Below the pieces are notes generated by a model. It was not told where the DNA came from and did not search any database. It saw only the letters and a list, made by a program, of their open reading frames with translations. DNA of 64,000 nucleotides. It comes from Xanthostigma xanthostigma. Taxonomy: Eukaryota; Arthropoda; Insecta; Raphidioptera; Raphidiidae. Shown here piece after piece: positions 1 through 64,000 of this stretch; positions within the stretch are counted from its first letter, which is position 1; every line of letters begins with the position of its first letter. The stretch is taken from contig OY754472.1 in assembly GCA_963575645.1 (NCBI GenBank), forward strand, positions 4,464,001-4,528,000. Reading direction: 5' to 3'. The position numbers were made by a program, and so were the translations under genes.

Positions 1-482
1 AAATGCTTCTAGCTCAGTTAGGATAGCGATCCGGGTATATGTTCATTAGACATTTTTGACTTGAAATCACCCCAGTAACGCAGTCCCAGGCTATGGCAGT
101 CATGTGGTGGGACACCCTGCATGTAATAATGAGAATATGTACTATTAGATTTGTTCTTACATGGTGCAAAATACCCTATTGCACGGTTTTATTCCCAACC
201 ATACGCGCCATTAGATGTTTCACATCAAAATAACCAAATATAGGACATACGCAGTTCTGGTTTACGGTCACCGATTTTATTATCGGAATACAGTAGACTT
301 TGTCAAAGTGTCACACAACTTGGAACTAAGACAAAGGTTTTCAAATAAATTGCGTACATTGTATGATGCAGCGAATAATAAGAAAATAAATTTACAGTCA
401 AACTTATTCGCTTCTCAAAAGGCTACAACTAGAGAAAGCACTGCAACCTCCAACTAGAGTTATAGCCTTATAGGAAATAAAT
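1..482. other. No gene recognised; AT-rich start of window
   Basis: No convincing coding region, RNA gene or intact element is seen. A short stretch near 213-231 (gatgtttcacatcaaaata) recurs almost unchanged near 2688-2706, so part of this segment is an old dispersed repeat. Confidence 0.5.
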
Positions 483-805
483 AACTTCACGATGAGAAAG
501 TCACTGTGACCATCCGTCTAAAATGATCACTGTGATCTGACAAGAGGGAACCACGTTCGAAAGTAATGTATGTCGTTCCATGTCACCGCAATCACGACGG
601 TCGCTCCAACCGAGTAGCCGACCAACGCCGACGTAACGCCAGAACGAAAGTTCGCTCGGTCAGGCTTAATTCGGCGTGATCACTGTGATCTGACAAGAGG
701 AAATCACGTTCCAAAGTAACGTATGTCGTTCCATGTCACAGCAATCACGACGATCGCTCCAACCGAGTAGCCGAGCAACGTCGATGTAACGTCCGACCGA
801 GTCTA
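483..805. repeat. Tandem pair of ~150-bp repeat units with GATCACTGTGATC motifs
   Basis: Two direct copies (about 525-660 and 678-805) share the blocks atcactgtgatctgacaaga and gctccaaccgagtagccga. A third copy lies at about 34,545-34,800. The units are rich in short near-palindromes such as gatcactgtgatc. No terminal inverted repeat or target duplication was found, so the class is unknown. Confidence 0.75.
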
Positions 806-1350
806 TATCCGTTCCATAATTTGAAATATAAACGCGGTGTTTTAGTGCAGTTCATCGGGTTCGAATACCTGCACTGCTTTATGCAGTCGTGCACCTTATC
901 TAAAGTTGAATGTTACTTCGCAAGCCGAGTCGGTTATTTGTCGACAAAGCAGATTACAATTCTGCACAGCCGGCTGTTTCCGTTTGTTTTAGCTTCTCGT
1001 TTTATCGAGGGATTTGCTGGACACTGCGACAGTTTCCCCCTGCAGCATCAAATGAGAGTCGGCACGTGATGTTAATACACAACAAACGCTTATCCGACGC
1101 CATTTTGCGTAATCGATATCGCCTCCTGTTTCGCTAATCGAAGCGATATTCTGTGAAGTACACGAACTTCACTACCATATCAAGGTTTCTTTTTATTATT
1201 ATTTGTAGAAGTTTTGTTCCAAAAATATGTATTGAAGGAGATTTAGTTGGTTGAGGAACGATTGAAAAATAAGCAGAGTATCGCTTGTGGCCAACGTTTC
1301 AAACAATATATTTTCATCTTCAGAGCCTCAAGGTTCTTTTTATATTAATA
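806..1350. other. No feature recognised
   Basis: Short open frames overlap here on both strands but show no domain, splice context or family resemblance. Nothing else was identified. Confidence 0.5.
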
Positions 1351-1525
1351 CTAGCTGTTACCAGCGGTTTCTCACGCGAATGAGACGAAACACGGATGCG
1401 TTCCCATTATTTAGCGTAGTTACTCCTTTCTCGACAATAAACCACCTAAAATTTTTTTTAAATTGATGACATTCACGCGATCGACGTCCTGACAAAGCTT
1501 GAAAATATTCGGAAGTAGGTACATT
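1351..1525 (-). mobile_element. Helitron 3' end (family of the 28,975 element)
   Basis: On the minus strand the segment ends in gctggtaacagCTAG followed by a host T, the Helitron-type 3' terminus. The preceding 170 bp match the 3' half of the complete element at 28,975-29,457 (shared blocks such as aaaggagtaacta and aataatgggaa). The 5' part is missing. Confidence 0.7.
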
Positions 1526-2205
1526 GACATGATATATCACTTTCAACAGTAAAACATATACAACAAAGGAAATCATTCAGTGTTAAAATATTTAGGTCAG
1601 TTTCAGTAAGTCAATTATATTGTAATTTTATTGCAGATTAACTTGTTACTTATTTTAAAAATGTGGAAAAAATTTCACTGTATAAATAAAACAAACATTA
1701 TTCCCTTGCATCATTAAATAACTTTCATAAACTAGGAAGTGTGTTTTAATAATCAGAAGGGGTCAATAGTAAATATTTATAAATTATTAAAAAAATTCAC
1801 GTATTTTTTAATTTAATATATTAGGACAAGGTCAGCTGACCGAACAATTTAAGTGTTTATATTAGTTTTTAAAATTTCGGTAAAATTTAAAGGAAAGGTC
1901 TCGACAACGCGACGCAAACCAAAAATCACTTTGTAATTCTGTACTTCCCCTAAAGGTAAACTATGTCAATAAATAAAATTATCGACCAATTTTTCAGACA
2001 ATATATTAACAAAATCATTCAATTAACGTTTCGATCCAGATTTGGATCTTATTCAGAATAAAAATTTAATTGAATAATTTGTTAATCGGTTGATAATTAT
2101 ATTTATTGAAGAATAATCAGACGTTAATCAAAGATTTTAGACCATGTGAAGTTCAAAATTGGCCCAATATAAGTTTTTTATAATATCAAATTTTAATTAA
2201 TGTTG
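1526..2205. other. AT-rich spacer, no feature recognised
   Basis: Low-complexity AT-rich sequence without an open frame of note. A weak inverted pair around 2000-2080 (caattaacgtttcgatccag) is visible but short. Confidence 0.5.
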
Positions 2206-2341
2206 CTGATATATAATAATAATAATGGGTTTAACGTCCGTTTCTCGACTTCATGTCATAACAGACGCCATTCGCACCATTACTATTTTCCATGTATCAC
2301 ACTTCCCGTTATTTTCTACATTTTTTCAACTTTAACTAATA
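2206..2341 (-). mobile_element. 3' tail fragment of the SINE/LINE family
   Basis: An (AAT)n run followed by gggtttaacgtccgtttctc and cataacagacgccattcgca matches the same region of the copies at 22,530 and 46,160. On the minus strand this is the 3' tail ending in (ATT)n. The copy stops where the inverted-repeat element at 2342 begins. Confidence 0.75.
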
Positions 2342-2676
2342 GCCCGTCGGCAAAAATTTTACTGACACATACTCTCCCGAAACTTTGTATATGGCTTCAT
2401 TAGGCCTATTCTGACACCTATTTCCTCTATGACTTTTCTTGATTTTGGGACGTTTTCCCTCTAAATTTTCCGAAAGATGTCGTTTGACGACATGTAAAAA
2501 TTTATAGATACTGTTTGTTTTTTTAATTGGATAGCTTAAAAACTTCAACCAAAACGCTAAAATAATGTTCTCTGACAAATAACATGAACCATTTAAAATG
2601 TCTGACACCTTGAATATGTCGAACATATTCGAGGTGTCAGACATTTTAAATGTCAGTAAAATTTTTGCCGACGGGC
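2342..2676. mobile_element. DNA element with perfect 26-bp terminal inverted repeats
   Basis: The first 26 bp (starting GCCCGTCGGCAAAAATTTTA) are the exact reverse complement of 2651-2676. Inside, 2592-2650 forms a near-perfect second palindrome (aatgtctgacacct / aggtgtcagacatt). No coding sequence is present, so this is a non-autonomous element. It adjoins the SINE/LINE tail fragment, but I could not define a target-site duplication, so the superfamily is open. Confidence 0.75.
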
Positions 2677-2699
2677 ACTCTGGCTATAATGTTTCACAT

Positions 2700-3049
2700 C
2701 AAAATAGAAAGAATATAATAAATTGATTAGGTAAGTAATTTTATGCCGATGACAAAACATTATTTGTGTAATAATTCTAAATTTCTAATTAATCAAGATG
2801 AATGTACTATTTATACATACGTAAAGTACAAAGCAATTTCTACAATGTTTTACATAAAAAATAAGAATTGTCATTTCGCATCCACGTGCCTTGCACGTGC
2901 TTATGTTTGTGTTCATAACTAAGTCATAATAACATAAAATGTTGCTACTTTGCTATCTTATCTATTATACATTTCTACATAGTATACATTCAAAAACATC
3001 GTTATTGGACTCGGTTCAGTACTGACGCGTAAAAATTGAAACGAATTTG
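2700..3049. other. No feature recognised
   Basis: AT-rich spacer; no coding, RNA or element signature seen. Confidence 0.45.
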
Positions 3050-3620
3050 GTGATGACAGATTTTGAAATTCCGTTCTATAATGCAGGTAAACGTCTACTA
3101 TTTCCAAAAGAACATTATTTCAGCCATAAATTAAATTTTAACGCAAATCATTGCATTTTTATCTTTCTATTTTGAATTAAGCGCGAAAATGCTTGTGACG
3201 TCACGCCTCAGTGACGGCTGATATTAGATGTCGTATTTATGGGTGTAGAGTTGTCGTGTAGAGGTATTTCGGAGAAAGGTATGTAAATTTACTTAATGAT
3301 ATGATTTATATTAAGTAGTATCTTAAAAGTAAGTACTTAGTAGTAAAAATAGTATGGCTTTCTTTAGTTGCAAGTTAACTAACCTCAAAAATAACCAATG
3401 ACATAAGTGCTAAGTATAATATATCACAAAAGAGGAATACGCGCGAAAACGCTCGTACGTGTCATGGCGTTCGCTTGTGACGTCACGCCTAAGTGACAAC
3501 TAACATTAGATGTTGTTATTAATGGGTGTAGAGTTGTGGTGCAGAGGTATTTCGTAGATGGGTACATGTAAAATGGTTTTTATTACATATTTCTTAAAAG
3601 TAAATACTTAAAAGTAACAT
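3050..3620 (+). repeat. Dispersed repeat, partly tandem; second copy at 26,365-26,745
   Basis: The segment from cagattttgaaattccgttc through acgtcacgcct and caagttaactaacctcaaaa matches 26,365-26,745 in the same orientation. Within this copy the block around gtgacgtcacgcct is duplicated (about 3178-3430 and 3437-3620). No termini were recognised. Confidence 0.7.
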
Positions 3621-4036
3621 GTGAAAGAGAGGTTACAAAAACATTTTTTTCTACTTAGACATGTGGGATTATGAATCGCTTCCTTGTACAAAATAAAAAA
3701 TATTTAACCGGTCCCTCTCCCTGAGAAGTCATAAACAACAATTTCTGTTAACCTGCACACGTTCCATAAATTAAAATTTCTGGAATTAGCAATTAAAATT
3801 ATATTATGTACAAGAAATGTTGTTTATCAAGTTTTTCACAAATAACTCCAACATACAATCTTTTTAATACCATTAACTTATCCATTACGTCTATAAAGCT
3901 GCCTATAATAAATAAATATATTTTGAAATGTTGTTTTTCAGTCATTGTTTCTTTTATACCTGCAGAGTAAAAGACTAATTACAAGAAAAATTATAGAATG
4001 TTCGTTTTCAACAAATCTCAATCAAAATAGTATATT

Positions 4037-4152
4037 ACACCACACTGGCCGAAAGTTTGATATTCTTGCACTGCGCGCTATGGTGCCCTCGGTTCGCCTC
4101 GGGCATCATGACGCGAAGTGCAGCGATATCAAACTTTCGGCCAGTGTGGTGT
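4037..4152. repeat. 116-bp foldback palindrome
   Basis: The left arm begins acaccacactggccgaaagt and the right arm is its reverse complement, ending at 4152. Pairing runs outward-in for about 28 bp, then continues with interruptions to a central block rich in gcc/ggc. It would form a strong hairpin. No coding content. Confidence 0.85.
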
Positions 4153-4203
4153 TTTTCTTCATACTTCGGTCGTAAGTACGCTTATTAAATACACTAATTT
4201 ATT

Positions 4204-4460
4204 AATTACATAAAAACACAGACAAATTCCAAGCAAGCAGCTTTGAAGTTATACGTGAAAACACGAATGACAGCTGTTCGCGACTTTTAGCTAAAATTTA
4301 ATGTGGTTGCTATGGAAACGACATCTAAATAACAGTTGATAGTTTGTTTCTTCTGCCGCCCGAACGCACGTACTTCCCGCATCAGTGTGTGTAATCCCGC
4401 CAATGCGCAAATGTTAGACTTTCTGCCTTACAATTTATGACGAAAGTATGGATTTTCGAT
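4204..4460 (+). repeat. Dispersed repeat; second copy at 55,897-56,155
   Basis: Near-identical over about 255 bp to 55,897-56,155, sharing blocks such as ccaagcaagcagctttga, aatgacagctgttcgcgact and ttagactttctgccttaca. No termini or open frame identify the class. The second copy is interrupted near its end by a hAT insertion, which shows where this repeat continues. Confidence 0.8.
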
Positions 4461-5280
4461 CGAGTGATGAAGAAAACAATATTATTTGTATAAAACATAC
4501 ATTTCGTTTGATTTCAATCAACATATTGTCCAAGAGCTATCAAACATCACAACGTGACGATTTGTGTGACGCTACGAGTAGGTTCAAGTGTGAGAGTATA
4601 TCGCACTGCAGCACACTTCAACTCAGCCCGTATACGCTCTCTCCCACACTTCAACCTATCCGTAACGTCTTACTCGCATGGTAGACATTAAGACCCGCCT
4701 AAATTATCCAACTTATTAATTTTAGATTTTATTAAATACTAAATTTGATGGTATGACATTTTCAAAATGCGTCAAGGATTTTTTTTGCAAATAAAATTTC
4801 GCACAGTTAAAAATTCACAGCTTGGTTAGGTCCCACTAGCCTTCAGCCAGGTGTTCGATTTTGTGTTCAGACATTACAAAAAAAGTGTTACGCAAATTTC
4901 CGCATTGCCACAAATACCTACCCAAAAATGTTTGACAGCTCTGCTACTATCAATACATACTTCCCGTTTAGAGGTCAAAAGTTGGCTATTTCATACTAAT
5001 TGCAATTTGTAAGTTACGTTTAGACATAAGAGAGTTGTATACCCAATTTGCGACATCTACGTTAGCATCTGACTTAATTGTTTATTGTTTGTTGTTTATA
5101 CAATAAATATTTTTTAACAAAAAAACAGTAATGCTGATTAAATATGTTATTCTGTGAATTGAGGAATTACACTGAAAACCCCGCTCCTTCAATATAGAGA
5201 CGTCATTTTTAACAAATCACACATTTAGTTTTACAATAATACTGAAACATTACAACTTATATACTTTTATTCTATACTGA
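4461..5280. other. Spacer with one short inverted repeat
   Basis: Around 4570-4670 the blocks gtaggttcaagtgtgagag and cccacacttcaacctatcc pair as imperfect inverted repeats. Otherwise no feature was recognised. Confidence 0.45.
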
Positions 5281-5610
5281 GCATAGGAATAAAATCGCAA
5301 TCGAACCATTAGGGTGCAAACATATACTTCTGTCTTTTTTTAAGCCGTAAGCACTGGCGTATCCAGGAGGGCAAAACAAGCACGGGAGATCAGGCTTAAA
5401 AAAAATCTAATTTGCCCCCTCCTGGGCCAAAAGCTGGGTACGCACATGTTAACGTCATAGTTTTTGAAACAGAGATATTTTATTCAGATTGAATACAAGT
5501 ACATCAACCAATCCTAGCATGGGAGAAATCAGGGAATTACATCGAAGAAAGAGACGCAGATATATTTTCGATACGCCTTGTTGCCTTCACTCACCGCACA
5601 AATAGTAGAA
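5281..5610 (-). repeat. Dispersed repeat X (CACTGGCGTA core), copies at 8160, 18,890, 44,640
   Basis: A core of about 110 bp (cactggcgtatccaggaggg to the gctgggtacgc block) sits inside a longer repeat shared with 18,890-19,210 and 44,640-44,900 in the opposite orientation; the outer part also matches 8160-8300. The core ends (CACTGGCGTATCCAG and CATGGGCGTACCCAG) are imperfect inverted repeats, so it may be a small DNA element resident in an older repeat. Confidence 0.7.
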
Positions 5611-5689
5611 AGACAATGATTCATAAATTATTAAATATATGCAATTTCTAGACACTGAAAAATAAATCAATGCTCTGTGCTAATATTCG

Positions 5690-5870
5690 AACTGTCACTG
5701 CGCGCGCACCAGATCTATCCACAAAACACGCTTGAAAAATAATCTCGTGTGAAGCGAGCACTTAACAGCAATCAAGAAAACCAGCGCTAGAAAACTAGTA
5801 GGCAAATCTAGCAAGGAATCTAGCAGCGTTTCTAGCCTCGTGTGCAGTGGCCTTTAGACTATACAGTTCG
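5690..5870 (+). repeat. Dispersed repeat Y; copies at 8455-8625 and 53,125-53,180
   Basis: Shares actgtcactgcgcgcgcac, tctcgtgtgaagcgagcac and ccagcgctagaaaactagta with 8455-8625; the last block also appears in reverse at 53,125-53,180. The 5690 and 8455 copies each accompany part of repeat X. Confidence 0.7.
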
Positions 5871-6189
5871 AATGTCCAAGAAGCGGTGAATATTTTTGAA
5901 TAGAAGATTTTTTGAACGCTTGATATGAATGCCACTGTTAGGTAATTCTGAGAACTATTTGTACGAAATATGTGGTTTCGCATATCGGTTTTAACAACGA
6001 TGTCACTAACTGATAAGTGCCAATGAGGAAAAATTATGTAAAAAATATTGACATTTTCAGTGTCAACATTGTTGCGAATATTTACACTTAACTTTCCTGA
6101 ATGATTATTTTTATCTGAACCGCAAAACAGATGTTACTATTTCATGCAGGAAACCATTCATACAATTCAAATATCCCCAAAGAGACAAA

Positions 6190-6330
6190 GAATTGGATGC
6201 ATTATTAGAGGAAGATTCGTTCCAAACACAAAAAGAACTTGCAGTTACTTTAAAAGTCATTCAACAAGCAATTTCGCATCGCTTAAAATCGTTGGGTATT
6301 ATTCAAAAACAAGGACATTGGGTTGCTTAA
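6190..6330 (+). pseudogene. Mariner transposase fragment (N-terminal helix-turn-helix)
   Basis: The frame starting at 6190 reads ELDALLEEDSFQTQKELA, then IQQAISHRLKSLG and a QKQGHWV block before a stop at 6328. This order matches the second helix-turn-helix of mariner-family transposases, where a related block precedes the Tyr-Glu-Leu-Lys-Pro motif. Only about 46 residues remain; a KKPRR remnant follows after the stop. The DDD catalytic domain is absent, so it cannot be active. No terminal repeats could be assigned. Confidence 0.8.
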
Positions 6331-6351
6331 AAACAGTTGTGTGGTTTTAAG

Positions 6352-6693
6352 AAACCACGACGCAAGTGAAACTTTTATTGGATTGTAGGCGTTGGATTGT
6401 AGACACTTATCCATCACGATTAATTATAAACAACAATATTCACATGAATACACGAATAAAAACATGTAAACACTGTACAGCACTTGCCCGCATGACAGAC
6501 TGACTATGTGTTATACAAACTACATGGTCAGCTGATGCTAACCATGGGCGCCGCCATATTGGCCTTGGCTGCTCTACCGAGCGCCTATACTCCGAACGCC
6601 TTTCACTTTGCCCCTACTCCGCGGCCGCCTGTAATGCGACATGCAACAGACGGCCAGAAAAATTCGGGACGATTGAATAAAAGTTTCACTTTA
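6352..6693. mobile_element. DNA element with AAGTGAAACTTTTATT inverted ends; internally deleted inverted copy at 18,250
   Basis: The ends AAGTGAAACTTTTATT (6364-6379) and AATAAAAGTTTCACTT (6676-6691) are exact inverted repeats. The interior (cccgcatgacagactgacta, cagctgatgctaaccatggg) is found in reverse at 18,250-18,455, which lacks about 130 bp of this copy. It directly follows the mariner remnant, and the flank aaccacgacgc is shared by both copies, so the true element may extend into the mariner part. Confidence 0.65.
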
Positions 6694-6699
6694 AAAAAT

Positions 6700-7369
6700 A
6701 ATCGTGTGATTTGCAACTCTAAAAAAATTAAAATAACATTTGTTGCGCATCTGTCGGGAATTGCATACCACTGAACCACTGACATTGCTTAGCTATCGAT
6801 ATTTACATAGGTATAACAAATCGTGAAGTTAGAAGGCGTTGCATTTCACAAAATATTAATGTCAAAAAACTAACTAATATTTGAAATGGAATCAGTTTTT
6901 TAACAAATGTAATCTTTTTATTTTAAGACAACATACGCAATCTTTAGATGTCCATATGCTTTTAAAATAATATGTTGTTATATATAAAATATATACTTTA
7001 TGTATTTTTTGACGAATTTAAACCCTAGATAGGGTTCATAATAATAAATTTCTAATAATATGTGGTGATATATTTGCATTCATTCAGTCAAAGGAAACGG
7101 TTCTCAAAGTGGGTTAATTCCAGCAATGTAAGTACTCTTGCACAGGAAAAAACAAGACGATTTAAAACTTTACACCACATTTTACCACGTGTCTATGTGT
7201 GTACACAGCAGGATCATCATCAGTCATCATCACATCACATCGAGTTGCCTCGCACAATCACACTCGTTGTCGTCGACGCGGCAGCCGACGTGTTCGGTTT
7301 TACGCGTTTGTCGCACCGACGACGTCATTCCGGCATCAAGTCATTTTGCATTAATCGTATTATATTTAA
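6700..7369. other. Spacer, no gene recognised
   Basis: A fragment near 6830-6870 (gcatttcacaaaatattaatg) resembles 16,790-16,830. The open frames at 7062-7373 and 7138-7527 overlap in different frames, and the second runs into a Helitron end, so neither is credible as a gene. Confidence 0.5.
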
Positions 7370-8153
7370 CTAGCGGTCCCGTCCGGTTTCACCCGGGTGC
7401 AAAAGAACGAATGGGGAAGGAAGGGTTCATCTTAGTTTACCGAGATGAATGTTGGGTCCAAATTTTTTGCAGTTTTCGGCAGTTCCCTGCTTTATTACTT
7501 ATTTTAAACTCAAACCTCCATTTTTGATGAAAATATTTTTTTTAAGTAATAATTACTTCTTTTAAATCACTAATTAGGTACTGTATAATTATCAAAATAT
7601 AATAAATATTTTATTGAAAATACTGTAGGAAAATTATTTTTATATATATAGGTACTGTAATAGTTTTCAAATGAGCTATTATTTAGATTTATTTAATTTT
7701 AATTAGTAGTAAATAAAACTAAAATAAATTTAAATGATAGCCTTAGAAAAAAGCAATGTAGAAAATAAAAAAAAACATTAAAAACATATTCGTCCAAGGT
7801 GGGGCTCGAACCCAGGACCCTGAGATTAAGAGTCGAGCGCTCTACCGACTGAGCTAACCGAGATTCGGTACGTGCGCCGCTAATATTGGGATTTGGGATA
7901 TTCTGTTAGGGCATGTCGCATTTCACCTGCATATAAGCATATGGTGAAAAATGTTGACTGACATTCTGCAACATTTTTCATTGATTTTCCGCTCCTATTA
8001 GTCGTAACGTGATATTATATAGCCTATAGCCTTCCTCGATAAATGGGCTATTCAACAAAAAAAATGTTTTTTAATTCGAACCAGTAGTTCCTGAGATTAG
8101 CGCGTTGAAACAAACAAACAAACAAATTCTTCTGCTTTATATATTAGTATAGA
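7370..8153 (-). mobile_element. Complete Helitron-type element, 784 bp, with tRNA-Lys-like insert
   Basis: On the minus strand it starts TCTATACTAATATATAAAGC next to a host A (forward T at 8154) and ends in accgctag next to a host T, the A^T insertion pattern of Helitrons. The subterminal blocks (aaacaaacaaacaaattc, gcctatagccttcctcgata, gtttcacccgggtgc) are shared with the copies at 12,789, 39,686 and 53,454. It lacks Rep/helicase coding and is non-autonomous. Confidence 0.85.
7791..7863 (-). tRNA. tRNA-Lys(CUU)-derived sequence inside the Helitron (not a functional gene)
   Basis: The minus strand shows TTAGCTCAGTCGGTAGAGC (D arm and A box), an anticodon loop CTCTTAA and a GGGTTCGAGCCCC T arm. 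The acceptor stem and anticodon stem no longer pair, so it is a tRNA-derived relic. The same block is at the same position of the related Helitron at 39,686-40,305. Confidence 0.7.
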
Positions 8154-8159
8154 TAACTT

Positions 8160-8300
8160 ACTATATGAATCAATGTGCGGTGAGTGAAGGCAACAAAGCT
8201 TATCGAAAATATATCTGCGTTTCTTTCTTTGTTGTAATTCCCTGATTTCTCCGATGATAGGATTGGTTGATGTACTTGCATTCAATCTGAATACAGTGTC
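8160..8300 (+). repeat. Repeat X, partial copy
   Basis: Matches the outer part of repeat X (caatgtgcggtgagtgaagg, ggattggttgatgtacttgc) seen at 5490-5610 in reverse and at 18,890-19,000. The CACTGGCGTA core is absent here. Confidence 0.65.
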
Positions 8301-8454
8301 TCTGTTTCTGCTAGCTTCGCCGCTAGGTATGAGCAAAAACCGATCAGGAAGCAGTATCTTCTCACGTGGGCGACTTGAACAAACGCCCACAAACCAACAT
8401 GGCGTCATTCTGCTCAGACAACAGAGTACAGACGCGTTTTGCGCTGTGTTTATA

Positions 8455-8625
8455 TTTGAACTGTCACTGCGCGCGCACTAGATTTATTCACAAAACTAGC
8501 TTGACAAGACGTCTCGTGTGAAGCGAGCACATAAAACCAGCGCTAGAAAACTAGTAGGCAAATCCAGCAAGGAATCTAGCAGCGTTTCAAGCCTCGTGTG
8601 CAGAGCGGCCTTTACTCTAACCAAG
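8455..8625 (+). repeat. Repeat Y, copy
   Basis: Near-identical to 5690-5870 over actgtcactgcgcgcgcac through ggaatctagcagcgttt. Class unknown. Confidence 0.65.
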
Positions 8626-9140
8626 AGATTTCATTGCGTCATTCTAAATCGTATGTATATACTATATAGTATTACCTTGTCATTATAAAAAATCCCAATA
8701 TATATATTTGCGTCGTTATATGCATTATACATATTACATTTTTAATTGCAGTAAACAACTATAATAAGCATCTATAGTGCATTAAAGTGCAATAAACACA
8801 AAATCGTATTTGGAATTGCTGTTATTCGAAAACAGGATCTATGTAACTGTTTTCATGACGTCAGAAGATAGTATTAATTGTTTATGATGAATTTAATATT
8901 TACACGCGTGTTCGATTTACGTACATATTATGCATTCATTTATGTATAGGTAAAATAAATAAATATAATAATGTTAAGTAACCCACAACAATACAAGATC
9001 CAAACAATAGCCCACATGTTTTCACGTCTGCAACAATGTTCTCGTAAAAATAACAAAGTGCAATTAGACTGATACAGTGTGCGTAAAAAAAAAACTTTCA
9101 ATTAAAGATGACTGTTGAAAACAAAAGTTATAAAAAAACA
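8626..9140. other. AT-rich spacer
   Basis: No coding, RNA or element signature recognised. Confidence 0.45.
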
Positions 9141-9260
9141 AGCGGTCCGGTTCGGCTTCGCTCGAATTTTTGTGGATTGTTACCATTTGTTTGTTGATTT
9201 ATGTTGCAAAATTGGTCTCCTCGAAAAGCGCTTTTATTTTAGCGCGATAATTCTTTTAAT
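9141..9260 (-). mobile_element. Helitron-like 3' fragment (GGAGACCAAT family)
   Basis: In reverse this matches the 3' parts of 38,740-38,925 and 54,035-54,260 (aaaagcgcttttc, ggagaccaat, cgggcgaagccga in the better copy). The 5' part is missing. Confidence 0.55.
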
Positions 9261-9289
9261 TTACAATGCTTGGACCATCTTATAGAGAA

Positions 9290-9544
9290 AGTTATGAAAT
9301 ATGATTATGTATTAATGTATTTTTTTAATTTTCACGACAATAAGATAGTATTTTTAATAGTTTAGTTTTTATTAAATATTTTGTACAAAACTACGGTGTT
9401 TTCTCAAAGAAACTGTTTTAGTAACATGTAACGACATCTGATAGAATTTTCTCAAAGCTATTAGTTCAGACGCCGGGCCGTAACCGAAACACATTTTGCG
9501 GAATTATATCTATCGCACTCGGGTGAAACCGGGCCGGACCGTTA
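9290..9544 (+). mobile_element. Helitron 3' end (CACAATTTTGGCC family)
   Basis: Contains attatatctatcgcac then gggtgaaaccgggccggac, ending cgttagt, the 3' end shared by copies at 10,914, 25,637, 38,329 and 47,300. The 5' end is missing and the CTAG terminus has decayed to TTAG. Confidence 0.65.
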
Positions 9545-9584
9545 GTCATCTTATCAATTGTAAATTAACTATAACCAACTGAAA

Positions 9585-9830
9585 CTTGAAAAAAAAATTG
9601 GTTGTTTGTAAAGTCGGTTTACGGACGATAGTTTTACGTGATAACGTATTCCGCTCGAATATCATAATACATAACCTAAATTTTAGTAGCTGTCAAACTT
9701 GGGCCGATCGTGCTTCTCTATCGCTTATACTGCGCTCTCGCTTGCACGCACAGGGTCAGGCGGAACGTTATGGCGTTACACTTTTACAAAAGACGTTATC
9801 ACGTCAAAAAAGAAATAGGGTATTTAAAAA
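9585..9830 (+). repeat. Dispersed repeat Z with inverted GTGATAACGT blocks; copies at 16,575 and 17,128
   Basis: The left part (agtcggtttacggacgatag, acgtgataacgt) is repeated at 16,575-16,660, and the right part (cacagggtcaggcggaacgt, acgttatcacgtc) at 17,128-17,260. The two ends carry inverted ACGTGATAACGT blocks, consistent with a DNA element, but no target duplication was defined. Confidence 0.65.
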
Positions 9831-10913
9831 GACGCATTATTAGCTTGCAATTAAAAAAAAAATGTAATACAATTTGAACAAAACTTTAAAATTTGAGAAA
9901 CAGCGTTGAAGCGTTATAATTTTATTAAAATTGATGTGCTATTTAAACAACATAATATGACGTCACTTAGCCGCGTCTAGGGCGTCATATTTTCGTGATG
10001 ATCACTTCAAAATAATAAGTAATAAAAAAAACAAAAAAAAAAAACAAGTTTTTATTTTGGTAGGTAGTTGATAGTGTTTTCGCATTGTTCAGTATTTTTT
10101 CGGCGAAACGGCGGGCACAAATAAAGACAACGTCTGCATTAAACAATAGTAAACAACAATTTAACGAATAATATCTGTATTACAATAAACAAAATGTTGA
10201 CTCACAACAATTATAATAATTAGTTACTAGAAATTATGCATGACAAAATAATTTCTTCGAAATTTATTTTAAAGCGTTACGAGTAGGTACACTGCTAAAA
10301 ATAGAGGCATTTGATTAAAAAATACCTAGAATATTATTATCATCTGACTACAACGCAAAATTGCGTATGTCGATTTTTTTGGAGTTTACTCCTGAAGAAA
10401 CGATTTTGAGTTATAAGGTCCAAAATGGAAATTTTATGAGTATTAAAATCAATTGGTGAAGCGTTACGTTCCGCCGCTTCAAGTGTGGCGTTAGCTCGTC
10501 CGCTTCAAAAGAGACAAACATATATATCTGTAAGATTTAACGTACGAACACAGCGTATCTAAGGAGTAAAGTCCAGTCGTGCGTCGGAGCTGAAACACAG
10601 ACTTTTTTATATCTCAAGACAGATTCTGGCCCGGTTTTGTAAGCAATCTTAAAAGACAAATGGCTATTAAATTTGGTTTTGCCTTGTATCCGCAGCTCAA
10701 AGTTAGTACTTTAGTAGATTACATAGGTTGTTTCGTTCCGTTGGATATAGTAATGGGGAGATGACGACATTCGGCGGACCTGACATTTGATTACGTGGCA
10801 ATGGTTGTTGATAAACTTTAAAGGCAATGAAATCAAAAGACAGAATATTGATATTATTAATTACAATAAAATAAATTTTTAACGGAGTTACATAGTCCTA
10901 GTTATTATTATTA
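9831..10913. other. Spacer, no gene recognised
   Basis: AT-rich sequence with A-runs near 10,025-10,045. A short block near 10,455-10,500 (gaagcgttacgttccgcc) recalls repeat Z. Nothing else identified. Confidence 0.45.
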
Positions 10914-11264
10914 TCTATATATGTTACGGTAAATGTGTACATTTCCCAAGAGTTTACATTTACCGTAACATATATATAAAATTTACGTGTCACAATTTTG
11001 GCCGCGCTAATCTCCGAAACCACTGAACAGATTTAAACGAAATTTTGTAAATGTGTCTTGCTTGATTCAACTTACACTATAGGATGGTTTTTATTTTTTT
11101 ATTGCAATATACAGGAAGACAGGGAGAGAGAAAGTATAAAGTATATATATTATATATCGTGTCACGACTCACGATAGAATTTGCTCAAAACTATTAGTAT
11201 AGACGCCGGGCCACAAACGAAATTATATCTATCGCACCCTGGTGAAACAGGGCCGGGCCGCTAG
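10914..11264 (+). mobile_element. Helitron, short family, with nested hairpin insertion
   Basis: Starts A^TCTATATAT and ends gccgCTAG^T. Shared blocks are cacaattttggccgcgcta, ctccgaaaccactgaacag and the gtgaaac...ggccgggccgctag end. No coding sequence. The 5' end is interrupted by the hairpin at 10,920-10,972. Confidence 0.8.
10920..10972. repeat. Tiny palindromic insertion inside the Helitron 5' end
   Basis: ATGTTACGGTAAATGT pairs exactly with ACATTTACCGTAACAT around a short loop. Other copies of this Helitron read tctatatataaaatt without it, so it is an insertion of about 50 bp flanked by TA-rich sequence. Confidence 0.75.
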
Positions 11265-11751
11265 TAGGTTGATAAAAATATGAAGTCTGCCAGTTGACGT
11301 AATTCCCGCGTTCACGCTGATCGTTCCGAATGAGTAAAGCAACCTCTGTAATCTACTAACCTTGACCGCAGCTCTAGTAGTTGTTTTTATAAAATTTAAA
11401 CTGTTTACAGTTACAAATATTTTTTTCTCTACTGATTTTTGTACACCGGAAATGCTCCATTCAAAATTAAAGACATTTTAAGAGGCCTTATGTCGCCCCT
11501 ATAAAATATAAAAAACAAGAATAATTCACAGCAAAACATGTTGATTTTTAAAAACGATCATGGCACTGACTTGTTTACAACAAAACGCTGTTTTTCCGTT
11601 CAACTTCAATGTCATTAAAAGGGGTTCGTTCACATTTTGTGGTCTCTTGCTGCGATCGACCACAATCAAAACATATCAAAAGAAAATGTGGGTTATCTAC
11701 CCTCAAAAAATATTCAGTCAGTGAACGCTTAATAAAGATGTATTGTAAAGG
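11265..11751. other. Spacer, no gene recognised
   Basis: Two short frames overlap on opposite strands around 11,575-11,794. Neither shows a recognisable domain. Confidence 0.45.
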
Positions 11752-12263
11752 ACACCGCACAAATTTTATGGGATTTGGTTCTCGGTTAAATTGATCGAAA
11801 TCGGTTTTATTTTATAGTTCAAATCACTAAGAAAACGTGTCCATTGGCGCATAACCTAAAAACCAATAGATTTTTAGCTACAGATCTGTTTAGCAAGATT
11901 TTAGATATAGAGATATCCATTGAATTCACAAACATGTTCCATGTTCAACTTTTGTGCTTTTTTTTTAGAAATAGAAAAATAGTCGAAAACTAGGTAATGT
12001 TGGTCACCCTGCATAAAATAATGTCATATTCGGATTCAGCGCACTCGAAAACATATTTCTAGAGGTTAAGATTTTTTAAGATTGTGATTTCAATGTATAC
12101 CCCTATATCTAAAATATTTCTAAACATATCTGCATCTAAAAATCTATTGGTTTTTAGGCTATGCGCCTATGAACACTTTTTCTTAGTGACCTTTAAACTA
12201 TAAAATAAAACCATTTTCGTTCAATTTATCCGAGAAACATATCCCATAAGGTTAGTGCGGGGT
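11752..12263. mobile_element. Non-autonomous element with ~150-bp inverted arms
   Basis: The left arm (from ccgcac through ttatgggatttggttctcgg, ttttattttatagttcaaa, gtgtccattggcgcata and agatttttagc) is mirrored by the right arm ending at gtgcgg. The middle is short and noncoding. One arm recurs alone at 38,095-38,235. I could not define a target duplication. Confidence 0.75.
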
Positions 12264-12788
12264 TTTATCTTTGGATGCTTGTCGGCAGATCTTGGCTACA
12301 TTAAACATTTTTGAAAAAAAAAAGGTTCGCCATTCCTGAACTAGTGACTAGACCAATTTATGAGTTAGGCACTTCAAGGGCCCCGGTTCTCAGTGTTTTT
12401 GAATTAATGAGCTATCGCTGCGTCTATCTCGTCGTATGTGCCCGAACCCTTACAGGTTCGTTCGCTTGTCTATCTCTTGCAGCACATATTATTATTATTT
12501 TCTCGTTCTTGAAGTACAAAAATAAATCTCTCAAGACGATAAAGTAAATATTTCTCTTAAGCGTTCAAAACACAAAGAATTTTTCTATATTTTCCACAAT
12601 ATATCGGAAAATACTTAATCTGTGTACCTACACGTTTATAAATTCTATTTCAATCACTAGGTCAAGTATGAAAAATAGTGTCCGAGCGAAGGACGATTCC
12701 TGGCCGAAGCCGATTAATCGGCTATCGCCACAATCTTCGGCAAAAAAGACCCTAAGAAATTCAGTTTTCAGATTGGCTGCTATAAGCT
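12264..12788. other. Spacer, no gene recognised
   Basis: A short open frame at 12,311-12,547 has no recognisable similarity. The segment around 12,690-12,780 is slightly GC-richer but carries no identified feature. Confidence 0.45.
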
Positions 12789-13381
12789 ACTCTACTAATA
12801 TATAAATCTGAAGAGTTCGTTTGTTTGGTTGAACGCGCTAATCTCAGGAACTACTGGTTCGAATTGAAAAAACATTTTTTTGTTGGATAGCCTATTTATC
12901 GAGGAAGGCTATACTGCCGTAAAAAGGCAAAAGGCAGTAAGTGACCAACTTATGAATTTGAGTAAATCAAGATTTACTAAAAATGTATTGACCGTCCAGA
13001 ATTTTAGATTATGGAAACCAAAACATGCGGGAAACATTTTTTAAAGACAATAAAATTATTGCTGCAGCACTTACTGCTATCGTTGGTTTCAGTATGAACT
13101 CATTTTTCAACAAATGTCACTTACTGCCCTTTGCCTTTTTAGGGCAGTATAGGTTATATAATATCACGCTACGACCAATAGGAGCGGAGCATCAATGAAA
13201 AATGTTGCAAAATGTAATTGAAAATTTGTTCGTCCGACAAAAACTTTTGAACGGTAACTCCGATCATCATGAAATTTGGACACAACATTCATCTCGGTAA
13301 ACTTAGATGAATGTGCGTACTCATGTACCTCCCCCTCCATTCGTTCTTTTGCACCCGGGTGAAACCGGGCGGAACCGCTAG
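12789..13381 (+). mobile_element. Helitron interrupted by a 234-bp MITE
   Basis: Same family as 7370-8153: 5' ctactaatatataaatctga, tgaacgcgctaatctcagga, a gaggaaggctata block, and the 3' end gaaaccgggcggaaccgCTAG before a host T. It lacks the tRNA-like insert. The element is split at 12,914-13,147 by a MITE. The very 5' end is one or two bases uncertain. Confidence 0.85.
12914..13147. mobile_element. MITE with 32-bp terminal inverted repeats, nested in Helitron
   Basis: The ends CTGCCGTAAAAAGGCAAA and (in reverse) CTGCCCTAAAAAGGCAAA continue to GGCAGTAAGTGAC, pairing over 32 bp with two mismatches. It is flanked by TATA on both sides (12,910-12,913 and 13,148-13,151). The empty site is preserved in the related Helitron at 53,580 (ggctataggctatat), so insertion duplicated TA or TATA. 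No coding content. Confidence 0.9.
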
Positions 13382-14225
13382 TATAATAAAAAAGAGTAAT
13401 TTTAATAATCTCTATAGATGTCGCCTCGTCCATCGCGCTCTCGCTCATTCGTAACAGTTCGTTCAATTTCGGTATTTACCCCCTTTACCCGCCCACTCCC
13501 CATATCTACGCCCTTGGCAGTAGATAGAACGAAACTGTTTTGTATCAGATCCGTGCGATCTGTTTTGTGCTTTAAAGGAGAGTTCTAGAACCGTTCTAAT
13601 CGGAACATGTATTAGCTACTGCACATATGACTGTGACGATAATATTACCGTTCGCAGAGAGGTTGGAACAAAGCTATTACATCTGAGGAATACAATTACG
13701 TATTAGCTTCGCGGTTATTACGCTTTTTCACAATATTTTTAAGTCCATATCAGCTATCGAAGGGTCATAGTTTCGGCTGTCGTTTATATACAACGCAATT
13801 GGATGTTCAAAGTCGCCCTAATAAATGCCGACTTCTAAAAGACTTTATTAACACTTCTTCAGTTCAATCTCGACGATTTTAATTAATGTTTATAAATTGC
13901 TGGCGGCACTTTAATTATAATTTGAATAAAGATTTATTAATAAAAATAAAATGTTAGGTATATATAGGAGGAGGTCATTTTAAAATAAACAAACAAATAA
14001 AATAATAAAAGTCTAAATTGTGCAAAAGGTATTATAAAATGCGACCGGCCTCTTAAGGCTGTTAAATTGCATCAAACCGGATCCATTCGCATGACTGACT
14101 GGTGACTGTGTATGTCTGGTACCGAACAAACAATGGTCAAATCGCATACCTACATAAAAAAGCGATGCCTCTATACACGACGAAAACAAAGCTCTTTATA
14201 CTAATACACACACAAAAAAAACGGA
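13382..14225. other. Spacer, no gene recognised
   Basis: No convincing coding or RNA feature. Confidence 0.45.
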
Positions 14226-14500
14226 CTCGCGCACCGAGAGTTCCGTACAAACTTATATATCGTCCATCACGGGAATCGAGTATCGAAGATTTTTCTCGCT
14301 TAGCCGTCGGAAAACTGTTGATCACAAAGGTCGTGGTTAGTTTGCCAACTAAGCGTGTATTTGCAATGAACTGAACTGTATTGTAACTCGTGGCTATATC
14401 TGATCGCCTAGTTGTCGTACCGTGTTGTATGCGAGAGTTCTCCTATTGTGCTGTATAAACGCACCGGTAGCGGACGCTTGTTTTGTATATTATAGAACTG
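14226..14500 (+). repeat. Dispersed repeat W; second copy at 31,062-31,375
   Basis: Shares gttccgtacaaactt, gtttgccaactaagcgtgta, gcctagttgtcgtaccgtgt and gtgctgtataaacgcac with 31,062-31,375. The left edge (cgagagttccgtacaaact) resembles the reversed end of RTE-type LINE 3' regions, so this may be an element that ends in an RTE-like tail. Confidence 0.65.
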
Positions 14501-14763
14501 TAATTGCGTACGTGCGTAGAGTGGACCGATCTGAACTGAAAAGTACATAATAAATAACTAGCGATAGATAATACAAGGAAAGGGCCGTCGAAACAAAGAG
14601 CGTATGGTACAGTGCGGTTTGGATCCACGGTCCTCTCCTTGTCTAAGCTACGATCTGAACACAAATACGTATTTGTGCCTTTGTTTTTCTTGGCTCATCT
14701 CACGTGTCGATCGCTCGCTCATTTTTTTCGCTGTACCCAGAGAGATGCGTTAAGAAGCATAGA

Positions 14764-14797
14764 TTCAAAAAAAAAAAAAAAATAAAAAAAAAAAAAT
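14764..14797. repeat. A-rich simple repeat
   Basis: About 33 bases almost entirely A with one T interruption; low complexity. Confidence 0.8.
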
Positions 14798-14971
14798 ATA
14801 CGCGTCGACTTGAGAACCTCCTCCGTTTTTGTTTTTCGTCGGTTAAAAATACAGTTAGTTGGATTACCTTATGTAAATACTTCCTTTGAAGACATAGTGT
14901 AATAAAAAAATAATTTTACATTTAAATACGAAACTGAACTGATCCAAATTTATACTCCCGCGTGGGTTCTC

Positions 14972-15434
14972 AATACCAGAAGGGCTTGTGACTTCTATGT
15001 TTGTACTGTACGGGTTTAACCTTGAAATGAATTGGGTTTCGATAAGAAAACAATACCAGTATTGTTTTCTTATCGAAACCCAATTCATTTCAAGGTTAAC
15101 AAATCACTTTTTCTGTGATCCTAATACTATAGTATTAGGATCGCAGAAAAAGTATAAAATGACAAGAGATTCTTCAGAATATTCAATTCAGTATTGACAA
15201 GCTCTTCTATAGAAGAGCTTGTCCCCACCTCAAGCTCTTCTAGTATTAGGATCGCAGAAAAAGTACAAAATACCAGAAGGGCTTGTGACTTCTATGTTTG
15301 TACTGTACGGGTTTAACCTTGAAATGAATTATTGGGTTTCGATAAGAAAACAATACTGAATTGATATTCTGAAGAATCTCTTGTAATTTTATAATTTTTC
15401 TGCGATCCTAATACTAGAAGAGCTTGTGGTGGGG
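14972..15434. repeat. Mosaic of nested palindromes built from reused modules
   Basis: Perfect palindrome P1 at 15,016-15,099 (41-bp arms), P2 at 15,106-15,153 (24-bp arms, one mismatch) and P3 at 15,196-15,223 (28 bp, perfect) are followed by an inverted-repeat element at 15,223-15,434 with 40-bp arms. An 85-88-bp module (14,972-15,056 and 15,269-15,356) occurs twice in direct orientation, and a further module (15,161-15,196) returns inverted at 15,351-15,384. No coding sequence. It could be a foldback transposon that has re-inserted into itself, or hairpin ends of a linear DNA element. Confidence 0.85.
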
Positions 15435-16574
15435 TTAAAACATATAAAGATATTTTGTTTGGCACGTATTTCCCTAAAAGCGTTCGAGTTTTGTTAAGGA
15501 ACTGATACGAACAGCTGTCATTCGAAACTAAACATGTCGATGTATTTTTGTCACTTCAACGTCTCCAGAAGAACACAGACGAGTATAGTTCAGCACTAAT
15601 CATATAGTATTAGTGTATCATAACATAGTTGGCCACGGTTGTTTACATTGAGATATTCAAACACCCGAGCAGCCGCAACAAACAAACAACGGATAATGAT
15701 AATAATACATATATAACGGCCTACGTGGTCTACTCTTTAATTATTATTTACTATCGGGAAAAAAATATTTGTGTGAATAACATTCTCTTCATAACTCGTA
15801 CCCATATTCACCGAACACTATTAAAGATAGAAGTTACTCTAATCTTGGAACAAAATTATTCGTTAGAATAAAATTTACTTTCAATTCACCAAGCACAATA
15901 TCAGTTAGAAAAGTTAGTTAAAAAATAAATATACACAGCACCACACTCCTTGCTCTTTTTGTTGAATATTTTGACGTTCACCCAAAAATCCGACCGATGA
16001 CGTTCGGTGAATACGGCCATCAGACATATAATATTATGTGTGGTGTTTATTGAAGTGTAACTTCTTAATCTTATGCGAGTTGTGGTCGTTTAATGCTTGC
16101 ATTAAATATAGACCTTTTCATAATTGAAAATTTGTTTGTGTAGGATCTTTGCCGGACATAATGTTACAAGGAGGAATTTTTGTTTCACGATCTTATAACT
16201 AAGCTAAATTTTGCTGGGTAACCTTTGAGTATTGCATAAGAAGTTGCACTTCCTCATTATAATGAATAACTTTGGAGTTGAGCTTAGGCCTTAGATGACC
16301 TTCAAGTTTCTTGATAAATTAATATTAAATGAATCATAATACACTTAGAATTTCGTAACATATATTAGTGTATATCCTTAAGCGTGACGTGAATAATTCA
16401 ATTTTTCTCAAATAAAAATTGGGTTTTTCTGTGAAGCATAGACCAACGATCTCGACTGACGATATGTCATCAAAATAATATGTCCAGTCCTGTTAACTTA
16501 TTTGATGAATAATTTAAATTCTAGATAACTGAGTTTGTGTTGTAAACACAAACAGGATACACTTCGCAGAAGAA
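15435..16574. other. Spacer, no gene recognised
   Basis: The string acccatattcaccgaacact near 15,808 recurs at 21,383 and (weaker) at 27,431, so part of this is old repeat. No gene seen. Confidence 0.45.
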
Positions 16575-16660
16575 ATGTGAAAAAATGGTTGTCTGTAAAG
16601 TCGGTTTACGGACGATAGTTTTACGTGATAACGTATTCCGTAATACATAACCTAAACCTC
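16575..16660 (+). repeat. Repeat Z, left part
   Basis: Matches 9595-9680 (tgtaaagtcggtttacggac, acgtgataacgtattccg). Confidence 0.65.
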
Positions 16661-16957
16661 CCAAAATTTGGTTTCAATCCGCTTATCCTTGGTGTCGGAA
16701 TGATAAGAAATGTCAAAAGTGACGTTTGCAACTTACCAAGTATTATGTTCTAATAATAATGAGTTATTCCAATACTTAACTTAGCAGGCTTTGCATTTCA
16801 CAATATACTAATGTCAAAAAATTGAATTAAACATTAGAAATGCAGCTGTTTTCATGTTAAGACAAGACATACGTTTGCTTCTAATTTCCATGTACGGCAA
16901 ACAAAGACAACCGACCGCGTCGCGTCATGCATTACACAACATTGCATTTATACAGCT

Positions 16958-17012
16958 ATTTTTCTATATAAATTTGTATAAAATATTTTTCTATATAAAT
17001 TTGTATAAAAAA
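16958..17012 (+). repeat. Two-copy 27-bp direct repeat
   Basis: tatttttctatataaattt followed by gtataaaa occurs twice back to back. Confidence 0.7.
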
Positions 17013-17127
17013 ACTGTTTAGGCAAATTCTGTTATACGAAATCTATGTAAAATGTTCTCCTCTTTCGTTTAAGACTGGTTTCAAACCGATCTGATTTAAA
17101 TTAAGCGAGAAATTAGCAAAAAGCACG

Positions 17128-17260
17128 CACAGGGTCAGGCGGAACGTTACGCGTTAGGAACGTTACGTTACACTTTTTCGAACATGCAGCCGGTGTTTTA
17201 TCAATTTATAATATTGGTGATTCATCAATTTATAAGACGTTATCACGTCAAAAATAAATT
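17128..17260 (+). repeat. Repeat Z, right part
   Basis: Matches the right part of 9585-9830 (cagggtcaggcggaacgtta, gacgttatcacgtcaaaa). With 16,575-16,660 it may be one copy of repeat Z opened by about 470 bp of other sequence. Confidence 0.6.
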
Positions 17261-18249
17261 TAAACGTCTCAAATAACGAATAAATATTTTTTTTCAACTT
17301 TAGGCTTGATATTGTTTGAAAATACCATGAATATACTCGTATAAAGGATCTTGCAATAGGGTCTTCCGAACTTTGACAGTTGATAGCGGCCATCTTGTTG
17401 AAGTTTCATCTGTCAAATTGACTGTCATTTATTCAGTCTGTTTTGCCAAATTACCATGGACGGATATAGCGCCACCCAGAGAAGCCGCGGCGGACATTTG
17501 AACGATGTTATAGTCCACACATAAAGGCATCGATAGGCCTTTCAAACTAATAAACAATTTTATTTAAATTTAAAGATAGGAAGCGCATGAAACTATGCTT
17601 TCACCTTAATTGAGATCTAATTACCATTTTGTAAAAGTCGCAACCCCCACAAAAATATCTTCAAGCCCCCATGCACATTTAAATGCATTATTCATAATAA
17701 TTTATAAAGATGAGAAGTCGATATAGAGAAACGGGAAATGCAAAAGTTAAAATGAATTAATAGTCACAAGTATCAATAATTAATTTGCATTCTAATGTCT
17801 CATATGTATTATTATTCATACGAACAGAAATTTGCAACTTATTCATCGCCAAGTGGTCGAAATTCGACCTTAATTCATTAAATTTTTAAGTTGGAACGCT
17901 ATCAGTATACGAACAGTGACGATTGATGAAAAATGACTCCGTCAATGCATTGGTAGCGTCACTAACAAACATTTGTTGCATGAAAGAAAAAAATATACTG
18001 CTGTATTGATGAGACATATAACATTGCCAAGGCACAGTCACACAAAATAGACAGTATACATTTACATCTGTGATATCGGTAGTTGAATGATAGTTCGGTA
18101 CAATGTTTAAATTAACAGTGTCATCTTTCGGTACTAGTATCCAACTAATTCTAAGCCAGTCGTTGACTCGTTTAAGTACATTCACGAAATTAAACTTAGA
18201 GAGTTTAAATCTAAAATTATTTAAAATATTGATCTCATATCTATGTTTT
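17261..18249. other. Spacer, no gene recognised
   Basis: A 22-codon open frame with a good start context begins at 17,457 (ccATGgacgg) but has no recognisable product. Near 17,850-17,890 the block gaaattcgaccttaattcat is shared with 49,140-49,200. Nothing else. Confidence 0.45.
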
Positions 18250-18455
18250 TAAAGTGAAACTTTTATTCGCCCATGGTTAGCATCAGCTGACCGTGTAGTA
18301 TGTATAACACATAGTCAGTCTGTCATGCGGGCAAGTGCTGTACAGTGTTTACATGTTTTTATTCGTGTATTCATGTGAATATTGTTGTTTATAATTAATC
18401 GTGATGGGTAAGTGTCTACAATCCAATAAAAGTTTCACTTGCGTCGTGGTTTTTA
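18250..18455. mobile_element. Internally deleted inverted copy of the 6352 element
   Basis: Runs from aaagtgaaacttttatt to aataaaagtttcactt and matches 6364-6550 in reverse (cccatggttagcatcagctg, gtgctgtacagtgtttacat). About 130 bp present at 6550-6675 are absent. Confidence 0.7.
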
Positions 18456-18889
18456 AATAAACACTATGAACTTTCACAAGTTATGATACAGTTTTTGTAG
18501 ACAATGCTGTTCGTAGTGGACGGTATGCTTTAGACTTGCTTCAGAGAGGATATGCACGAATTAATAAGCTATCAGTGTCTTCCCACAAGACAGAAGGGTT
18601 GCAACATTCTTTGAACATCCTGTCCATTCATTAATCCGACAATAATAAATCTTTATTGAATTAAAACGCAACGCATCAGGATGGTAGGAGAATAAAGATG
18701 CTTATAGATGATCTACAACTATTATAAATATATGAGGCAATCTCTTTCCAGTGGAGAACTAGGTCATTTTTATTATTATAGTTTAATTTAATCTGGTGAT
18801 AACTAATAAAAGAGGAATTTGTATATATTTATATATTTTAAACCTGTCTTGGAGAGCCTCCCAAAATCAACAGTCTATTGCAGTTGACG

Positions 18890-19210
18890 GAAACGAAGGC
18901 AACAAAGCGTATCAATAATATATCTGCGTCTCTTTCTTCGATGTACCCGATGATAGGATTGGTTGATGTACTTGCATTCAATCTGAATAAAGTATGTCTG
19001 TTTCAAAAACTATGACGTTCACATGGGCGTACCCAGCTTTTGGCCCAGGAGGGAGCAAATTAGAAATTTCTTAAGCCGGATCCCCCGTGCTTGTTTTGCC
19101 CTCATGGATACGCCAGTGCTTACGGCGTAAAAAAAGACAGAAGTATATGTTTGCACCCTAATGGTTCGATTGCGATTTTATTTCTATACTCAGTATAGAA
19201 TAAAAGTATA
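18890..19210 (+). repeat. Repeat X, copy with CACTGGCGTA core
   Basis: Matches 5281-5610 in the opposite orientation, including ggattggttgatgtacttgc, gggcgtacccagcttttggc and tatgtttgcaccctaatggt. Confidence 0.7.
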
Positions 19211-20029
19211 TGATTGATACGGTCACTATAAATGTTGATAGGCAATTGATAAGGTAACAATTTATAACAAAGTTGTTGGACAGGTGCCTCCATATATAGA
19301 CACTAACTAAAATAACTGACTTGGTTTTACATGAGATCTCACAACTTTGTAGCGGAAGAACTGCGTTGTGAGACTTTTTTACGTTTTCTGTTTTTAATGG
19401 GATTTATTATTTTCCGTGTTTGTAATTTTTATATGTCAGTCCCTCCGTAACAAAATTTCTGCCAATGTCCCTGAAGTTAAGAACAAACCTTCGCCAAGCA
19501 CATGACTAGCCTTGGAACCCACAAGTCGCTGAAATGAGAACTCATCATACATCAACAACAAAAAAAAAGTACGTAATACATCTCACATAATAACGTACAC
19601 GTTATAATATTACAGTTATTCAATTGTTCGCGTCAGACGACGACTTCTATAGATAGTGTTTTGTCATTCGCGCATAGCCTGCCACCATCCTCTCTCTCCC
19701 TGCAGCCTACCACTATTCAAATAACATGCATTTCCATTTGCCTATTGGTGAATGCAAAGGCATATTAGTATTACGTACGAACTTTCGCTATTAGTGTTGT
19801 TATTATGAACTTACATACATAATAATGTGTACAAGACATATTCTATAAATAAACACGACTTTGAAATGTCAAATTTGTATCTGATTAAATAATAGTGTTT
19901 TAACATAACGCCTAAACTCTATAATATACAGAATCTGTGTACCTACTAATGACGTAACGAATATTCGCGAATTCGCAATTTTTTTGACATTTGCATGTGT
20001 AGGTACAATTCATGCGAATATTAATATAA
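19211..20029. other. Spacer, no gene recognised
   Basis: No coding, RNA or element signature recognised. Confidence 0.45.
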
Positions 20030-20700
20030 AAAAAAAAACATTTTTAAGGTTCAGTACCTCAAAAGAAACCCTTATAGGATCACTTTCTTGTCCGTCTGTC
20101 AAGAATAGTGATGTGCCGGATATCCGTATCCGTATCCGCGGATATCCGAGCGAGAAGAAAGATCCGTATCCGTATCCGTTAGTTTTTGGCGGATTTTTTA
20201 CCTTATTAATTTTCAATTCATAGATGAAATTTTATATATTATATAGGTGATTAGGTAATAATGAAAAACTGTTAAATTCCATTCAGATTATTTTTTATTT
20301 TTTAAAATCGTATTTGGCACCTTTATATTGCATACATTTATCGTAGTGAGTACCATACCAATAGTACATAACTCAAAGGTACTAAAAAACTATCTTTATA
20401 ATGAGATATTGCACACAGATCTTTGGAAAAAGACAATCTGTTATGAGAGTTAACTCTTAAAGAGGTCAATAACTTTTTCCCATAACAAATAGTCTCTTTC
20501 CAAAGGTCGATGTGCAATATTTACTGCCGCGTACTCTAAGAAAGTTAAGATCCGTATCCGTATCCGCGGATCTTGAAACCAAATATCCGTATATCAGCGG
20601 ATATACATTTTTAACGATCCGGCACATCACTAGTCAAGAATCAAAATCTGTAGGGTATACTCCCCATGTAATTAACGGACGTCCTCTATAATAATAGACA
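20030..20700 (+). mobile_element. RTE-type LINE 3' region split by a hAT insertion
   Basis: The flanks aaggttcagtacctcaaaag, ataggatcac and tgtccgtctgtcaagaa belong to the 3' region of RTE-type LINEs as also seen at 44,950-45,175. The tract is split at 20,106-20,632 by a hAT element with an exact target duplication. Confidence 0.6.
20106..20632. mobile_element. hAT MITE, 527 bp, exact 8-bp target duplication
   Basis: The ends TAGTGATGTGCCGGAT and ATCCGGCACATCACTA are inverted repeats, flanked on both sides by GTCAAGAA (20,098-20,105 and 20,633-20,640). Tandem tccgta and gcggat blocks fill the subterminal zones, and 20,405-20,521 forms an internal inverted repeat (atattgcacacagatctttg and its partner). 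No transposase. Confidence 0.92.
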
Positions 20701-20880
20701 ATAGCCTTTACTCGCGGCTCCGTTCACGTTAATGTCGCTCTTCGCAAGAATCTAATCCAAACGATGTCGGCAAGTATCCCATATTATAGCAAATAAACAC
20801 AGCGATATCTTACAGACGACTTTCAAAGTTACAATTATTTTTCTGACTGCACGAATATCGAAATTTGCATAATTGTCGTG

Positions 20881-21004
20881 AGATGTATATGTCGCCGGGA
20901 TATTTACAATATCACGATTGACAAAGATTCGTGATATTATAATTTCACTAAGTGAAATTATAATATCACGGGTTTGACAATATCCCGGCGACATATATGT
21001 ATTT
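20881..21004. repeat. Interrupted ~120-bp palindrome
   Basis: Centred near 20,950, the arms gatattataatttcact / agtgaaattataatatc pair exactly, and the outer arms tatgtcgccgggatatt / aatatcccggcgacata pair again. The left arm carries an extra 24-nt block, which itself repeats caatatcacgattgacaaa. Confidence 0.85.
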
Positions 21005-21433
21005 TGGTTTCTACTGTCAGCTGTCACACATTTTTAGGCAGACAATATTTTTACTGATACACAAAATTGAATATTATGAGCAGTTATACAAAATATATGT
21101 ATAAATAAATATGAACACCACGTGACATGATTGTCTACGAGAATATAATTTGCATGTCTGAATACTTTTTTTATCGGTTAGGATAAACACTAAACACAAT
21201 CTTATATAAAAAATGACGTGCCATACGTCTAATAACTCAATTATACGTCGTATACTGGTGAAAGAATTTACTTTTCAGACAAATTTCTAAATTCTAAGTG
21301 ACCCATTTTTTAGGGATTATGAATAATAAAATACTACACCTACATACTTTAAATTCGCGTACCAAGTTTCAAGTTTATGGCCCATATTCACATTTCACCG
21401 GACACTATTAAAGATATTATTAAAGGAATCTAG

Positions 21434-21992
21434 CAGCGTTGCCAGTTTTTTTTGCCAAATCGGGATTTTGGAACTCTTTGAGTGAAAACAGCGGGATTCT
21501 TTCGTCGAAAGCGGGTCATAGTAAAAAAACGTATATAATCAGAAGTTCTCAAATACCAAATTATCTTTTTATTTAAATTAAAATTACGTTTACGTGACAA
21601 TAGATATCAAAAATAGCCATAGAAAATGTATTTTAATAAAAATATAATGTTTTAAATCAGATTTACCCTATCGTTAAATAGTTGAGTCTTATTCGTCTTC
21701 AGAATAAAAAAAAAAAACAGAAATCAAAATCAAAAAAGTTTTATTCATTAGAAAAATATGGCGTTGCAATCAATAGTCTGTGGAGTGAGTGTTACAAATT
21801 GCAACTTACAATAAGAGAATAATTATTTATAAGAATTACTTATTCATGATATTTCTGAGAAGATTTAACTTCTTTTAAAGTTATCCCCGAGCTATCCCCG
21901 AAAAGCGGGACTGAGCCTGTCCCGCGCGGGACATTTAATTTTGATATAAAAATCGGGACGTCCCGCCAAAATCGGGACGTCTGGCAACGCTG
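21434..21992. mobile_element. hAT-like MITE, 559 bp
   Basis: The ends CAGCGTTGCCAG and CTGGCAACGCTG are exact inverted repeats, with cgggatt / aatcggga-type subterminal repeats. The candidate 8-bp flanks GAATCTAG and GTATCCAA match at only 5 of 8, so the target duplication is eroded or the edge is slightly off. No coding content. Confidence 0.7.
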
Positions 21993-22529
21993 GTATCCAA
22001 TCTTTTTTGATAGTTACGCATTTATCGTACATACTAAATTAAGATTGTTTTCAGTTGATTTTAACTGGTTTTTTCTATTTATCTGCTTGTCTGTACATCC
22101 GTTTCAGACTCCGCCCCTCGTGTGGACACTGTTGAACTTGATACAAATACAAACAAAAGAACGATCACAGCCACATGTATACATAAAATACGTTCAACGA
22201 TTCGCATTTGTTTGTGTTTATATATATACGAATTCATGTTTCTATATAAAGGATTTAAAAATAATTCTCTTGTTTCGCTCGACTAACATTTTCCTGTTAT
22301 TTTATTCACTTGTTTATATTACGTACAGGGTGATAACATTCACGTGTACACAGTTACTAGCTCGAAAATCTATATGTACATTATACAGAATGTTTATAAA
22401 AAAAACGCCATATTATTACAATGTCTAATAATAATCATTACGATTAAATTCCAGTATAATACAGCATATTTTTTCACTGAATTTGTGAAAGCATATACTA
22501 AACGATTATAATATAAGAAGAATTTAAAA
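21993..22529. other. Spacer, no gene recognised
   Basis: A 127-codon open frame at 22,045-22,428 is hydrophobic and AT-driven, without a recognisable family. The part near 22,380-22,420 (cagaatgtttataaaaaaaa) recurs in reverse at 23,310-23,345, indicating repeat content. Confidence 0.45.
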
Positions 22530-23022
22530 TAATAATAATAATAATGCGTTTAACGTCCGTTTCTCGATTTTATATCATAACAGACGCCATTCGCACCATT
22601 ACTATTTTTTTTACCACACTTCCCGTTATTTTCTACAATTTTTAATCTTCAACTTAATTAATAGCAATGGGCGAATGAAGCAATTTTTAGGAAATTAGGA
22701 TAAGGCAGGCAAATTTTGAGCATAGGAGTTTGACAGGTAATAATCGGCCATGGCCTTGAACAAGGAACCATCTCGATATTTATCTGGAATTATTGAGGGA
22801 AACCATGGAAAATCTCAACAAGATGGCCGGTACAGGAATTACCGTTTCTCGGCGAGAGGCAGCAGGAAAAAGTCCCGGCTACATCTGCCCCCGCTGGGAT
22901 TCGAACCCAGTACCTCCCGAATGCGAGTCTAGTGCTCTCACCGCTACATTTAAAATGTCACTGTCGAGACTTGAACCCGAAATAACCAATTTCGCGTTGA
23001 GTTACTTAACCCTACAGTGCCT
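22530..23022 (-). mobile_element. SINE with two tRNA-like heads and a LINE-matching body
   Basis: On the minus strand: a tRNA-like block (23,022-22,959) whose ends CACTGT and ACAGTG pair, with GGGTTCAAGTCTCG as B box; a second block (22,947-22,886) with GGTTCGAATCC as B box and loop CTCGCAT; a body from 22,885; and an (ATT)n tail at 22,530. The body matches, in the same sense, the LINE 3' coding end and 3' UTR at 60,645-60,750 (ctgcctctcgccgaga, acggtaattcctgtaccggc). Body-only copies lie at 2206 and 46,160. Confidence 0.8.
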
Positions 23023-23639
23023 AAGACAGTTATTTTTGATTTCTATCATATATAGCACAATGCACCGCAGAATAGACTACCTGCGAGAGCTAATATTTTT
23101 AATAACAACACCATAAGAATGTTGACTTTCTCCATTTAGCTGGACAGTCCATTGCAATAATTTTCCTATACTGGGACGTTAACATACGAAAAAAAAAGTT
23201 AAATGTAGCTTGACAACAGAGTTCACGTTGAAAAAAATTATAATTAGGGACTTTTTGAAGTATTTCTAGAATGTTAATTGAAATTGAACAATAATTTAAT
23301 AGCTGTTACGGTTTGCGGCGTTTTTTAGGAAACATTCTGTATACATAAAAGTTTAATTATAACTTCAGTTCGATTTTCACAAAACTTCCTACATATTTTT
23401 AATTCGAATTAACTTATTGACCGCGACGGACAAGGTATTTCGGTTATTTTAATTTACTAAAAGCTAATAATAGTTCGATATTTTTCTTTAAATTGGCACA
23501 GATTATTAACTTCGTATGTAGGTTTTTTTTTGTGCAAAATACAACAGATTATTAAGATTTAGAAATATGTTCAGACAGTAGACACAAATTATCCGAGCTG
23601 ACAATTGAATATTTAATAACTAAATTTCATTTGTTATTT
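23023..23639. other. Spacer, no gene recognised
   Basis: The block near 23,310-23,345 is an inverted match to 22,375-22,420. Otherwise nothing was recognised. Confidence 0.45.
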
Positions 23640-23705
23640 TTAGAGTTCCATACATCTGATTAAAAAAAACGGAACCCTTATTAGGATCACTGTCTTGTCT
23701 ATATT
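23640..23705 (+). mobile_element. RTE-type LINE 3' fragment
   Basis: tttttagagttccatacatc followed by cggaacccttattaggatca resembles the RTE 3' region at 44,950 and 20,040. Short and truncated. Confidence 0.5.
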
Positions 23706-23725
23706 ATGTCTGCAGTCACAGATTA

Positions 23726-24172
23726 CACCTATCCCCCGATTTACATGGTAGATACGTTCCTGAGAAAAACGTGTAAATCGAAAATTAAAAATTTTCAAGT
23801 CAAAACCGTGTAAATCGAAAAGCTTGCAGAAAATGCATAATTTTGCTATTTAACAATTGTGATTTTTTTCAATATTTTTAGGTGTACACAGAAATAAAAA
23901 CTAAAATCTTTCTGAAACTGTGAAACTTTCACTCAAATACAATTTTCCGTAGATAAAACTTTAATTTTATGCGAAGAAATATAGACACAGTGTGCGTGTG
24001 CAGCAAGTCAGCACATAAGCTCGGGATTCCCCGTGAGATGTGTACACAGCGCACGTGTTCAATCACAGTAGCATTTAGTAGAGTGCGATAAAAACAAAAA
24101 AAAACTTATTTGGAAAACCGTGTAAAAGCGAAAACGTGTAAAACAAGTACCGTGTAAATCGGGGGATGGGTG
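23726..24172. mobile_element. DNA element with TA target site, 447 bp
   Basis: The ends cacctatcccccgatttaca and, in reverse, cacccatcccccgatttaca are inverted repeats flanked by TA on both sides (23,724-23,725 and 24,173-24,174), as in Tc1/mariner/pogo elements. The motif gtgtaaatcg recurs inside near both ends. No transposase reading frame. Confidence 0.85.
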
Positions 24173-25275
24173 TATTTTCTCCGAATCTACTGGACGAAAA
24201 AAAATGAAATTCGGTACATATGTAGAGTTAGATCACCCAATCACGGACGTATAGCGTAAATAAACGAATTTTTGGTTAATTTTATTGTCGAACACATTTT
24301 TCAAATAAATGTCGAAAGCAACACTAGTTTTTTTTTTAAATTTTCTAATAAAACTACTTAACTACGTATTTATTTTTAAAAATTGTATAATATAAATGAA
24401 CACTTAATTCACAGTATTTTAATCACCTATAATTTGTAAACACTTGTTATCAGTATTATCAGTAATCTCGTAAGTAATTACTAATTACTATTCATTCACA
24501 AATAGTAGCATATTATGTAAACAAAGTGTTTTTTTTTCGCTGTATCAAAAGCAATTAAAAAATTCACAGAAGGTAAATAATTTATATTTAAATAACGCCC
24601 TGTTATGTTCTGTTAACTTGATAAAGGAACGGAATTTCACAGACGAAATTAGGTTTTAGTAACTATTTTGGATATGTAATAAATTATTTACTTAATTCGA
24701 AAAATGTTTTTGAAGTGAAACTTCGTAAAGCGAGCCACAATGAAACTGAAAAATTAGAAAGAGGGCAACCTTCTTTTTAGTAAGAGAGATATCAAACATT
24801 TTTTGGAGATATTAGATGCAGCGTGAAAATTTGTGAAACGCTTCTTTTGTAATGTCTGAACAAAAAATCGAAAATTTATAAGTTACTCAATAATATTTTG
24901 TTACAAATATTATTATTATTATTCTGATTTATTTTTAAATTTTAAGTGAATAATCGAACATTGTATGCAAAAATTAAAAATAAAAAACAATGACCTTCCA
25001 ATGCGAAATAACAATCAAAATTTGAAACAAAACGGTTCGCAAGAGGCGAGCCCACGTGTGATCGTTATTTCAAAATCATTTTCGCTCTTTTACAATGTTA
25101 TCAGTGATTTATTTAATATTAATATACAAACTCTGATAATGTACACGCGCTAGTTTTTCTTTTAATATGTAAACCTACGTGATGTTCACAAATCGATTCC
25201 AGGGATGTATAAAAAACGTTTTATCTAAATTGAACTTAGGATGTGTCGTGCATAGTGTTGCCACGTGTCCGGCTT
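24173..25275. other. AT-rich spacer, no gene recognised
   Basis: No coding, RNA or element signature was recognised across this stretch. Confidence 0.45.
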
Positions 25276-25636
25276 TAGCAAAATGTATTTCGTTTGCGAT
25301 TCGGCGTCTGAACTAATAGCTTTGTGCAAATGCTGCCAGATTTGCTTCTGAACTAATAGCTTTGAGCAAATTCTATCAGACGTCGCTACTTGGTACTAAC
25401 TAAAACACTTCTTTTGGTTTGCTTCTAAACTAATAGCTTTGAGCAATTCCAATCAGATATCGCTACTTGGACTAAAACAGGTTTTTTTTTGACAAAAAAC
25501 CATAATTTTGTACAAAACATTTAATAAAAACTATCCTATAGTATAAGCAAGACTCACTGACAAAATGTCATTAAAATCGGTTCAGTGGTTTCGGAGATTA
25601 GCGCGGAAGAGCATCGTGACACGAGATTTTTATATA
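25276..25636 (-). mobile_element. Helitron, inverted partner, truncated at its 3' end
   Basis: In reverse it begins atatataaaaatctcgtgtc, then gcgctaatctccgaaaccac and attttgtacaaaat. It stops at gcaaaatgtatttcgtttg without reaching the CTAG end. The block gaactaatagctttg recurs three times, a local expansion. It abuts the next Helitron head to head. Confidence 0.75.
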
Positions 25637-25936
25637 TCTCTATATATAAAATTTCCGTGCCACAATTTTGGCCGCGCCAATCTTCGAAACCACTAAACAG
25701 AATTTAATGAAATTTTGTAAATGTGTAAATGTGCTTGGTGCAACTTACGCTATAGGGTAGTTATTATTAAATATTTTGTACAAAATGACGATATTTTCTC
25801 AAAAAACTTGTTTTAGTAACATGTAACGACATCTGTTAGAATTGACTCAACGCTATTAGTTCAGAAGCAAACAAAAAAAAAACATTTTGCAGAATTATAT
25901 CTATCGCACCCGGGTGAAACCGGGACGGACCGCTAG
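25637..25936 (+). mobile_element. Helitron, short family, complete
   Basis: Begins A^TCTCTATATATAAAA, contains cacaattttggccgcgcc, ttgtacaaaatgacg and ctatcgcacccgggtgaaac, and ends gaccgCTAG^T. Noncoding. Confidence 0.8.
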
Positions 25937-26364
25937 TACATATATATAAGTATACTATATAGATTTGTCTTCCCCAATACTAACTCACGAAAGTGTCTGT
26001 GCATTCATTACACAGGAAATCTGACGGTGGGCTCCCATTCTACTTATAAACATTTGACAATATAAAACAAATGAAAGCTGTGCTCTGACCCTAAACAAAT
26101 GCTTGCAATGGTCACAGTTGTTGCACAATAATACCTGTGTACGTAGCTAGCTGATGTTTTGAACGACCTGTGTAAGCATTTTAACTCCCACAGTCACCAA
26201 GTACGTGTGGCTGATAAAGAATTCGCAAAGCGCATGCTCAATGCATTTGTAACACCTGCTTTCAATTGCGCGTATTTATTTACCTGAGTAAGTACAGTGG
26301 AACCGCAAATGCAATGATGTAATGTTATTATTACAATTGTATACACACAGTGAACCAATAGGCA
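25937..26364. other. Spacer, no gene recognised
   Basis: No feature recognised. Confidence 0.45.
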
Positions 26365-26745
26365 TGAGGACAGATTTTGAAATCCTGTTCTATAATGTAG
26401 GTACACGTCCGCACTATTTCCGAAAAAAAAAATTGTTTCAGCAATTAATTCAATTTTAACTCAAATTATTGCATTTTTATCTTCCTGTTTTGAAATAATC
26501 GCGGAAACGCTTGTGACGTCACGCCTGTGGTGACAGCTGACATTATATGTTGTATTTATGGATGTAGGGCTGTCGTGCAGAGGTGTTTCGTACAAATGTA
26601 TGTAAATTTACTTATAATGATATGATTTATATTAAGTGTTTTCTTAAAAGTAGGTACTTAGTAGTAAATTTCTTTAGCGGCAAGTTAACTAACCTCAAAA
26701 ATAACCTATGACATAAATGTTATAAAATATCACAAAAAAGACTTA
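26365..26745 (+). repeat. Copy of the 3050 repeat
   Basis: Matches 3050-3440 (cagattttgaaatcctgttc, gcttgtgacgtcacgcct, gcaagttaactaacctcaaa). Here the gtgacgtcacgcct block is single, not duplicated. Confidence 0.7.
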
Positions 26746-27429
26746 ACAACAAAATCAACTAATTAAATGATGTAGAAGTGAATGATCGCAACAAAAATTT
26801 AAGCGACACGGTAATTATTTACTTCAAATGTTTATATTCTCTTTGATTTAAGAAGGCGTGACGTCATTCGGTGTTTCAGTCAACATGGCCGATTGCAGTA
26901 TTTTATACTTTTATTTTATTAAAAATCTTATTAATCTCAATGTTTATATTAGCAGTGAGTCATTTTTTAGAATCCTTCTAACATATATTTTTCTCTAAAA
27001 CCATTTATTCTTTGATTCTTTTATACTGTCATCATGCCTATTGTATTCATTTGGTCAAAAAAATAACAGATAAATTGTAGGTTATGTTTCCAGTGCGTGA
27101 TGACGTATATTATGGCGAAATAACATAATGAGATTCTTGTTGAGATGCGACGAAACGGCAACACTACTCCCGGTTGAATTTATCACAAAACTTCAAATAG
27201 GATTTTAATTATTTCCAGATATGTTACAAAGTAAAATTCATATTTAATAAAAATAAGATAACATTCGATTGCTGTTTGTGTACCTTACAAATATTTATTA
27301 TTTACATTTCAAAATTTTAAAAAATATGGATTTCGTTTGTAAATAGAAAATGTCAGTATTTAAATAACAGTTCCTGGTATAAACTCACGTATCATTTTAA
27401 TCTTGTGTATCTACTTAAAAAAACACTAA
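26746..27429. other. Spacer, no gene recognised
   Basis: No feature recognised. Confidence 0.45.
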
Positions 27430-27620
27430 TGCCCATATTCACCGAGCGTAAGTAGTTATTTATTCGGTTCATTTGTTTTACAGGTAGCTATTTCTCCTAA
27501 TAAATAGCGATAATTCAATTCACCAACCATAATTATGTTTACTGCAGGTATAAATCTATTCTGTGTTACTTCGAGGGTATAAATATTTATTCGCCTGCTA
27601 AAATAATAATATCCGCTACA
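27430..27620 (+). repeat. Dispersed repeat V; inverted copy at 30,235, third at window end
   Basis: The strings tagttatttattcggttcat, gtttactgcaggtataaatc and tatttattcgcctg recur in reverse at 30,235-30,405. The left part recurs at 63,930-64,000. Class unknown. Confidence 0.65.
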
Positions 27621-28454
27621 TAGAGCATAATACTGTTCAATCTGAAAAAATAATAACTTCACCGAACCAAAAAAATGCGAAAAGTTCACGTCAGATCAGG
27701 AGACGCAACGGTTCTTATATTTACTGAATACTGAAAATTAAAATACTCACAACGGAACTGAAATTCGGTAACTAATGACACGTTTCTCTTCAAATTCACC
27801 TGAAATGTTTTTTCGCTTTGTTCTTAAATTAAACTTCAAATGTAAAATGACGTATATAAACCAGTTCTCACAAATCAGCACAGCCATTGACCTTTCTTAA
27901 CGTTTTTCGGCTTGAATTGTTCTGTTTGTATTTATTTATATTTAGACTTCCCGAAATTGCATGTACCTAGTATCTACTACAATAAATAATTCATATTATA
28001 TTATCTTTATGACTTTTTTCCTTGATTGAGAAAAATGTTAAGTATCTTAACAAAAACTTCTAAAACTCGTTAAGTAATTTATGGCTCCTTATATAGTTTT
28101 TTTTTTGTATAAAACCAAAGACGTAAAATATAAATGGACCTAGCTTAACCCTATATTAGTTAATACAAGGTTGTGATGACAACATTCAATATAAAGAGAA
28201 AAGCATTCGTCTTTTTCTAAAATCAAAAACTGTGTCAAAACTTTGTACAAAAAGCTACTTACATAATGTTTGATAACGCAGAAAGATATTTTAACTTTTT
28301 ATTTTCAAACTAGAGTGACCTGTGCGAATTATTCACACTAAATAAGTATAATAATTATCACTTTACAAAATTATTTTTTAAATATAATTGCAAGTATTCA
28401 ATTCGTTTCTAATTTTGCACACTGCTTATAACGTTCTTCTTTTTGTTGTATTAC

Positions 28455-28610
28455 AATATGAAGCTCAGATGACAGATCGAAGAAATATTTTACTAAAGTT
28501 GTCATATAGCATTGCTGTGGCGTTTACAATATGACGGTCAGATGACAGATCGAAGTGTTGACGTTGTTTCAAAATTAAAGCCGTCAGATGGCAGACGTTG
28601 TTCAGCGTTG
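28455..28610 (+). repeat. Short interspersed direct repeats
   Basis: acaatatga then tcagatgacagatcgaag occurs at about 28,454 and 28,529, with a weaker third block (gccgtcagatggcagacg) near 28,581. Function unknown. Confidence 0.6.
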
Positions 28611-28974
28611 CTGTATTTTAATTAATTTACAAAAACAAAAGCAATAATAAATTTTTAAGTTGTCGATGTCAGTAGAGCAAGCAGTTATCTGTAAAATGAT
28701 ATATAATTTATGTGGAGAAATTGTGAGGTTTTTTCTAAAAAGGGAGGCAAACATCTTAACCTTAGCGTATTAATATATATGATGATAGGTAAACACGTTT
28801 TCCTAATCAAACTACAATTCAAATATCCTTAACTCTAGGACAGATAACAATCGTACATATTTTCATATGGCATTTTCAACAAAAAATTAAGACCCCATAG
28901 TTAGAGGAAAGTTGACAGTTATTTTTAATATGATCAAATTTCTATAGTCGAATAACTGAGCGTAGGCAATGATA

Positions 28975-29457
28975 TCTAAATATATAAAAGAAAAGCGTGA
29001 TTGGCTGACAGCTGATCTATCAACGTACAGCTCAAACCACCGGACGGATTGGGCTGAAATTTGGTACACAAATAGTTATTATGACGCAGGCATCCACTAA
29101 GAACAGAATTTTGGAAATTCAATTCCTAAAAGGGTGTAACGGGGACTCAAGAAATCCTATAAATAAATTTATCAATTCGAAAATGCGCAGGATTACTCAT
29201 GTCAACAAATAAATAAACACGTGTTTCATGCTTTTTCAAAAACAACCTCTTCAGAGGGTGAAAAGAAGTAAATAGTCTAAAAATCAACATAGGTATCATT
29301 TTCAAGGTTTGTCAGGACGTTGATCACGTGAATGTCATCAATTTTGAAATGTATTAGGGGGGCAGGGACTACGTCGATAAAGGAGTAACTATGCCAAATA
29401 ATGGGAATATATCCGTGTTTAGTCACAATCGCATGCGAAGCCGCTGGTAACGGCTAG
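28975..29457 (+). mobile_element. Complete Helitron, 483 bp, third family
   Basis: Starts A^TCTAAATATATAAAAGAAA and ends ctggtaacggCTAG^T, matching Helitron insertion between A and T. The subterminal block gattggctgacagctgat is visible. No coding sequence. A 3' fragment of the same family is at 1351-1525. Confidence 0.85.
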
Positions 29458-30234
29458 TATTTTAAAGGTTACTAGGCCGTATTAGCAGTACTTGCGCCCG
29501 AATTTTGTTGTAATAAAAAGTGTTATATGACTTTGATTGTACAAAAGTATCCCAAAAAAGATAATTAATTAACTTGAAGATCAAAGAGTGAAAAAACATA
29601 GTTTATAGCGTTTCTGGAATCATAAAACACATTTCATAAAAAGTCTAATCACAACTCGTCAAATAGTAATTTTTAAGTTAAATTCGTTCAAACATACATA
29701 CGAAGAAATGTTTGTAATAGTATAGTTGATTTGTACAATGTTTCAATATTCAATTTTAAAGTAAACATTTTTTCAACAAAATTGATAGCGATAAAAGCTG
29801 ATAAATAAACATATTTATAAAATTGGAATAAAAATATACTCAACCTTAGAAAAACGATAGTGTTTTAATCTACTGGATTCAACTTATTTTTAGAGTTGTA
29901 TATGATTTTTTTATTATAATTTATGGTCTGAGCCTTAAAGTTGCTTTATCGTAGGTCAGGGACAAATTTTTCATTTCTTATCGCAAAAAATAAACTGTTT
30001 TTTCTTGAACGTAAAAGTGATAAAATTCTTGACACTTAACAACAAATAAATGATACACAAGTAAGATCCATAAAGGCCTTTTTAATATATTTTTAAAACA
30101 TTCAAGTAAAATTAAAAACCTTTACAAATATTTGTCGCCGAAATTACAACTATACACGTCCTAAAAGGTTAAATTCTCAAAAGTAAACTGTAGATATAAT
30201 GTTCCACGTTTATAGGTTAGGTATTATGATCTAT
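29458..30234. other. AT-rich spacer
   Basis: No feature recognised. Confidence 0.45.
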
Positions 30235-30405
30235 GTGGCGGCCATTATTATTTTATCAGGCGAATAAATATTCATGCCCTCGAAGTAAGACAGAATAGAT
30301 TTATATACCTGCAGTAAACATATTTATGGTTAGTGAATTGAATTATCGCTATTTATTCAGAGGAATAGTTACCTGAAGAACAAATGAACCGAATAAATAA
30401 GTTTT
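30235..30405 (-). repeat. Repeat V, inverted copy
   Basis: Reverse match to 27,430-27,620 (caggcgaataaatattcatg, atagatttatatacctgcag, gaacaaatgaaccgaataaa). Confidence 0.65.
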
Positions 30406-31061
30406 TGCTTGTTTTGTGGTGAAGAGTTATTCTTTCTCACGCAGCGCTCCTTCCCCGAAGGCACTGCTGCCAACAAAAGTCAGTTACTCAGTGCTCAAAT
30501 AGATTTACTGAAATTTACTGTATCTATTGGCATTTGTACGCTTGATTAAACGTCAAGAATCATTAAAAATTGAAAGTATCAAAAGAAATGAAAATACAGT
30601 ATGCATAAATGACACGATTTTACAGTTAGGAATGCGTACCAACGTTTTCAGAGTAAATAATTCACATAAATCTTTGTGGTTAGACCGTTTCACATTGGCA
30701 GAACTGATAGACTACTGTTTTCGTGTACGCCATACGACCTCTAAGTGAATGTCGAGGTAATACTTTCTCAAAATAATATAATCTCATAAACAAACAAACA
30801 TTCTTATTAAGATTTATTTACTCTCATAGAAACTTTACATTTATTTGGCTCCCAAAACTAATCGATCACAAGTTCTTGTATCGACAGGGATTAAAAAAGA
30901 AGACGTACATCATTGTTAAACCGATAGAACGGCGACAATCAAATTGATTGTTATCGAAACATCAACAATAAATTTTGATAAACACTTATTTCAATCTTAC
31001 TTCAAGGCAACTTAGATGCTTGAAGAGAAAAATATGAAAATAACTTCAAAAAAAAACCGGT
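30406..31061. other. Spacer, no gene recognised
   Basis: A 73-codon frame at 30,527-30,748 has no recognisable domain or splice context. Nothing else. Confidence 0.45.
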
Positions 31062-31375
31062 CAACCGAGGGTTCCGTACAAACTTGCAGGTATGTAAATA
31101 GTTCGTCCATCACGGAAATCGAGTCTCGAAGTTTTCCCGCTTTGCCGTTGGAGAACTGTTGTCTCCATACATCGACAAACGTCGCGGTCAGTTTGCCAAC
31201 TAAGCGTGTAATTGCAATGTGTTCAGATGGACTACTGAACGGTACTGTACCTCGTGGCTATATCCGATAGCCTAGTTGTCGTACCGTGTTGTATGCGAGA
31301 GTTCTCATATTGTGCTGTATAAACGCACGGGTAGCGGGCGCTTGTTTCGTTTAGAACTATGTACGTGCGTAGCAT
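31062..31375 (+). repeat. Repeat W, copy
   Basis: Matches 14,226-14,500, including gagggttccgtacaaacttg at its left edge and gttgtatgcgagagttctca inside. Confidence 0.65.
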
Positions 31376-31384
31376 GTTGTTGAG

Positions 31385-31605
31385 GTTTAAAAACATTTTT
31401 TTTGTGATATGTAACTACAAATTTATGGTTTTCGGATTTTTCCCTTTACTTGTGCTATATAAGACATTGCTTCTTGCCTAATTTCATGATTCTAGGTTCA
31501 CGGGAAGTACCCTATAAGTTTTGATTCCCAAGAGTTATTGAGACACACAAACAACACAAAGTGATCCTATAAAGAGTTCCTTTTGAGGTGCGTACCCTAA
31601 AAACG
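31385..31605 (-). mobile_element. RTE-type LINE 3' region
   Basis: On the minus strand it reads tttagggtacgcacctcaaa, aaggaactctttataggatc and onward to tcatgaaattaggcaagaag. This is the 3' region seen also at 37,400-37,494. No coding part remains. Confidence 0.6.
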
Positions 31606-32319
31606 ATAAAAATTGCCCAGGGAGTCAGAAAACCGTAAGCGATACTTACAACAATATTTCTCATAACCTACCCTGATCAAGAATTTATTTACTCTCTCAG
31701 TAGTGGGCTGTGCAACAATGTTTGGATAGACGTAAGTTATTTGTTTTCTGGTTGCGTGGTATAATTAGTGTGTAAAAAGCTATGTTTTAGTGAAGACCGA
31801 GACAGGCGCGGAACAGTCGGTAATAGGCCAACAGGAGAGTGACTGGGTATTGATTAATGACGGCGACACAAGGCAGAAGCTTCTGTTGTGTGTGTGGCCT
31901 GAATCAAAATGTGTGTCAGCTCTTGACCTATAAACTGGCCAGGTCGGGCCAGTCGCGAAACAATAGATTCTGTCCAATTACATCGAATGTGTAATATCGA
32001 AGCGCACTTTTGTTTTATACCGTTTTTCTATTCGGCTGTGTATGCAATTACTATACTATTTGCTAACGCAGTTTTTGGTGTTACTTGTTATCATTTTCAA
32101 AATCATGTTGATTTCAAATAAACAATGGCATGAAGACTAATTTCAAAAAATTAGACTTAGATTTAGTAGTAGTTGTAATACTATGTTTAACACGAGCGCT
32201 AGCGAGTTTTAACAGTTACACGAGTCGTAATACAATTACGTACTAGGTGAATATGGTACTTTTTGTATACACGTATCTACCTCCTACAAAATAGTTAACT
32301 TTCACTCAATTTTCAAAAT
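31606..32319. other. Spacer, no gene recognised
   Basis: No feature recognised. Confidence 0.45.
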
Positions 32320-32567
32320 TTGAGACATATTTTTGATCCTCGGATACGTTTTTTGAAGAACTCCTCCCTTTTCACACTGCGGGAAAGTCTGCTCCTGCCA
32401 AAAATATCATCCCGCAAAGCTTCATTGTATAATGTAAAAAATAAAGACAATATAAAACAAATTGAAAAATATATAAAAAAATATCAAGTGGAATATGGGA
32501 TATTTCAAAAAAGAAAAATAATGGAATCTTCATTGTGTAAGGCAGACGCAGTTTTTATGGTATATGG
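32320..32567 (+). other. Unrecognised open frame, interrupted by a hAT element
   Basis: The frame is Lys/Ile-rich and open for about 83 codons up to the hAT target site; its last 18 codons beyond that point come from the hAT. It has no recognisable domain. Past the hAT, at 32,881-33,138, a separate 85-codon frame (start ATG, stop TAA) is also unidentified. Both could be remnants of an old mobile-element protein or chance frames. Confidence 0.2.
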
Positions 32568-32814
32568 CAGGGGTGGCGACCCTTTCTACACCTACGTGAC
32601 AATTTTTTTCAAAAATTTTTAATGTAGCCATGATGTGCCAACAAGCAGTCAAAGAAATTTTGTTGTAAAAAAATGAATCAAACATATAGATAAAAAGAAT
32701 AATTTCGATAGACTGAGAGTCATGAAAGTTTTTCGTATTTATTATTTGGTGATGGTCAACTTTTTCGACATCTAGCATAATAACCTGTTGCGTGCCCAAG
32801 GTATGCCACCCCCG
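32568..32814. mobile_element. hAT MITE, 247 bp, exact 8-bp target duplication
   Basis: Begins CAGGGGTGGCGACCC and ends in the inverted GCCACCCCCG. GTATATGG flanks both sides (32,560-32,567 and 32,815-32,822). A truncated relative is at 37,495-37,680. No coding sequence. Confidence 0.9.
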
Positions 32815-33453
32815 GTATATGGTATACCAGGTATCCGACTATAAAATATTAATATTTCTGTTTCTCCTTTGAAGTAATAAATGGAAACTCGTGTCATCAC
32901 ATGGGTTGCTTCATTTTGGGCTAAAACCGACAATTTTTTCGCTAAAAGAAATATTCATAAAAACAAAATTACAAAACTAGACATTAACACAACAGAATTA
33001 TTTTTCCCCAGAAACAAATTTATGTATATATGCGAAAAGAATCGAATTGATAAAAAATTGTTGACCCATAGTGGGTTCATCAATTTCATTAGAGGCCCTG
33101 AATATTACAGAAAGGAGCGAGTTCAACGATTCATGTAAACACAAGCTTTGTTTTTTATATCAATCCCAAACGCTTCTAAATTTTGCTTTCTAAAATAGTC
33201 ACTTGTATAAACGCCAATTCAAAAGAGTAAAACGCCACGAAAGTTTAAACGACAAATCGAAATGGATTTTCAGGAAATAGTTTCAAAATAAGTAATTAAA
33301 TTTTCTTATCGAGATGATCAAAAGTTAGATTTTGGTGTAAATATAATCGTAGTTACGATCATAGATGCCCAGGGCAAGGGGAACCTAATTTAGCACTTCA
33401 AATCTTTGACTAATTTAGCACTCTCAAAAATTTTACTAATCGCTGGTCTAGAC

Positions 33454-33679
33454 CAGTGATGTCAAAGATACGGCCCGCGACTATAATCTATTCAGTGAGG
33501 ATTTTAGACAAATTGCTGGATCCTCAAGCTCAAGATAATTTACCCTTTTTATTACATTTATATGCTAATTGATTTAAACTAAATAAAAATTTTAATTTAG
33601 TATGTATTTTAGTTTTTAATTTAGAGTCTGGCCCTCTAACACACCCTAAATCTTAAAAAAAATCAGTCTGACACCCCTG
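33454..33679. mobile_element. hAT MITE, 226 bp, exact 8-bp target duplication
   Basis: Begins CAGTGATGTCAAAGATACGG and ends CAGTCTGACACCCCTG. GTCTAGAC is present on both sides (33,446-33,453 and 33,680-33,687). A related sequence lies in reverse at 53,210-53,410. Confidence 0.9.
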
Positions 33680-33688
33680 GTCTAGACT

Positions 33689-33808
33689 CTAAGCGGATGT
33701 TCGAATAGCATCTAGTAGCGTCGCAATTTTTGCCTCTTCATCAACTCTTTCGTTCCCAATTATACCACAGTGGCCCGGGATCTAGATGAAGATAATGGCA
33801 TATTGAGG
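33689..33808 (-). pseudogene. LINE RNase H domain fragment with a premature stop
   Basis: The minus-strand frame reads PQYAIIFI, a TAG stop, IPGHCGIIGNERVDEEAKIA and then a stop after RTSA. This matches the C-terminal part of the RNase H domain of non-LTR retrotransposons, where the pattern is Trp-x-Pro-Gly-His-x-Gly-Ile-x-Gly-Asn-Glu-x-x-Asp. The stop sits where Trp is usual (TGG to TAG). No reverse transcriptase remains nearby. Confidence 0.75.
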
Positions 33809-33849
33809 ATGAAGAGAGAAGACTGTATTCAAGTGATGAATGGGTGATG

Positions 33850-34544
33850 GGAGTCTTTAAAGCGCTGATAGTGCTCCCCTAATTCGTTCATTCATTCGTC
33901 ATGATCCCCCTTGAGTTGCTTTAATATTTCCGTGCTCCAAGGTCACTTTACTTCACTTTGGAGAGAAAGTATAATATTCTGTACTTGGTTTCGGAACTGG
34001 CTACAGAAAACACTGTTCCGAATCAATTTAACAGAGTGTTAAAAGATGCAAATAAAGATGCTGTCTTAGTTTAACTTGTGTAACGCGATATAGATGGCTA
34101 TGAGAAATGCAAACACTTCCATATTAACTATAGAAGACCCATTTTACTGAGTTATTTCGTTAATAAGTATAAATTGATCAGGTCTAGTGATTAAGGTAAA
34201 AAGTTTATGAAATGGTAAACATGTAAATCATTAAACCGTATCTATACAATGTACAGTTAGAATGTTTTTAAACTAAAGTAAATGTTGTCAGCGCATTATA
34301 TGTTTATATATATAAATAAAAAAAAAATAAAAGTAAAATAATTAAATTTTGAAGTTGATACCAACAGTACCGTAACTAGATTCATCGGCGCCCACGGCAA
34401 GATTCCAATTTTGCGTCCTGAAAATTTTGTTGATTGATATATTCAAATAAAACAACAGGGGTACCTTTTACGCACAGGCTTTCTGATCTCCTGGTCGTGA
34501 TGGATAAGTGTGCGCGGTCTTTTAATGAGAACTAGAGTTGGGGA
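33850..34544. other. Spacer, no gene recognised
   Basis: Possible upstream remains of the LINE to about 33,960 on the minus strand; otherwise AT-rich without features. Confidence 0.4.
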
Positions 34545-34800
34545 ATAAAGTAACTTCACGATGAAAATCACTGTGACCAGCCGTCTAAAACGATCACTGT
34601 GATCTGACAAGAGGGAACTACGTATACCAAAGTAACGTATGTTGTTCCCATGTCACCACAATCAGGACGGTCGCTCCAACCGAGTAGCTGACGTAACGTC
34701 CGACCGAGTGTTTTTGCTCGGTCGGGATCGACGTGACAAAGTCACGATGATTTTTCACTGTGATTTTTGTGTAACTGGAATAACAGTCACTGTGATCACA
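34545..34800. repeat. Copy of the 483-805 repeat
   Basis: Shares taacttcacgatg, cgatcactgtgatctgacaa, gacggtcgctccaaccgagt and acgtaacgtccgaccgagt with 483-805. It also ends in a run of GTGAT / ATCAC motifs. Confidence 0.7.
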
Positions 34801-35056
34801 TAGTAATCGACTTTTCCCATGTCAAATGAGAACAGGACCTCATAACAAACCGATTGGCCCGTTAAATAACATGGGACCTTCACGAACACGCTTTTCTGGT
34901 CTCCTGGTCGTGGTGGATAAGTGTACGCGGTCTTTTAATGAGACCAGGACCGCATAACAAGACGGAGTATATTAAAGCAAGGAGCCTCTTCAGTGAATGC
35001 AGCTATAAAGAGAGCGGCATCTTGCAACCTCCGGTTTGTACCTACTAACCGTGCTC

Positions 35057-36441
35057 TAGAGCAGGGCTGCCAGATGAACGGATTTTTCCGTTCCAAACGG
35101 ATTTTTCGAGTAGAAATAAATTTGAACGGATAATGGAACGGATTTCATGATCTGAACGGATTTAACGGATTTTCTAACTTTTCCGAATTTTTTACCTTTT
35201 TTACTACATATAAATTCAAACTTCACTCGATAATCGATAATTTGGGGACATTCGGGCATTTTTACCACATTCGAGCATATCTGAGCACGTTTCTTTCACT
35301 ACCTCTGTCCTACTCCTCTCTCTATTTGGGTAGAAAAAGATAAGAGAGTGTATGAAACAATGTGTTCGCGAAACACACATCTATATCGATGAATATCGAC
35401 TCGCTATCTTTGTCTGATGCGTTTTTTTCACACAACTGGAGTCAAGTTTTTCGAGTTACACGGATTTACGGAACACATTGAGGATTTAACTGATTGTACT
35501 GCCGCGTTTGTTACTATCGCAACATTCTAACAGTCAATATAATATTTTTATTTCATAAAAATGTGAAAAATCTACGAAATAATTGATTCATTGGATGTGA
35601 AAAAATGAATCATTTCTATTTAATTTAAAGTCTGTTTGTAAGTAAAAGTAAATTCAACGTCTTATACGAAATTCATTTAATAATGTTAATAATAAAGCCA
35701 TAATGAAGGTGGAAACACGTCGATGTGTCGTTTATGGTACCGCATACTTCACTTTACTCTCTATCTCTCTCACACTCATTGCATTAATGGGTGAACCGGG
35801 CGAACGGATGGAAACGGATTTTTCAGACCACTTCCCCCACCACTTTTCGCCTTACCGACGGATTTCTGAGGAGAGAAATCTGGCAGCCCTGCTCTAGAGA
35901 TGTGTAGATCCGGATGGATGCAGGTCCGGACCTGTATCAACTGTGTGACTCAGAGTCGGATGTGCATCCTTTAGAACTGTTACGTACACGGACCTGGTTG
36001 CAAACGTGCCGATCACAGCCTAACTCGGAACTGTGTCTGGAGTTGGTATGAAAATCATTCGAGCGGCTGTTGTAGAGGGAGACACAATTAAATACTATGT
36101 ACGCAGTAATGCCGTGGTTTTATGGCAAAAGGTGCTATCTGTTCAAATTTTGATTTTCTGGCCAATTCTGACATGACAAATGATTCTATGTTACAGCAAA
36201 GATTAATAGCTCCACCCTGCTGGATCCCGCAAATATCTAGATCCCGCGGGACTAAGATGGTTTGGTCCCGCAAATATCTGGATTGAAATTATCTTGCGGG
36301 ATTGCATTCCCTATACACATCGCTTGGTAGGTGAGCTGGATCCATACAGGTCCGGCGGACACGTAAGAAGGATGCAGATCCAAAGGGCTGGATGCACATC
36401 CGGACCTGCATCCTCAAAAGTCTCTGACCTGCCCATCTCTA
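35057..36441. mobile_element. Outer hAT element, split by a second hAT
   Basis: The left end TAGAG (35,057-35,061) continues at 35,900 as atgtgtagatcc once the inner element and its duplicated target are ignored. The right end is GACCTGCCCATCTCTA. CCGTGCTC flanks both sides exactly (35,049-35,056 and 36,442-36,449). Interior blocks of ggtccggac and gatgcacatccgg lie near both ends. Noncoding; net length about 547 bp. Confidence 0.9.
35062..35891. mobile_element. Inner hAT element, 830 bp
   Basis: The ends CAGGGCTGCCAGAT and ATCTGGCAGCCCTG are exact inverted repeats. CTCTAGAG is duplicated at 35,054-35,061 and 35,892-35,899. That target spans the junction of the outer hAT and its host, so this insertion is the younger one. 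Subterminal gaacggat blocks repeat. No transposase. Confidence 0.93.
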
Positions 36442-36449
36442 CCGTGCTC

Positions 36450-37399
36450 ACCTATACCGGTTTTATGCTATGCGAGCGTCTTAACTGCACGGCCGTAAGG
36501 GTGTGATTGTACTTAGAGAGGGGTCAGAAACCTCGACGCGCAACAACCAAGATATGCGACACATTGTGATTCCGTTTATACAACAAACCAAATAATGCAA
36601 CTATCGTGTCTAAAAATACCGAGCAAAAGCATACCCAATGAAAACTAACCTGCCTAAAACCACAGTATAGATATCACGGAAGGTAAGTACTTCACGGAGA
36701 GCTTCTGAACTATGCTAAAAACAGGACAAGTACGAGTAGAACTCGCGCCCTGAGGGATCCGTACAAACGATCTCATACAAAAAATTGGAAATCAACGTTA
36801 TTTTATTCAGGGTGGCCACACAAATAATTTCAAATTTCCCTGATATTTCCAGGTTTTCCAGGAAATTTATTATACTGTTCCATGATTTGAATATCTAATT
36901 TGTATGATCGAGATATTTAAAGTTTTGATTAAAGTCATTTTTTTGTACTTCTTCAAATCTAAATTGAGCATCAAAACAATTTTCTCGCATTTTTTCAAGC
37001 ATACAAAATTTTGATGGCACAATAAACCTTCTTTTTACTGTACGATCATTAATTAGAGATATCGATGGTAAAAAACCAAAGGTTACTTTTTACTTAATCG
37101 CCAATATCTCAGCGATAACAAAAAAATACCAAATTGAAGTTTGTACACCAGGCTTAATGACCAGGTATTCATAAAGCTTGGAAAAACTTTTTTCGAGTCT
37201 AAAGGCATTTTTAAAACAACAAAAAAAATTCCAAAGTAGAAATTTTAAACCCAAAAATGCTATTTTTTCCTATTACTTTGTAAAATTCCCTGATAATTCC
37301 AGGTTATCCAGGTCTGTGGGCATGAACCAGATCTGTAAGTGGTGATTGAAAAAGGAATGAATAGTACCGCATTGTATAGATCGAAGTTGCAAATAAGTT
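36450..37399. other. Spacer, no gene recognised
   Basis: Blocks near 36,835-36,860 and 37,280-37,310 (ccctgat..ttccaggtt..ccagg) face each other as direct repeats, suggesting an unclassified element of about 480 bp. Confidence 0.4.
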
Positions 37400-37494
37400 T
37401 ATAATGTAACTACAAAACGGTTTTCGGATTTTTCCCTTAACTTGTGCTTCTTCCAAAATTTCATGATTCTAAGTCCACGGGAGGTAGTCTATAG
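37400..37494 (-). mobile_element. RTE-type LINE 3' fragment
   Basis: Matches 31,415-31,510 (gttttcggatttttccctt, atttcatgattcta). It is interrupted by the start of a hAT fragment. Confidence 0.55.
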
Positions 37495-37680
37495 CAGGGG
37501 TGGCAAACCTTTCTACACATACGTGCCAATTTTTTTCAAAAATGTTTTATGTAGGCATGGCCTGCCGACAAGCAAGCAAAGAAATTTAGTTGTCAAAAAA
37601 ATGAATCAAACATCGATAACAATAATAGTTTTGATAATACACTCTTTCGTATTTGTTATTTGTTGCGTTTTCTATCTTTA
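37495..37680. mobile_element. hAT fragment, relative of the 32,568 element
   Basis: Starts CAGGGGTGGCAAACC and follows 32,568-32,750 closely (tttctacac, caatttttttcaaaaat, aaaaaaatgaatcaaaca). The right terminus and the second target copy were not found, so it is probably truncated. Confidence 0.75.
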
Positions 37681-38094
37681 TACAAACGTACACCTTTGTA
37701 GAGTCTATCAATTGGTTTTTATTGAAAATCGTCAAGCTATTGACGCAAATGAATAAATTTATGATGTAATCAATAACGGTTCAATGAAAAACAAAATAGA
37801 ATTAAATTAACCAAGAGATATATATGCATGCCGATTTTTAAAATAAAACATTTAGAAGGTTAACTAATAAAATTATAAGTCAATAAATGGAAATGTTCCG
37901 AAGAGCAAAAGTACAAGAAAATTATATCAATTACAAGTATACATAAATTTGGATTCTCAGAAAAACTATTATCAAAATAAAATACATTCTCAATCTATAT
38001 TGACTAAACAAAATGGTTCTAAAGGTTGTGTTTGATAATGAATGAACTATTGAAGTTTTAAACATAAAACACGATCCTCGCATTCAAAGAACCC

Positions 38095-38235
38095 CGCACA
38101 AACTTCATGGGATTTGGTTCTCGCGGTTAAATTGATCGAAAATGGTTTTATTTTATAGTTCAAAGGTCACTAAGAAAAAGTGTCCATTGGCGCATAGCCT
38201 AAAAATCTATAGATTTTTAGCTACAGATATGTTTA
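38095..38235. mobile_element. Single arm of the 11,752 element
   Basis: Shares gggatttggttctcg, ttttattttatagttcaaa, gtgtccattggcgcata and gatttttagctacagat with the left arm of 11,752-12,263. Confidence 0.7.
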
Positions 38236-38318
38236 TGAGCAACAAGGTAAACCAACTAGAGTTAAGTAATTTCGACGTTTTAAGAAGTTTGTCGTTATAT
38301 CGAGTGACGTTAAATGGA
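38236..38318. mobile_element. Tigger 3' end fragment
   Basis: Matches the right end of the Tigger derivative at 43,945-44,025 (caaggtaaaccaactaga, gtcgttatatcgagtgacgt). Only this end is present. Confidence 0.7.
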
Positions 38319-38328
38319 GTTCACACCA

Positions 38329-38738
38329 TCTATATATATAAAATTCCCGTGTCACAATTTTGGCCGCGCTAATCTCCGAAATCACTGAACAGATTTTAAT
38401 GAAATTTTATAAATGTGTCTTGCTTGGTGCAACTTACGCTATAGGATAGTTTTTATTAAATAGTTTGTATAAAATTACGGTATTTTCTCAAAAAACCTTT
38501 CTTAGTAACACGTAACGACATCTGTTCTATCAGAAGTCAGTTTTGTTTGTTTGCTTCTGAACTACTAGTTCAGAAGCATACAAGTGTTTGTTTGCTTCTG
38601 AACTACTAACAAACACTGTTTAATACCAAATAGCGACAACTGTTAGAACTTGCAATTTGCTCAAATTTAGCCACAAACGAAATACATTTTGCAGAATTAT
38701 ATCTATCGCACCCGGGTGATACCGGGACGGACCGCTAT
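38329..38738 (+). mobile_element. Helitron, short family, mutated 3' terminus
   Basis: Starts A^TCTATATATATAAAATTCC, contains cacaattttggccgcgctaa and ctatcgcacccgggtgatac, and ends accgCTAT instead of CTAG. Two copies of gcttctgaactacta inside are a local duplication. Confidence 0.8.
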
Positions 38739-38739
38739 A

Positions 38740-38925
38740 ATATTATATTAAGTGGTAAAGTTTGGATGAAGGAGGCAATTTCCGAAACTACTCATCCGAT
38801 TTCAAAATTTTTTTCACCAATATTTAGAATGGAGCTTCAGGCTATATATATTATCGCGTTTCAATAAAAGTGCTTTTCGTGGAGACCAATCTACAAATTC
38901 GGGCGAAGCCGAATCGGAACACTAG
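38740..38925 (+). mobile_element. Helitron-like element of the GGAGACCAAT family
   Basis: Contains ccgaaactactcatccgatt, caccaatattta and gtggagaccaat, and ends cggaacaCTAG^T. Relatives are at 54,035-54,260 and, in reverse, 9141-9260. Confidence 0.65.
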
Positions 38926-39685
38926 TACTTTTATATAATAAAAAAAAATTTACTTACAGGGAAAATAAATGTACCTTACCTAAAATTAGACGGGATAGGG
39001 TACAATATTTAGATTTTCTGTAAAATCAGGAAACTTCACAGGTCAGGAAAATATCAGCGAATTTTGATAAAAGTCGGGGATTTTTTTGCGCACGTAAGGG
39101 GTCGTACCTACATTAAAACAAATTCTGTCAACCAACTGAACTTTAGTACCTCGCCCCATACAAAATATTTGCAAGTAGCTGCATACTTAAGATGGTCGGA
39201 AATTTCTTTAAATGGTAAACATAAATTAACTCGAGATAGGTATATTTTGTTGTTGCTCTATTATGCACGTAAAGTTAAGGGAAAAAACTAAAAAAGCACT
39301 TGGAAAAAGCAGGGATATTTGTTTTGGAGAAAAGGTGGCCACCCTGCCTATAACTAAAGTTTTAAAATAACACCGCATTAGCTATTATTATTAATAGTAG
39401 GTATATCTATTTTTAGATAACATATTTTTTTCTACGTATTACAAATGTATTTTTATATCAAATGCATGGTCATGCAATTGGGAAATAACACCGTATATGT
39501 ACAAATGTAGGTTCGATATACAAGGTGTGCTATGATTCGATGTTCATTTTTTTTGGAGGGTAATTCGAAAAGTTTTCCAGGCCCTGAAGCTACGTTCCTT
39601 CTTTATCGATTGTCAAACATTTTTATACGGGGAACAATATTCAGCACAAGAACTATATAATAATAATAATGTCTTTATTGATTCA
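38926..39685. other. Spacer, no gene recognised
   Basis: A 75-codon frame at 39,064-39,291 shows no domain. An ATA/AAT run lies near 39,659-39,672. Nothing else. Confidence 0.45.
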
Positions 39686-40305
39686 CTAGCGGTCCCGTCC
39701 GGTTTCACCCGGGTGTAAAAAAACGAATGGGAAAGGGAGGAACATGAGTACACACATTCATCTTAGTTTACCGAGATGAATGTTGTGTCCAAATTTCATG
39801 ATGATCGGAGTTACCGTTCAAAAGTTTTTGTCGATAAAAAGCAGAATTTATACTTTTTTTAACTAATAATTTTTTTTAAATTATTTAAATAAAATTAAAA
39901 TAAATTTAAATGTAAGCCTTAGAAGAAAGCAATGTAGAAAATAAAAAAAAAAAAAATATATATATATTCGCCCAACGTGGGGCTCGAACCCACGACCCCG
40001 ATATTGACAGTCGTGTGCTCTACCGATTAAGCTAGTCGGCGTTGTATTCTGACAACGCTAATATGAGTATATTTAGTTAGTGTATTTTACTTGAATAGAA
40101 GCTTATTTTTGAGATAAATTTTGCAACATGTTTCATTAATGCTCCGCTCCTAATGGTAGTAGCGTGATTTTATATAGCCTATAGCCTTCCTCGATAAATA
40201 GGCTATCCAACAAAAAAAAATGTTTTTCAATTTGAACCAAGTGTTCCTGAGATTAGCGCGTTCAAACAAACAAACAAACTCTTCAGCTTTATATATTAGT
40301 ATAGA
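39686..40305 (-). mobile_element. Complete Helitron, 620 bp, with tRNA-like insert
   Basis: In reverse it starts A^TCTATACTAATATATAAAGC and ends gaccgCTAG next to host T. It is collinear with 7370-8153, including the tRNA-like block and the AT-rich segment after it (attttctacattgct). Noncoding. Confidence 0.88.
39969..40040 (-). tRNA. tRNA-derived sequence inside the Helitron (not functional)
   Basis: The minus strand keeps TAGCTTAATCGGTAGAGC and GGGTTCGAGCCCC, and a 3' end GTTGGGCG typical of tRNA-Lys. The anticodon loop is CTGTCAA and the anticodon stem no longer pairs. It sits at the same position as the tRNA-Lys(CUU)-like block of 7370-8153. Confidence 0.7.
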
Positions 40306-41053
40306 TGTATCCAATTGTAATTTTTCACCCTGTATATTGATATAACATACTACACAAGTTGTATTCGATAACATTAGACGCAATAACAGCCAGTAAACAT
40401 ATAAGTGACGTAATTACGTCATAATAACATAATATACTCTATCCTATTTATCTTCCAAGATAGGAAACGTGTACATAAAGCACAATGTCTACGTAATTAC
40501 TAATTAATATTATTATGCAAGCGTTTAAAACTTTTATTATTTCTTTATAAAAAAAATTTAAGAAAATTTTAATGCAGCAGTCTAAATTAAATACCAATTA
40601 TATTCGAGTGCATGAGTTGATTCAAAAATCATTTCAAATTAATATTTTGCTTTGCAATTTTAGACACGAGCGTATAGCGATGCCATTGTTTAATATTTAC
40701 TAAATTAATATTAAAACAATTTTAAAACTGTGTAGAATATTTGGTTGAAATGTCTCGATTATAAAATTAATTTTTTTTCTGCTTGGCATTGACATCAATA
40801 TATTATCAGAGAGTAAAATTTCTCACGCCGCGCCGAAGAAACTTTACGTGAGAAAGACTATGTTTATGACTTATGACATTGATTTCTTTGACGGGCATTT
40901 GTGATGTGAAAAAATATTGATGCCAAAAATGTATTCATTGTTACAACTTTCGTTTAATAATCTTTTCCGTATATTTTAATATACGTTCAAAAATACATGA
41001 AACTCTATAACATTCGGATTGTTTCATTCAAAACACATAATTAACTTCATAGT
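40306..41053. other. Spacer, no gene recognised
   Basis: A weak hairpin (tttctcacg / cgtgagaaa) lies near 40,830-40,857. No gene seen. This and lower coordinates may be intron 1 of the IRS gene. Confidence 0.45.
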
Positions 41054-41609
41054 ACAAGATCCCGATTGGCTCGATCTTCAACCATCGAGTTTTCTAATGA
41101 AATTTGATAATATAATGTATTAATAAAGAAAAATTGATTTGGTTTCCACTCAATTTCTCGGTGCAACTATTTTTAATAAAAAAATAAAGTTGTTAATTTT
41201 ATTTCTGAAATGTAGTTGTCGAGTTTTCTCATAAATCTATTATCAATCGAAAGTAAAATATGTATATATAAAATGCCAAATTTTGGTCGACATTTTGATT
41301 CCCGGCATAAAACCAGGTATAAGACAGGCACCTCCGAATTAGTATTTTGTAGTTATAAGATTTTCTATATTGTATATGAAAAATGAAAATGTAGATAATT
41401 TTATTGCGAACACGTGGAACATAATATATGTAGGTAACCACGGCAACGAATAACAAATATAATATTTAATACTAAATAGATACAATAAAATTAACAACTT
41501 TAATTTTTTATTGATAATTGCTGTGCCAAAAAATTGAATGGCAACCAAATCAATTTTTCTTTATTAATATATTATATTATCAAATTATATTATCAAATCG
41601 GGATCTTAG
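41054..41609. mobile_element. Element with ~130-bp inverted arms, in IRS intron 1
   Basis: The arm acaagatcccgatt, atttgataatataat, ttgatttggtt and aaagttgttaattttat is mirrored by the right arm ending tcgggatctta. The loop of about 280 bp is noncoding. A non-autonomous foldback element is most likely. Confidence 0.7.
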
Positions 41610-41848
41610 ACTATCATTGCCTAAATACATTTCTACCGATCGTAGTCGGCCAGATTTCACGGTAACCCTGCTAACTGTCAAAAAGCATGTGGACTAAACG
41701 CGACGTCTATAAACATTACATAACACCTATATTGTAAGTGCGTAGATTCTAGAAATATTGCGTCGTTCTTTTCAGAAAGTACGTCGTGTTATCTAACCAC
41801 CTACTTAACGGGAAAAATGTTGACAATATTGTTTATAAAAACACTCAC

Positions 41849-42254
41849 CGAAAGTCGGTTTAGGCGTTTCTCCGTCCAATACTTCTTCACCATGTTGCAG
41901 CGAAAGCAACGCCTTCAACCACGCGTCCAGATCTTCCTCACTTTCCAAACCGATACAAAAGCAATCGTCTTTCGTGTAAAGTGCAATAACGTGCTTTTGT
42001 TTCAAATCCATTCGTTTGTTTATATTAAAACAGGTTTTCAGAGATATACTTCTCTTAGGTGCCTGATTGTTACGCCACTTTTTCTCACTGTCATAATATT
42101 CTAACCGCGCTGAAGAATCCGCACTTTCAGCTTTCAAAACGAAAAACTTCTTTTTCATCGTTCTCAATTTCCTCAAATAGCCCGTCCGCACCACTTCACC
42201 TTGTTGCGACGGATTATTTTTCGAACCCGTCGCAGTTATAGCTGAAGACGACAT
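41849..42254 (-). CDS. chico: Insulin receptor substrate (IRS/chico), first coding exon
   Basis: IRS proteins are adaptors that bind the activated insulin receptor and pass the signal to PI3-kinase. This exon encodes the N-terminal PH domain, which brings the adaptor to the membrane. Residues about 21-125 show the IRS-type PH signature: GYLRK, KKKFFVLKAES, RLEYYDSEKKWR, APKRSISLKTCFNINKR, HVIALYTKDD and a DAWLKALL helix. The exon ends in TTCG followed by GTGAGT (intron from 41,848), phase 1. The PTB domain and YxxM motifs must lie further left, outside the window or unseen. I chose the ATG at 42,254 (A at -3) over the in-frame ATG at 42,305, which has a poorer context. The first 20 residues are low-complexity Ser/Thr/Asn. 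Confidence 0.93.
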
Positions 42255-42277
42255 CGTGGTAGGATTTTGATGCGCAT

Positions 42278-42313
42278 TTAACCACGCTGCCACAAATACA
42301 CCCATTCATGCAT
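42278..42313 (-). other. Upstream open reading frame in the IRS leader
   Basis: An 11-codon frame starts at 42,313 (ATGCATGAATGG) and stops at 42,278, before the preferred start at 42,254. Three AUGs in different frames lie within 9 bases. If transcribed, they would dampen or delay initiation of IRS. Confidence 0.4.
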
Positions 42314-42725
42314 TGCGCCACTGTCGGGCTTGTTTTGGCTGGTATTGATCAGACACCGTGCGTCGTGCAACGCAAGGCCTTTTACTATTATAGCAACACG
42401 CGCGCGCAAATAGTAGACGACCACACTATAAACACGCCCGAAAACTACGAAGAGAAAAAAAAAACAACAAACACAGAACACACTACACAATTCCGTCTTT
42501 ACTGACGTCTGGACGAACTTTCGTCATTGTAACGATTATTTTTATTGAAACGAACAGATATAGAGTACCGTATAGGTTTTAAAAACAACGCAATACAATC
42601 TTCACTGCACTTTCTCACAACACTTTATTTTGTTATTGTATTATTAATTAATTACTGATTGAATGACGAAGAGCGAACAGTCGAATAACACGCAGTTAGA
42701 CAGTCGCATCTATTCTAACTGAACT
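42314..42725 (-). promoter_or_regulatory. Probable IRS 5' leader and candidate promoter
   Basis: The arthropod-type initiator TCAGTT occurs at 42,722-42,717 on the minus strand. Alternatively, a strong 3' splice site (a long T/C tract ending TTCGTAG) at 42,445 would make this an exon start of a spliced leader. The sequence cannot decide between them. Confidence 0.35.
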
Positions 42726-43487
42726 GGTATTAAAAGTCGCCAGCCTCGCGTTCCAACAGCCTGCCTGCCAGACGTACATAGTAGGGTACACACAAACACA
42801 TGTGTATAAACATCGTATTTAGGCGCTATCTTCTTCATCTGCCTATCTCACTTTTACACACGCGCAGACAGTGCGAATGTGGAGCGAAAACAATTATTAA
42901 ACAAAACACAAACACCTCTCTCACTCTCTCTTTGTCACTGTTTTGTTTCTGATTGCTCCACTTCATGAACAATAATCATTATCGATACGCTTGTCAAACG
43001 TGTTTAAGGCACGACAAAAACACTGCCGATTTTTGTTATATTAGTTATTATTGTAAATACGTAATATGTCCATTTTGGAAGGCGGTCATGTGTAAACGGA
43101 TGTCGATATTAAAGAAGCACGTACCTGTTATTGAGGTTATGTCTGCGTGGATTGTGAAAAGAGACGGAACGTGTCTGTAGTATCGCTTCTTTATTGTTTG
43201 TTCATTGTAAGGTTGTAAACAACAAGCACGCAAGCGCCGTACAATAGTACGTATTCGATACGGCAGCATCGCACTGGGGAATGCATTTGTAATAGTTCTA
43301 TACTCATAAGATAATCTCGTGAACGAAACGATTCGAAAGGCACTGCCATAAACCGGAGACCTTTTGAACGATTTGAATTGCCAAGTCCGCGACCACAAAA
43401 CAAAATGAGTTACGTGGAATTTTTGTCAATTCAAAGGTTGACTTTTTTTAACTTAATTTTACTTCAAAACGATTTTTTCCACATATA
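42726..43487. other. Region upstream of IRS, no gene recognised
   Basis: Less AT-rich than most of the window, but no open frame carries a recognisable domain. Regulatory content is possible and cannot be read out. Confidence 0.4.
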
Positions 43488-44025
43488 CAGTGTAAACTCT
43501 ATATAGCGACACTCAAGGGACTGTGCACTTTGTGGCGTTATTGAGTGTTGTCGTTAAACGGAGAGAAGAAATAAACCATTATTCCAATAATCCATATTGT
43601 CGATATAGTCGAGTGACTGAATCCAAAGCGTCTTCCAACATCAGTTATCTTTTCTTCCGCCTCTATTGCGCGTATTAATAAAACTTTTCCGTCAATACAC
43701 AAAGATTTTCTTTTACTCGCCATGTTCACAGTTTGCAAGTATGTGGGCAACTAAGAATATGATAACTTATTGATAAATAGCTGAGCTAAACATATGAAAG
43801 ATAATCCTAACAAATAAAAAAAACGAATTTATTAGAATCTTCGGTACGCATGATGCCGACAACAAAGCAACAAAATAACAAACAAGTACTGTTTATTGCT
43901 TAATTATGACGTATTGTTGTCGTTATTTAGAGTGTATATCATTGTATGAGCAACAGGTAAACCAACTAGAAACGTTTTAAGGAGTTTGTCGTTATATCGA
44001 GTGACGTTAAATAGAGTTTACACTG
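43488..44025. mobile_element. Tigger/pogo deletion derivative, 538 bp
   Basis: The ends CAGTGTAAACTCTAT are inverted repeats, flanked by TA (43,486-43,487 and 44,026-44,027). It holds the start of a transposase gene on the minus strand. A solo right end of the same family is at 38,236-38,318. Confidence 0.9.
43590..43723 (-). pseudogene. Tigger transposase, N-terminal remnant
   Basis: From the ATG at 43,723 the frame reads MASKRKSLCIDGKVLLIRAI, then VGRRFGFSHSTISTIW. This is the CENP-B-type N-terminal helix-turn-helix of pogo/Tigger transposases, which binds the terminal repeats. The frame diverges right after it and the DDE domain is absent, so the product is inactive. Confidence 0.85.
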
Positions 44026-44639
44026 TAATGTAAATCAAAATTGAAATGTAATTCTAAACAGATTAATTATCAACCCTCCACTGGACACGTGAATAATTCA
44101 AAATTTCTCGGTACAGTAAAAAAGACATTGCAGTGACTAGAGAATTAGTGTGTCGTAGATGAATAGAACACCAAACGTAACCGGAAGAACAAAAATTCGG
44201 TTATAGACTAGACTGACATTTAGGAAACGTTATATAAAAGCATCAAAACTAGAGAAAATAAAATTAATAGATTTTTTTTGAACATACAGTATATTGTATA
44301 AATCGAGTTTTTTCAATGGTGTTAAAAAACCACTAGTTACTCACGTGAAACATAAAAAATATAAAAAATCCACTTAGCTTGAAATAAATTGTTGTTGATA
44401 AAAATATTTCATTGATAAGAAAAATTAATTTGATTTGATTGTATGGAGAATTTATGTTTTCAATATATTTTTTAAGATGTTGCGGATATCAACTACTTAT
44501 AAATAATATTTTAATGCTTTTATTAAAGGTATTTTACAACTAAATTAAAATAAAAAAAAATTCGATTCTAGATTAACAGAAATGGAAATTATAGGTATAA
44601 CCTATATATTTAATAATTTCTATATGAACCATTGTATAT
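44026..44639. other. AT-rich spacer
   Basis: No feature recognised. Confidence 0.45.
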
Positions 44640-44900
44640 CTACTCAATGTGCGGTGAGTGAAAGCAGCAAAGCGTATCGAAAATATATCTGCGTCTCTTT
44701 CTTCGATGTAATTCCTCTATTTCAAATGTTTCTATGACGTTAACATGGGCGTACCCAGCTTTTGGCCCATGAGGGGGCAAGTAAGAAATTTCTTAAGCCG
44801 GGTCCCCGTGCTTGTTTTGCCCTCCTGGATTCGCCAGTGCTTACGGCTTAAAAAAAGACAGAAGTATTATATGTTTGCACCCTAATTGTTCGATTGCGAT
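44640..44900 (+). repeat. Repeat X, copy
   Basis: Matches 18,890-19,200 (caatgtgcggtgagtgaa, gggcgtacccagcttttggc, tatgtttgcaccctaat), with the stretch around ggattggttgatgtac deleted. Confidence 0.7.
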
Positions 44901-44949
44901 TGCGAACAAATCAGTCTACACCTGCTGCATGTTGAGATTTTCCGACATG

Positions 44950-45175
44950 TTTTTAGTGTTCCGTACCTTAAACGGAAAAAAGGAACCATTATAGGATCAC
45001 TTCGTTGTTCGTCTGTCTGTCTGTCAAGAGTCTTTTTCTCAGGAACGCGTGGAGATATCAAGTTGAAACTCATATAAAACTTCTAAATCAATGCAATCAA
45101 AAGATACGGTCATTTATGCCTCATATTTTGGCACTCACAAGGTGTGCGACTCCGACTCGCACTTGGCCGTTTTTT
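44950..45175 (+). mobile_element. RTE-type LINE 3' region
   Basis: Runs from gtgttccgtaccttaaacgg and cattataggatcacttcg to cgactccgactcgcacttgg and a T-run. The ending gactcgcacttggccg is characteristic of lepidopteran RTE elements. No coding part. Confidence 0.75.
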
Positions 45176-45442
45176 TTTTTAATAATTAGTTGTTATTCTA
45201 AACAGTTAATAGATCATAATATGAAGAACACAACAGCAAAAATTCCAGCATTCGACGTACGTGTTTCATTATTAGATCTGAAAGACACTAGCAGTTCACG
45301 AGACCATTTGTGGTTACTTGGTAGGTAATAAAAGGACAAGATCTGCATTAGGATTCTTAAACGTAAAAGAACGAAAAGAAGAAATCCTACATTAGAGGAG
45401 GCAATGTCCCACCAGGTCATTCATGCCGATCGACGACCTTAC

Positions 45443-45600
45443 CTCCCCCCGCCGGCACTCGCCCTAACAGTACGGTTGCGCGGGTTGCGCTTTTTGCTCG
45501 TCTCTCTCGCTCCCCAGCGCTTCGAACTGATGTTCTCTTTTTGACGCACCAATACACATGCACGTCTGTGACGTCATACGCGCAGATTTAATTCGACTGA
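45443..45600 (-). promoter_or_regulatory. GC-rich island, candidate distal IRS promoter with noncoding exon
   Basis: The minus strand has an initiator-like ATCAGTTC near 45,528 and, 86 nt later, a good splice donor GAG followed by GTAAGG at 45,442. The stretch between is GC- and CpG-rich, unlike its surroundings. Spliced to the acceptor at 42,445 it would give a noncoding first exon for IRS. This is inference only. Confidence 0.3.
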
Positions 45601-46159
45601 AAATTTTATATATGTACATTTTATTATGATGGCATATATGGATACTTGCTACTAGTGAACTGATTCTCACATTTTGGAAGAATCGATTCCAATACATTGA
45701 ACGACAACAAGTTCTAGATAAACACAGACATCAGTTAAATGTTATACAGTTTAATCAACAGTATATGTATTTTTAGAAAACACCTTTACGTTGCAAATAT
45801 TTATAACTTCCTTGCGAAAAAGTTTAAACTTGATGTACCTATTTAATATTATTTGTACCTACAGTAGACTATTTTTGTGACATTTGAATGAGACTGCTAT
45901 CTATATTATGACGTGAAAACGTCTATTATTATTGATAGCCGGACAAACTTTCTTGTATTACAAGATACCCTTAGTTTTCAATCGCTACTAACCACGAGAC
46001 TAATAATGCGTTAACAACGGGTGAGCCCACAACGGGTAGACTGTAGAGAATGTTTTTACGAGTTCGTCGCGCAGGGTTTGTTTTGCCTGTAACGTCATCG
46101 CACAAGAGTAGGCGTACGCGCGTGATAGTCATGAATTAGCTTTGTATAAAGTTTTAAGA
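45601..46159. other. Spacer, no gene recognised
   Basis: No feature recognised. Confidence 0.45.
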
Positions 46160-46459
46160 TAATAATAATAAGGCGTTTAACGTCCATTTCTCGACTTTAA
46201 TGTCATAACAGACGCCATTCGCGCCATAACTATTTTCCATCTATCACACTTCCCGTTAATTTCTACATTTTTTCAACTTCAACTCAATAGCAATGGGTGA
46301 ATGAAGGAATTTTACGATTTTGGGATAAGGTAGGCAAATTTTAAGCATAGGAGTTTGACAGGTAATCCGCCATGGCATTGAATAAGGAACCATCTTGATA
46401 TTTATCTGGAATTATTGAGGGAAACCATGGAAAACCTCAACAAGGTTGCCGGTACAGTA
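46160..46459 (-). mobile_element. SINE/LINE tail fragment, no tRNA head
   Basis: Matches 22,530-22,845 over about 300 bp, from the (AAT)n end through tcataacagacgccattcgc, gcataggagtttgacaggta and attattgagggaaaccatgg. It stops just before the tRNA-derived part, so it may be a 5'-truncated SINE or LINE copy. Confidence 0.8.
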
Positions 46460-46539
46460 ACTAAGCTTAAAAAGTCGAGTGCCGAGCGAAAGCGAGAGCT
46501 ACGGCAGCGTCGAAAAGGGAACATGGAACTAAAAAACCC

Positions 46540-46660
46540 AAACGTCTACGGATCATGTACAGGCGATACGGGAAACAGTAATACCAGATGTTTTCATGAA
46601 AAATTTACGGCGCGAACCCGAACTGCGCCTTTTTTTAGTTTTTATTTACTTATATGATAC
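46540..46660 (+). mobile_element. LINE 3' fragment, relative of 59,400
   Basis: Shares atcatgtacaggcgat, aaaatttacggcgcg and tttagtttttattta with 59,475-59,540. Short and degenerate. Confidence 0.45.
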
Positions 46661-47299
46661 CGATTTTGGCACCTGTTTGAAATCTATTTAAAAATGCAAA
46701 TTTTATGCCAATTCAAATGAAAATGTGGAAAATATTACACATATTCCAAAATCACAAACGCTGCAATTTTTGTACAATAACTAATGTTAGAAAAGCGGTA
46801 TAATAAAATATCGGTTAAATTATTTATTTATGGTAAAATAATGGTTGACATTTCATATAAATACTTATGAGTTTTGTTTTAATAGTCGAAGGTTAGATCA
46901 AATAACAATTTAAAATTGTTCATTTTAAAACGTTTGCTGCGACATCTCTTGACTGATTTAAAGTTTAGTGAGGTGTATATTTTTTCGAGTACAGATATAA
47001 ACCAAAGTTAACAAGAAATGACAGGATAGATGTCACTATTTCACGTGATGTTATTTTTACTGAACAGTAAACACTCTCGACTTTCTGTGCTCCTAATAAA
47101 ATGCGAAGATCGAGGTTGTGGACACGGCCGATTCCAACCAACCCAGAGGTTATTCAACTTCGGGTTGATAAACTCTGTATACAGTCGTTAAGTTTTGACC
47201 GCACTGAATATGCAATCAATGCATATTTTTTTTTGTTTTTTATGCATGTAAATGGCCCATTACAGGCCGGTGACGAGAGTCGGGCGGGAAAGTAACTAA
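46661..47299. other. Spacer, no gene recognised
   Basis: No feature recognised. Confidence 0.45.
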
Positions 47300-47723
47300 T
47301 CTATGAAATCACTGAACCGATTTTACAGTTTCATACACATATTATGTGTCTCTATGAAATAAAGTCGATTTATTATTATTATTATTATTATTATTAATGA
47401 AATTTTGTTAATGTGTCTTGCTTGGTGCAACTTACGCATAGGATATATAGTTTTTATTAAATATTTTGTACAAAATTTCGGTGTTTTCTCAAAAAAAAAC
47501 GCATGTGATAGAATTTACTCAATGCTATTAGTTCAGAAGCAAACAAAAAACTGTTTTAGTGCCAAATAGCGACATCTGTTAGATTTTGCTCAACGCCATT
47601 AGTTCAGAAGCGAATCTGATAGAATTTGCTCAAAGCTATTAATTTAGACCCCGGGCCGCAAATGAAATACATTTAGTAGAATTATATCTATCGCACCCGG
47701 GTGAAACCGGGACGGACCGCTAG
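47300..47723 (+). mobile_element. Helitron, short family, 5' end replaced
   Basis: Contains atgaaatcactgaaccgatt, tgtcttgcttggtgcaactt, attttgtacaaaat and gaaaccgggacggaccgCTAG before host T. The canonical 5' end is missing. An (ATT)n microsatellite has expanded inside it. Confidence 0.75.
47369..47396. repeat. (ATT)n microsatellite
   Basis: About nine ATT units lie within the Helitron, where related copies have none. Confidence 0.85.
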
Positions 47724-49435
47724 TAATAAATAAAAAATATATTCAATATTTTTAAATTTAATATTTCATATTACCCCGGCTATGCACGAATTAACGATTT
47801 TGTGAACAGTCCAATATTATATTTCGTGCGTTACTGTAAAACTCGCTGGCGCTCCTCTTAAAAATAGTGTCTCAAAGACTGTCCTTCGTATTTGTAATTA
47901 CATTTATGATCAAGGTATAATAAAATATTAACAGAACATGTTCTTCTAAAATTGCATATTGTGAACATGCCTTTATATATACAATAATAAATTCAATATA
48001 ATATTTTTATTACGTAGTAATATTAATATGACGACTACGAGGACGTCACATCCAGGGTACAACGTCACCTAACAGCACGGTGCACGTCAATGTGGCTAGT
48101 GCGACGGTCAGGATCACACGTTGTACAAGTATTAGGAATCCAGAACGGCGAACAGATACGGTTAGCTATAATACAGAATAATACCTTCCGTATGTAATGT
48201 AAGCCTATTAATAAATTTGCCATTAACCAGCGCATCTTAACGACTATTTTCTAAGAATTTTTAACAGATTTAAAGGAGCTCTCTAATAATATTTATTCAT
48301 TCTTCTCTATTTTACGTCAAAATTGTTCAATTTAATCTGTTCTCCTAATTACAAATTTATTATAAACCACCGCAATTTTGTGTAAAACGGATGGCAAAGA
48401 TATTTTTTTAAAATATCAGGGAAATTGTTAATATTATTTTCTGCACACCCCCCTATAAAACAGCAACTTTTCATACCTTGATAAAAAGACCCAACTTAAA
48501 CTATTAAAAATTACTTTTTCCTTAAATTTCAAGGTTTATTTAAAAAAAAAAATATTTTTTTTTTATTATAAAATGATGCCAGTAATAGTATTTTCGGAGT
48601 TGGCATTTTTCTTTCTTTGTCGTAAAAGAGATATAAAATTATAATGGTTTATTAAAAAAATAATAAAATACACGTAAAAACCTCCCCCAGGACATGCATT
48701 CCTAATCATAGGTGGAAGTAATATGAATTTGGCTTTTAAATAGGTAACAGAAAATCCAAACATATGTGTAATAATTTTACGGTCTATAATTTATTTTTTA
48801 ATTTTTTATCATTATCCCATTTAAAAAGCACCAAGATAATAAGATTACTTTATTCTTGTGTAAAAAAGTATGACGCACAAGCAAAAACCATGCTCATAGT
48901 CAATATATGAGTTCGCAATACCAGGAGTACAGGTTCCACGAGATGTGTATGTTACAGTCTAGAACACATTCAGCTGATAGTTGTATAGCGCTCAGTACTG
49001 GACTCTAAAATTGTGAAGAACTAAGATAAATCATTTTAGTTTGAAGTTTTTGACAGATATCTAGCCTTTTGTTTATAACCAACAAACTGTAAGACTGTTC
49101 AGAACGTTGTCTATTTATTACAATGGTGGTCGTCCATGCTCGAAATTCGACCGTAATTCATTAAATTTCTAAGTTTGAACGTTATTGAGGTTCTTTTGTC
49201 TTTATATGGATTTCTCCTGAATCGATTTTACCGGTGTTAATTCGTACACATCGTGATGAAACCTATAATATAGTGTACTTCCTGTCATTAAAACGAAGAG
49301 AACGATGTGTATGTTTAATCACAATTTGTGCGAATTAACACACTCAAATCGATACAACACCGTCCCTTATTTATTAAATAGATTTATATAACAAAATATT
49401 AAATATCAAACCAGACTTAAAAATTATTGGTTACT
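47724..49435. other. Spacer, no gene recognised
   Basis: Around 48,920-48,990 (gagttcgcaatacc ... gatgtgtatgttacagtcta) there is a weak resemblance to the unit repeated at 50.8-59.1 kb. The block at 49,140-49,200 recurs at 17,850-17,890. No gene seen. Confidence 0.4.
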
Positions 49436-49520
49436 AGCTGCTCCCCGCGGCTCCACGCGCGATTGTGATGAAACACGGTATAGCGACAACAGTAGTGGAG
49501 GCGGAGCCTTTGGCTATATA
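49436..49520 (-). mobile_element. Helitron 3' end fragment
   Basis: In reverse it ends gagccgcggggagcagCTAG next to host T, a typical Helitron 3' terminus of another subfamily. The 5' part was not found. Confidence 0.5.
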
Positions 49521-50844
49521 TTAATATACCAAACAAACCTTTTATATAATATTATAGACAACAGCAGTGATCTGTGTATTAATAGGCCGAGTGATCTAGG
49601 ACGACGGATTTGTGTGATTACAAAATATGGAATATCTCAAATAATTTGCTACATTAGTCATTTTTATTTTTTATTCTTCGTACACTTATCTAAACAAATA
49701 ATTGGAACAGAACAAATTTGCCTACTTATAAAAACAATTTTTAGGGGCGGCGGCGGAAAGTCATCTATTACTTAAGAAATGAGCAAATCCGGCACTGGAG
49801 AATAGAGATAATCTCTCTCAAGCTAAAAACTACTGAAATTATATACTAAATATTTCTTACACTTTATGCACTCCTAATCAATTACTGGCTAAACTCAGTT
49901 TAAATCTAGGATTTGGACGAGATAGAGAGGATTTAAATAAAATAAATAACCAACATTGATGGTTTTGTATTTTATTTTTTTTGTACCAGCCCCTTTAAAA
50001 TAGCTGCTTTATATAATATACAGGTATGTCAAGTGACTCATTACAAACAAGCGCGGTAAAGTAAAACAAACTGGTCTATACATTGTAAATCATTATGTTG
50101 CAAAAAGAAGACAAAAATGTCCGCAACGTCCAATGCTGGCTATACTTTATAGTATAGTCTAAGGCGGCTCTAAGCCCTAGGTTATACTAAAAAGCCGCCA
50201 TTTTTTCATGATTGCTTCTCCATTCTGTGCGTTGTATAGGTTTGTATCAAAGCTTAGGTTTTCCGGTTGTCTCTTTTTGTCCCTAATACTGCAAAGCTCG
50301 TGTTGTTCACATAAGATCAGATATCATTGAATAATAAAAAGTTGATCAAGGAAATAAGAAAACATTTTTTTTGTATTCCGCAGCGTGGATATACTGTTGT
50401 CTGTTCTTGCACTAATACAAACGTGAAAAGAGGATGGGAAGCGTACACGCGCACCGCCATTTTATGTGCAAACCCATAGATCTAAGTGCAAGTCAGATGG
50501 CAGATATATTTTTCGGCTTCGGTTTTTTTGTCTCTATGCTTTTTTAGAGTCCACGCAGTTCGTAATATTGCAGTTCTTCTGTCCACACGTAGAGTCTTGA
50601 ACGGCATAGGAAAAGCCACAAAATGCCGAGTTTATTGAAATTAAAACACCTCCAATATAATATTATGAAAAATGAAAAAAACGAGCAATCTTAATTATAT
50701 TTTGCTTACAAAACAAATTTTAAAAGTTTAAAAGACATTTAGTTGAATAAAAAATTTTCGTATCTGAATAAATTAAATAAATTATGCGAATTTTATTCGT
50801 ACAAATAAATAATAAGTTAATATGGCCACGTTGTTTACACATCT
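49521..50844. other. Spacer, no gene recognised
   Basis: gtctaaggcggctctaag near 50,158 and cggttgtctctttttgtccc near 50,260 are not repeated elsewhere. No coding feature recognised. Confidence 0.4.
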
Positions 50845-50980
50845 GCGGAGGCTCCATATTGAAATATGATTGTAGCAAAGAGCTCAGAACTTAGTGGAGG
50901 TATTTACTGCAAAATATTATGGAGTTACGTTGTTCTTGCATAAAAGTGTCTGTTTACAGATTAGGGTCACAGCAGTGTGA
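50845..50980 (+). repeat. Local unit copy 1 (unrecognised ~130-bp family)
   Basis: Contains agctcagaacttagtggagg, ttgttcttgcataaaagtgt and ctgtttacagattagg, in the order seen in six further copies up to 59,125. This is the most diverged copy. It carries a stop in the frame that is open in copies 3 and 5, which argues against a coding exon. Confidence 0.6.
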
Positions 50981-51439
50981 AGAGGCATTTACTTATTGTA
51001 TAATATTATCTTTTTATGCCACTTCATAAAAACCTGTATGTTTACCTTTCACGTGGATCCCATTCTTCGCAACGTAGAACAACAAGATATTATGTACAAA
51101 AATGTTTTGCTACACCCACGGAGTGTTCTCCATTTTATTTAAAAATAGCGGTTATTTGTAGCATGACTACTGTTCTTTCCCAGTTCTACAATGCCTAGAC
51201 TCTAGTTACTATAGAAACCTTCTTATCGGAATATTTCTTGAACACTCTTTTAACCAGAGCACTTCGCGTCCTGAGGCCGAATTCTACGTCAAAATACACT
51301 ACTAAAAGTCTGTAGGATGGCCACAACCAGATTCTCCAAAATTTTCGATACAAGAAGATGGTCTAAGCCCTAAGGTCTTCATATAGAAATTTAATAAACT
51401 AGCTGGACAAAATTCGGTAAGGCATTGAGAGACTACGAC

Positions 51440-51580
51440 GGGAGTGCCTAGCATTCATTTTTGATTGTGACTTGAATCAAGATCCTAGAGCCCGACAGAG
51501 GTTTGTTGTTTGTTGAATTAGATCTACACTTCCACTAAAGTGTCTGCTGAAAAATTAGGACAGCAGACTAGGAAACAGGT
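51440..51580 (+). repeat. Local unit copy 2
   Basis: Contains agcattcatttttgattgtg, gaattagatctacacttcca and the stem-loop gtctgctg...cagcagac. Closest to copy 4; the similarity extends upstream (ggacaaaatt..ggcattgagag). Confidence 0.7.
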
Positions 51581-52384
51581 AACCTTGCTACGAATTACAA
51601 TGCAAAGATTTATTTTATCTTGCGACGTAGGGTTAATTATTTCTACTGCAGTAGTTACCTACATGTTGGTACTCATAAGTCATAGAAGATACGAAGCGAG
51701 CTATTTTTGACTTGATCGAGGACAATAAATAAATAAAGAAATGGTTCATTGGAGTAGAAGCTCAGTACTTACACAAATTTCTTAAGTTGGGAAAATTAGA
51801 AATTTTCCATTTGCAAAACCACCAATAAAATTATTGCCTGATGATGCTGTACAAAGAAGTATTTTTTGTGAAACAATGATGAAAAAAATCACTTAGAACA
51901 ACATTATTTTCAATAATAAGTAAGTTATTTTTCCAGAAATCTAAATACTGGAGCATAGAGAATTTATATCTTTTGCATTATTTATTTATTTTATAATTGT
52001 ACACATTTTCAGCAATAATTAAATAATAAAATTCAACGGTTTTAAAAGCTCAATGTTTGAAATGGACTGATAAATGATTATAGTAGGTCCATTCTTAATT
52101 GATGGAAATATCGGTTCAAGAAGGAGTAATATCAATATTAAATTAAATGGGCGTCAATGTTGACAATGTCTGATGCCAGCTGCAAGATGACGCCCCTCAA
52201 AACGTTAGAACCTTTTCGATTAGTGTGTTTTTGTAACGATTAATAGGCCCCGTCACAAGATAAATGCCTTACAATCACGATCTTCTAATCTGGCACCCAA
52301 TACAATATTGCTTACATTTAAACTTACAAAAACGCTCAATTAATAAAAATATTTAAAACTGTTGAAACTAAAAGAAGTGAAGAA
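51581..52384. other. Spacer between unit copies
   Basis: AT-rich, no feature recognised. Confidence 0.4.
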
Positions 52385-52528
52385 GAAGTGCTACATCATA
52401 TTTTTTAGTATCCCTAGACTTAAGAACTCAGCAATCGGAAGAGGTTTTGTCAATTGATGTTGGACTTACATCACTCTTGCACCAAGATATCTGTTTATGT
52501 ATTAGGGATGCAGAACAGCTGGAATGAT
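52385..52528 (+). repeat. Local unit copy 3
   Basis: About 90% identical by eye to copy 5: gtgctacatcatatttt, agacttaagaactcagcaa, tgatgttggacttacatcac and agatatctgtttatgtat. A frame of about 45 codons is open across copies 3 and 5. Confidence 0.8.
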
Positions 52529-53124
52529 TATAATGTTTGGTATTGTATACGGCCATCCCGGTGAATTAATTACATATTGGAAGGTATTTCTAGACAACTG
52601 AAAACAGCTCATGCATTATGCAGAATGGGAAGAACTATGGCGATGAACGTTCAACAACAATAGAATACAACTCCAACCCATGGGCTACACCTTGCTAAAA
52701 TAAAAGAAAAAACGAAACTACAATAGGTAGCTCGAATATGTGAAGGACATAGGTATACTATATCCATGCACACCTCCTGAAAAGAGAATCTCCATCAAAA
52801 TGCTAATCATGCAATTATGCAACAATACAACTAAATTAATAATATTATATAGAATCACGTTAAACTTACCAAACATGAAACAATTTATGACATCCTTTAC
52901 GACAATCACTCCTATACAATATTTCAAAATTCTATTTTTTTAAGACATGCAGACAGATCAAATGGAATGCTAGAACCTGAAATAATAATTATCCTATTAC
53001 AAATAACAATATAAAATATTAAACCTCGCATATTTCAATTTTTCCCTTTATTATTTTGGCTGTTTCAGATGAAATTCATTTTGAAAACTTTTGGTTTGGT
53101 TAGAATTGACTAAAGACACGAGAT
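52529..53124. other. Spacer between unit copies
   Basis: Two short frames overlap antisense near 52,718-52,943; neither is recognisable. Confidence 0.4.
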
Positions 53125-53410
53125 TAGAAACGCTGCTAGATTTGCCTACTAGTTTTCTAGCGTTGGTTTTCTTGATCAATTAAAATTTTTATTTATTTAG
53201 TTTAAATCAATTTTCATAGAAAGGTAATAAAAAGAGTAAATTATCTTGAGCTTGAGCATCCAGACACCTGAGGTGTCTTGTTTTTGATAAACTCATTGAT
53301 GTCAGGTGTCTAAAATCCTCACTGGATAGATTCTGGTCGCGGGCCGTATGGAGATGACTTAGGACTGGATACGGCCTGTGGGCCGTATCTTTGGCATTAT
53401 AGTTAATTAT
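53125..53410 (-). repeat. Repeat Y end plus a relative of the 33,454 hAT
   Basis: 53,125-53,180 is a reverse match to repeat Y (ctagatttgcctactagttt). 53,210-53,410 is a reverse relative of 33,454-33,620 (aaattatcttgagcttgag, atcctcactggatagatt, ggccgtatctttggc), without a visible target duplication. Confidence 0.6.
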
Positions 53411-53453
53411 TTTGTTGGCATTCTAGTATACTGGTACCTATAAGCAATCTATA

Positions 53454-53735
53454 TCTATACCAATATATATAAAGCTTAAGAGTTTGTTTGTTTGTTTGAT
53501 TGAACGTGCTAATCTCAGGAACTACTGGTTCGACTTGAAAAATTATTTTTGTGTTGGATAGTCCATTTATCGAGGAAGGCTATAGGCTATATAAAACCAC
53601 GCTACGACCAATAGGAGCGGAGCATCAATGAAAAATGTTGCAAAATATAACTCAAAATTTGTCCGTCCGACAAAAACTTTTGAACGGTAACTCCGATCAT
53701 CATGAAATTTGGACACAATATTCATCTCGGTAAAT
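53454..53735 (+). mobile_element. Helitron, 3'-truncated; carries the MITE empty site
   Basis: Starts A^TCTATACCAATATATATAA, contains ggttcgacttgaaaa, gcggagcatcaatgaaaaat and acttttgaacggtaactccg, then breaks off after catctcggtaaa. It reads ggctataggctatat where the copy at 12,789 holds the MITE. Confidence 0.8.
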
Positions 53736-53864
53736 AATTGACACAATATTTATAAAAACGGTTTTTGAAGGAAAAACTTTAACTAGGATCTTTTCAGATG
53801 ATATTTTCTAACCTAGATTGGACAAAATCCTATAGGGATTCAGAGTGATCATTTTTTGTTGTGC

Positions 53865-53998
53865 TGTGGTGGTGCGTAGCATTCATTTTTGTCTGTGACT
53901 TGTATCAGGGTTTTAGAATCCAAGAGAGGTAATTTTTATTATTGAATTAGATCTACTCTTCCACTAATATGTCTGCTGACAGATTAGGATAGCAGACT
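53865..53998 (+). repeat. Local unit copy 4
   Basis: Contains ggtgcgtagcattcattttt, gaattagatctactcttcca and the stem-loop gtctgctgacag...agcagac. Closest to copy 2. Confidence 0.7.
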
Positions 53999-54034
53999 TC
54001 AAAATAGGGCAACCATGCAACAAATTCTACTAAT

Positions 54035-54260
54035 ATTATAAAGAGGTAAAGTTTGTAAGTTTGGGTGTAGGCGGTAATCTCCGAAACTACTCATCCGATA
54101 TCAAAAATTATTCACCAATATTTATAATGGACCTTCAGGATGGACATATAGATTATATATTATCGCGTTAAAATAAAAGCGCTTTTCATGGAGACCAATT
54201 TTGCAACTCAAGTCGACGAAGAAACGGTGGCAATTTATACAAATTCGGGCGAGTAACTAA
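54035..54260 (+). mobile_element. Helitron-like element of the GGAGACCAAT family
   Basis: Follows 38,740-38,925 (ccgaaactactcatccga, ttcaccaatattta, tggagaccaat, aaattcgggcga), ending without a clear CTAG. Confidence 0.6.
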
Positions 54261-54660
54261 TAAAACACATTTTGAAGCCATATTTCTTGTCCTTTAATGG
54301 AATAGGAAAATATGTTATTTGTGATATTTCGAAAATGTCGACCAAAATCAGACAAAATACATTTCTGATATTTTTCTTTCTATTAAAATAAAAAATCATA
54401 ACTGTTTTTTAATCATATGTTATTTTTTTAAGAAGAATCTGAAGCATTTGGGTCACAAAAATGTAATAATTTTGTCTGCTTCTTCTAATTTGAACAAGCA
54501 CATATAGGTATATTTTTTTATTTATTTACTTTCGAAATTAAACTTCTTTTGGCACGGTAGGGAAAAATCGATCCACGAGATTCAAAGTGTAACGAAACGT
54601 TGCAATGCATACATTATAAAATTCGGCCATACAACGTTGTACTATTATAGTGAGGTGAAA
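54261..54660. other. AT-rich spacer
   Basis: No feature recognised. Confidence 0.4.
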
Positions 54661-54725
54661 AGTATAGTGGCTGCCCTCGTAATCTAAAGGTCGTAGTTTC
54701 GATTCCGGCGCGGCGGTCGGTGTAT
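54661..54725 (+). tRNA. tRNA-Thr(CGU)-like relic
   Basis: Contains an anticodon-loop-like CTCGTAATCT, the variable segment AAAGGTCG and a B-box-like GTTTCGATTCC, followed by T runs. The stems do not pair properly and the 5' half is poor, so this is a tRNA pseudogene or SINE head rather than a functional gene. Confidence 0.35.
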
Positions 54726-54789
54726 ATTTATTTTTTTGTTTTTTTTTTACAATTACACCAATTTTCCATCTGTAGTGTGTAGTTTAAAT

Positions 54790-54960
54790 ACATAGTCTTC
54801 TTTTTAGTGTTACGTGCAAACGAAACTTTATACGGAATCACTTTGGTGTCAAATTTGAAGTTTGGCACAGATATAAATATGAGTGTGCTGGCCCAATCAC
54901 AAACGTGAAGTATAAAAAGATGAATTTTGACTCTGGGAGTTAATTTCAAGGGATAAAATG
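54790..54960 (+). mobile_element. Probable RTE-type LINE 3' fragment
   Basis: tttttagtgttacgtgcaaa, ggaatcactttggtgtc and a downstream gtgctggcccaatcacaaac resemble degenerate RTE 3' regions. The identity is weak. Confidence 0.35.
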
Positions 54961-55404
54961 GGAAATGAATGATTTTTCAAGGGTATCGTTTAATGTGTCA
55001 AATTAAAGTTTATGGAAGCATGAATACAACAATACATGAAATCATTTTTTAACAGTTTTTGATGAAAAACGTTTAGCAATTGCTTATCCCCTGCTCATGT
55101 CAGGTGAAGGATCGCTCAGAAAAATCTGAAAAAAGTCATGAACATTGAGAATTAGGTATAGATTGAAGGAAAATTATCAGGATTGAAAATTAGCCCGATT
55201 AATTGTTATAATCAATTTAATTGTTTATTTCTTTATAAGTTGCAGAAAAGTTGGAACACTCAAGTGACCAGCTGATGGCACGGAATACTAATTGTGCAAG
55301 TATAACTTGCACTCGACCGATTTTTTTGATGAATGGAACTAGTCTCTGTAATTTGCATAATATCATAAGAATTATAAAAGGAGTTGTAGAATTTATCTCG
55401 TCCT

Positions 55405-55550
55405 CATGGGTGCTACATCATATTTTTCAGTATCTCTAGACTTAAGAACTCAGCAACCGGCAGAGGTTGTGTCAATTGATGTTGGACTTACATCACTCTT
55501 GCACCAAGATATCTGTTTATGTATCAGGGAAGCAGAACAGCTGTAATGAT
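55405..55550 (+). repeat. Local unit copy 5
   Basis: Close match to copy 3. An ATG at 55,407 opens a 45-codon frame through the unit to a TAA; copy 3 keeps the same frame without the ATG. The stem tctgttt...aagcaga is present. Confidence 0.8.
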
Positions 55551-55643
55551 TATTGTTTCGTGTTCCCAGTGAAATAAAGTCTCGATGCTGACTCAGACTG
55601 CTGATGTTCGAATTTTGAACATTTCCTTTTATTTTATTAGTTT

Positions 55644-55854
55644 TTAATTAATTAATTACTTATTAAAAAATAAAGGATAGCTACTTCTTAGCACAACAGT
55701 TTTATTAGCGGATGTACATTTCGGGAGCGATGCTCTCATCTTTTAGTGTTTACTGAAGATGAGAGCATAGCTCCCGAAATGTACATCCGCTAATAAAACT
55801 GTTGTGGTAAGAAGTAGCTATCCTTTATTTTTTAATAAGTAATTAATTAATTAA
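55644..55854. repeat. 211-bp near-perfect palindrome
   Basis: Centred at 55,749, with arms of about 100 bp: ttaattaattaattacttat, aaggatagctacttctta, ttttattagcggatgtacat and tttcgggagc mirrored on the right with very few mismatches. The loop is about 12 nt. It would form a long hairpin. No coding sequence. A foldback element or a fresh inverted duplication is likely. Confidence 0.9.
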
Positions 55855-55896
55855 CCACATTAATTAATTTCAACCACAGTGCTGATACATTTTAAT

Positions 55897-56155
55897 TACA
55901 TAAAAACACAGATAAATTCCAAGCAAGCAGCTTTGACGTTATACGTAAAAACACGAATGACAGCTGTTCGCGACTATTAGCTAAAATGTAATAGGGTTGC
56001 TATGGATACGACATCTAAACAACAGTTAATAGGTGATTTTTTTACTGCCGCCCGAACGTACGTACTTCCCGCATCAGTGCGTATAATCCCACCAATGCGT
56101 AAATGTTAGACTTTCTGCCTTACAATTGATGCCGAAAGTATGTACTTTCGATCGA
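55897..56155 (+). repeat. Copy of the 4204 repeat
   Basis: Matches 4204-4460. After tttcgatcgag the hAT at 56,164 interrupts it, and the repeat appears to resume at 56,878 (gaagaaaa). Confidence 0.8.
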
Positions 56156-56163
56156 GGTATGAA

Positions 56164-56869
56164 CAGGGCTCGATCCAGCTATTTCGCCGCTCCGGGCAAA
56201 ATAATATTTGCCGCTTTTTACCCATGCGTTGTTCCATAGATGGTGTAATTTTTGAAGTGAAAACTTCTTTAGCGACGTTGTACACTTTTTTTGTAATGGG
56301 TAAAAAATGTTAAACTCGCGTCAGATCGTCAGATCGAAAATTTGTATAGAACGTTAGACATCTAGCGTTGAAATAACGTACATAAAAATGCAATCTATGA
56401 TACAAACCATTTTGATCGAAAATTCGTAAGACGTTAGTATATTCAAGTTTTAATTTTCGCCGGCACTCCCGGAGTACAAAGGGGTTTTTTTGAAGTGAAA
56501 ACTTCTTTAGCGGCGTTGTACACTTTTTTTGTAATGGGTAAAAAATGTTAAACTCGCGTCAGATCGTCACACCTGATCGTACCCAGTTCTTACTCACTAA
56601 GGTTTGAGTGTATATTTTTATACAACGTTAGACATCTAGCGTTGAAATAACGTACATAAAAATGCAATCTATGATACAAACCATTTTGATCGAAAATTCG
56701 TAAGACGTTAATATTCAAGTTTTCACTTCAGCCGGCACTCCCGGAGTGCAAAGGGATTTTTTTTTGTTTAACCATCTTTCAAATTTTAGCCGCCGACGCC
56801 GCGCCGTCCTCAATTTTGCCGCCCCGGGCAGTTGCCCGGTTTGCCCCCCCCCCCCTAGATCGGGCCATG
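56164..56869. mobile_element. hAT element, 706 bp, with internal tandem duplication
   Basis: Begins CAGGGCTCGATCCAGCT and ends in the inverted CTAGATCGGGCCATG. GGTATGAA flanks both sides (56,156-56,163 and 56,870-56,877). Inside, a block of about 240 bp (gaagtgaaaacttctttagc to ggcactcccggagt) is tandemly duplicated (56,252-56,484 and 56,491-56,755). No transposase. Confidence 0.9.
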
Positions 56870-57530
56870 GGTATGAAGAAAAAGCATTAATTAAGGAAGC
56901 ATACGTCGTCGTCACACGTTGAGAACAAGGAGGATGATGCAGCATCACTACTGTTCAGATGTTTAGGATACCAGCGACTGCAAGAGGTGTGTTTATAGTT
57001 TCTTTCAATAATATTGATGTACCACGTCACAGATTGACTGCTCTCAAGTTACTTTACCACCCGATTCTCGTCATCGCGTCGACCTGAAATCAGTCATTTT
57101 ACGACCTGTTTACATGTATGAAAAGCAGCTATTTTTTAACCGACTTCAAAAAAGGAGGAGGTTATTTATGTTAGACTGTATTTTTTTTTTGATCTGTCTT
57201 CGCCTCCTTCAAAAAAGTGTCTCTAGAAAGCGTAAAATGACAAAGATTTTAGGTGTATTTTATGTACGCTTTTTAGGGACCCTTTTATGAAGGAGGTTCA
57301 TTTTTTCTTTTTAAGCTTTTTTATAGGGGGTAGGGCAAACGTATATTTTTCCTTTCGATTCGAATAGTACAAAATGAAGAATATATTTGTTGAAATATTT
57401 TTTAAATCTTTTTCACTATTATAGTTTTATTCTTATTAGAAAATTTGTAATAATTGACTCGATTAAAAAATAAGAACAATGTTGTACTCGTAAATGTTGG
57501 TTGATAAAGGAAAGTTTTTTTTCAGAAGGA

Positions 57531-57670
57531 TGTGGTCAGTGGGGTTGGAGCTGCGTCATACATTTTTGTTTGTATCTAGATTCAGGAGTATAACCGAAGA
57601 GGTTTGGAGTAGATTTACGCCATTCTTGCACTAGATGTTCGTTTATATAACAGGAGAACAGAAAATATTA
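57531..57670 (+). repeat. Local unit copy 6
   Basis: Contains gctgcgtcatacatttttgt, cgccattcttgcactagatg and tcgtttatataacaggagaa. More diverged than copies 2-5. Confidence 0.6.
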
Positions 57671-58485
57671 AAATTAGCAAGTAAAATTCACTAGGCTTTG
57701 CTATTATTAATGCCATTTTTTTATTCTTTGAAGTACATAACTGAAATTTTACACCAAGAATAATAAAGGTACACTCGAGAACCTTAAATGGCCATTTTTT
57801 TATTTTTTTCATATTTTACCATAGATATTCGTCAACAAAGAACCTCATTTTTGTGCACTTACAAATCATTTATGTTATGCGAATAAATTAAAAAAAAAAT
57901 TGAAAAGAAGTTTGACCCTGCAGGTCATCCCTGTTATTTTCGAGTTCAAAACACTCAAAAATATATTAAATATAGCAAGAAGTTTATTTTTTAGCTCTTC
58001 GAGCTCAAAAAAAAAACACTTTGTTACGAAATTTTCGTTCACGATATCTCATGAACAAATGAACCGATTTTGATGCGATTTGCGGCAGTCGGCGAAATTT
58101 TTTAACCTAAAAAAGTAGTTTATTACAGAAAAATCGATCTCATAGGAATTTTACGAGTAATTTGAAAAAAACACTTTTTTACGATTTTTTCGTTCACGGT
58201 ATCTCGTGAACAAATGAACCGATTTTGATGCGGTTTGCGGAAATTGACGCAGTTTGTTAAGGAGAAGAGCTGATTAGATTTTGGAAACAATCGGTTTAGT
58301 AGTTTAGAAAATATTTTACAAAAACATATTTTTAAAAATTTTTGAAACATGTTTTTTTAAGATTACTCAAATTTTTTTTAGCCGAATCATTTCAAATTTT
58401 CAGGAAGTCTAAGTTCACCAAGATCACGTTAGATGCCGCAAACCGCGTTTCAGTCGGACACTCCGTTCAAAAGATATAAAAGGTT

Positions 58486-58492
<7 letters not shown>

Positions 58493-58518
<26 letters not shown>

Positions 58519-58520
58519 AT
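58493..58520. repeat. (CA)n microsatellite
   Basis: A run of about 12 CA units follows tacatacata. Confidence 0.9.
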
Positions 58521-58980
58521 AGCCCTACGGACATCATCGTTTCAAAATAGTTTCAATAGCTTCCTAGGACCTCAAAACGTCGAGATCTGGCAAAAACTCG
58601 ATTTTCGAAAATCGGGGTGAAACCAATAACTTCCCGATTTTTGAAAAACAAATTTTTTTTTTTATTTTTATAGCGGGAAGTTAAAAATAAATCTTTACCA
58701 CCCTACTATGTACTTTTATCTTTTACCAAAAAAAAAATCAATTGTGTAACTTCTACCATTTGATTATAATACAAATAACAAAATTCTATGTTTTCCGAAA
58801 AATTCGTATCTAACTTGCAAGTTTTTGCACGAGGTGGTGGTGTCAACTAGCGATCAGACTAACAATTTCGACTCATTACACAAATGAGTGGAACGGCTGA
58901 TTGATTGATAGTTGCGGGGAATGAGATTAAATAATTTAATTGTTTCCAAACGGTTCGAGTTTGCTAAGAAATTAATAACA

Positions 58981-59125
58981 CGGAGGTGGTGGCGGTGGTG
59001 TAGATTCATTTTTGGCTGTGTTTAGTCTTAGGAGTTCAGCACCTTACAGAAGTCTAGTCTATTGTTGCATCCATTCATGTACTAAGGTGTCTGTTTGAAT
59101 ATTAAGAGAGCAGAAGTTGGGGTAG
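58981..59125 (+). repeat. Local unit copy 7
   Basis: Contains ggtggcggtggtgtagattc, agtcttaggagttcagcacc, aaggtgtctgtttgaatatt and gagagcagaa. This is the last copy; none was seen beyond it. Confidence 0.65.
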
Positions 59126-59399
59126 AAATTGCAAGAGCTTCGATTATTACGTCACAATATTTTCTGAAAACTAATCTATTTAAGAAATCAATAAAGAAAG
59201 TACACAGAAGGAAAACGTTGGTGACATTTATCAATTATGGAATAATAAAATTACAAACACATTGAATGCAAACAACATGTTGAATAATTGATACTAAAAA
59301 CATTGACGTAAGTATTATTACCAAGAAGTAGAAACCTTTTTATTAAGACTTAGGTGTGTATAAGTCTACCCTTATAATAAAAATACTTTTAAATGCCGA

Positions 59400-59535
59400 A
59401 AACACCCGTATCCGAAAGGTGTCCAACGGGACCCTATTACTAAGCCTCCGCTGTCCGTCTGTCTGCGGGCTGTATCTCATGTACAGGCGATGCTCGGCGT
59501 TTTCACAAAACATTTACGGCGCGCTACTTTAGTTT
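59400..59535 (+). mobile_element. RTE-type LINE 3' fragment
   Basis: gggaccctattactaagcct, ccgctgtccgtctgtctg and gggctgtatctcatg are typical of the 3' region of RTE elements. Truncated. Confidence 0.6.
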
Positions 59536-59540
59536 TTACC

Positions 59541-59815
59541 ATTCCAACCCACAAGTGGGGAATGGTAGTAGTTCAGGTCAAAAATCAATTTTCAAAATTT
59601 TACAATATTTTTTCGTTTTGAGGTCCCCCGATATCAAAAATTTATTTGGTATATTATATCAACTGTCAATATTTTTAAAATTGGAATGCGATTCCGTCGC
59701 CCAATTGGCTAGAATTTTTTTTACCATTCCAACTCTCCAAATGGGGAATAGTACTAATTGAGGTCATAATTCACATTTCAAAATTTTTAAGTATTTTTTC
59801 GTTTTGAGTGTATTC
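59541..59815 (+). repeat. Two direct copies of a ~95-bp block
   Basis: ttaccattccaac, tggggaat.gta, ttcaaaattttacaatattt and tttcgttttgag occur at 59,536-59,640 and again, slightly changed, at 59,722-59,815. Confidence 0.75.
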
Positions 59816-60169
59816 ATGGGATAATCAGTTAGGTTTCTGCAGGCTAAATAAAATATAACACATGTAATTTGGGGTATATTCATTTCTTTTAAAAAGAATA
59901 AAGATGTCTGTCATAATTTTAATTATAGGAATTTGAATGTGTGTTTAATGGTGCTATTATGTATGGTCAATGTAAAAATTTACAGTGTTGTTAATTTTTT
60001 GTCACTTTATAACAAAAACAGTGCATAAGTTAAAGTGAGACAGAAATTTAATAGCGCTGTTAATTATAACCATATTATATCTATTAAGTAACTATAATAT
60101 GAATCATTGCCTATCTACTCAAGAATGTCAAGTTTTCAGTTGTACGTTTTTAAGTGCATTAATATAATT

Positions 60170-60415
60170 TTAAGCAAACTTTTTGATAACGTAGTTGGCA
60201 TAAACTTCAATACCCTTCCACGTTTCTGTTACAGTGGGTTGAATTTTGCTTGGCGGCAGATCAAATCCAGCTGAACCTCCGCCCGGAAGTTCGATTGTGT
60301 AAGACAATTGAACACCAGCGACGCCTTTAAACCAATCGTCACTTCCTCCGGCTGCAGCGTACAGTACATTTGTTGAGCTTCCAACTGTGTATTTATTTCC
60401 AAGAGCTTTGTTGAC
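60170..60415 (-). CDS. Zinc carboxypeptidase (M14A, B-like), last exon
   Basis: Eighty-one codons from GTC AAC to the stop TAA at 60,170, after an acceptor TTTTTTAG at 60,416. It carries the substrate-contact Tyr (LYAAAGGSDDW, Tyr248 of bovine carboxypeptidase A), the specificity residue Asp at the 255 position (codon 60,340-60,338), and the catalytic Glu of YTIELPGGG (Glu270). It ends with the usual C-terminal helix (VTETWKGIEVYANYVIKKF). Asp255 is the hallmark of carboxypeptidase B, which removes Lys/Arg; carboxypeptidase A has Ile there. Phase 0 joins it to the exon at 60,855. Confidence 0.93.
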   Translation of the reverse strand, partial: VNKALGNKYTVGSSTNVLYAAAGGSDDWFKGVAGVQLSYTIELPGGGSAGFDLPPSKIQPTVTETWKGIEVYANYVIKKFA

Positions 60416-60462
60416 CTAAAAAATGAAATGTGTCTATATAACAAAAGTCCACAGAAAGACCT

Positions 60463-60663
60463 CATGAAATTTAATAATCTTGCTGGTAGATTGTATTTCC
60501 GGGGGATGTAACGGACATCGAAGCATGTCGCTACTGTTCGGAGACTCCTGAAACATCGAAGCATTCACTCTTCAACTGTGAAGCAGTCATGAGGCGAAGA
60601 CTCCGTCACCTCAACAATCCATTCCCATCGCCTGGACAGCTGCCTCTCGCCGAGACACGGTAA
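60463..60663 (+). pseudogene. LINE ORF2 C-terminus with CCHC motif, in a carboxypeptidase intron
   Basis: Antisense to the carboxypeptidase gene. The frame ends ACRYCSETPETSKHSLFNC, a Cys-x2-Cys...His-x4-Cys motif typical of the extreme C-terminus of Jockey/R1/CR1-type non-LTR retrotransposons, then 26 residues and a TAA at 60,661. The 5' part of the LINE is absent. The following 85 bp are its 3' UTR and match the SINE body at 22,885-22,750. Confidence 0.8.
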
Positions 60664-60750
60664 TTCCTGTACCGGCCATCTTGTTGAGGTTTTCCATAGT
60701 TTCCCTCAATAATTCCAGAGAAATATCGAGATGGTTTCTTATTTTTTTAT
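60664..60750 (+). mobile_element. LINE 3' UTR shared with the SINE
   Basis: ttcctgtaccggccatcttg, gaggttttccatagtttccc and aatatcgagatggttt match, in the same sense, the SINE body at 22,530-22,937 and the fragment at 46,160. The copy stops at a T-run, so the terminal (ATT)n part is missing here. Confidence 0.8.
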
Positions 60751-60854
60751 TTGCCTACAGATTCGGAACAACACCGGCCGCGAAAGTCTACATACTTGGA
60801 TATATATTTTATGATCGCTAAAGTGAGATAGGAATATGTCTTGTGAAAGATTAC

Positions 60855-61166
60855 CTCCAAACCAAGTGAGTGTAGTTCATCAGAATCGCTTGGCAAAGCA
60901 GAAGTGTATCCCCATGGGTACAGAAGGTAGTTTCCATAGCTGTGGAAAGTTAAGTAAAGTTTCACTTGATTTTTAACTTTGAGACCAAAGTCGCGAATTG
61001 CTCTGGTTTCTGCTTCGGAAAACGCGTTCGGACCAGCATACGTTTCAGAGCATGGGTTTGAACTAGCACCGATCTCCCTCCAATGGAAGTCGAAATTGCG
61101 GTTACCGTCGGTACCAATGCAAGATACGCCACTCACTTTCGAGCGAGTTTTTCTCCAAAAACGGTC
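60855..61166 (-). CDS. Zinc carboxypeptidase, exon with Arg145 and zinc ligand His196
   Basis: 104 codons between acceptor CTTTTAG (61,167) and donor GAG followed by GTAATC (60,854). It starts DRFWRKTRSK, then GTDGNRNFDFHW (Asn144-Arg145, which bind the substrate carboxylate), SNPCSETYAG (a conserved Cys) and YLTFHSYGNYLLYPWGY, whose His is the third zinc ligand (His196). Phase 0 at both ends. The residues are unbroken, so the exon looks functional. Confidence 0.95.
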
Positions 61167-61332
61167 CTAAAAGAATTTAATTCATTAACATTTCTCATTA
61201 CCTCTTGTAAATTGGTTAAAGAGAAACTACCTCAAGATAAAGATTGCAGTGGAGTTTGGATTCCAGCGTTTTTGGGAGTTAGAGCTCTCAGAAAATATCC
61301 TATTATCTATTATCGTAAATTATGACTCTTAC

Positions 61333-61638
61333 ATTTGTGAATGTGTATTCATACCCATCAGGGTTCAAAACCGGCAAAATGTACCAGTCTAATTTGTTGA
61401 TGAGATTACTATTGGCTTTGTTTTCAACCAGTTGCTGGATTGTATAGAGTGCCATGGCCGGTGCGATCCATTCGCGGGCATGAATTCCTGCATCTACCAG
61501 AATAGCTGGACGATTGCCATTGCCTCCGGTGGAGATCTTAAGTACGTTCATGTTGCGACCTTCGTATGATTTCCCGATGGTGATTACAGATGTGACCGAT
61601 GGGTATTTGGCTGCCAAATCGGCGAGATATGCATTTAT
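61333..61638 (-). CDS. Zinc carboxypeptidase, exon with HxxE zinc ligands
   Basis: 102 codons between acceptor TTCCACACAG (61,639) and donor AAT followed by GTAAGA (61,332). It begins INAYLADLAAKYPSV, has SYEGRNMNVLKI, then DAGIHAREW with the first two zinc ligands (His69, Glu72), and LPVLNPDGYEYTFTN at its end. The cut between propeptide and mature enzyme lies at or just before the start of this exon. Phase 0 at both ends. Confidence 0.95.
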
Positions 61639-61745
61639 CTGTGTGGAAAAAGTATTATCGATAAATAACTATCTAGTTCAAAAATCCAACTAACTCAGAA
61701 ATACCGTCAAGAGAGAGGGTCTTTGCTTAGCTTATTTTTGATGGG

Positions 61746-61806
61746 GCTTCTAGATGGTGATTACGTCGGCAATATTTATTTGCCGACGTAATCACCATCT
61801 AGAAGC
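61746..61806. repeat. Perfect 27-bp-arm hairpin in a carboxypeptidase intron
   Basis: gcttctagatggtgattacg with tcggcaa pairs exactly with 61,780-61,806 around a 7-nt loop. Probably a tiny foldback insertion. It is transcribed if the gene is, so it would form an RNA hairpin. Confidence 0.9.
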
Positions 61807-62450
61807 TTTCTGCTTACGTAATACTTGAATGGCCCCTGATTTGTAATTATGGGGGGAAAAAAATTATAAGATATATTGTCAAGCTGAGTAAATGATTATT
61901 AGTTTTTAAAATAAAATTTAAAATTGAGTTCTTAAACAATGATAGGCATTATTTTAGCCTCGTTATCAAGCATACTGATGATTTATTCTCTTGTTTAAAG
62001 ATTGTATTGTTATGCTATCTAGTATCTACTATTATATCTAAAATATTTATCTGTTAAAAAAAATTTAATTTGTCGGTTTATTCGGGTATTGCATGAAACA
62101 GCTAAACTAGTTTACGAAACTTCACATAAGCTACAATTTATAGGTTACATTCTAAATATCATATTAGAATAATTATCATATTAGGAATTTTCGGAAAACA
62201 TTAAATGAAAAACGAGTTTATCTAGGGCAAGGAGTGGCAAACAGCGGCTCGCGAGTCACGTGTGACGATCTTCTGAAATATTAAAAGTTAAAACCACGAA
62301 GTCTATAACCAGGAGACCTAGCTTCCTATGTTTCGAGATGGGCCGTTTTCTGGAAAACGCGAGATGGCGCTGTTATCTTTACCTGGGAAAACTTTGGTTC
62401 TTTTCACCTGTTTTTGCCATAGTTACCAAAGTTGTTTAAAATATTTATGA

Positions 62451-62630
62451 GTCACTATAGGGAGCTTTGATTAAACTAAAATAAAATTGTGGGGCGCATT
62501 TAGTAGAAAACTCTCATTTGTTTGTGATTGGAATTCATATTTAGCTTTCGACTGTCTTCTTCGAGCATAATGTAACTATAAATGCCCCCCACGATTTTAT
62601 TTTAGTTTAATCAAAGCACTCTGTGATGAC
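62451..62630. mobile_element. MITE with ~48-bp inverted repeats, in a carboxypeptidase intron
   Basis: The arm agctttgattaaactaaaat, aaaat.gtggggcgcattta is mirrored by the right arm ending at ctttgattaaact in reverse. Noncoding interior of about 75 bp. No target duplication was fixed. Confidence 0.8.
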
Positions 62631-62698
62631 TAATATTATTTTTTTTACTTGCAACATTGAGAGAAAATAAGCGAAAGCATGTTAAAAATGATAAATAC

Positions 62699-62792
62699 CT
62701 CTGCATGTCTGTTATAAGCTGTAAAGGATATTCTGCCACCATTGAGCTTCAACGAACGATCATCTTGCTCCTCGCTTTCATACTTTATTGTT
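62699..62792 (-). CDS. Zinc carboxypeptidase, short exon at the end of the propeptide
   Basis: 94 nt between acceptor TTTTTACAG (62,793) and donor GAG followed by GTATTT (62,698). Joined in phase to the previous exon it reads GTIKYESEEQDDRSLKLNGG, then RISFTAYNRHAE. This is the linker from prodomain to catalytic domain; FTAYNRH leads into INAYLADLAAKYPS of the next exon, as in other insect M14A enzymes. Confidence 0.88.
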
Positions 62793-63556
62793 CTGTAAAA
62801 ATAAATGTGGATTTTATAGAGAGTCCTTTTGACAGTAGCCTAGTAAAATTAGGCGAAAAAAAGGTCAAGCTTCTAAATAAATAATATAATAAACAAAATG
62901 CGAAAAGTTCATTGCGAAATCAGTTAATATCTCGCTTTCTATTTGTTTTGCGCTAATTTTAATCACTATAAAAATTGTTGACCTAAAAATTCTCTATAAA
63001 AAAGGTTATTTACTAATTTTACGCACGACCAATAATTTTCGACATATTAAGTCGAGAAAGGATTTAATCAAAGATGAATTCAAAAGACAGTTGGTCGTAC
63101 GCCTGTCAGCTACGGTAGAACAGTTAATTTGAAAGTGAGTTCAATGATTAAAACAAAGTTTCTTTCTCGCTCCTCTTTTTGCAATGCAGCCCAGGGAAAC
63201 AAAAAGGTTGAACAATCTTGGTTTAAAGGAAATATCATTTCAATCCAAGTTGGGCAGGAAATCCTCTAATTATGTATCTATTAAATATGTATTTTATTTT
63301 ATTTTTATTTGAGGAAATAAATTTTGAATTGAATCGATCAGTTATTTTTCTAGCAGAATCTATTTAAATTCTACAATGCTCTTCTTACATCTTTATATAA
63401 CAAACTTCCTGACAATTATCGCAATATTAGCTCGAGTGCTTTCAAGAAAAACATTAGGGATCTTACTTCTTTCCATCAACGAATTTATTAACTTAAACTT
63501 TTGTTCATTGTCTTCGTTTAACTCCTCAACCTTCTTAAATTAACATATAGGCTTAC

Positions 63557-63766
63557 CCTTCAACGTCTTCAATGAGTACTTCATAAGAAATGTTGAAATT
63601 TGTCAGCATAGCTTTAAACAGGACATCGATGGCTCCAGGTGGAACCATGATATCAGCAAGACTAGCCATTTTGTTCACATTCCAAACATCGATTTCGGGA
63701 AGTTTCGTAATTGCGTTCATCGCATGCATTTTTTCATTTGTCAGGTGAACGCGATAAACTTTGTAT
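63557..63766 (-). CDS. Zinc carboxypeptidase, activation-peptide exon
   Basis: 210 nt between acceptor GAATTACAG (63,767) and donor GG followed by GTAAGC (63,556). It encodes YKVYRVHLTNEKMHAM, LPEIDVWNVNK and FNISYEVLIEDVE, the Propep_M14 fold that keeps the enzyme inactive until trypsin-type cleavage. It starts in the last base of a codon, so one more exon with the signal peptide and first residues must lie upstream. The last 234 bp of the window hold only repeat sequence, so that exon is outside. With the other four exons it gives 388 residues, against about 420-430 for the full family member. Confidence 0.93.
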
Positions 63767-63796
63767 CTGTAATTCAAAGTAGATATAGTTATATTA

Positions 63797-63860
63797 AACT
63801 AGCGACCCGATCTGACTTCGCCTGGATTTGTAGATTGCCTATTTTTGATGCAGTGCAGGG
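63797..63860 (-). mobile_element. Helitron-type 3' end in the carboxypeptidase intron
   Basis: In reverse it reads aatccaggcgaagtcagatc then gggtcgCTAG before a T. This is the terminus of another Helitron subfamily; the 5' end was not found. Confidence 0.5.
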
Positions 63861-63929
63861 GGATCCGCTTCAAGATGTAAACATCATGAGTGAGTTTAAA
63901 TGTGGCATCCCTTGATATTCCACTTATGG

Positions 63930-64000
63930 CAATATTCATCGAACGTAAGTAGTCATTTATTCATTTGTTCTTCAGGTAACTATTCCTCCGAATAAATAGC
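63930..64000 (+). repeat. Repeat V, copy cut by the window edge
   Basis: atggcaatattcatcgaacg, tagtcatttattcatttgtt and tcctccgaataaatagc match 27,430-27,510 and, in reverse, 30,345-30,405. Confidence 0.65.

Follow-up and report, generated by a model that had tools for sequence, protein, structure and literature searches.

The seven diverged units found in the window, the 64,000-nt stretch of DNA analysed here, form one of at least five clusters of a family that extends along about 132 kb of a single chromosome. The basic element of this family is a module of about 75 nt, which occurs alone or in groups of two or three, and the window units probably consist of two modules each. The best reading of the locus, which we hold tentatively, is a local family of paralogous putative noncoding-RNA genes built of repeated modules.

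The window units are about 140 bp long, all lie on the plus strand and span 50,836-59,114; their bounds give the extent of homology and are approximate. Each was found by nhmmer, by a covariance model and by an external HMM, which was built without any window sequence:

50836-50974, plus strand: unit c1, the most diverged; covariance model 98.8 bits; external HMM E 2e-13
51434-51567, plus strand: unit c2; covariance model 126.2 bits; external HMM E only 0.0018
52380-52514, plus strand: unit c3; external HMM E 8.7e-11
53862-53996, plus strand: unit c4; external HMM E 6.7e-5
55402-55536, plus strand: unit c5; external HMM E 9e-11
57539-57662, plus strand: unit c6; external HMM E 7.7e-8
58986-59114, plus strand: unit c7; external HMM E only 0.025

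In leave-one-out searches, a six-unit profile recovered each seventh unit, with E values from 1.3e-9 (c1) to 2.5e-30 (c5), which confirmed all seven sites of the original prediction on the plus strand. In a whole-unit scan of both strands, left-out units scored 55-112 and the best other site in the window 26.7, so exactly seven stand out, and the earlier statement that the window holds no further copy was upheld. A candidate eighth copy at 56,922-57,052 scored 19.9, which is background, and at 50,400-50,416 the unit core had only an insignificant match (E 1.4 or worse).

Searching 200 kb of flanking sequence with the seven-unit profile, we obtained 14 additional copies at E 1.3e-5 or better, the best decoy being at E 1.6. 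These copies keep to one strand within each cluster, and the five clusters use two strands. In clusters K3 and K4, two or three modules follow one another in tandem at a spacing of about 70-85 bp. The 3' module (B half) of the window units is common to the clusters outside the window:

50919-50982, plus strand: 3' module of c1
51511-51575, plus strand: equivalent in c2
52458-52522, plus strand: equivalent in c3
53942-54005, plus strand: equivalent in c4
55480-55542, plus strand: equivalent in c5
57610-57668, plus strand: equivalent in c6
59069-59120, plus strand: equivalent in c7

The original prediction spoke of a unit of about 130 bp confined to 8.3 kb. The seven units are real and the family does occupy a single locus, but the unit was an incomplete description of the 75-nt module, and the family runs beyond the window.

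We searched the 623-Mb genome with two units, two blocks and two patterns, and matches above control were found only on contig C9, at 4.51-4.64 Mb. A 28-nt core with three mismatches or fewer gave at least 13 matches, those listed all lying at C9 4514920-4635634, and the control gave none. The genome-wide DNA search with c5 recovered only c5 and c3, and that with c7 only c7. At the sensitivity of these searches the family is confined to the locus, the profile having covered C9:4444001-4708000 and the remaining genome having been covered by DNA and pattern searches, which miss diverged modules, K5 included. Scatter over both strands of the genome was absent from the DNA and pattern searches, in agreement with the earlier view that this is not a dispersed transposon. 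A 20-nt pattern had no match in viral contigs and hit eight prokaryotic contigs among genome contigs, which we regard as chance. Among phages, c5 matched 10 records at E 6, of which none reached 80% coverage. No description of the locus was found in literature listings and abstract openings.

The original prediction placed the units between a carboxypeptidase and an IRS gene. Pfam confirmed the carboxypeptidase, and the PH-domain exon fits IRS, an identity that was tested by the PH domain only:

41805-42305, minus strand: exon with PH domain of the IRS-like flanking gene (PF00169, E 5.1e-9)
60170-63798, minus strand: M14 zinc carboxypeptidase with activation peptide, several exons (PF00246 and PF02244)

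Near other clusters there are a GPCR-like exon at 4620720 and a gustatory-receptor-like ORF at 4640370, as we take them to be. Tpi is Z-linked in moths, and the two TIM genes that we located lie on C3 and C12; the family locus is probably off the sex chromosome.

Clusters K2, K3 and K4 carry blocks of the modules in identical order. In a joint alignment of K2 and K3, identity was 0.72 and 0.81 in the blocks and 0.45 in the spacer. When the parts were aligned singly, the single block reached 0.80 (shuffle mean 0.48) and the spacer 0.51 (shuffle mean 0.46, maximum 0.50). At both ends of the single block, identity dropped from 75-95% to 35-70% between adjacent 20-column windows. The K2/K3 spacer keeps slight homology and is crossed by one blastn alignment (62% over 758 columns), so the contrast between block and spacer is one of degree. 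In the module tree, modules at the same position in different clusters grouped together at four of five judgeable positions (supports: b2/d4/e4 90, d1/e1 93, d2/e2 84, d0/f2 98); at the fifth, d3 and e3 joined only with c6 included, and b1 stayed apart from d2/e2. This positional grouping implied that whole ordered module sets were duplicated. Since modules stay similar while the intervening DNA has changed, they probably have a function.

Within the window, c2/c4 and c3/c5 were the closest pairs, as predicted, with 75% identity (151 columns) and 87% identity (158 columns), respectively. The 144-nt core of c3/c5 was 94% identical, and homology of this pair ended sharply at about 52388 and 52531 (c3 coordinates). 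The duplication of a two-unit block, which had been proposed from these pairs, was not supported: spacers 2-3 and 4-5 have no detectable likeness, and divergence was 0.26 substitutions per site for c2/c4 and 0.068 for c3/c5, about fourfold apart. Only one similarity between spacers was found, a 62-nt stretch of 74% identity (c3-c4 against c4-c5), the other matches being repeats within one spacer. Both sites of this stretch also have matches elsewhere in the window. The differences between c2 and c4 avoid columns that the other copies conserve (p 0.003), and for c3/c5 the p value was 0.15.

The modules are noncoding, as had been thought of the units. In each of the six frames, 13-19 of 21 modules contained a stop, against a protein-coding exon, and mean information by codon phase was 1.11, 1.11 and 1.29 bits, without codon periodicity. 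The suggestion that the units are exons found no support either: a scan of 49.9-60 kb, using home-made base frequencies, gave 19 splice sites on the plus strand and 11 on the minus strand, and the plus-strand sites were not placed around the units. We also found nothing to place the units in a known structured or small-RNA family. Rfam 15 covariance models gave no hit in the window units at gathering, none of 15 matches within units at E up to 10, and none of nine within modules at E up to 3 in the module blocks of L027, L035 and L037 (K5 left out). The weak matches outside units and modules were to miRNA, C/D and H/ACA snoRNA, bacterial and other families, and a near-perfect inverted repeat at 55644-55854 drew four of the 15 permissive ones. 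C/D boxes (C box RTGATGA with at most one mismatch, D box CTGA 40-130 nt away) were found in none of the seven units on the plus strand and in two (c3 and c5) on the minus strand, with a weak end stem. For the Pol III B box, two-mismatch matches were scattered on both strands with no common position except in c2/c4 and in c3/c5, the two close pairs.

Single units folded no better than dinucleotide shuffles (z -1.2 to +1.8 on plus, -1.25 to +2.0 on minus). The consensus fold of the window units gave z -2.5 to -3.2 on plus and -1.7 to -2.3 on minus. RNAalifold predicted no pairs for 21 modules across clusters, and block consensus folds of K2-K4 did not surpass column shuffles (z 0.77, -0.93 and 0.00 on plus, one from two sequences). 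Because the window-unit fold is absent from the wider family, we did not take it as proof of structured RNA. A 7-bp 3' hairpin common to the window units only had 89.8% of cells paired on A2, and 38 of 500 shuffles were as high. On the plus strand, the 5' arm of a unit paired better with the AGAGGT+variable arm of that unit than with swapped partners, at exact p values of 0.0585, 0.0020, 0.0002, 0.0016, 0.0087 and 0.0585 for six arm lengths, for one segment choice among 36 combinations, made after a six-pair segment scan (one at p 0.010), and on seven sequences including two closely related pairs. There was no such excess on the minus strand (p 0.10-0.25). A scan of 66 segment pairs (12 segments, both strands) gave p 0.0125 for f5 x var and, on both strands, 0.006 for f5 x P3 loop, with 14 pairs at p < 0.1 on either strand, near the chance number. 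We see here a hint of a covarying hairpin, in the window units only. These units also showed an excess of G over C (p 0.003) and of T over A (p 0.014) on the plus strand relative to random window segments, the G excess being small in c3 and c5.

In the noncoding-RNA gene reading, module sets in fixed order and orientation would have been duplicated and inverted along the locus, and the seven units of the window cluster would make up one of these genes or what is left of one. We infer that each cluster may be transcribed as a long RNA, whose modules would serve a partner (a protein or another RNA) as repeated binding sites, like the repeat domains of module-built lncRNAs. Confinement, ordered paralogy, blocks held against spacers and the plus-strand hints in the window units count for this reading; the lack of a fold across the family counts against it, as does a shared orientation that may be inherited from tandem duplication. 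A stricter form is possible at best: a lineage-specific noncoding-RNA gene family that arose and multiplied at one site, with the 75-nt modules selected as binding sites.

Alternatively, the clusters could consist of cis-regulatory modules (enhancers, boundaries or silencers) in arrays, each module being a composite protein-binding site and several of them being spread over an intergenic desert. A conserved linear core with neither coding capacity nor a common RNA fold would suit this, as would the better conservation of blocks than of spacers and the region at 4528-4618 kb, which holds K2 and K3 and where we saw no convincing gene among ORFs of at least 110 aa, judged by eye on the first 70 residues. 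However, orientation is uniform inside clusters, the composition of the window units is strand-asymmetric, and a typical single-factor site is shorter and less dense than the conserved stretch. We consider this explanation unlikely.

It is likewise doubtful that the family is a decayed local satellite, that is, an old, functionless tandem array of about 75 bp broken by transposon insertions and inversions. The tandem runs and the single locus speak for it, and the window-cluster spacers hold repeats recurring elsewhere in the window. Unit halves are also alike in K5 and the K3 single block, where 0 and 1 and then 0 of 300 shuffles matched as well; the numbers were 72 in the K2 single block and 180 in that of K4, and in the window 13, 15 and 32 for c2, c6 and c7, respectively, and 58-215 for c1, c3, c4 and c5. 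Against a satellite stand the block identity of 72-81% over a spacer near the shuffled level, the identical block order in K2, K3 and K4 with its mostly positional tree grouping, and the c2/c4 changes that avoid conserved columns. The block-spacer contrast and the kept order imply constraint, or else that blocks were copied repeatedly into an unchanged order.

Unrecognised H/ACA-type guide RNAs, with the two-module unit as hairpin-H-hairpin-ACA in introns of a noncoding host gene, are very improbable. The unit length near 140 nt and the discrete edges of c3/c5 would be in line with them, and several module ends look by eye like ANANNA or ACA. Nevertheless, the form (hairpin-ANANNA-hairpin-ACA, closing stems beside the boxes) was found in none of the seven window units on plus and in one (c7) on minus, in a test so strict that most shuffles also yield none, and it was not found in three single blocks and g1. 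Among nine outside blocks, only the K4 pair folded in H/ACA-like fashion better than 30 of 30 shuffles, though its boxes differ from those the alignment would suggest; the K3 pair was matched by 5 shuffles of 30 and the K4, K3 and K2 triples by 2, 8 and 13, the K4 triple scoring better on the opposite strand. The placement of splice sites and the lack of an Rfam snoRNA match in the scanned units or blocks also argue against guide RNAs. An interspersed transposable element is not supported by the DNA and pattern searches, the listed copies all lying in about 132 kb of C9.

Conserved noncoding elements without a family are usually discovered by comparing species. Here, paralogous clusters within one genome stand in for that comparison, with blocks held, spacers nearly free and order kept. 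If the clusters are transcribed, they would be a compact case of a noncoding-RNA gene built from one short module, which was duplicated and inverted without spreading. If the lineage-specific form were true, this would be an RNA of a new kind, built of counted modules, in an insect gene desert.

Among known systems, SINEs, MITEs and Helitrons are also discrete elements with sharp edges, as in c3/c5, whereas in our searches this family keeps to about 132 kb of 623 Mb, and no target-site repeats or terminal motifs were seen by eye. Satellite and minisatellite arrays share the module of about 75 bp and its tandem runs, but here the runs are short, unrelated sequence lies between them, three clusters have a common block order, and the block-spacer contrast is strong. 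Insect noncoding host genes carry intron-borne snoRNA paralogs, which resemble the window cluster in being same-strand diverged copies of about 140 nt that are separated by 0.6-2 kb of unrelated sequence; unlike these, the present family fails the H/ACA and C/D box and fold tests, has three-module tandem runs and shows no splice sites arranged around the units. roX, Xist and hsr-omega are long noncoding RNAs with repeated modules. Each is one gene, whereas the present family of putative RNA genes forms five clusters that use both strands, its locus probably lies off the sex chromosome, and no family-wide stem-loop of the roX kind was found across 21 modules by RNAalifold. What it has in common with these RNAs is diverged noncoding copies of an element of about 100 nt on one strand of one locus, conserved above the intervening sequence.

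The original prediction of seven related units in the window held: a profile built from all seven (c1 to c7, about 140 bp each, 50,836-59,114) recovered every one of them there (E 1.9e-36 to 2.4e-25), with the next match at E 0.13, and the claim that they share a strand was borne out for 7/7 units, all on the + strand. Each unit was also recovered when left out of the profile (E-values: c1 1.3e-9, c2 1.9e-26, c3 1.5e-29, c4 4.7e-26, c5 2.5e-30, c6 2.9e-12, c7 1.6e-17), and in a full-length scan of both strands of the window the left-out units scored 55-112, compared with 26.7 at the best other place. The only similarity between different spacers was one 62-nt stretch, and this has matches in other parts of the window as well. 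Units c3 and c5 agreed at 94% over 144 nt, and at their 5' edge the matching bases fell from 12/12 to 1/12 within about 12 nt.

Other features were noticed in the window. The c5-c6 spacer contains a near-perfect, MITE-like inverted repeat (55644-55854; 99-nt arms, 98% complementary, 13 nt between), with which several weak Rfam matches coincide, and local direct repeats at 56249-56763 of 83 nt (99%), 101 nt (97%) and 53 nt (89%). A perfect 27-nt inverted repeat (61746-61806) lies between two carboxypeptidase exons. A tRNA-like match at 39969-40040 (-) (Rfam RF00005, 31.2 bits, E 0.015), where ARAGORN reports none, is perhaps a tRNA-derived repeat.

On contig C9, where the window occupies 4464001-4528000, we examined 200 kb of flanking sequence (20 kb preceding and 180 kb following it) with a profile of window units only, and obtained 14 further matches at E 1.3e-5 or better, in four clusters; the reversed-sequence control gave 7 matches, the best at E 1.6.

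Clusters outside the window
K2, C9 4543-4544 kb, + strand, 2 profile matches
K3, C9 4563-4565 kb, - strand, 4 profile matches
K4, C9 4631-4637 kb, - strand, 7 profile matches
K5, C9 4647 kb, - strand, 1 profile match

On the same flanks, a covariance model gave 9 matches at E < 0.01, located in K2, K3 and K4. A reciprocal profile of 16 modules outside the window recovered 7/7 window units (E 2e-13 to 0.025); those modules had themselves been found via the window units, so the test is not fully independent, and c2 (0.0018) and c7 (0.025) were no better than two chance-like matches at window 15.2-15.4 kb (0.0011, 0.0018). Outside any cluster, window 15110-15423 carries four short matches to the module 3' half on both strands (best E 0.0011), probably chance or a palindromic repeat. 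K5 apparently contains several degraded modules in a row, spaced about 90-100 nt apart (C9:4644641-4645054; starts 4644641, 4644733, 4644822, 4644921 and 4645016; E 1.7e-11 to 0.63), as well as further ones near 4646.6-4646.9 kb (C9:4646554-4646871). In K4, a weak match to SNORA63 (H/ACA) lies between modules on the opposite strand (positions 6128-6252 (+) of the flanking stretch L027; E 2.1, 26.1 bits where the gathering score is 90) and is probably due to chance.

The common piece is a module of about 75 nt, with the consensus TGGACTTACGTCGTTCTTGCACAAAAGTGTCTGTTTnTATATTAGGATAGCAGAA. K3 and K4 have their modules grouped as one pair, one triple and one single block, in identical order; K2 has the single block and a degraded triple. 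In the module tree, same-position modules of different clusters grouped together at 4/5 positions; as exceptions, the triple's third module also joined c6, and one module, b1, stood apart. Ordered sets were thus duplicated. Half-to-half similarity was clear in the K5 units (0 and 1 of 300 shuffles as good) and the K3 single block (0/300), was not found in the single blocks of K2 (72 of 300) or K4 (180 of 300), and was weak or absent in the window units (13-215 of 300). The window unit is likely an old dimer, which the window alone does not establish.

Counts from searches of the whole genome (623 Mb, 28 contigs) are lower bounds, and such searches miss diverged members: as a DNA query, c5 matched only itself and c3, recovering 1/6 other window units, and c7 matched only itself. 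A 31-place pattern, exact in 6/7 units (c6 excepted), had no other exact match; allowing three mismatches gave 8 further places (C1, C2, C3, C9) versus 6 in the reversed control, but two of them lie on C9, 3.6 kb apart and some 110 kb away from the window cluster. All 13 matches to a 28-place core pattern fell within C9 4514920-4635634 (control 0). The triple-block query matched in K3 and K4 only, and the single-block query in K2, K3 and K4 only. On these searches, the family is not an interspersed repeat.

Blocks and spacers were compared for signs of constraint. In the K2/K3 joint alignment, identity was 72% and 81% in the blocks and 45% in the spacer. Aligned alone, the spacer reached 51%, just exceeding all 40 shuffles (mean 46%, maximum 50%), and is therefore homologous but nearly saturated; the single block reached 80% versus 48% for shuffles, and one blastn alignment (62%) spans block and spacer. 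K3/K4 blocks were 75-79% identical, and their spacers gave no match better than E 0.017. Identity was 75-95% inside the single block and 35-70% outside (one five-column window set aside). Site rates vary in the window units (log-likelihood -775.98 without gamma rates, -769.92 with), and c2/c4 changes shun conserved columns (p 0.003; c3/c5, p 0.15).

The modules tested as not coding. On the + strand, the window units have an excess of G and T, and their two arms pair better with their own than with a swapped partner, both of which point to RNA. On balance we tentatively favour module-built noncoding RNA genes, with transcription and partner putative. Against an RNA reading we counted the absence of any structure common to the 21 modules or to the paralogous blocks. 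That the clusters are regulatory DNA seems unlikely, and we regard a decayed satellite as improbable to the same degree; H/ACA-type RNA is a very doubtful identity for the modules.

Two TIM (triosephosphate isomerase) genes were found in the genome, at C3:19102624-19104340 and C12:13362386-13365802, the latter with TGA and TAA inside one matched stretch. Tpi is Z-linked in moths, and the original prediction took the insect to be a moth or butterfly; if Tpi is Z-linked here as well, C9 would be autosomal and dosage compensation a less attractive reading.
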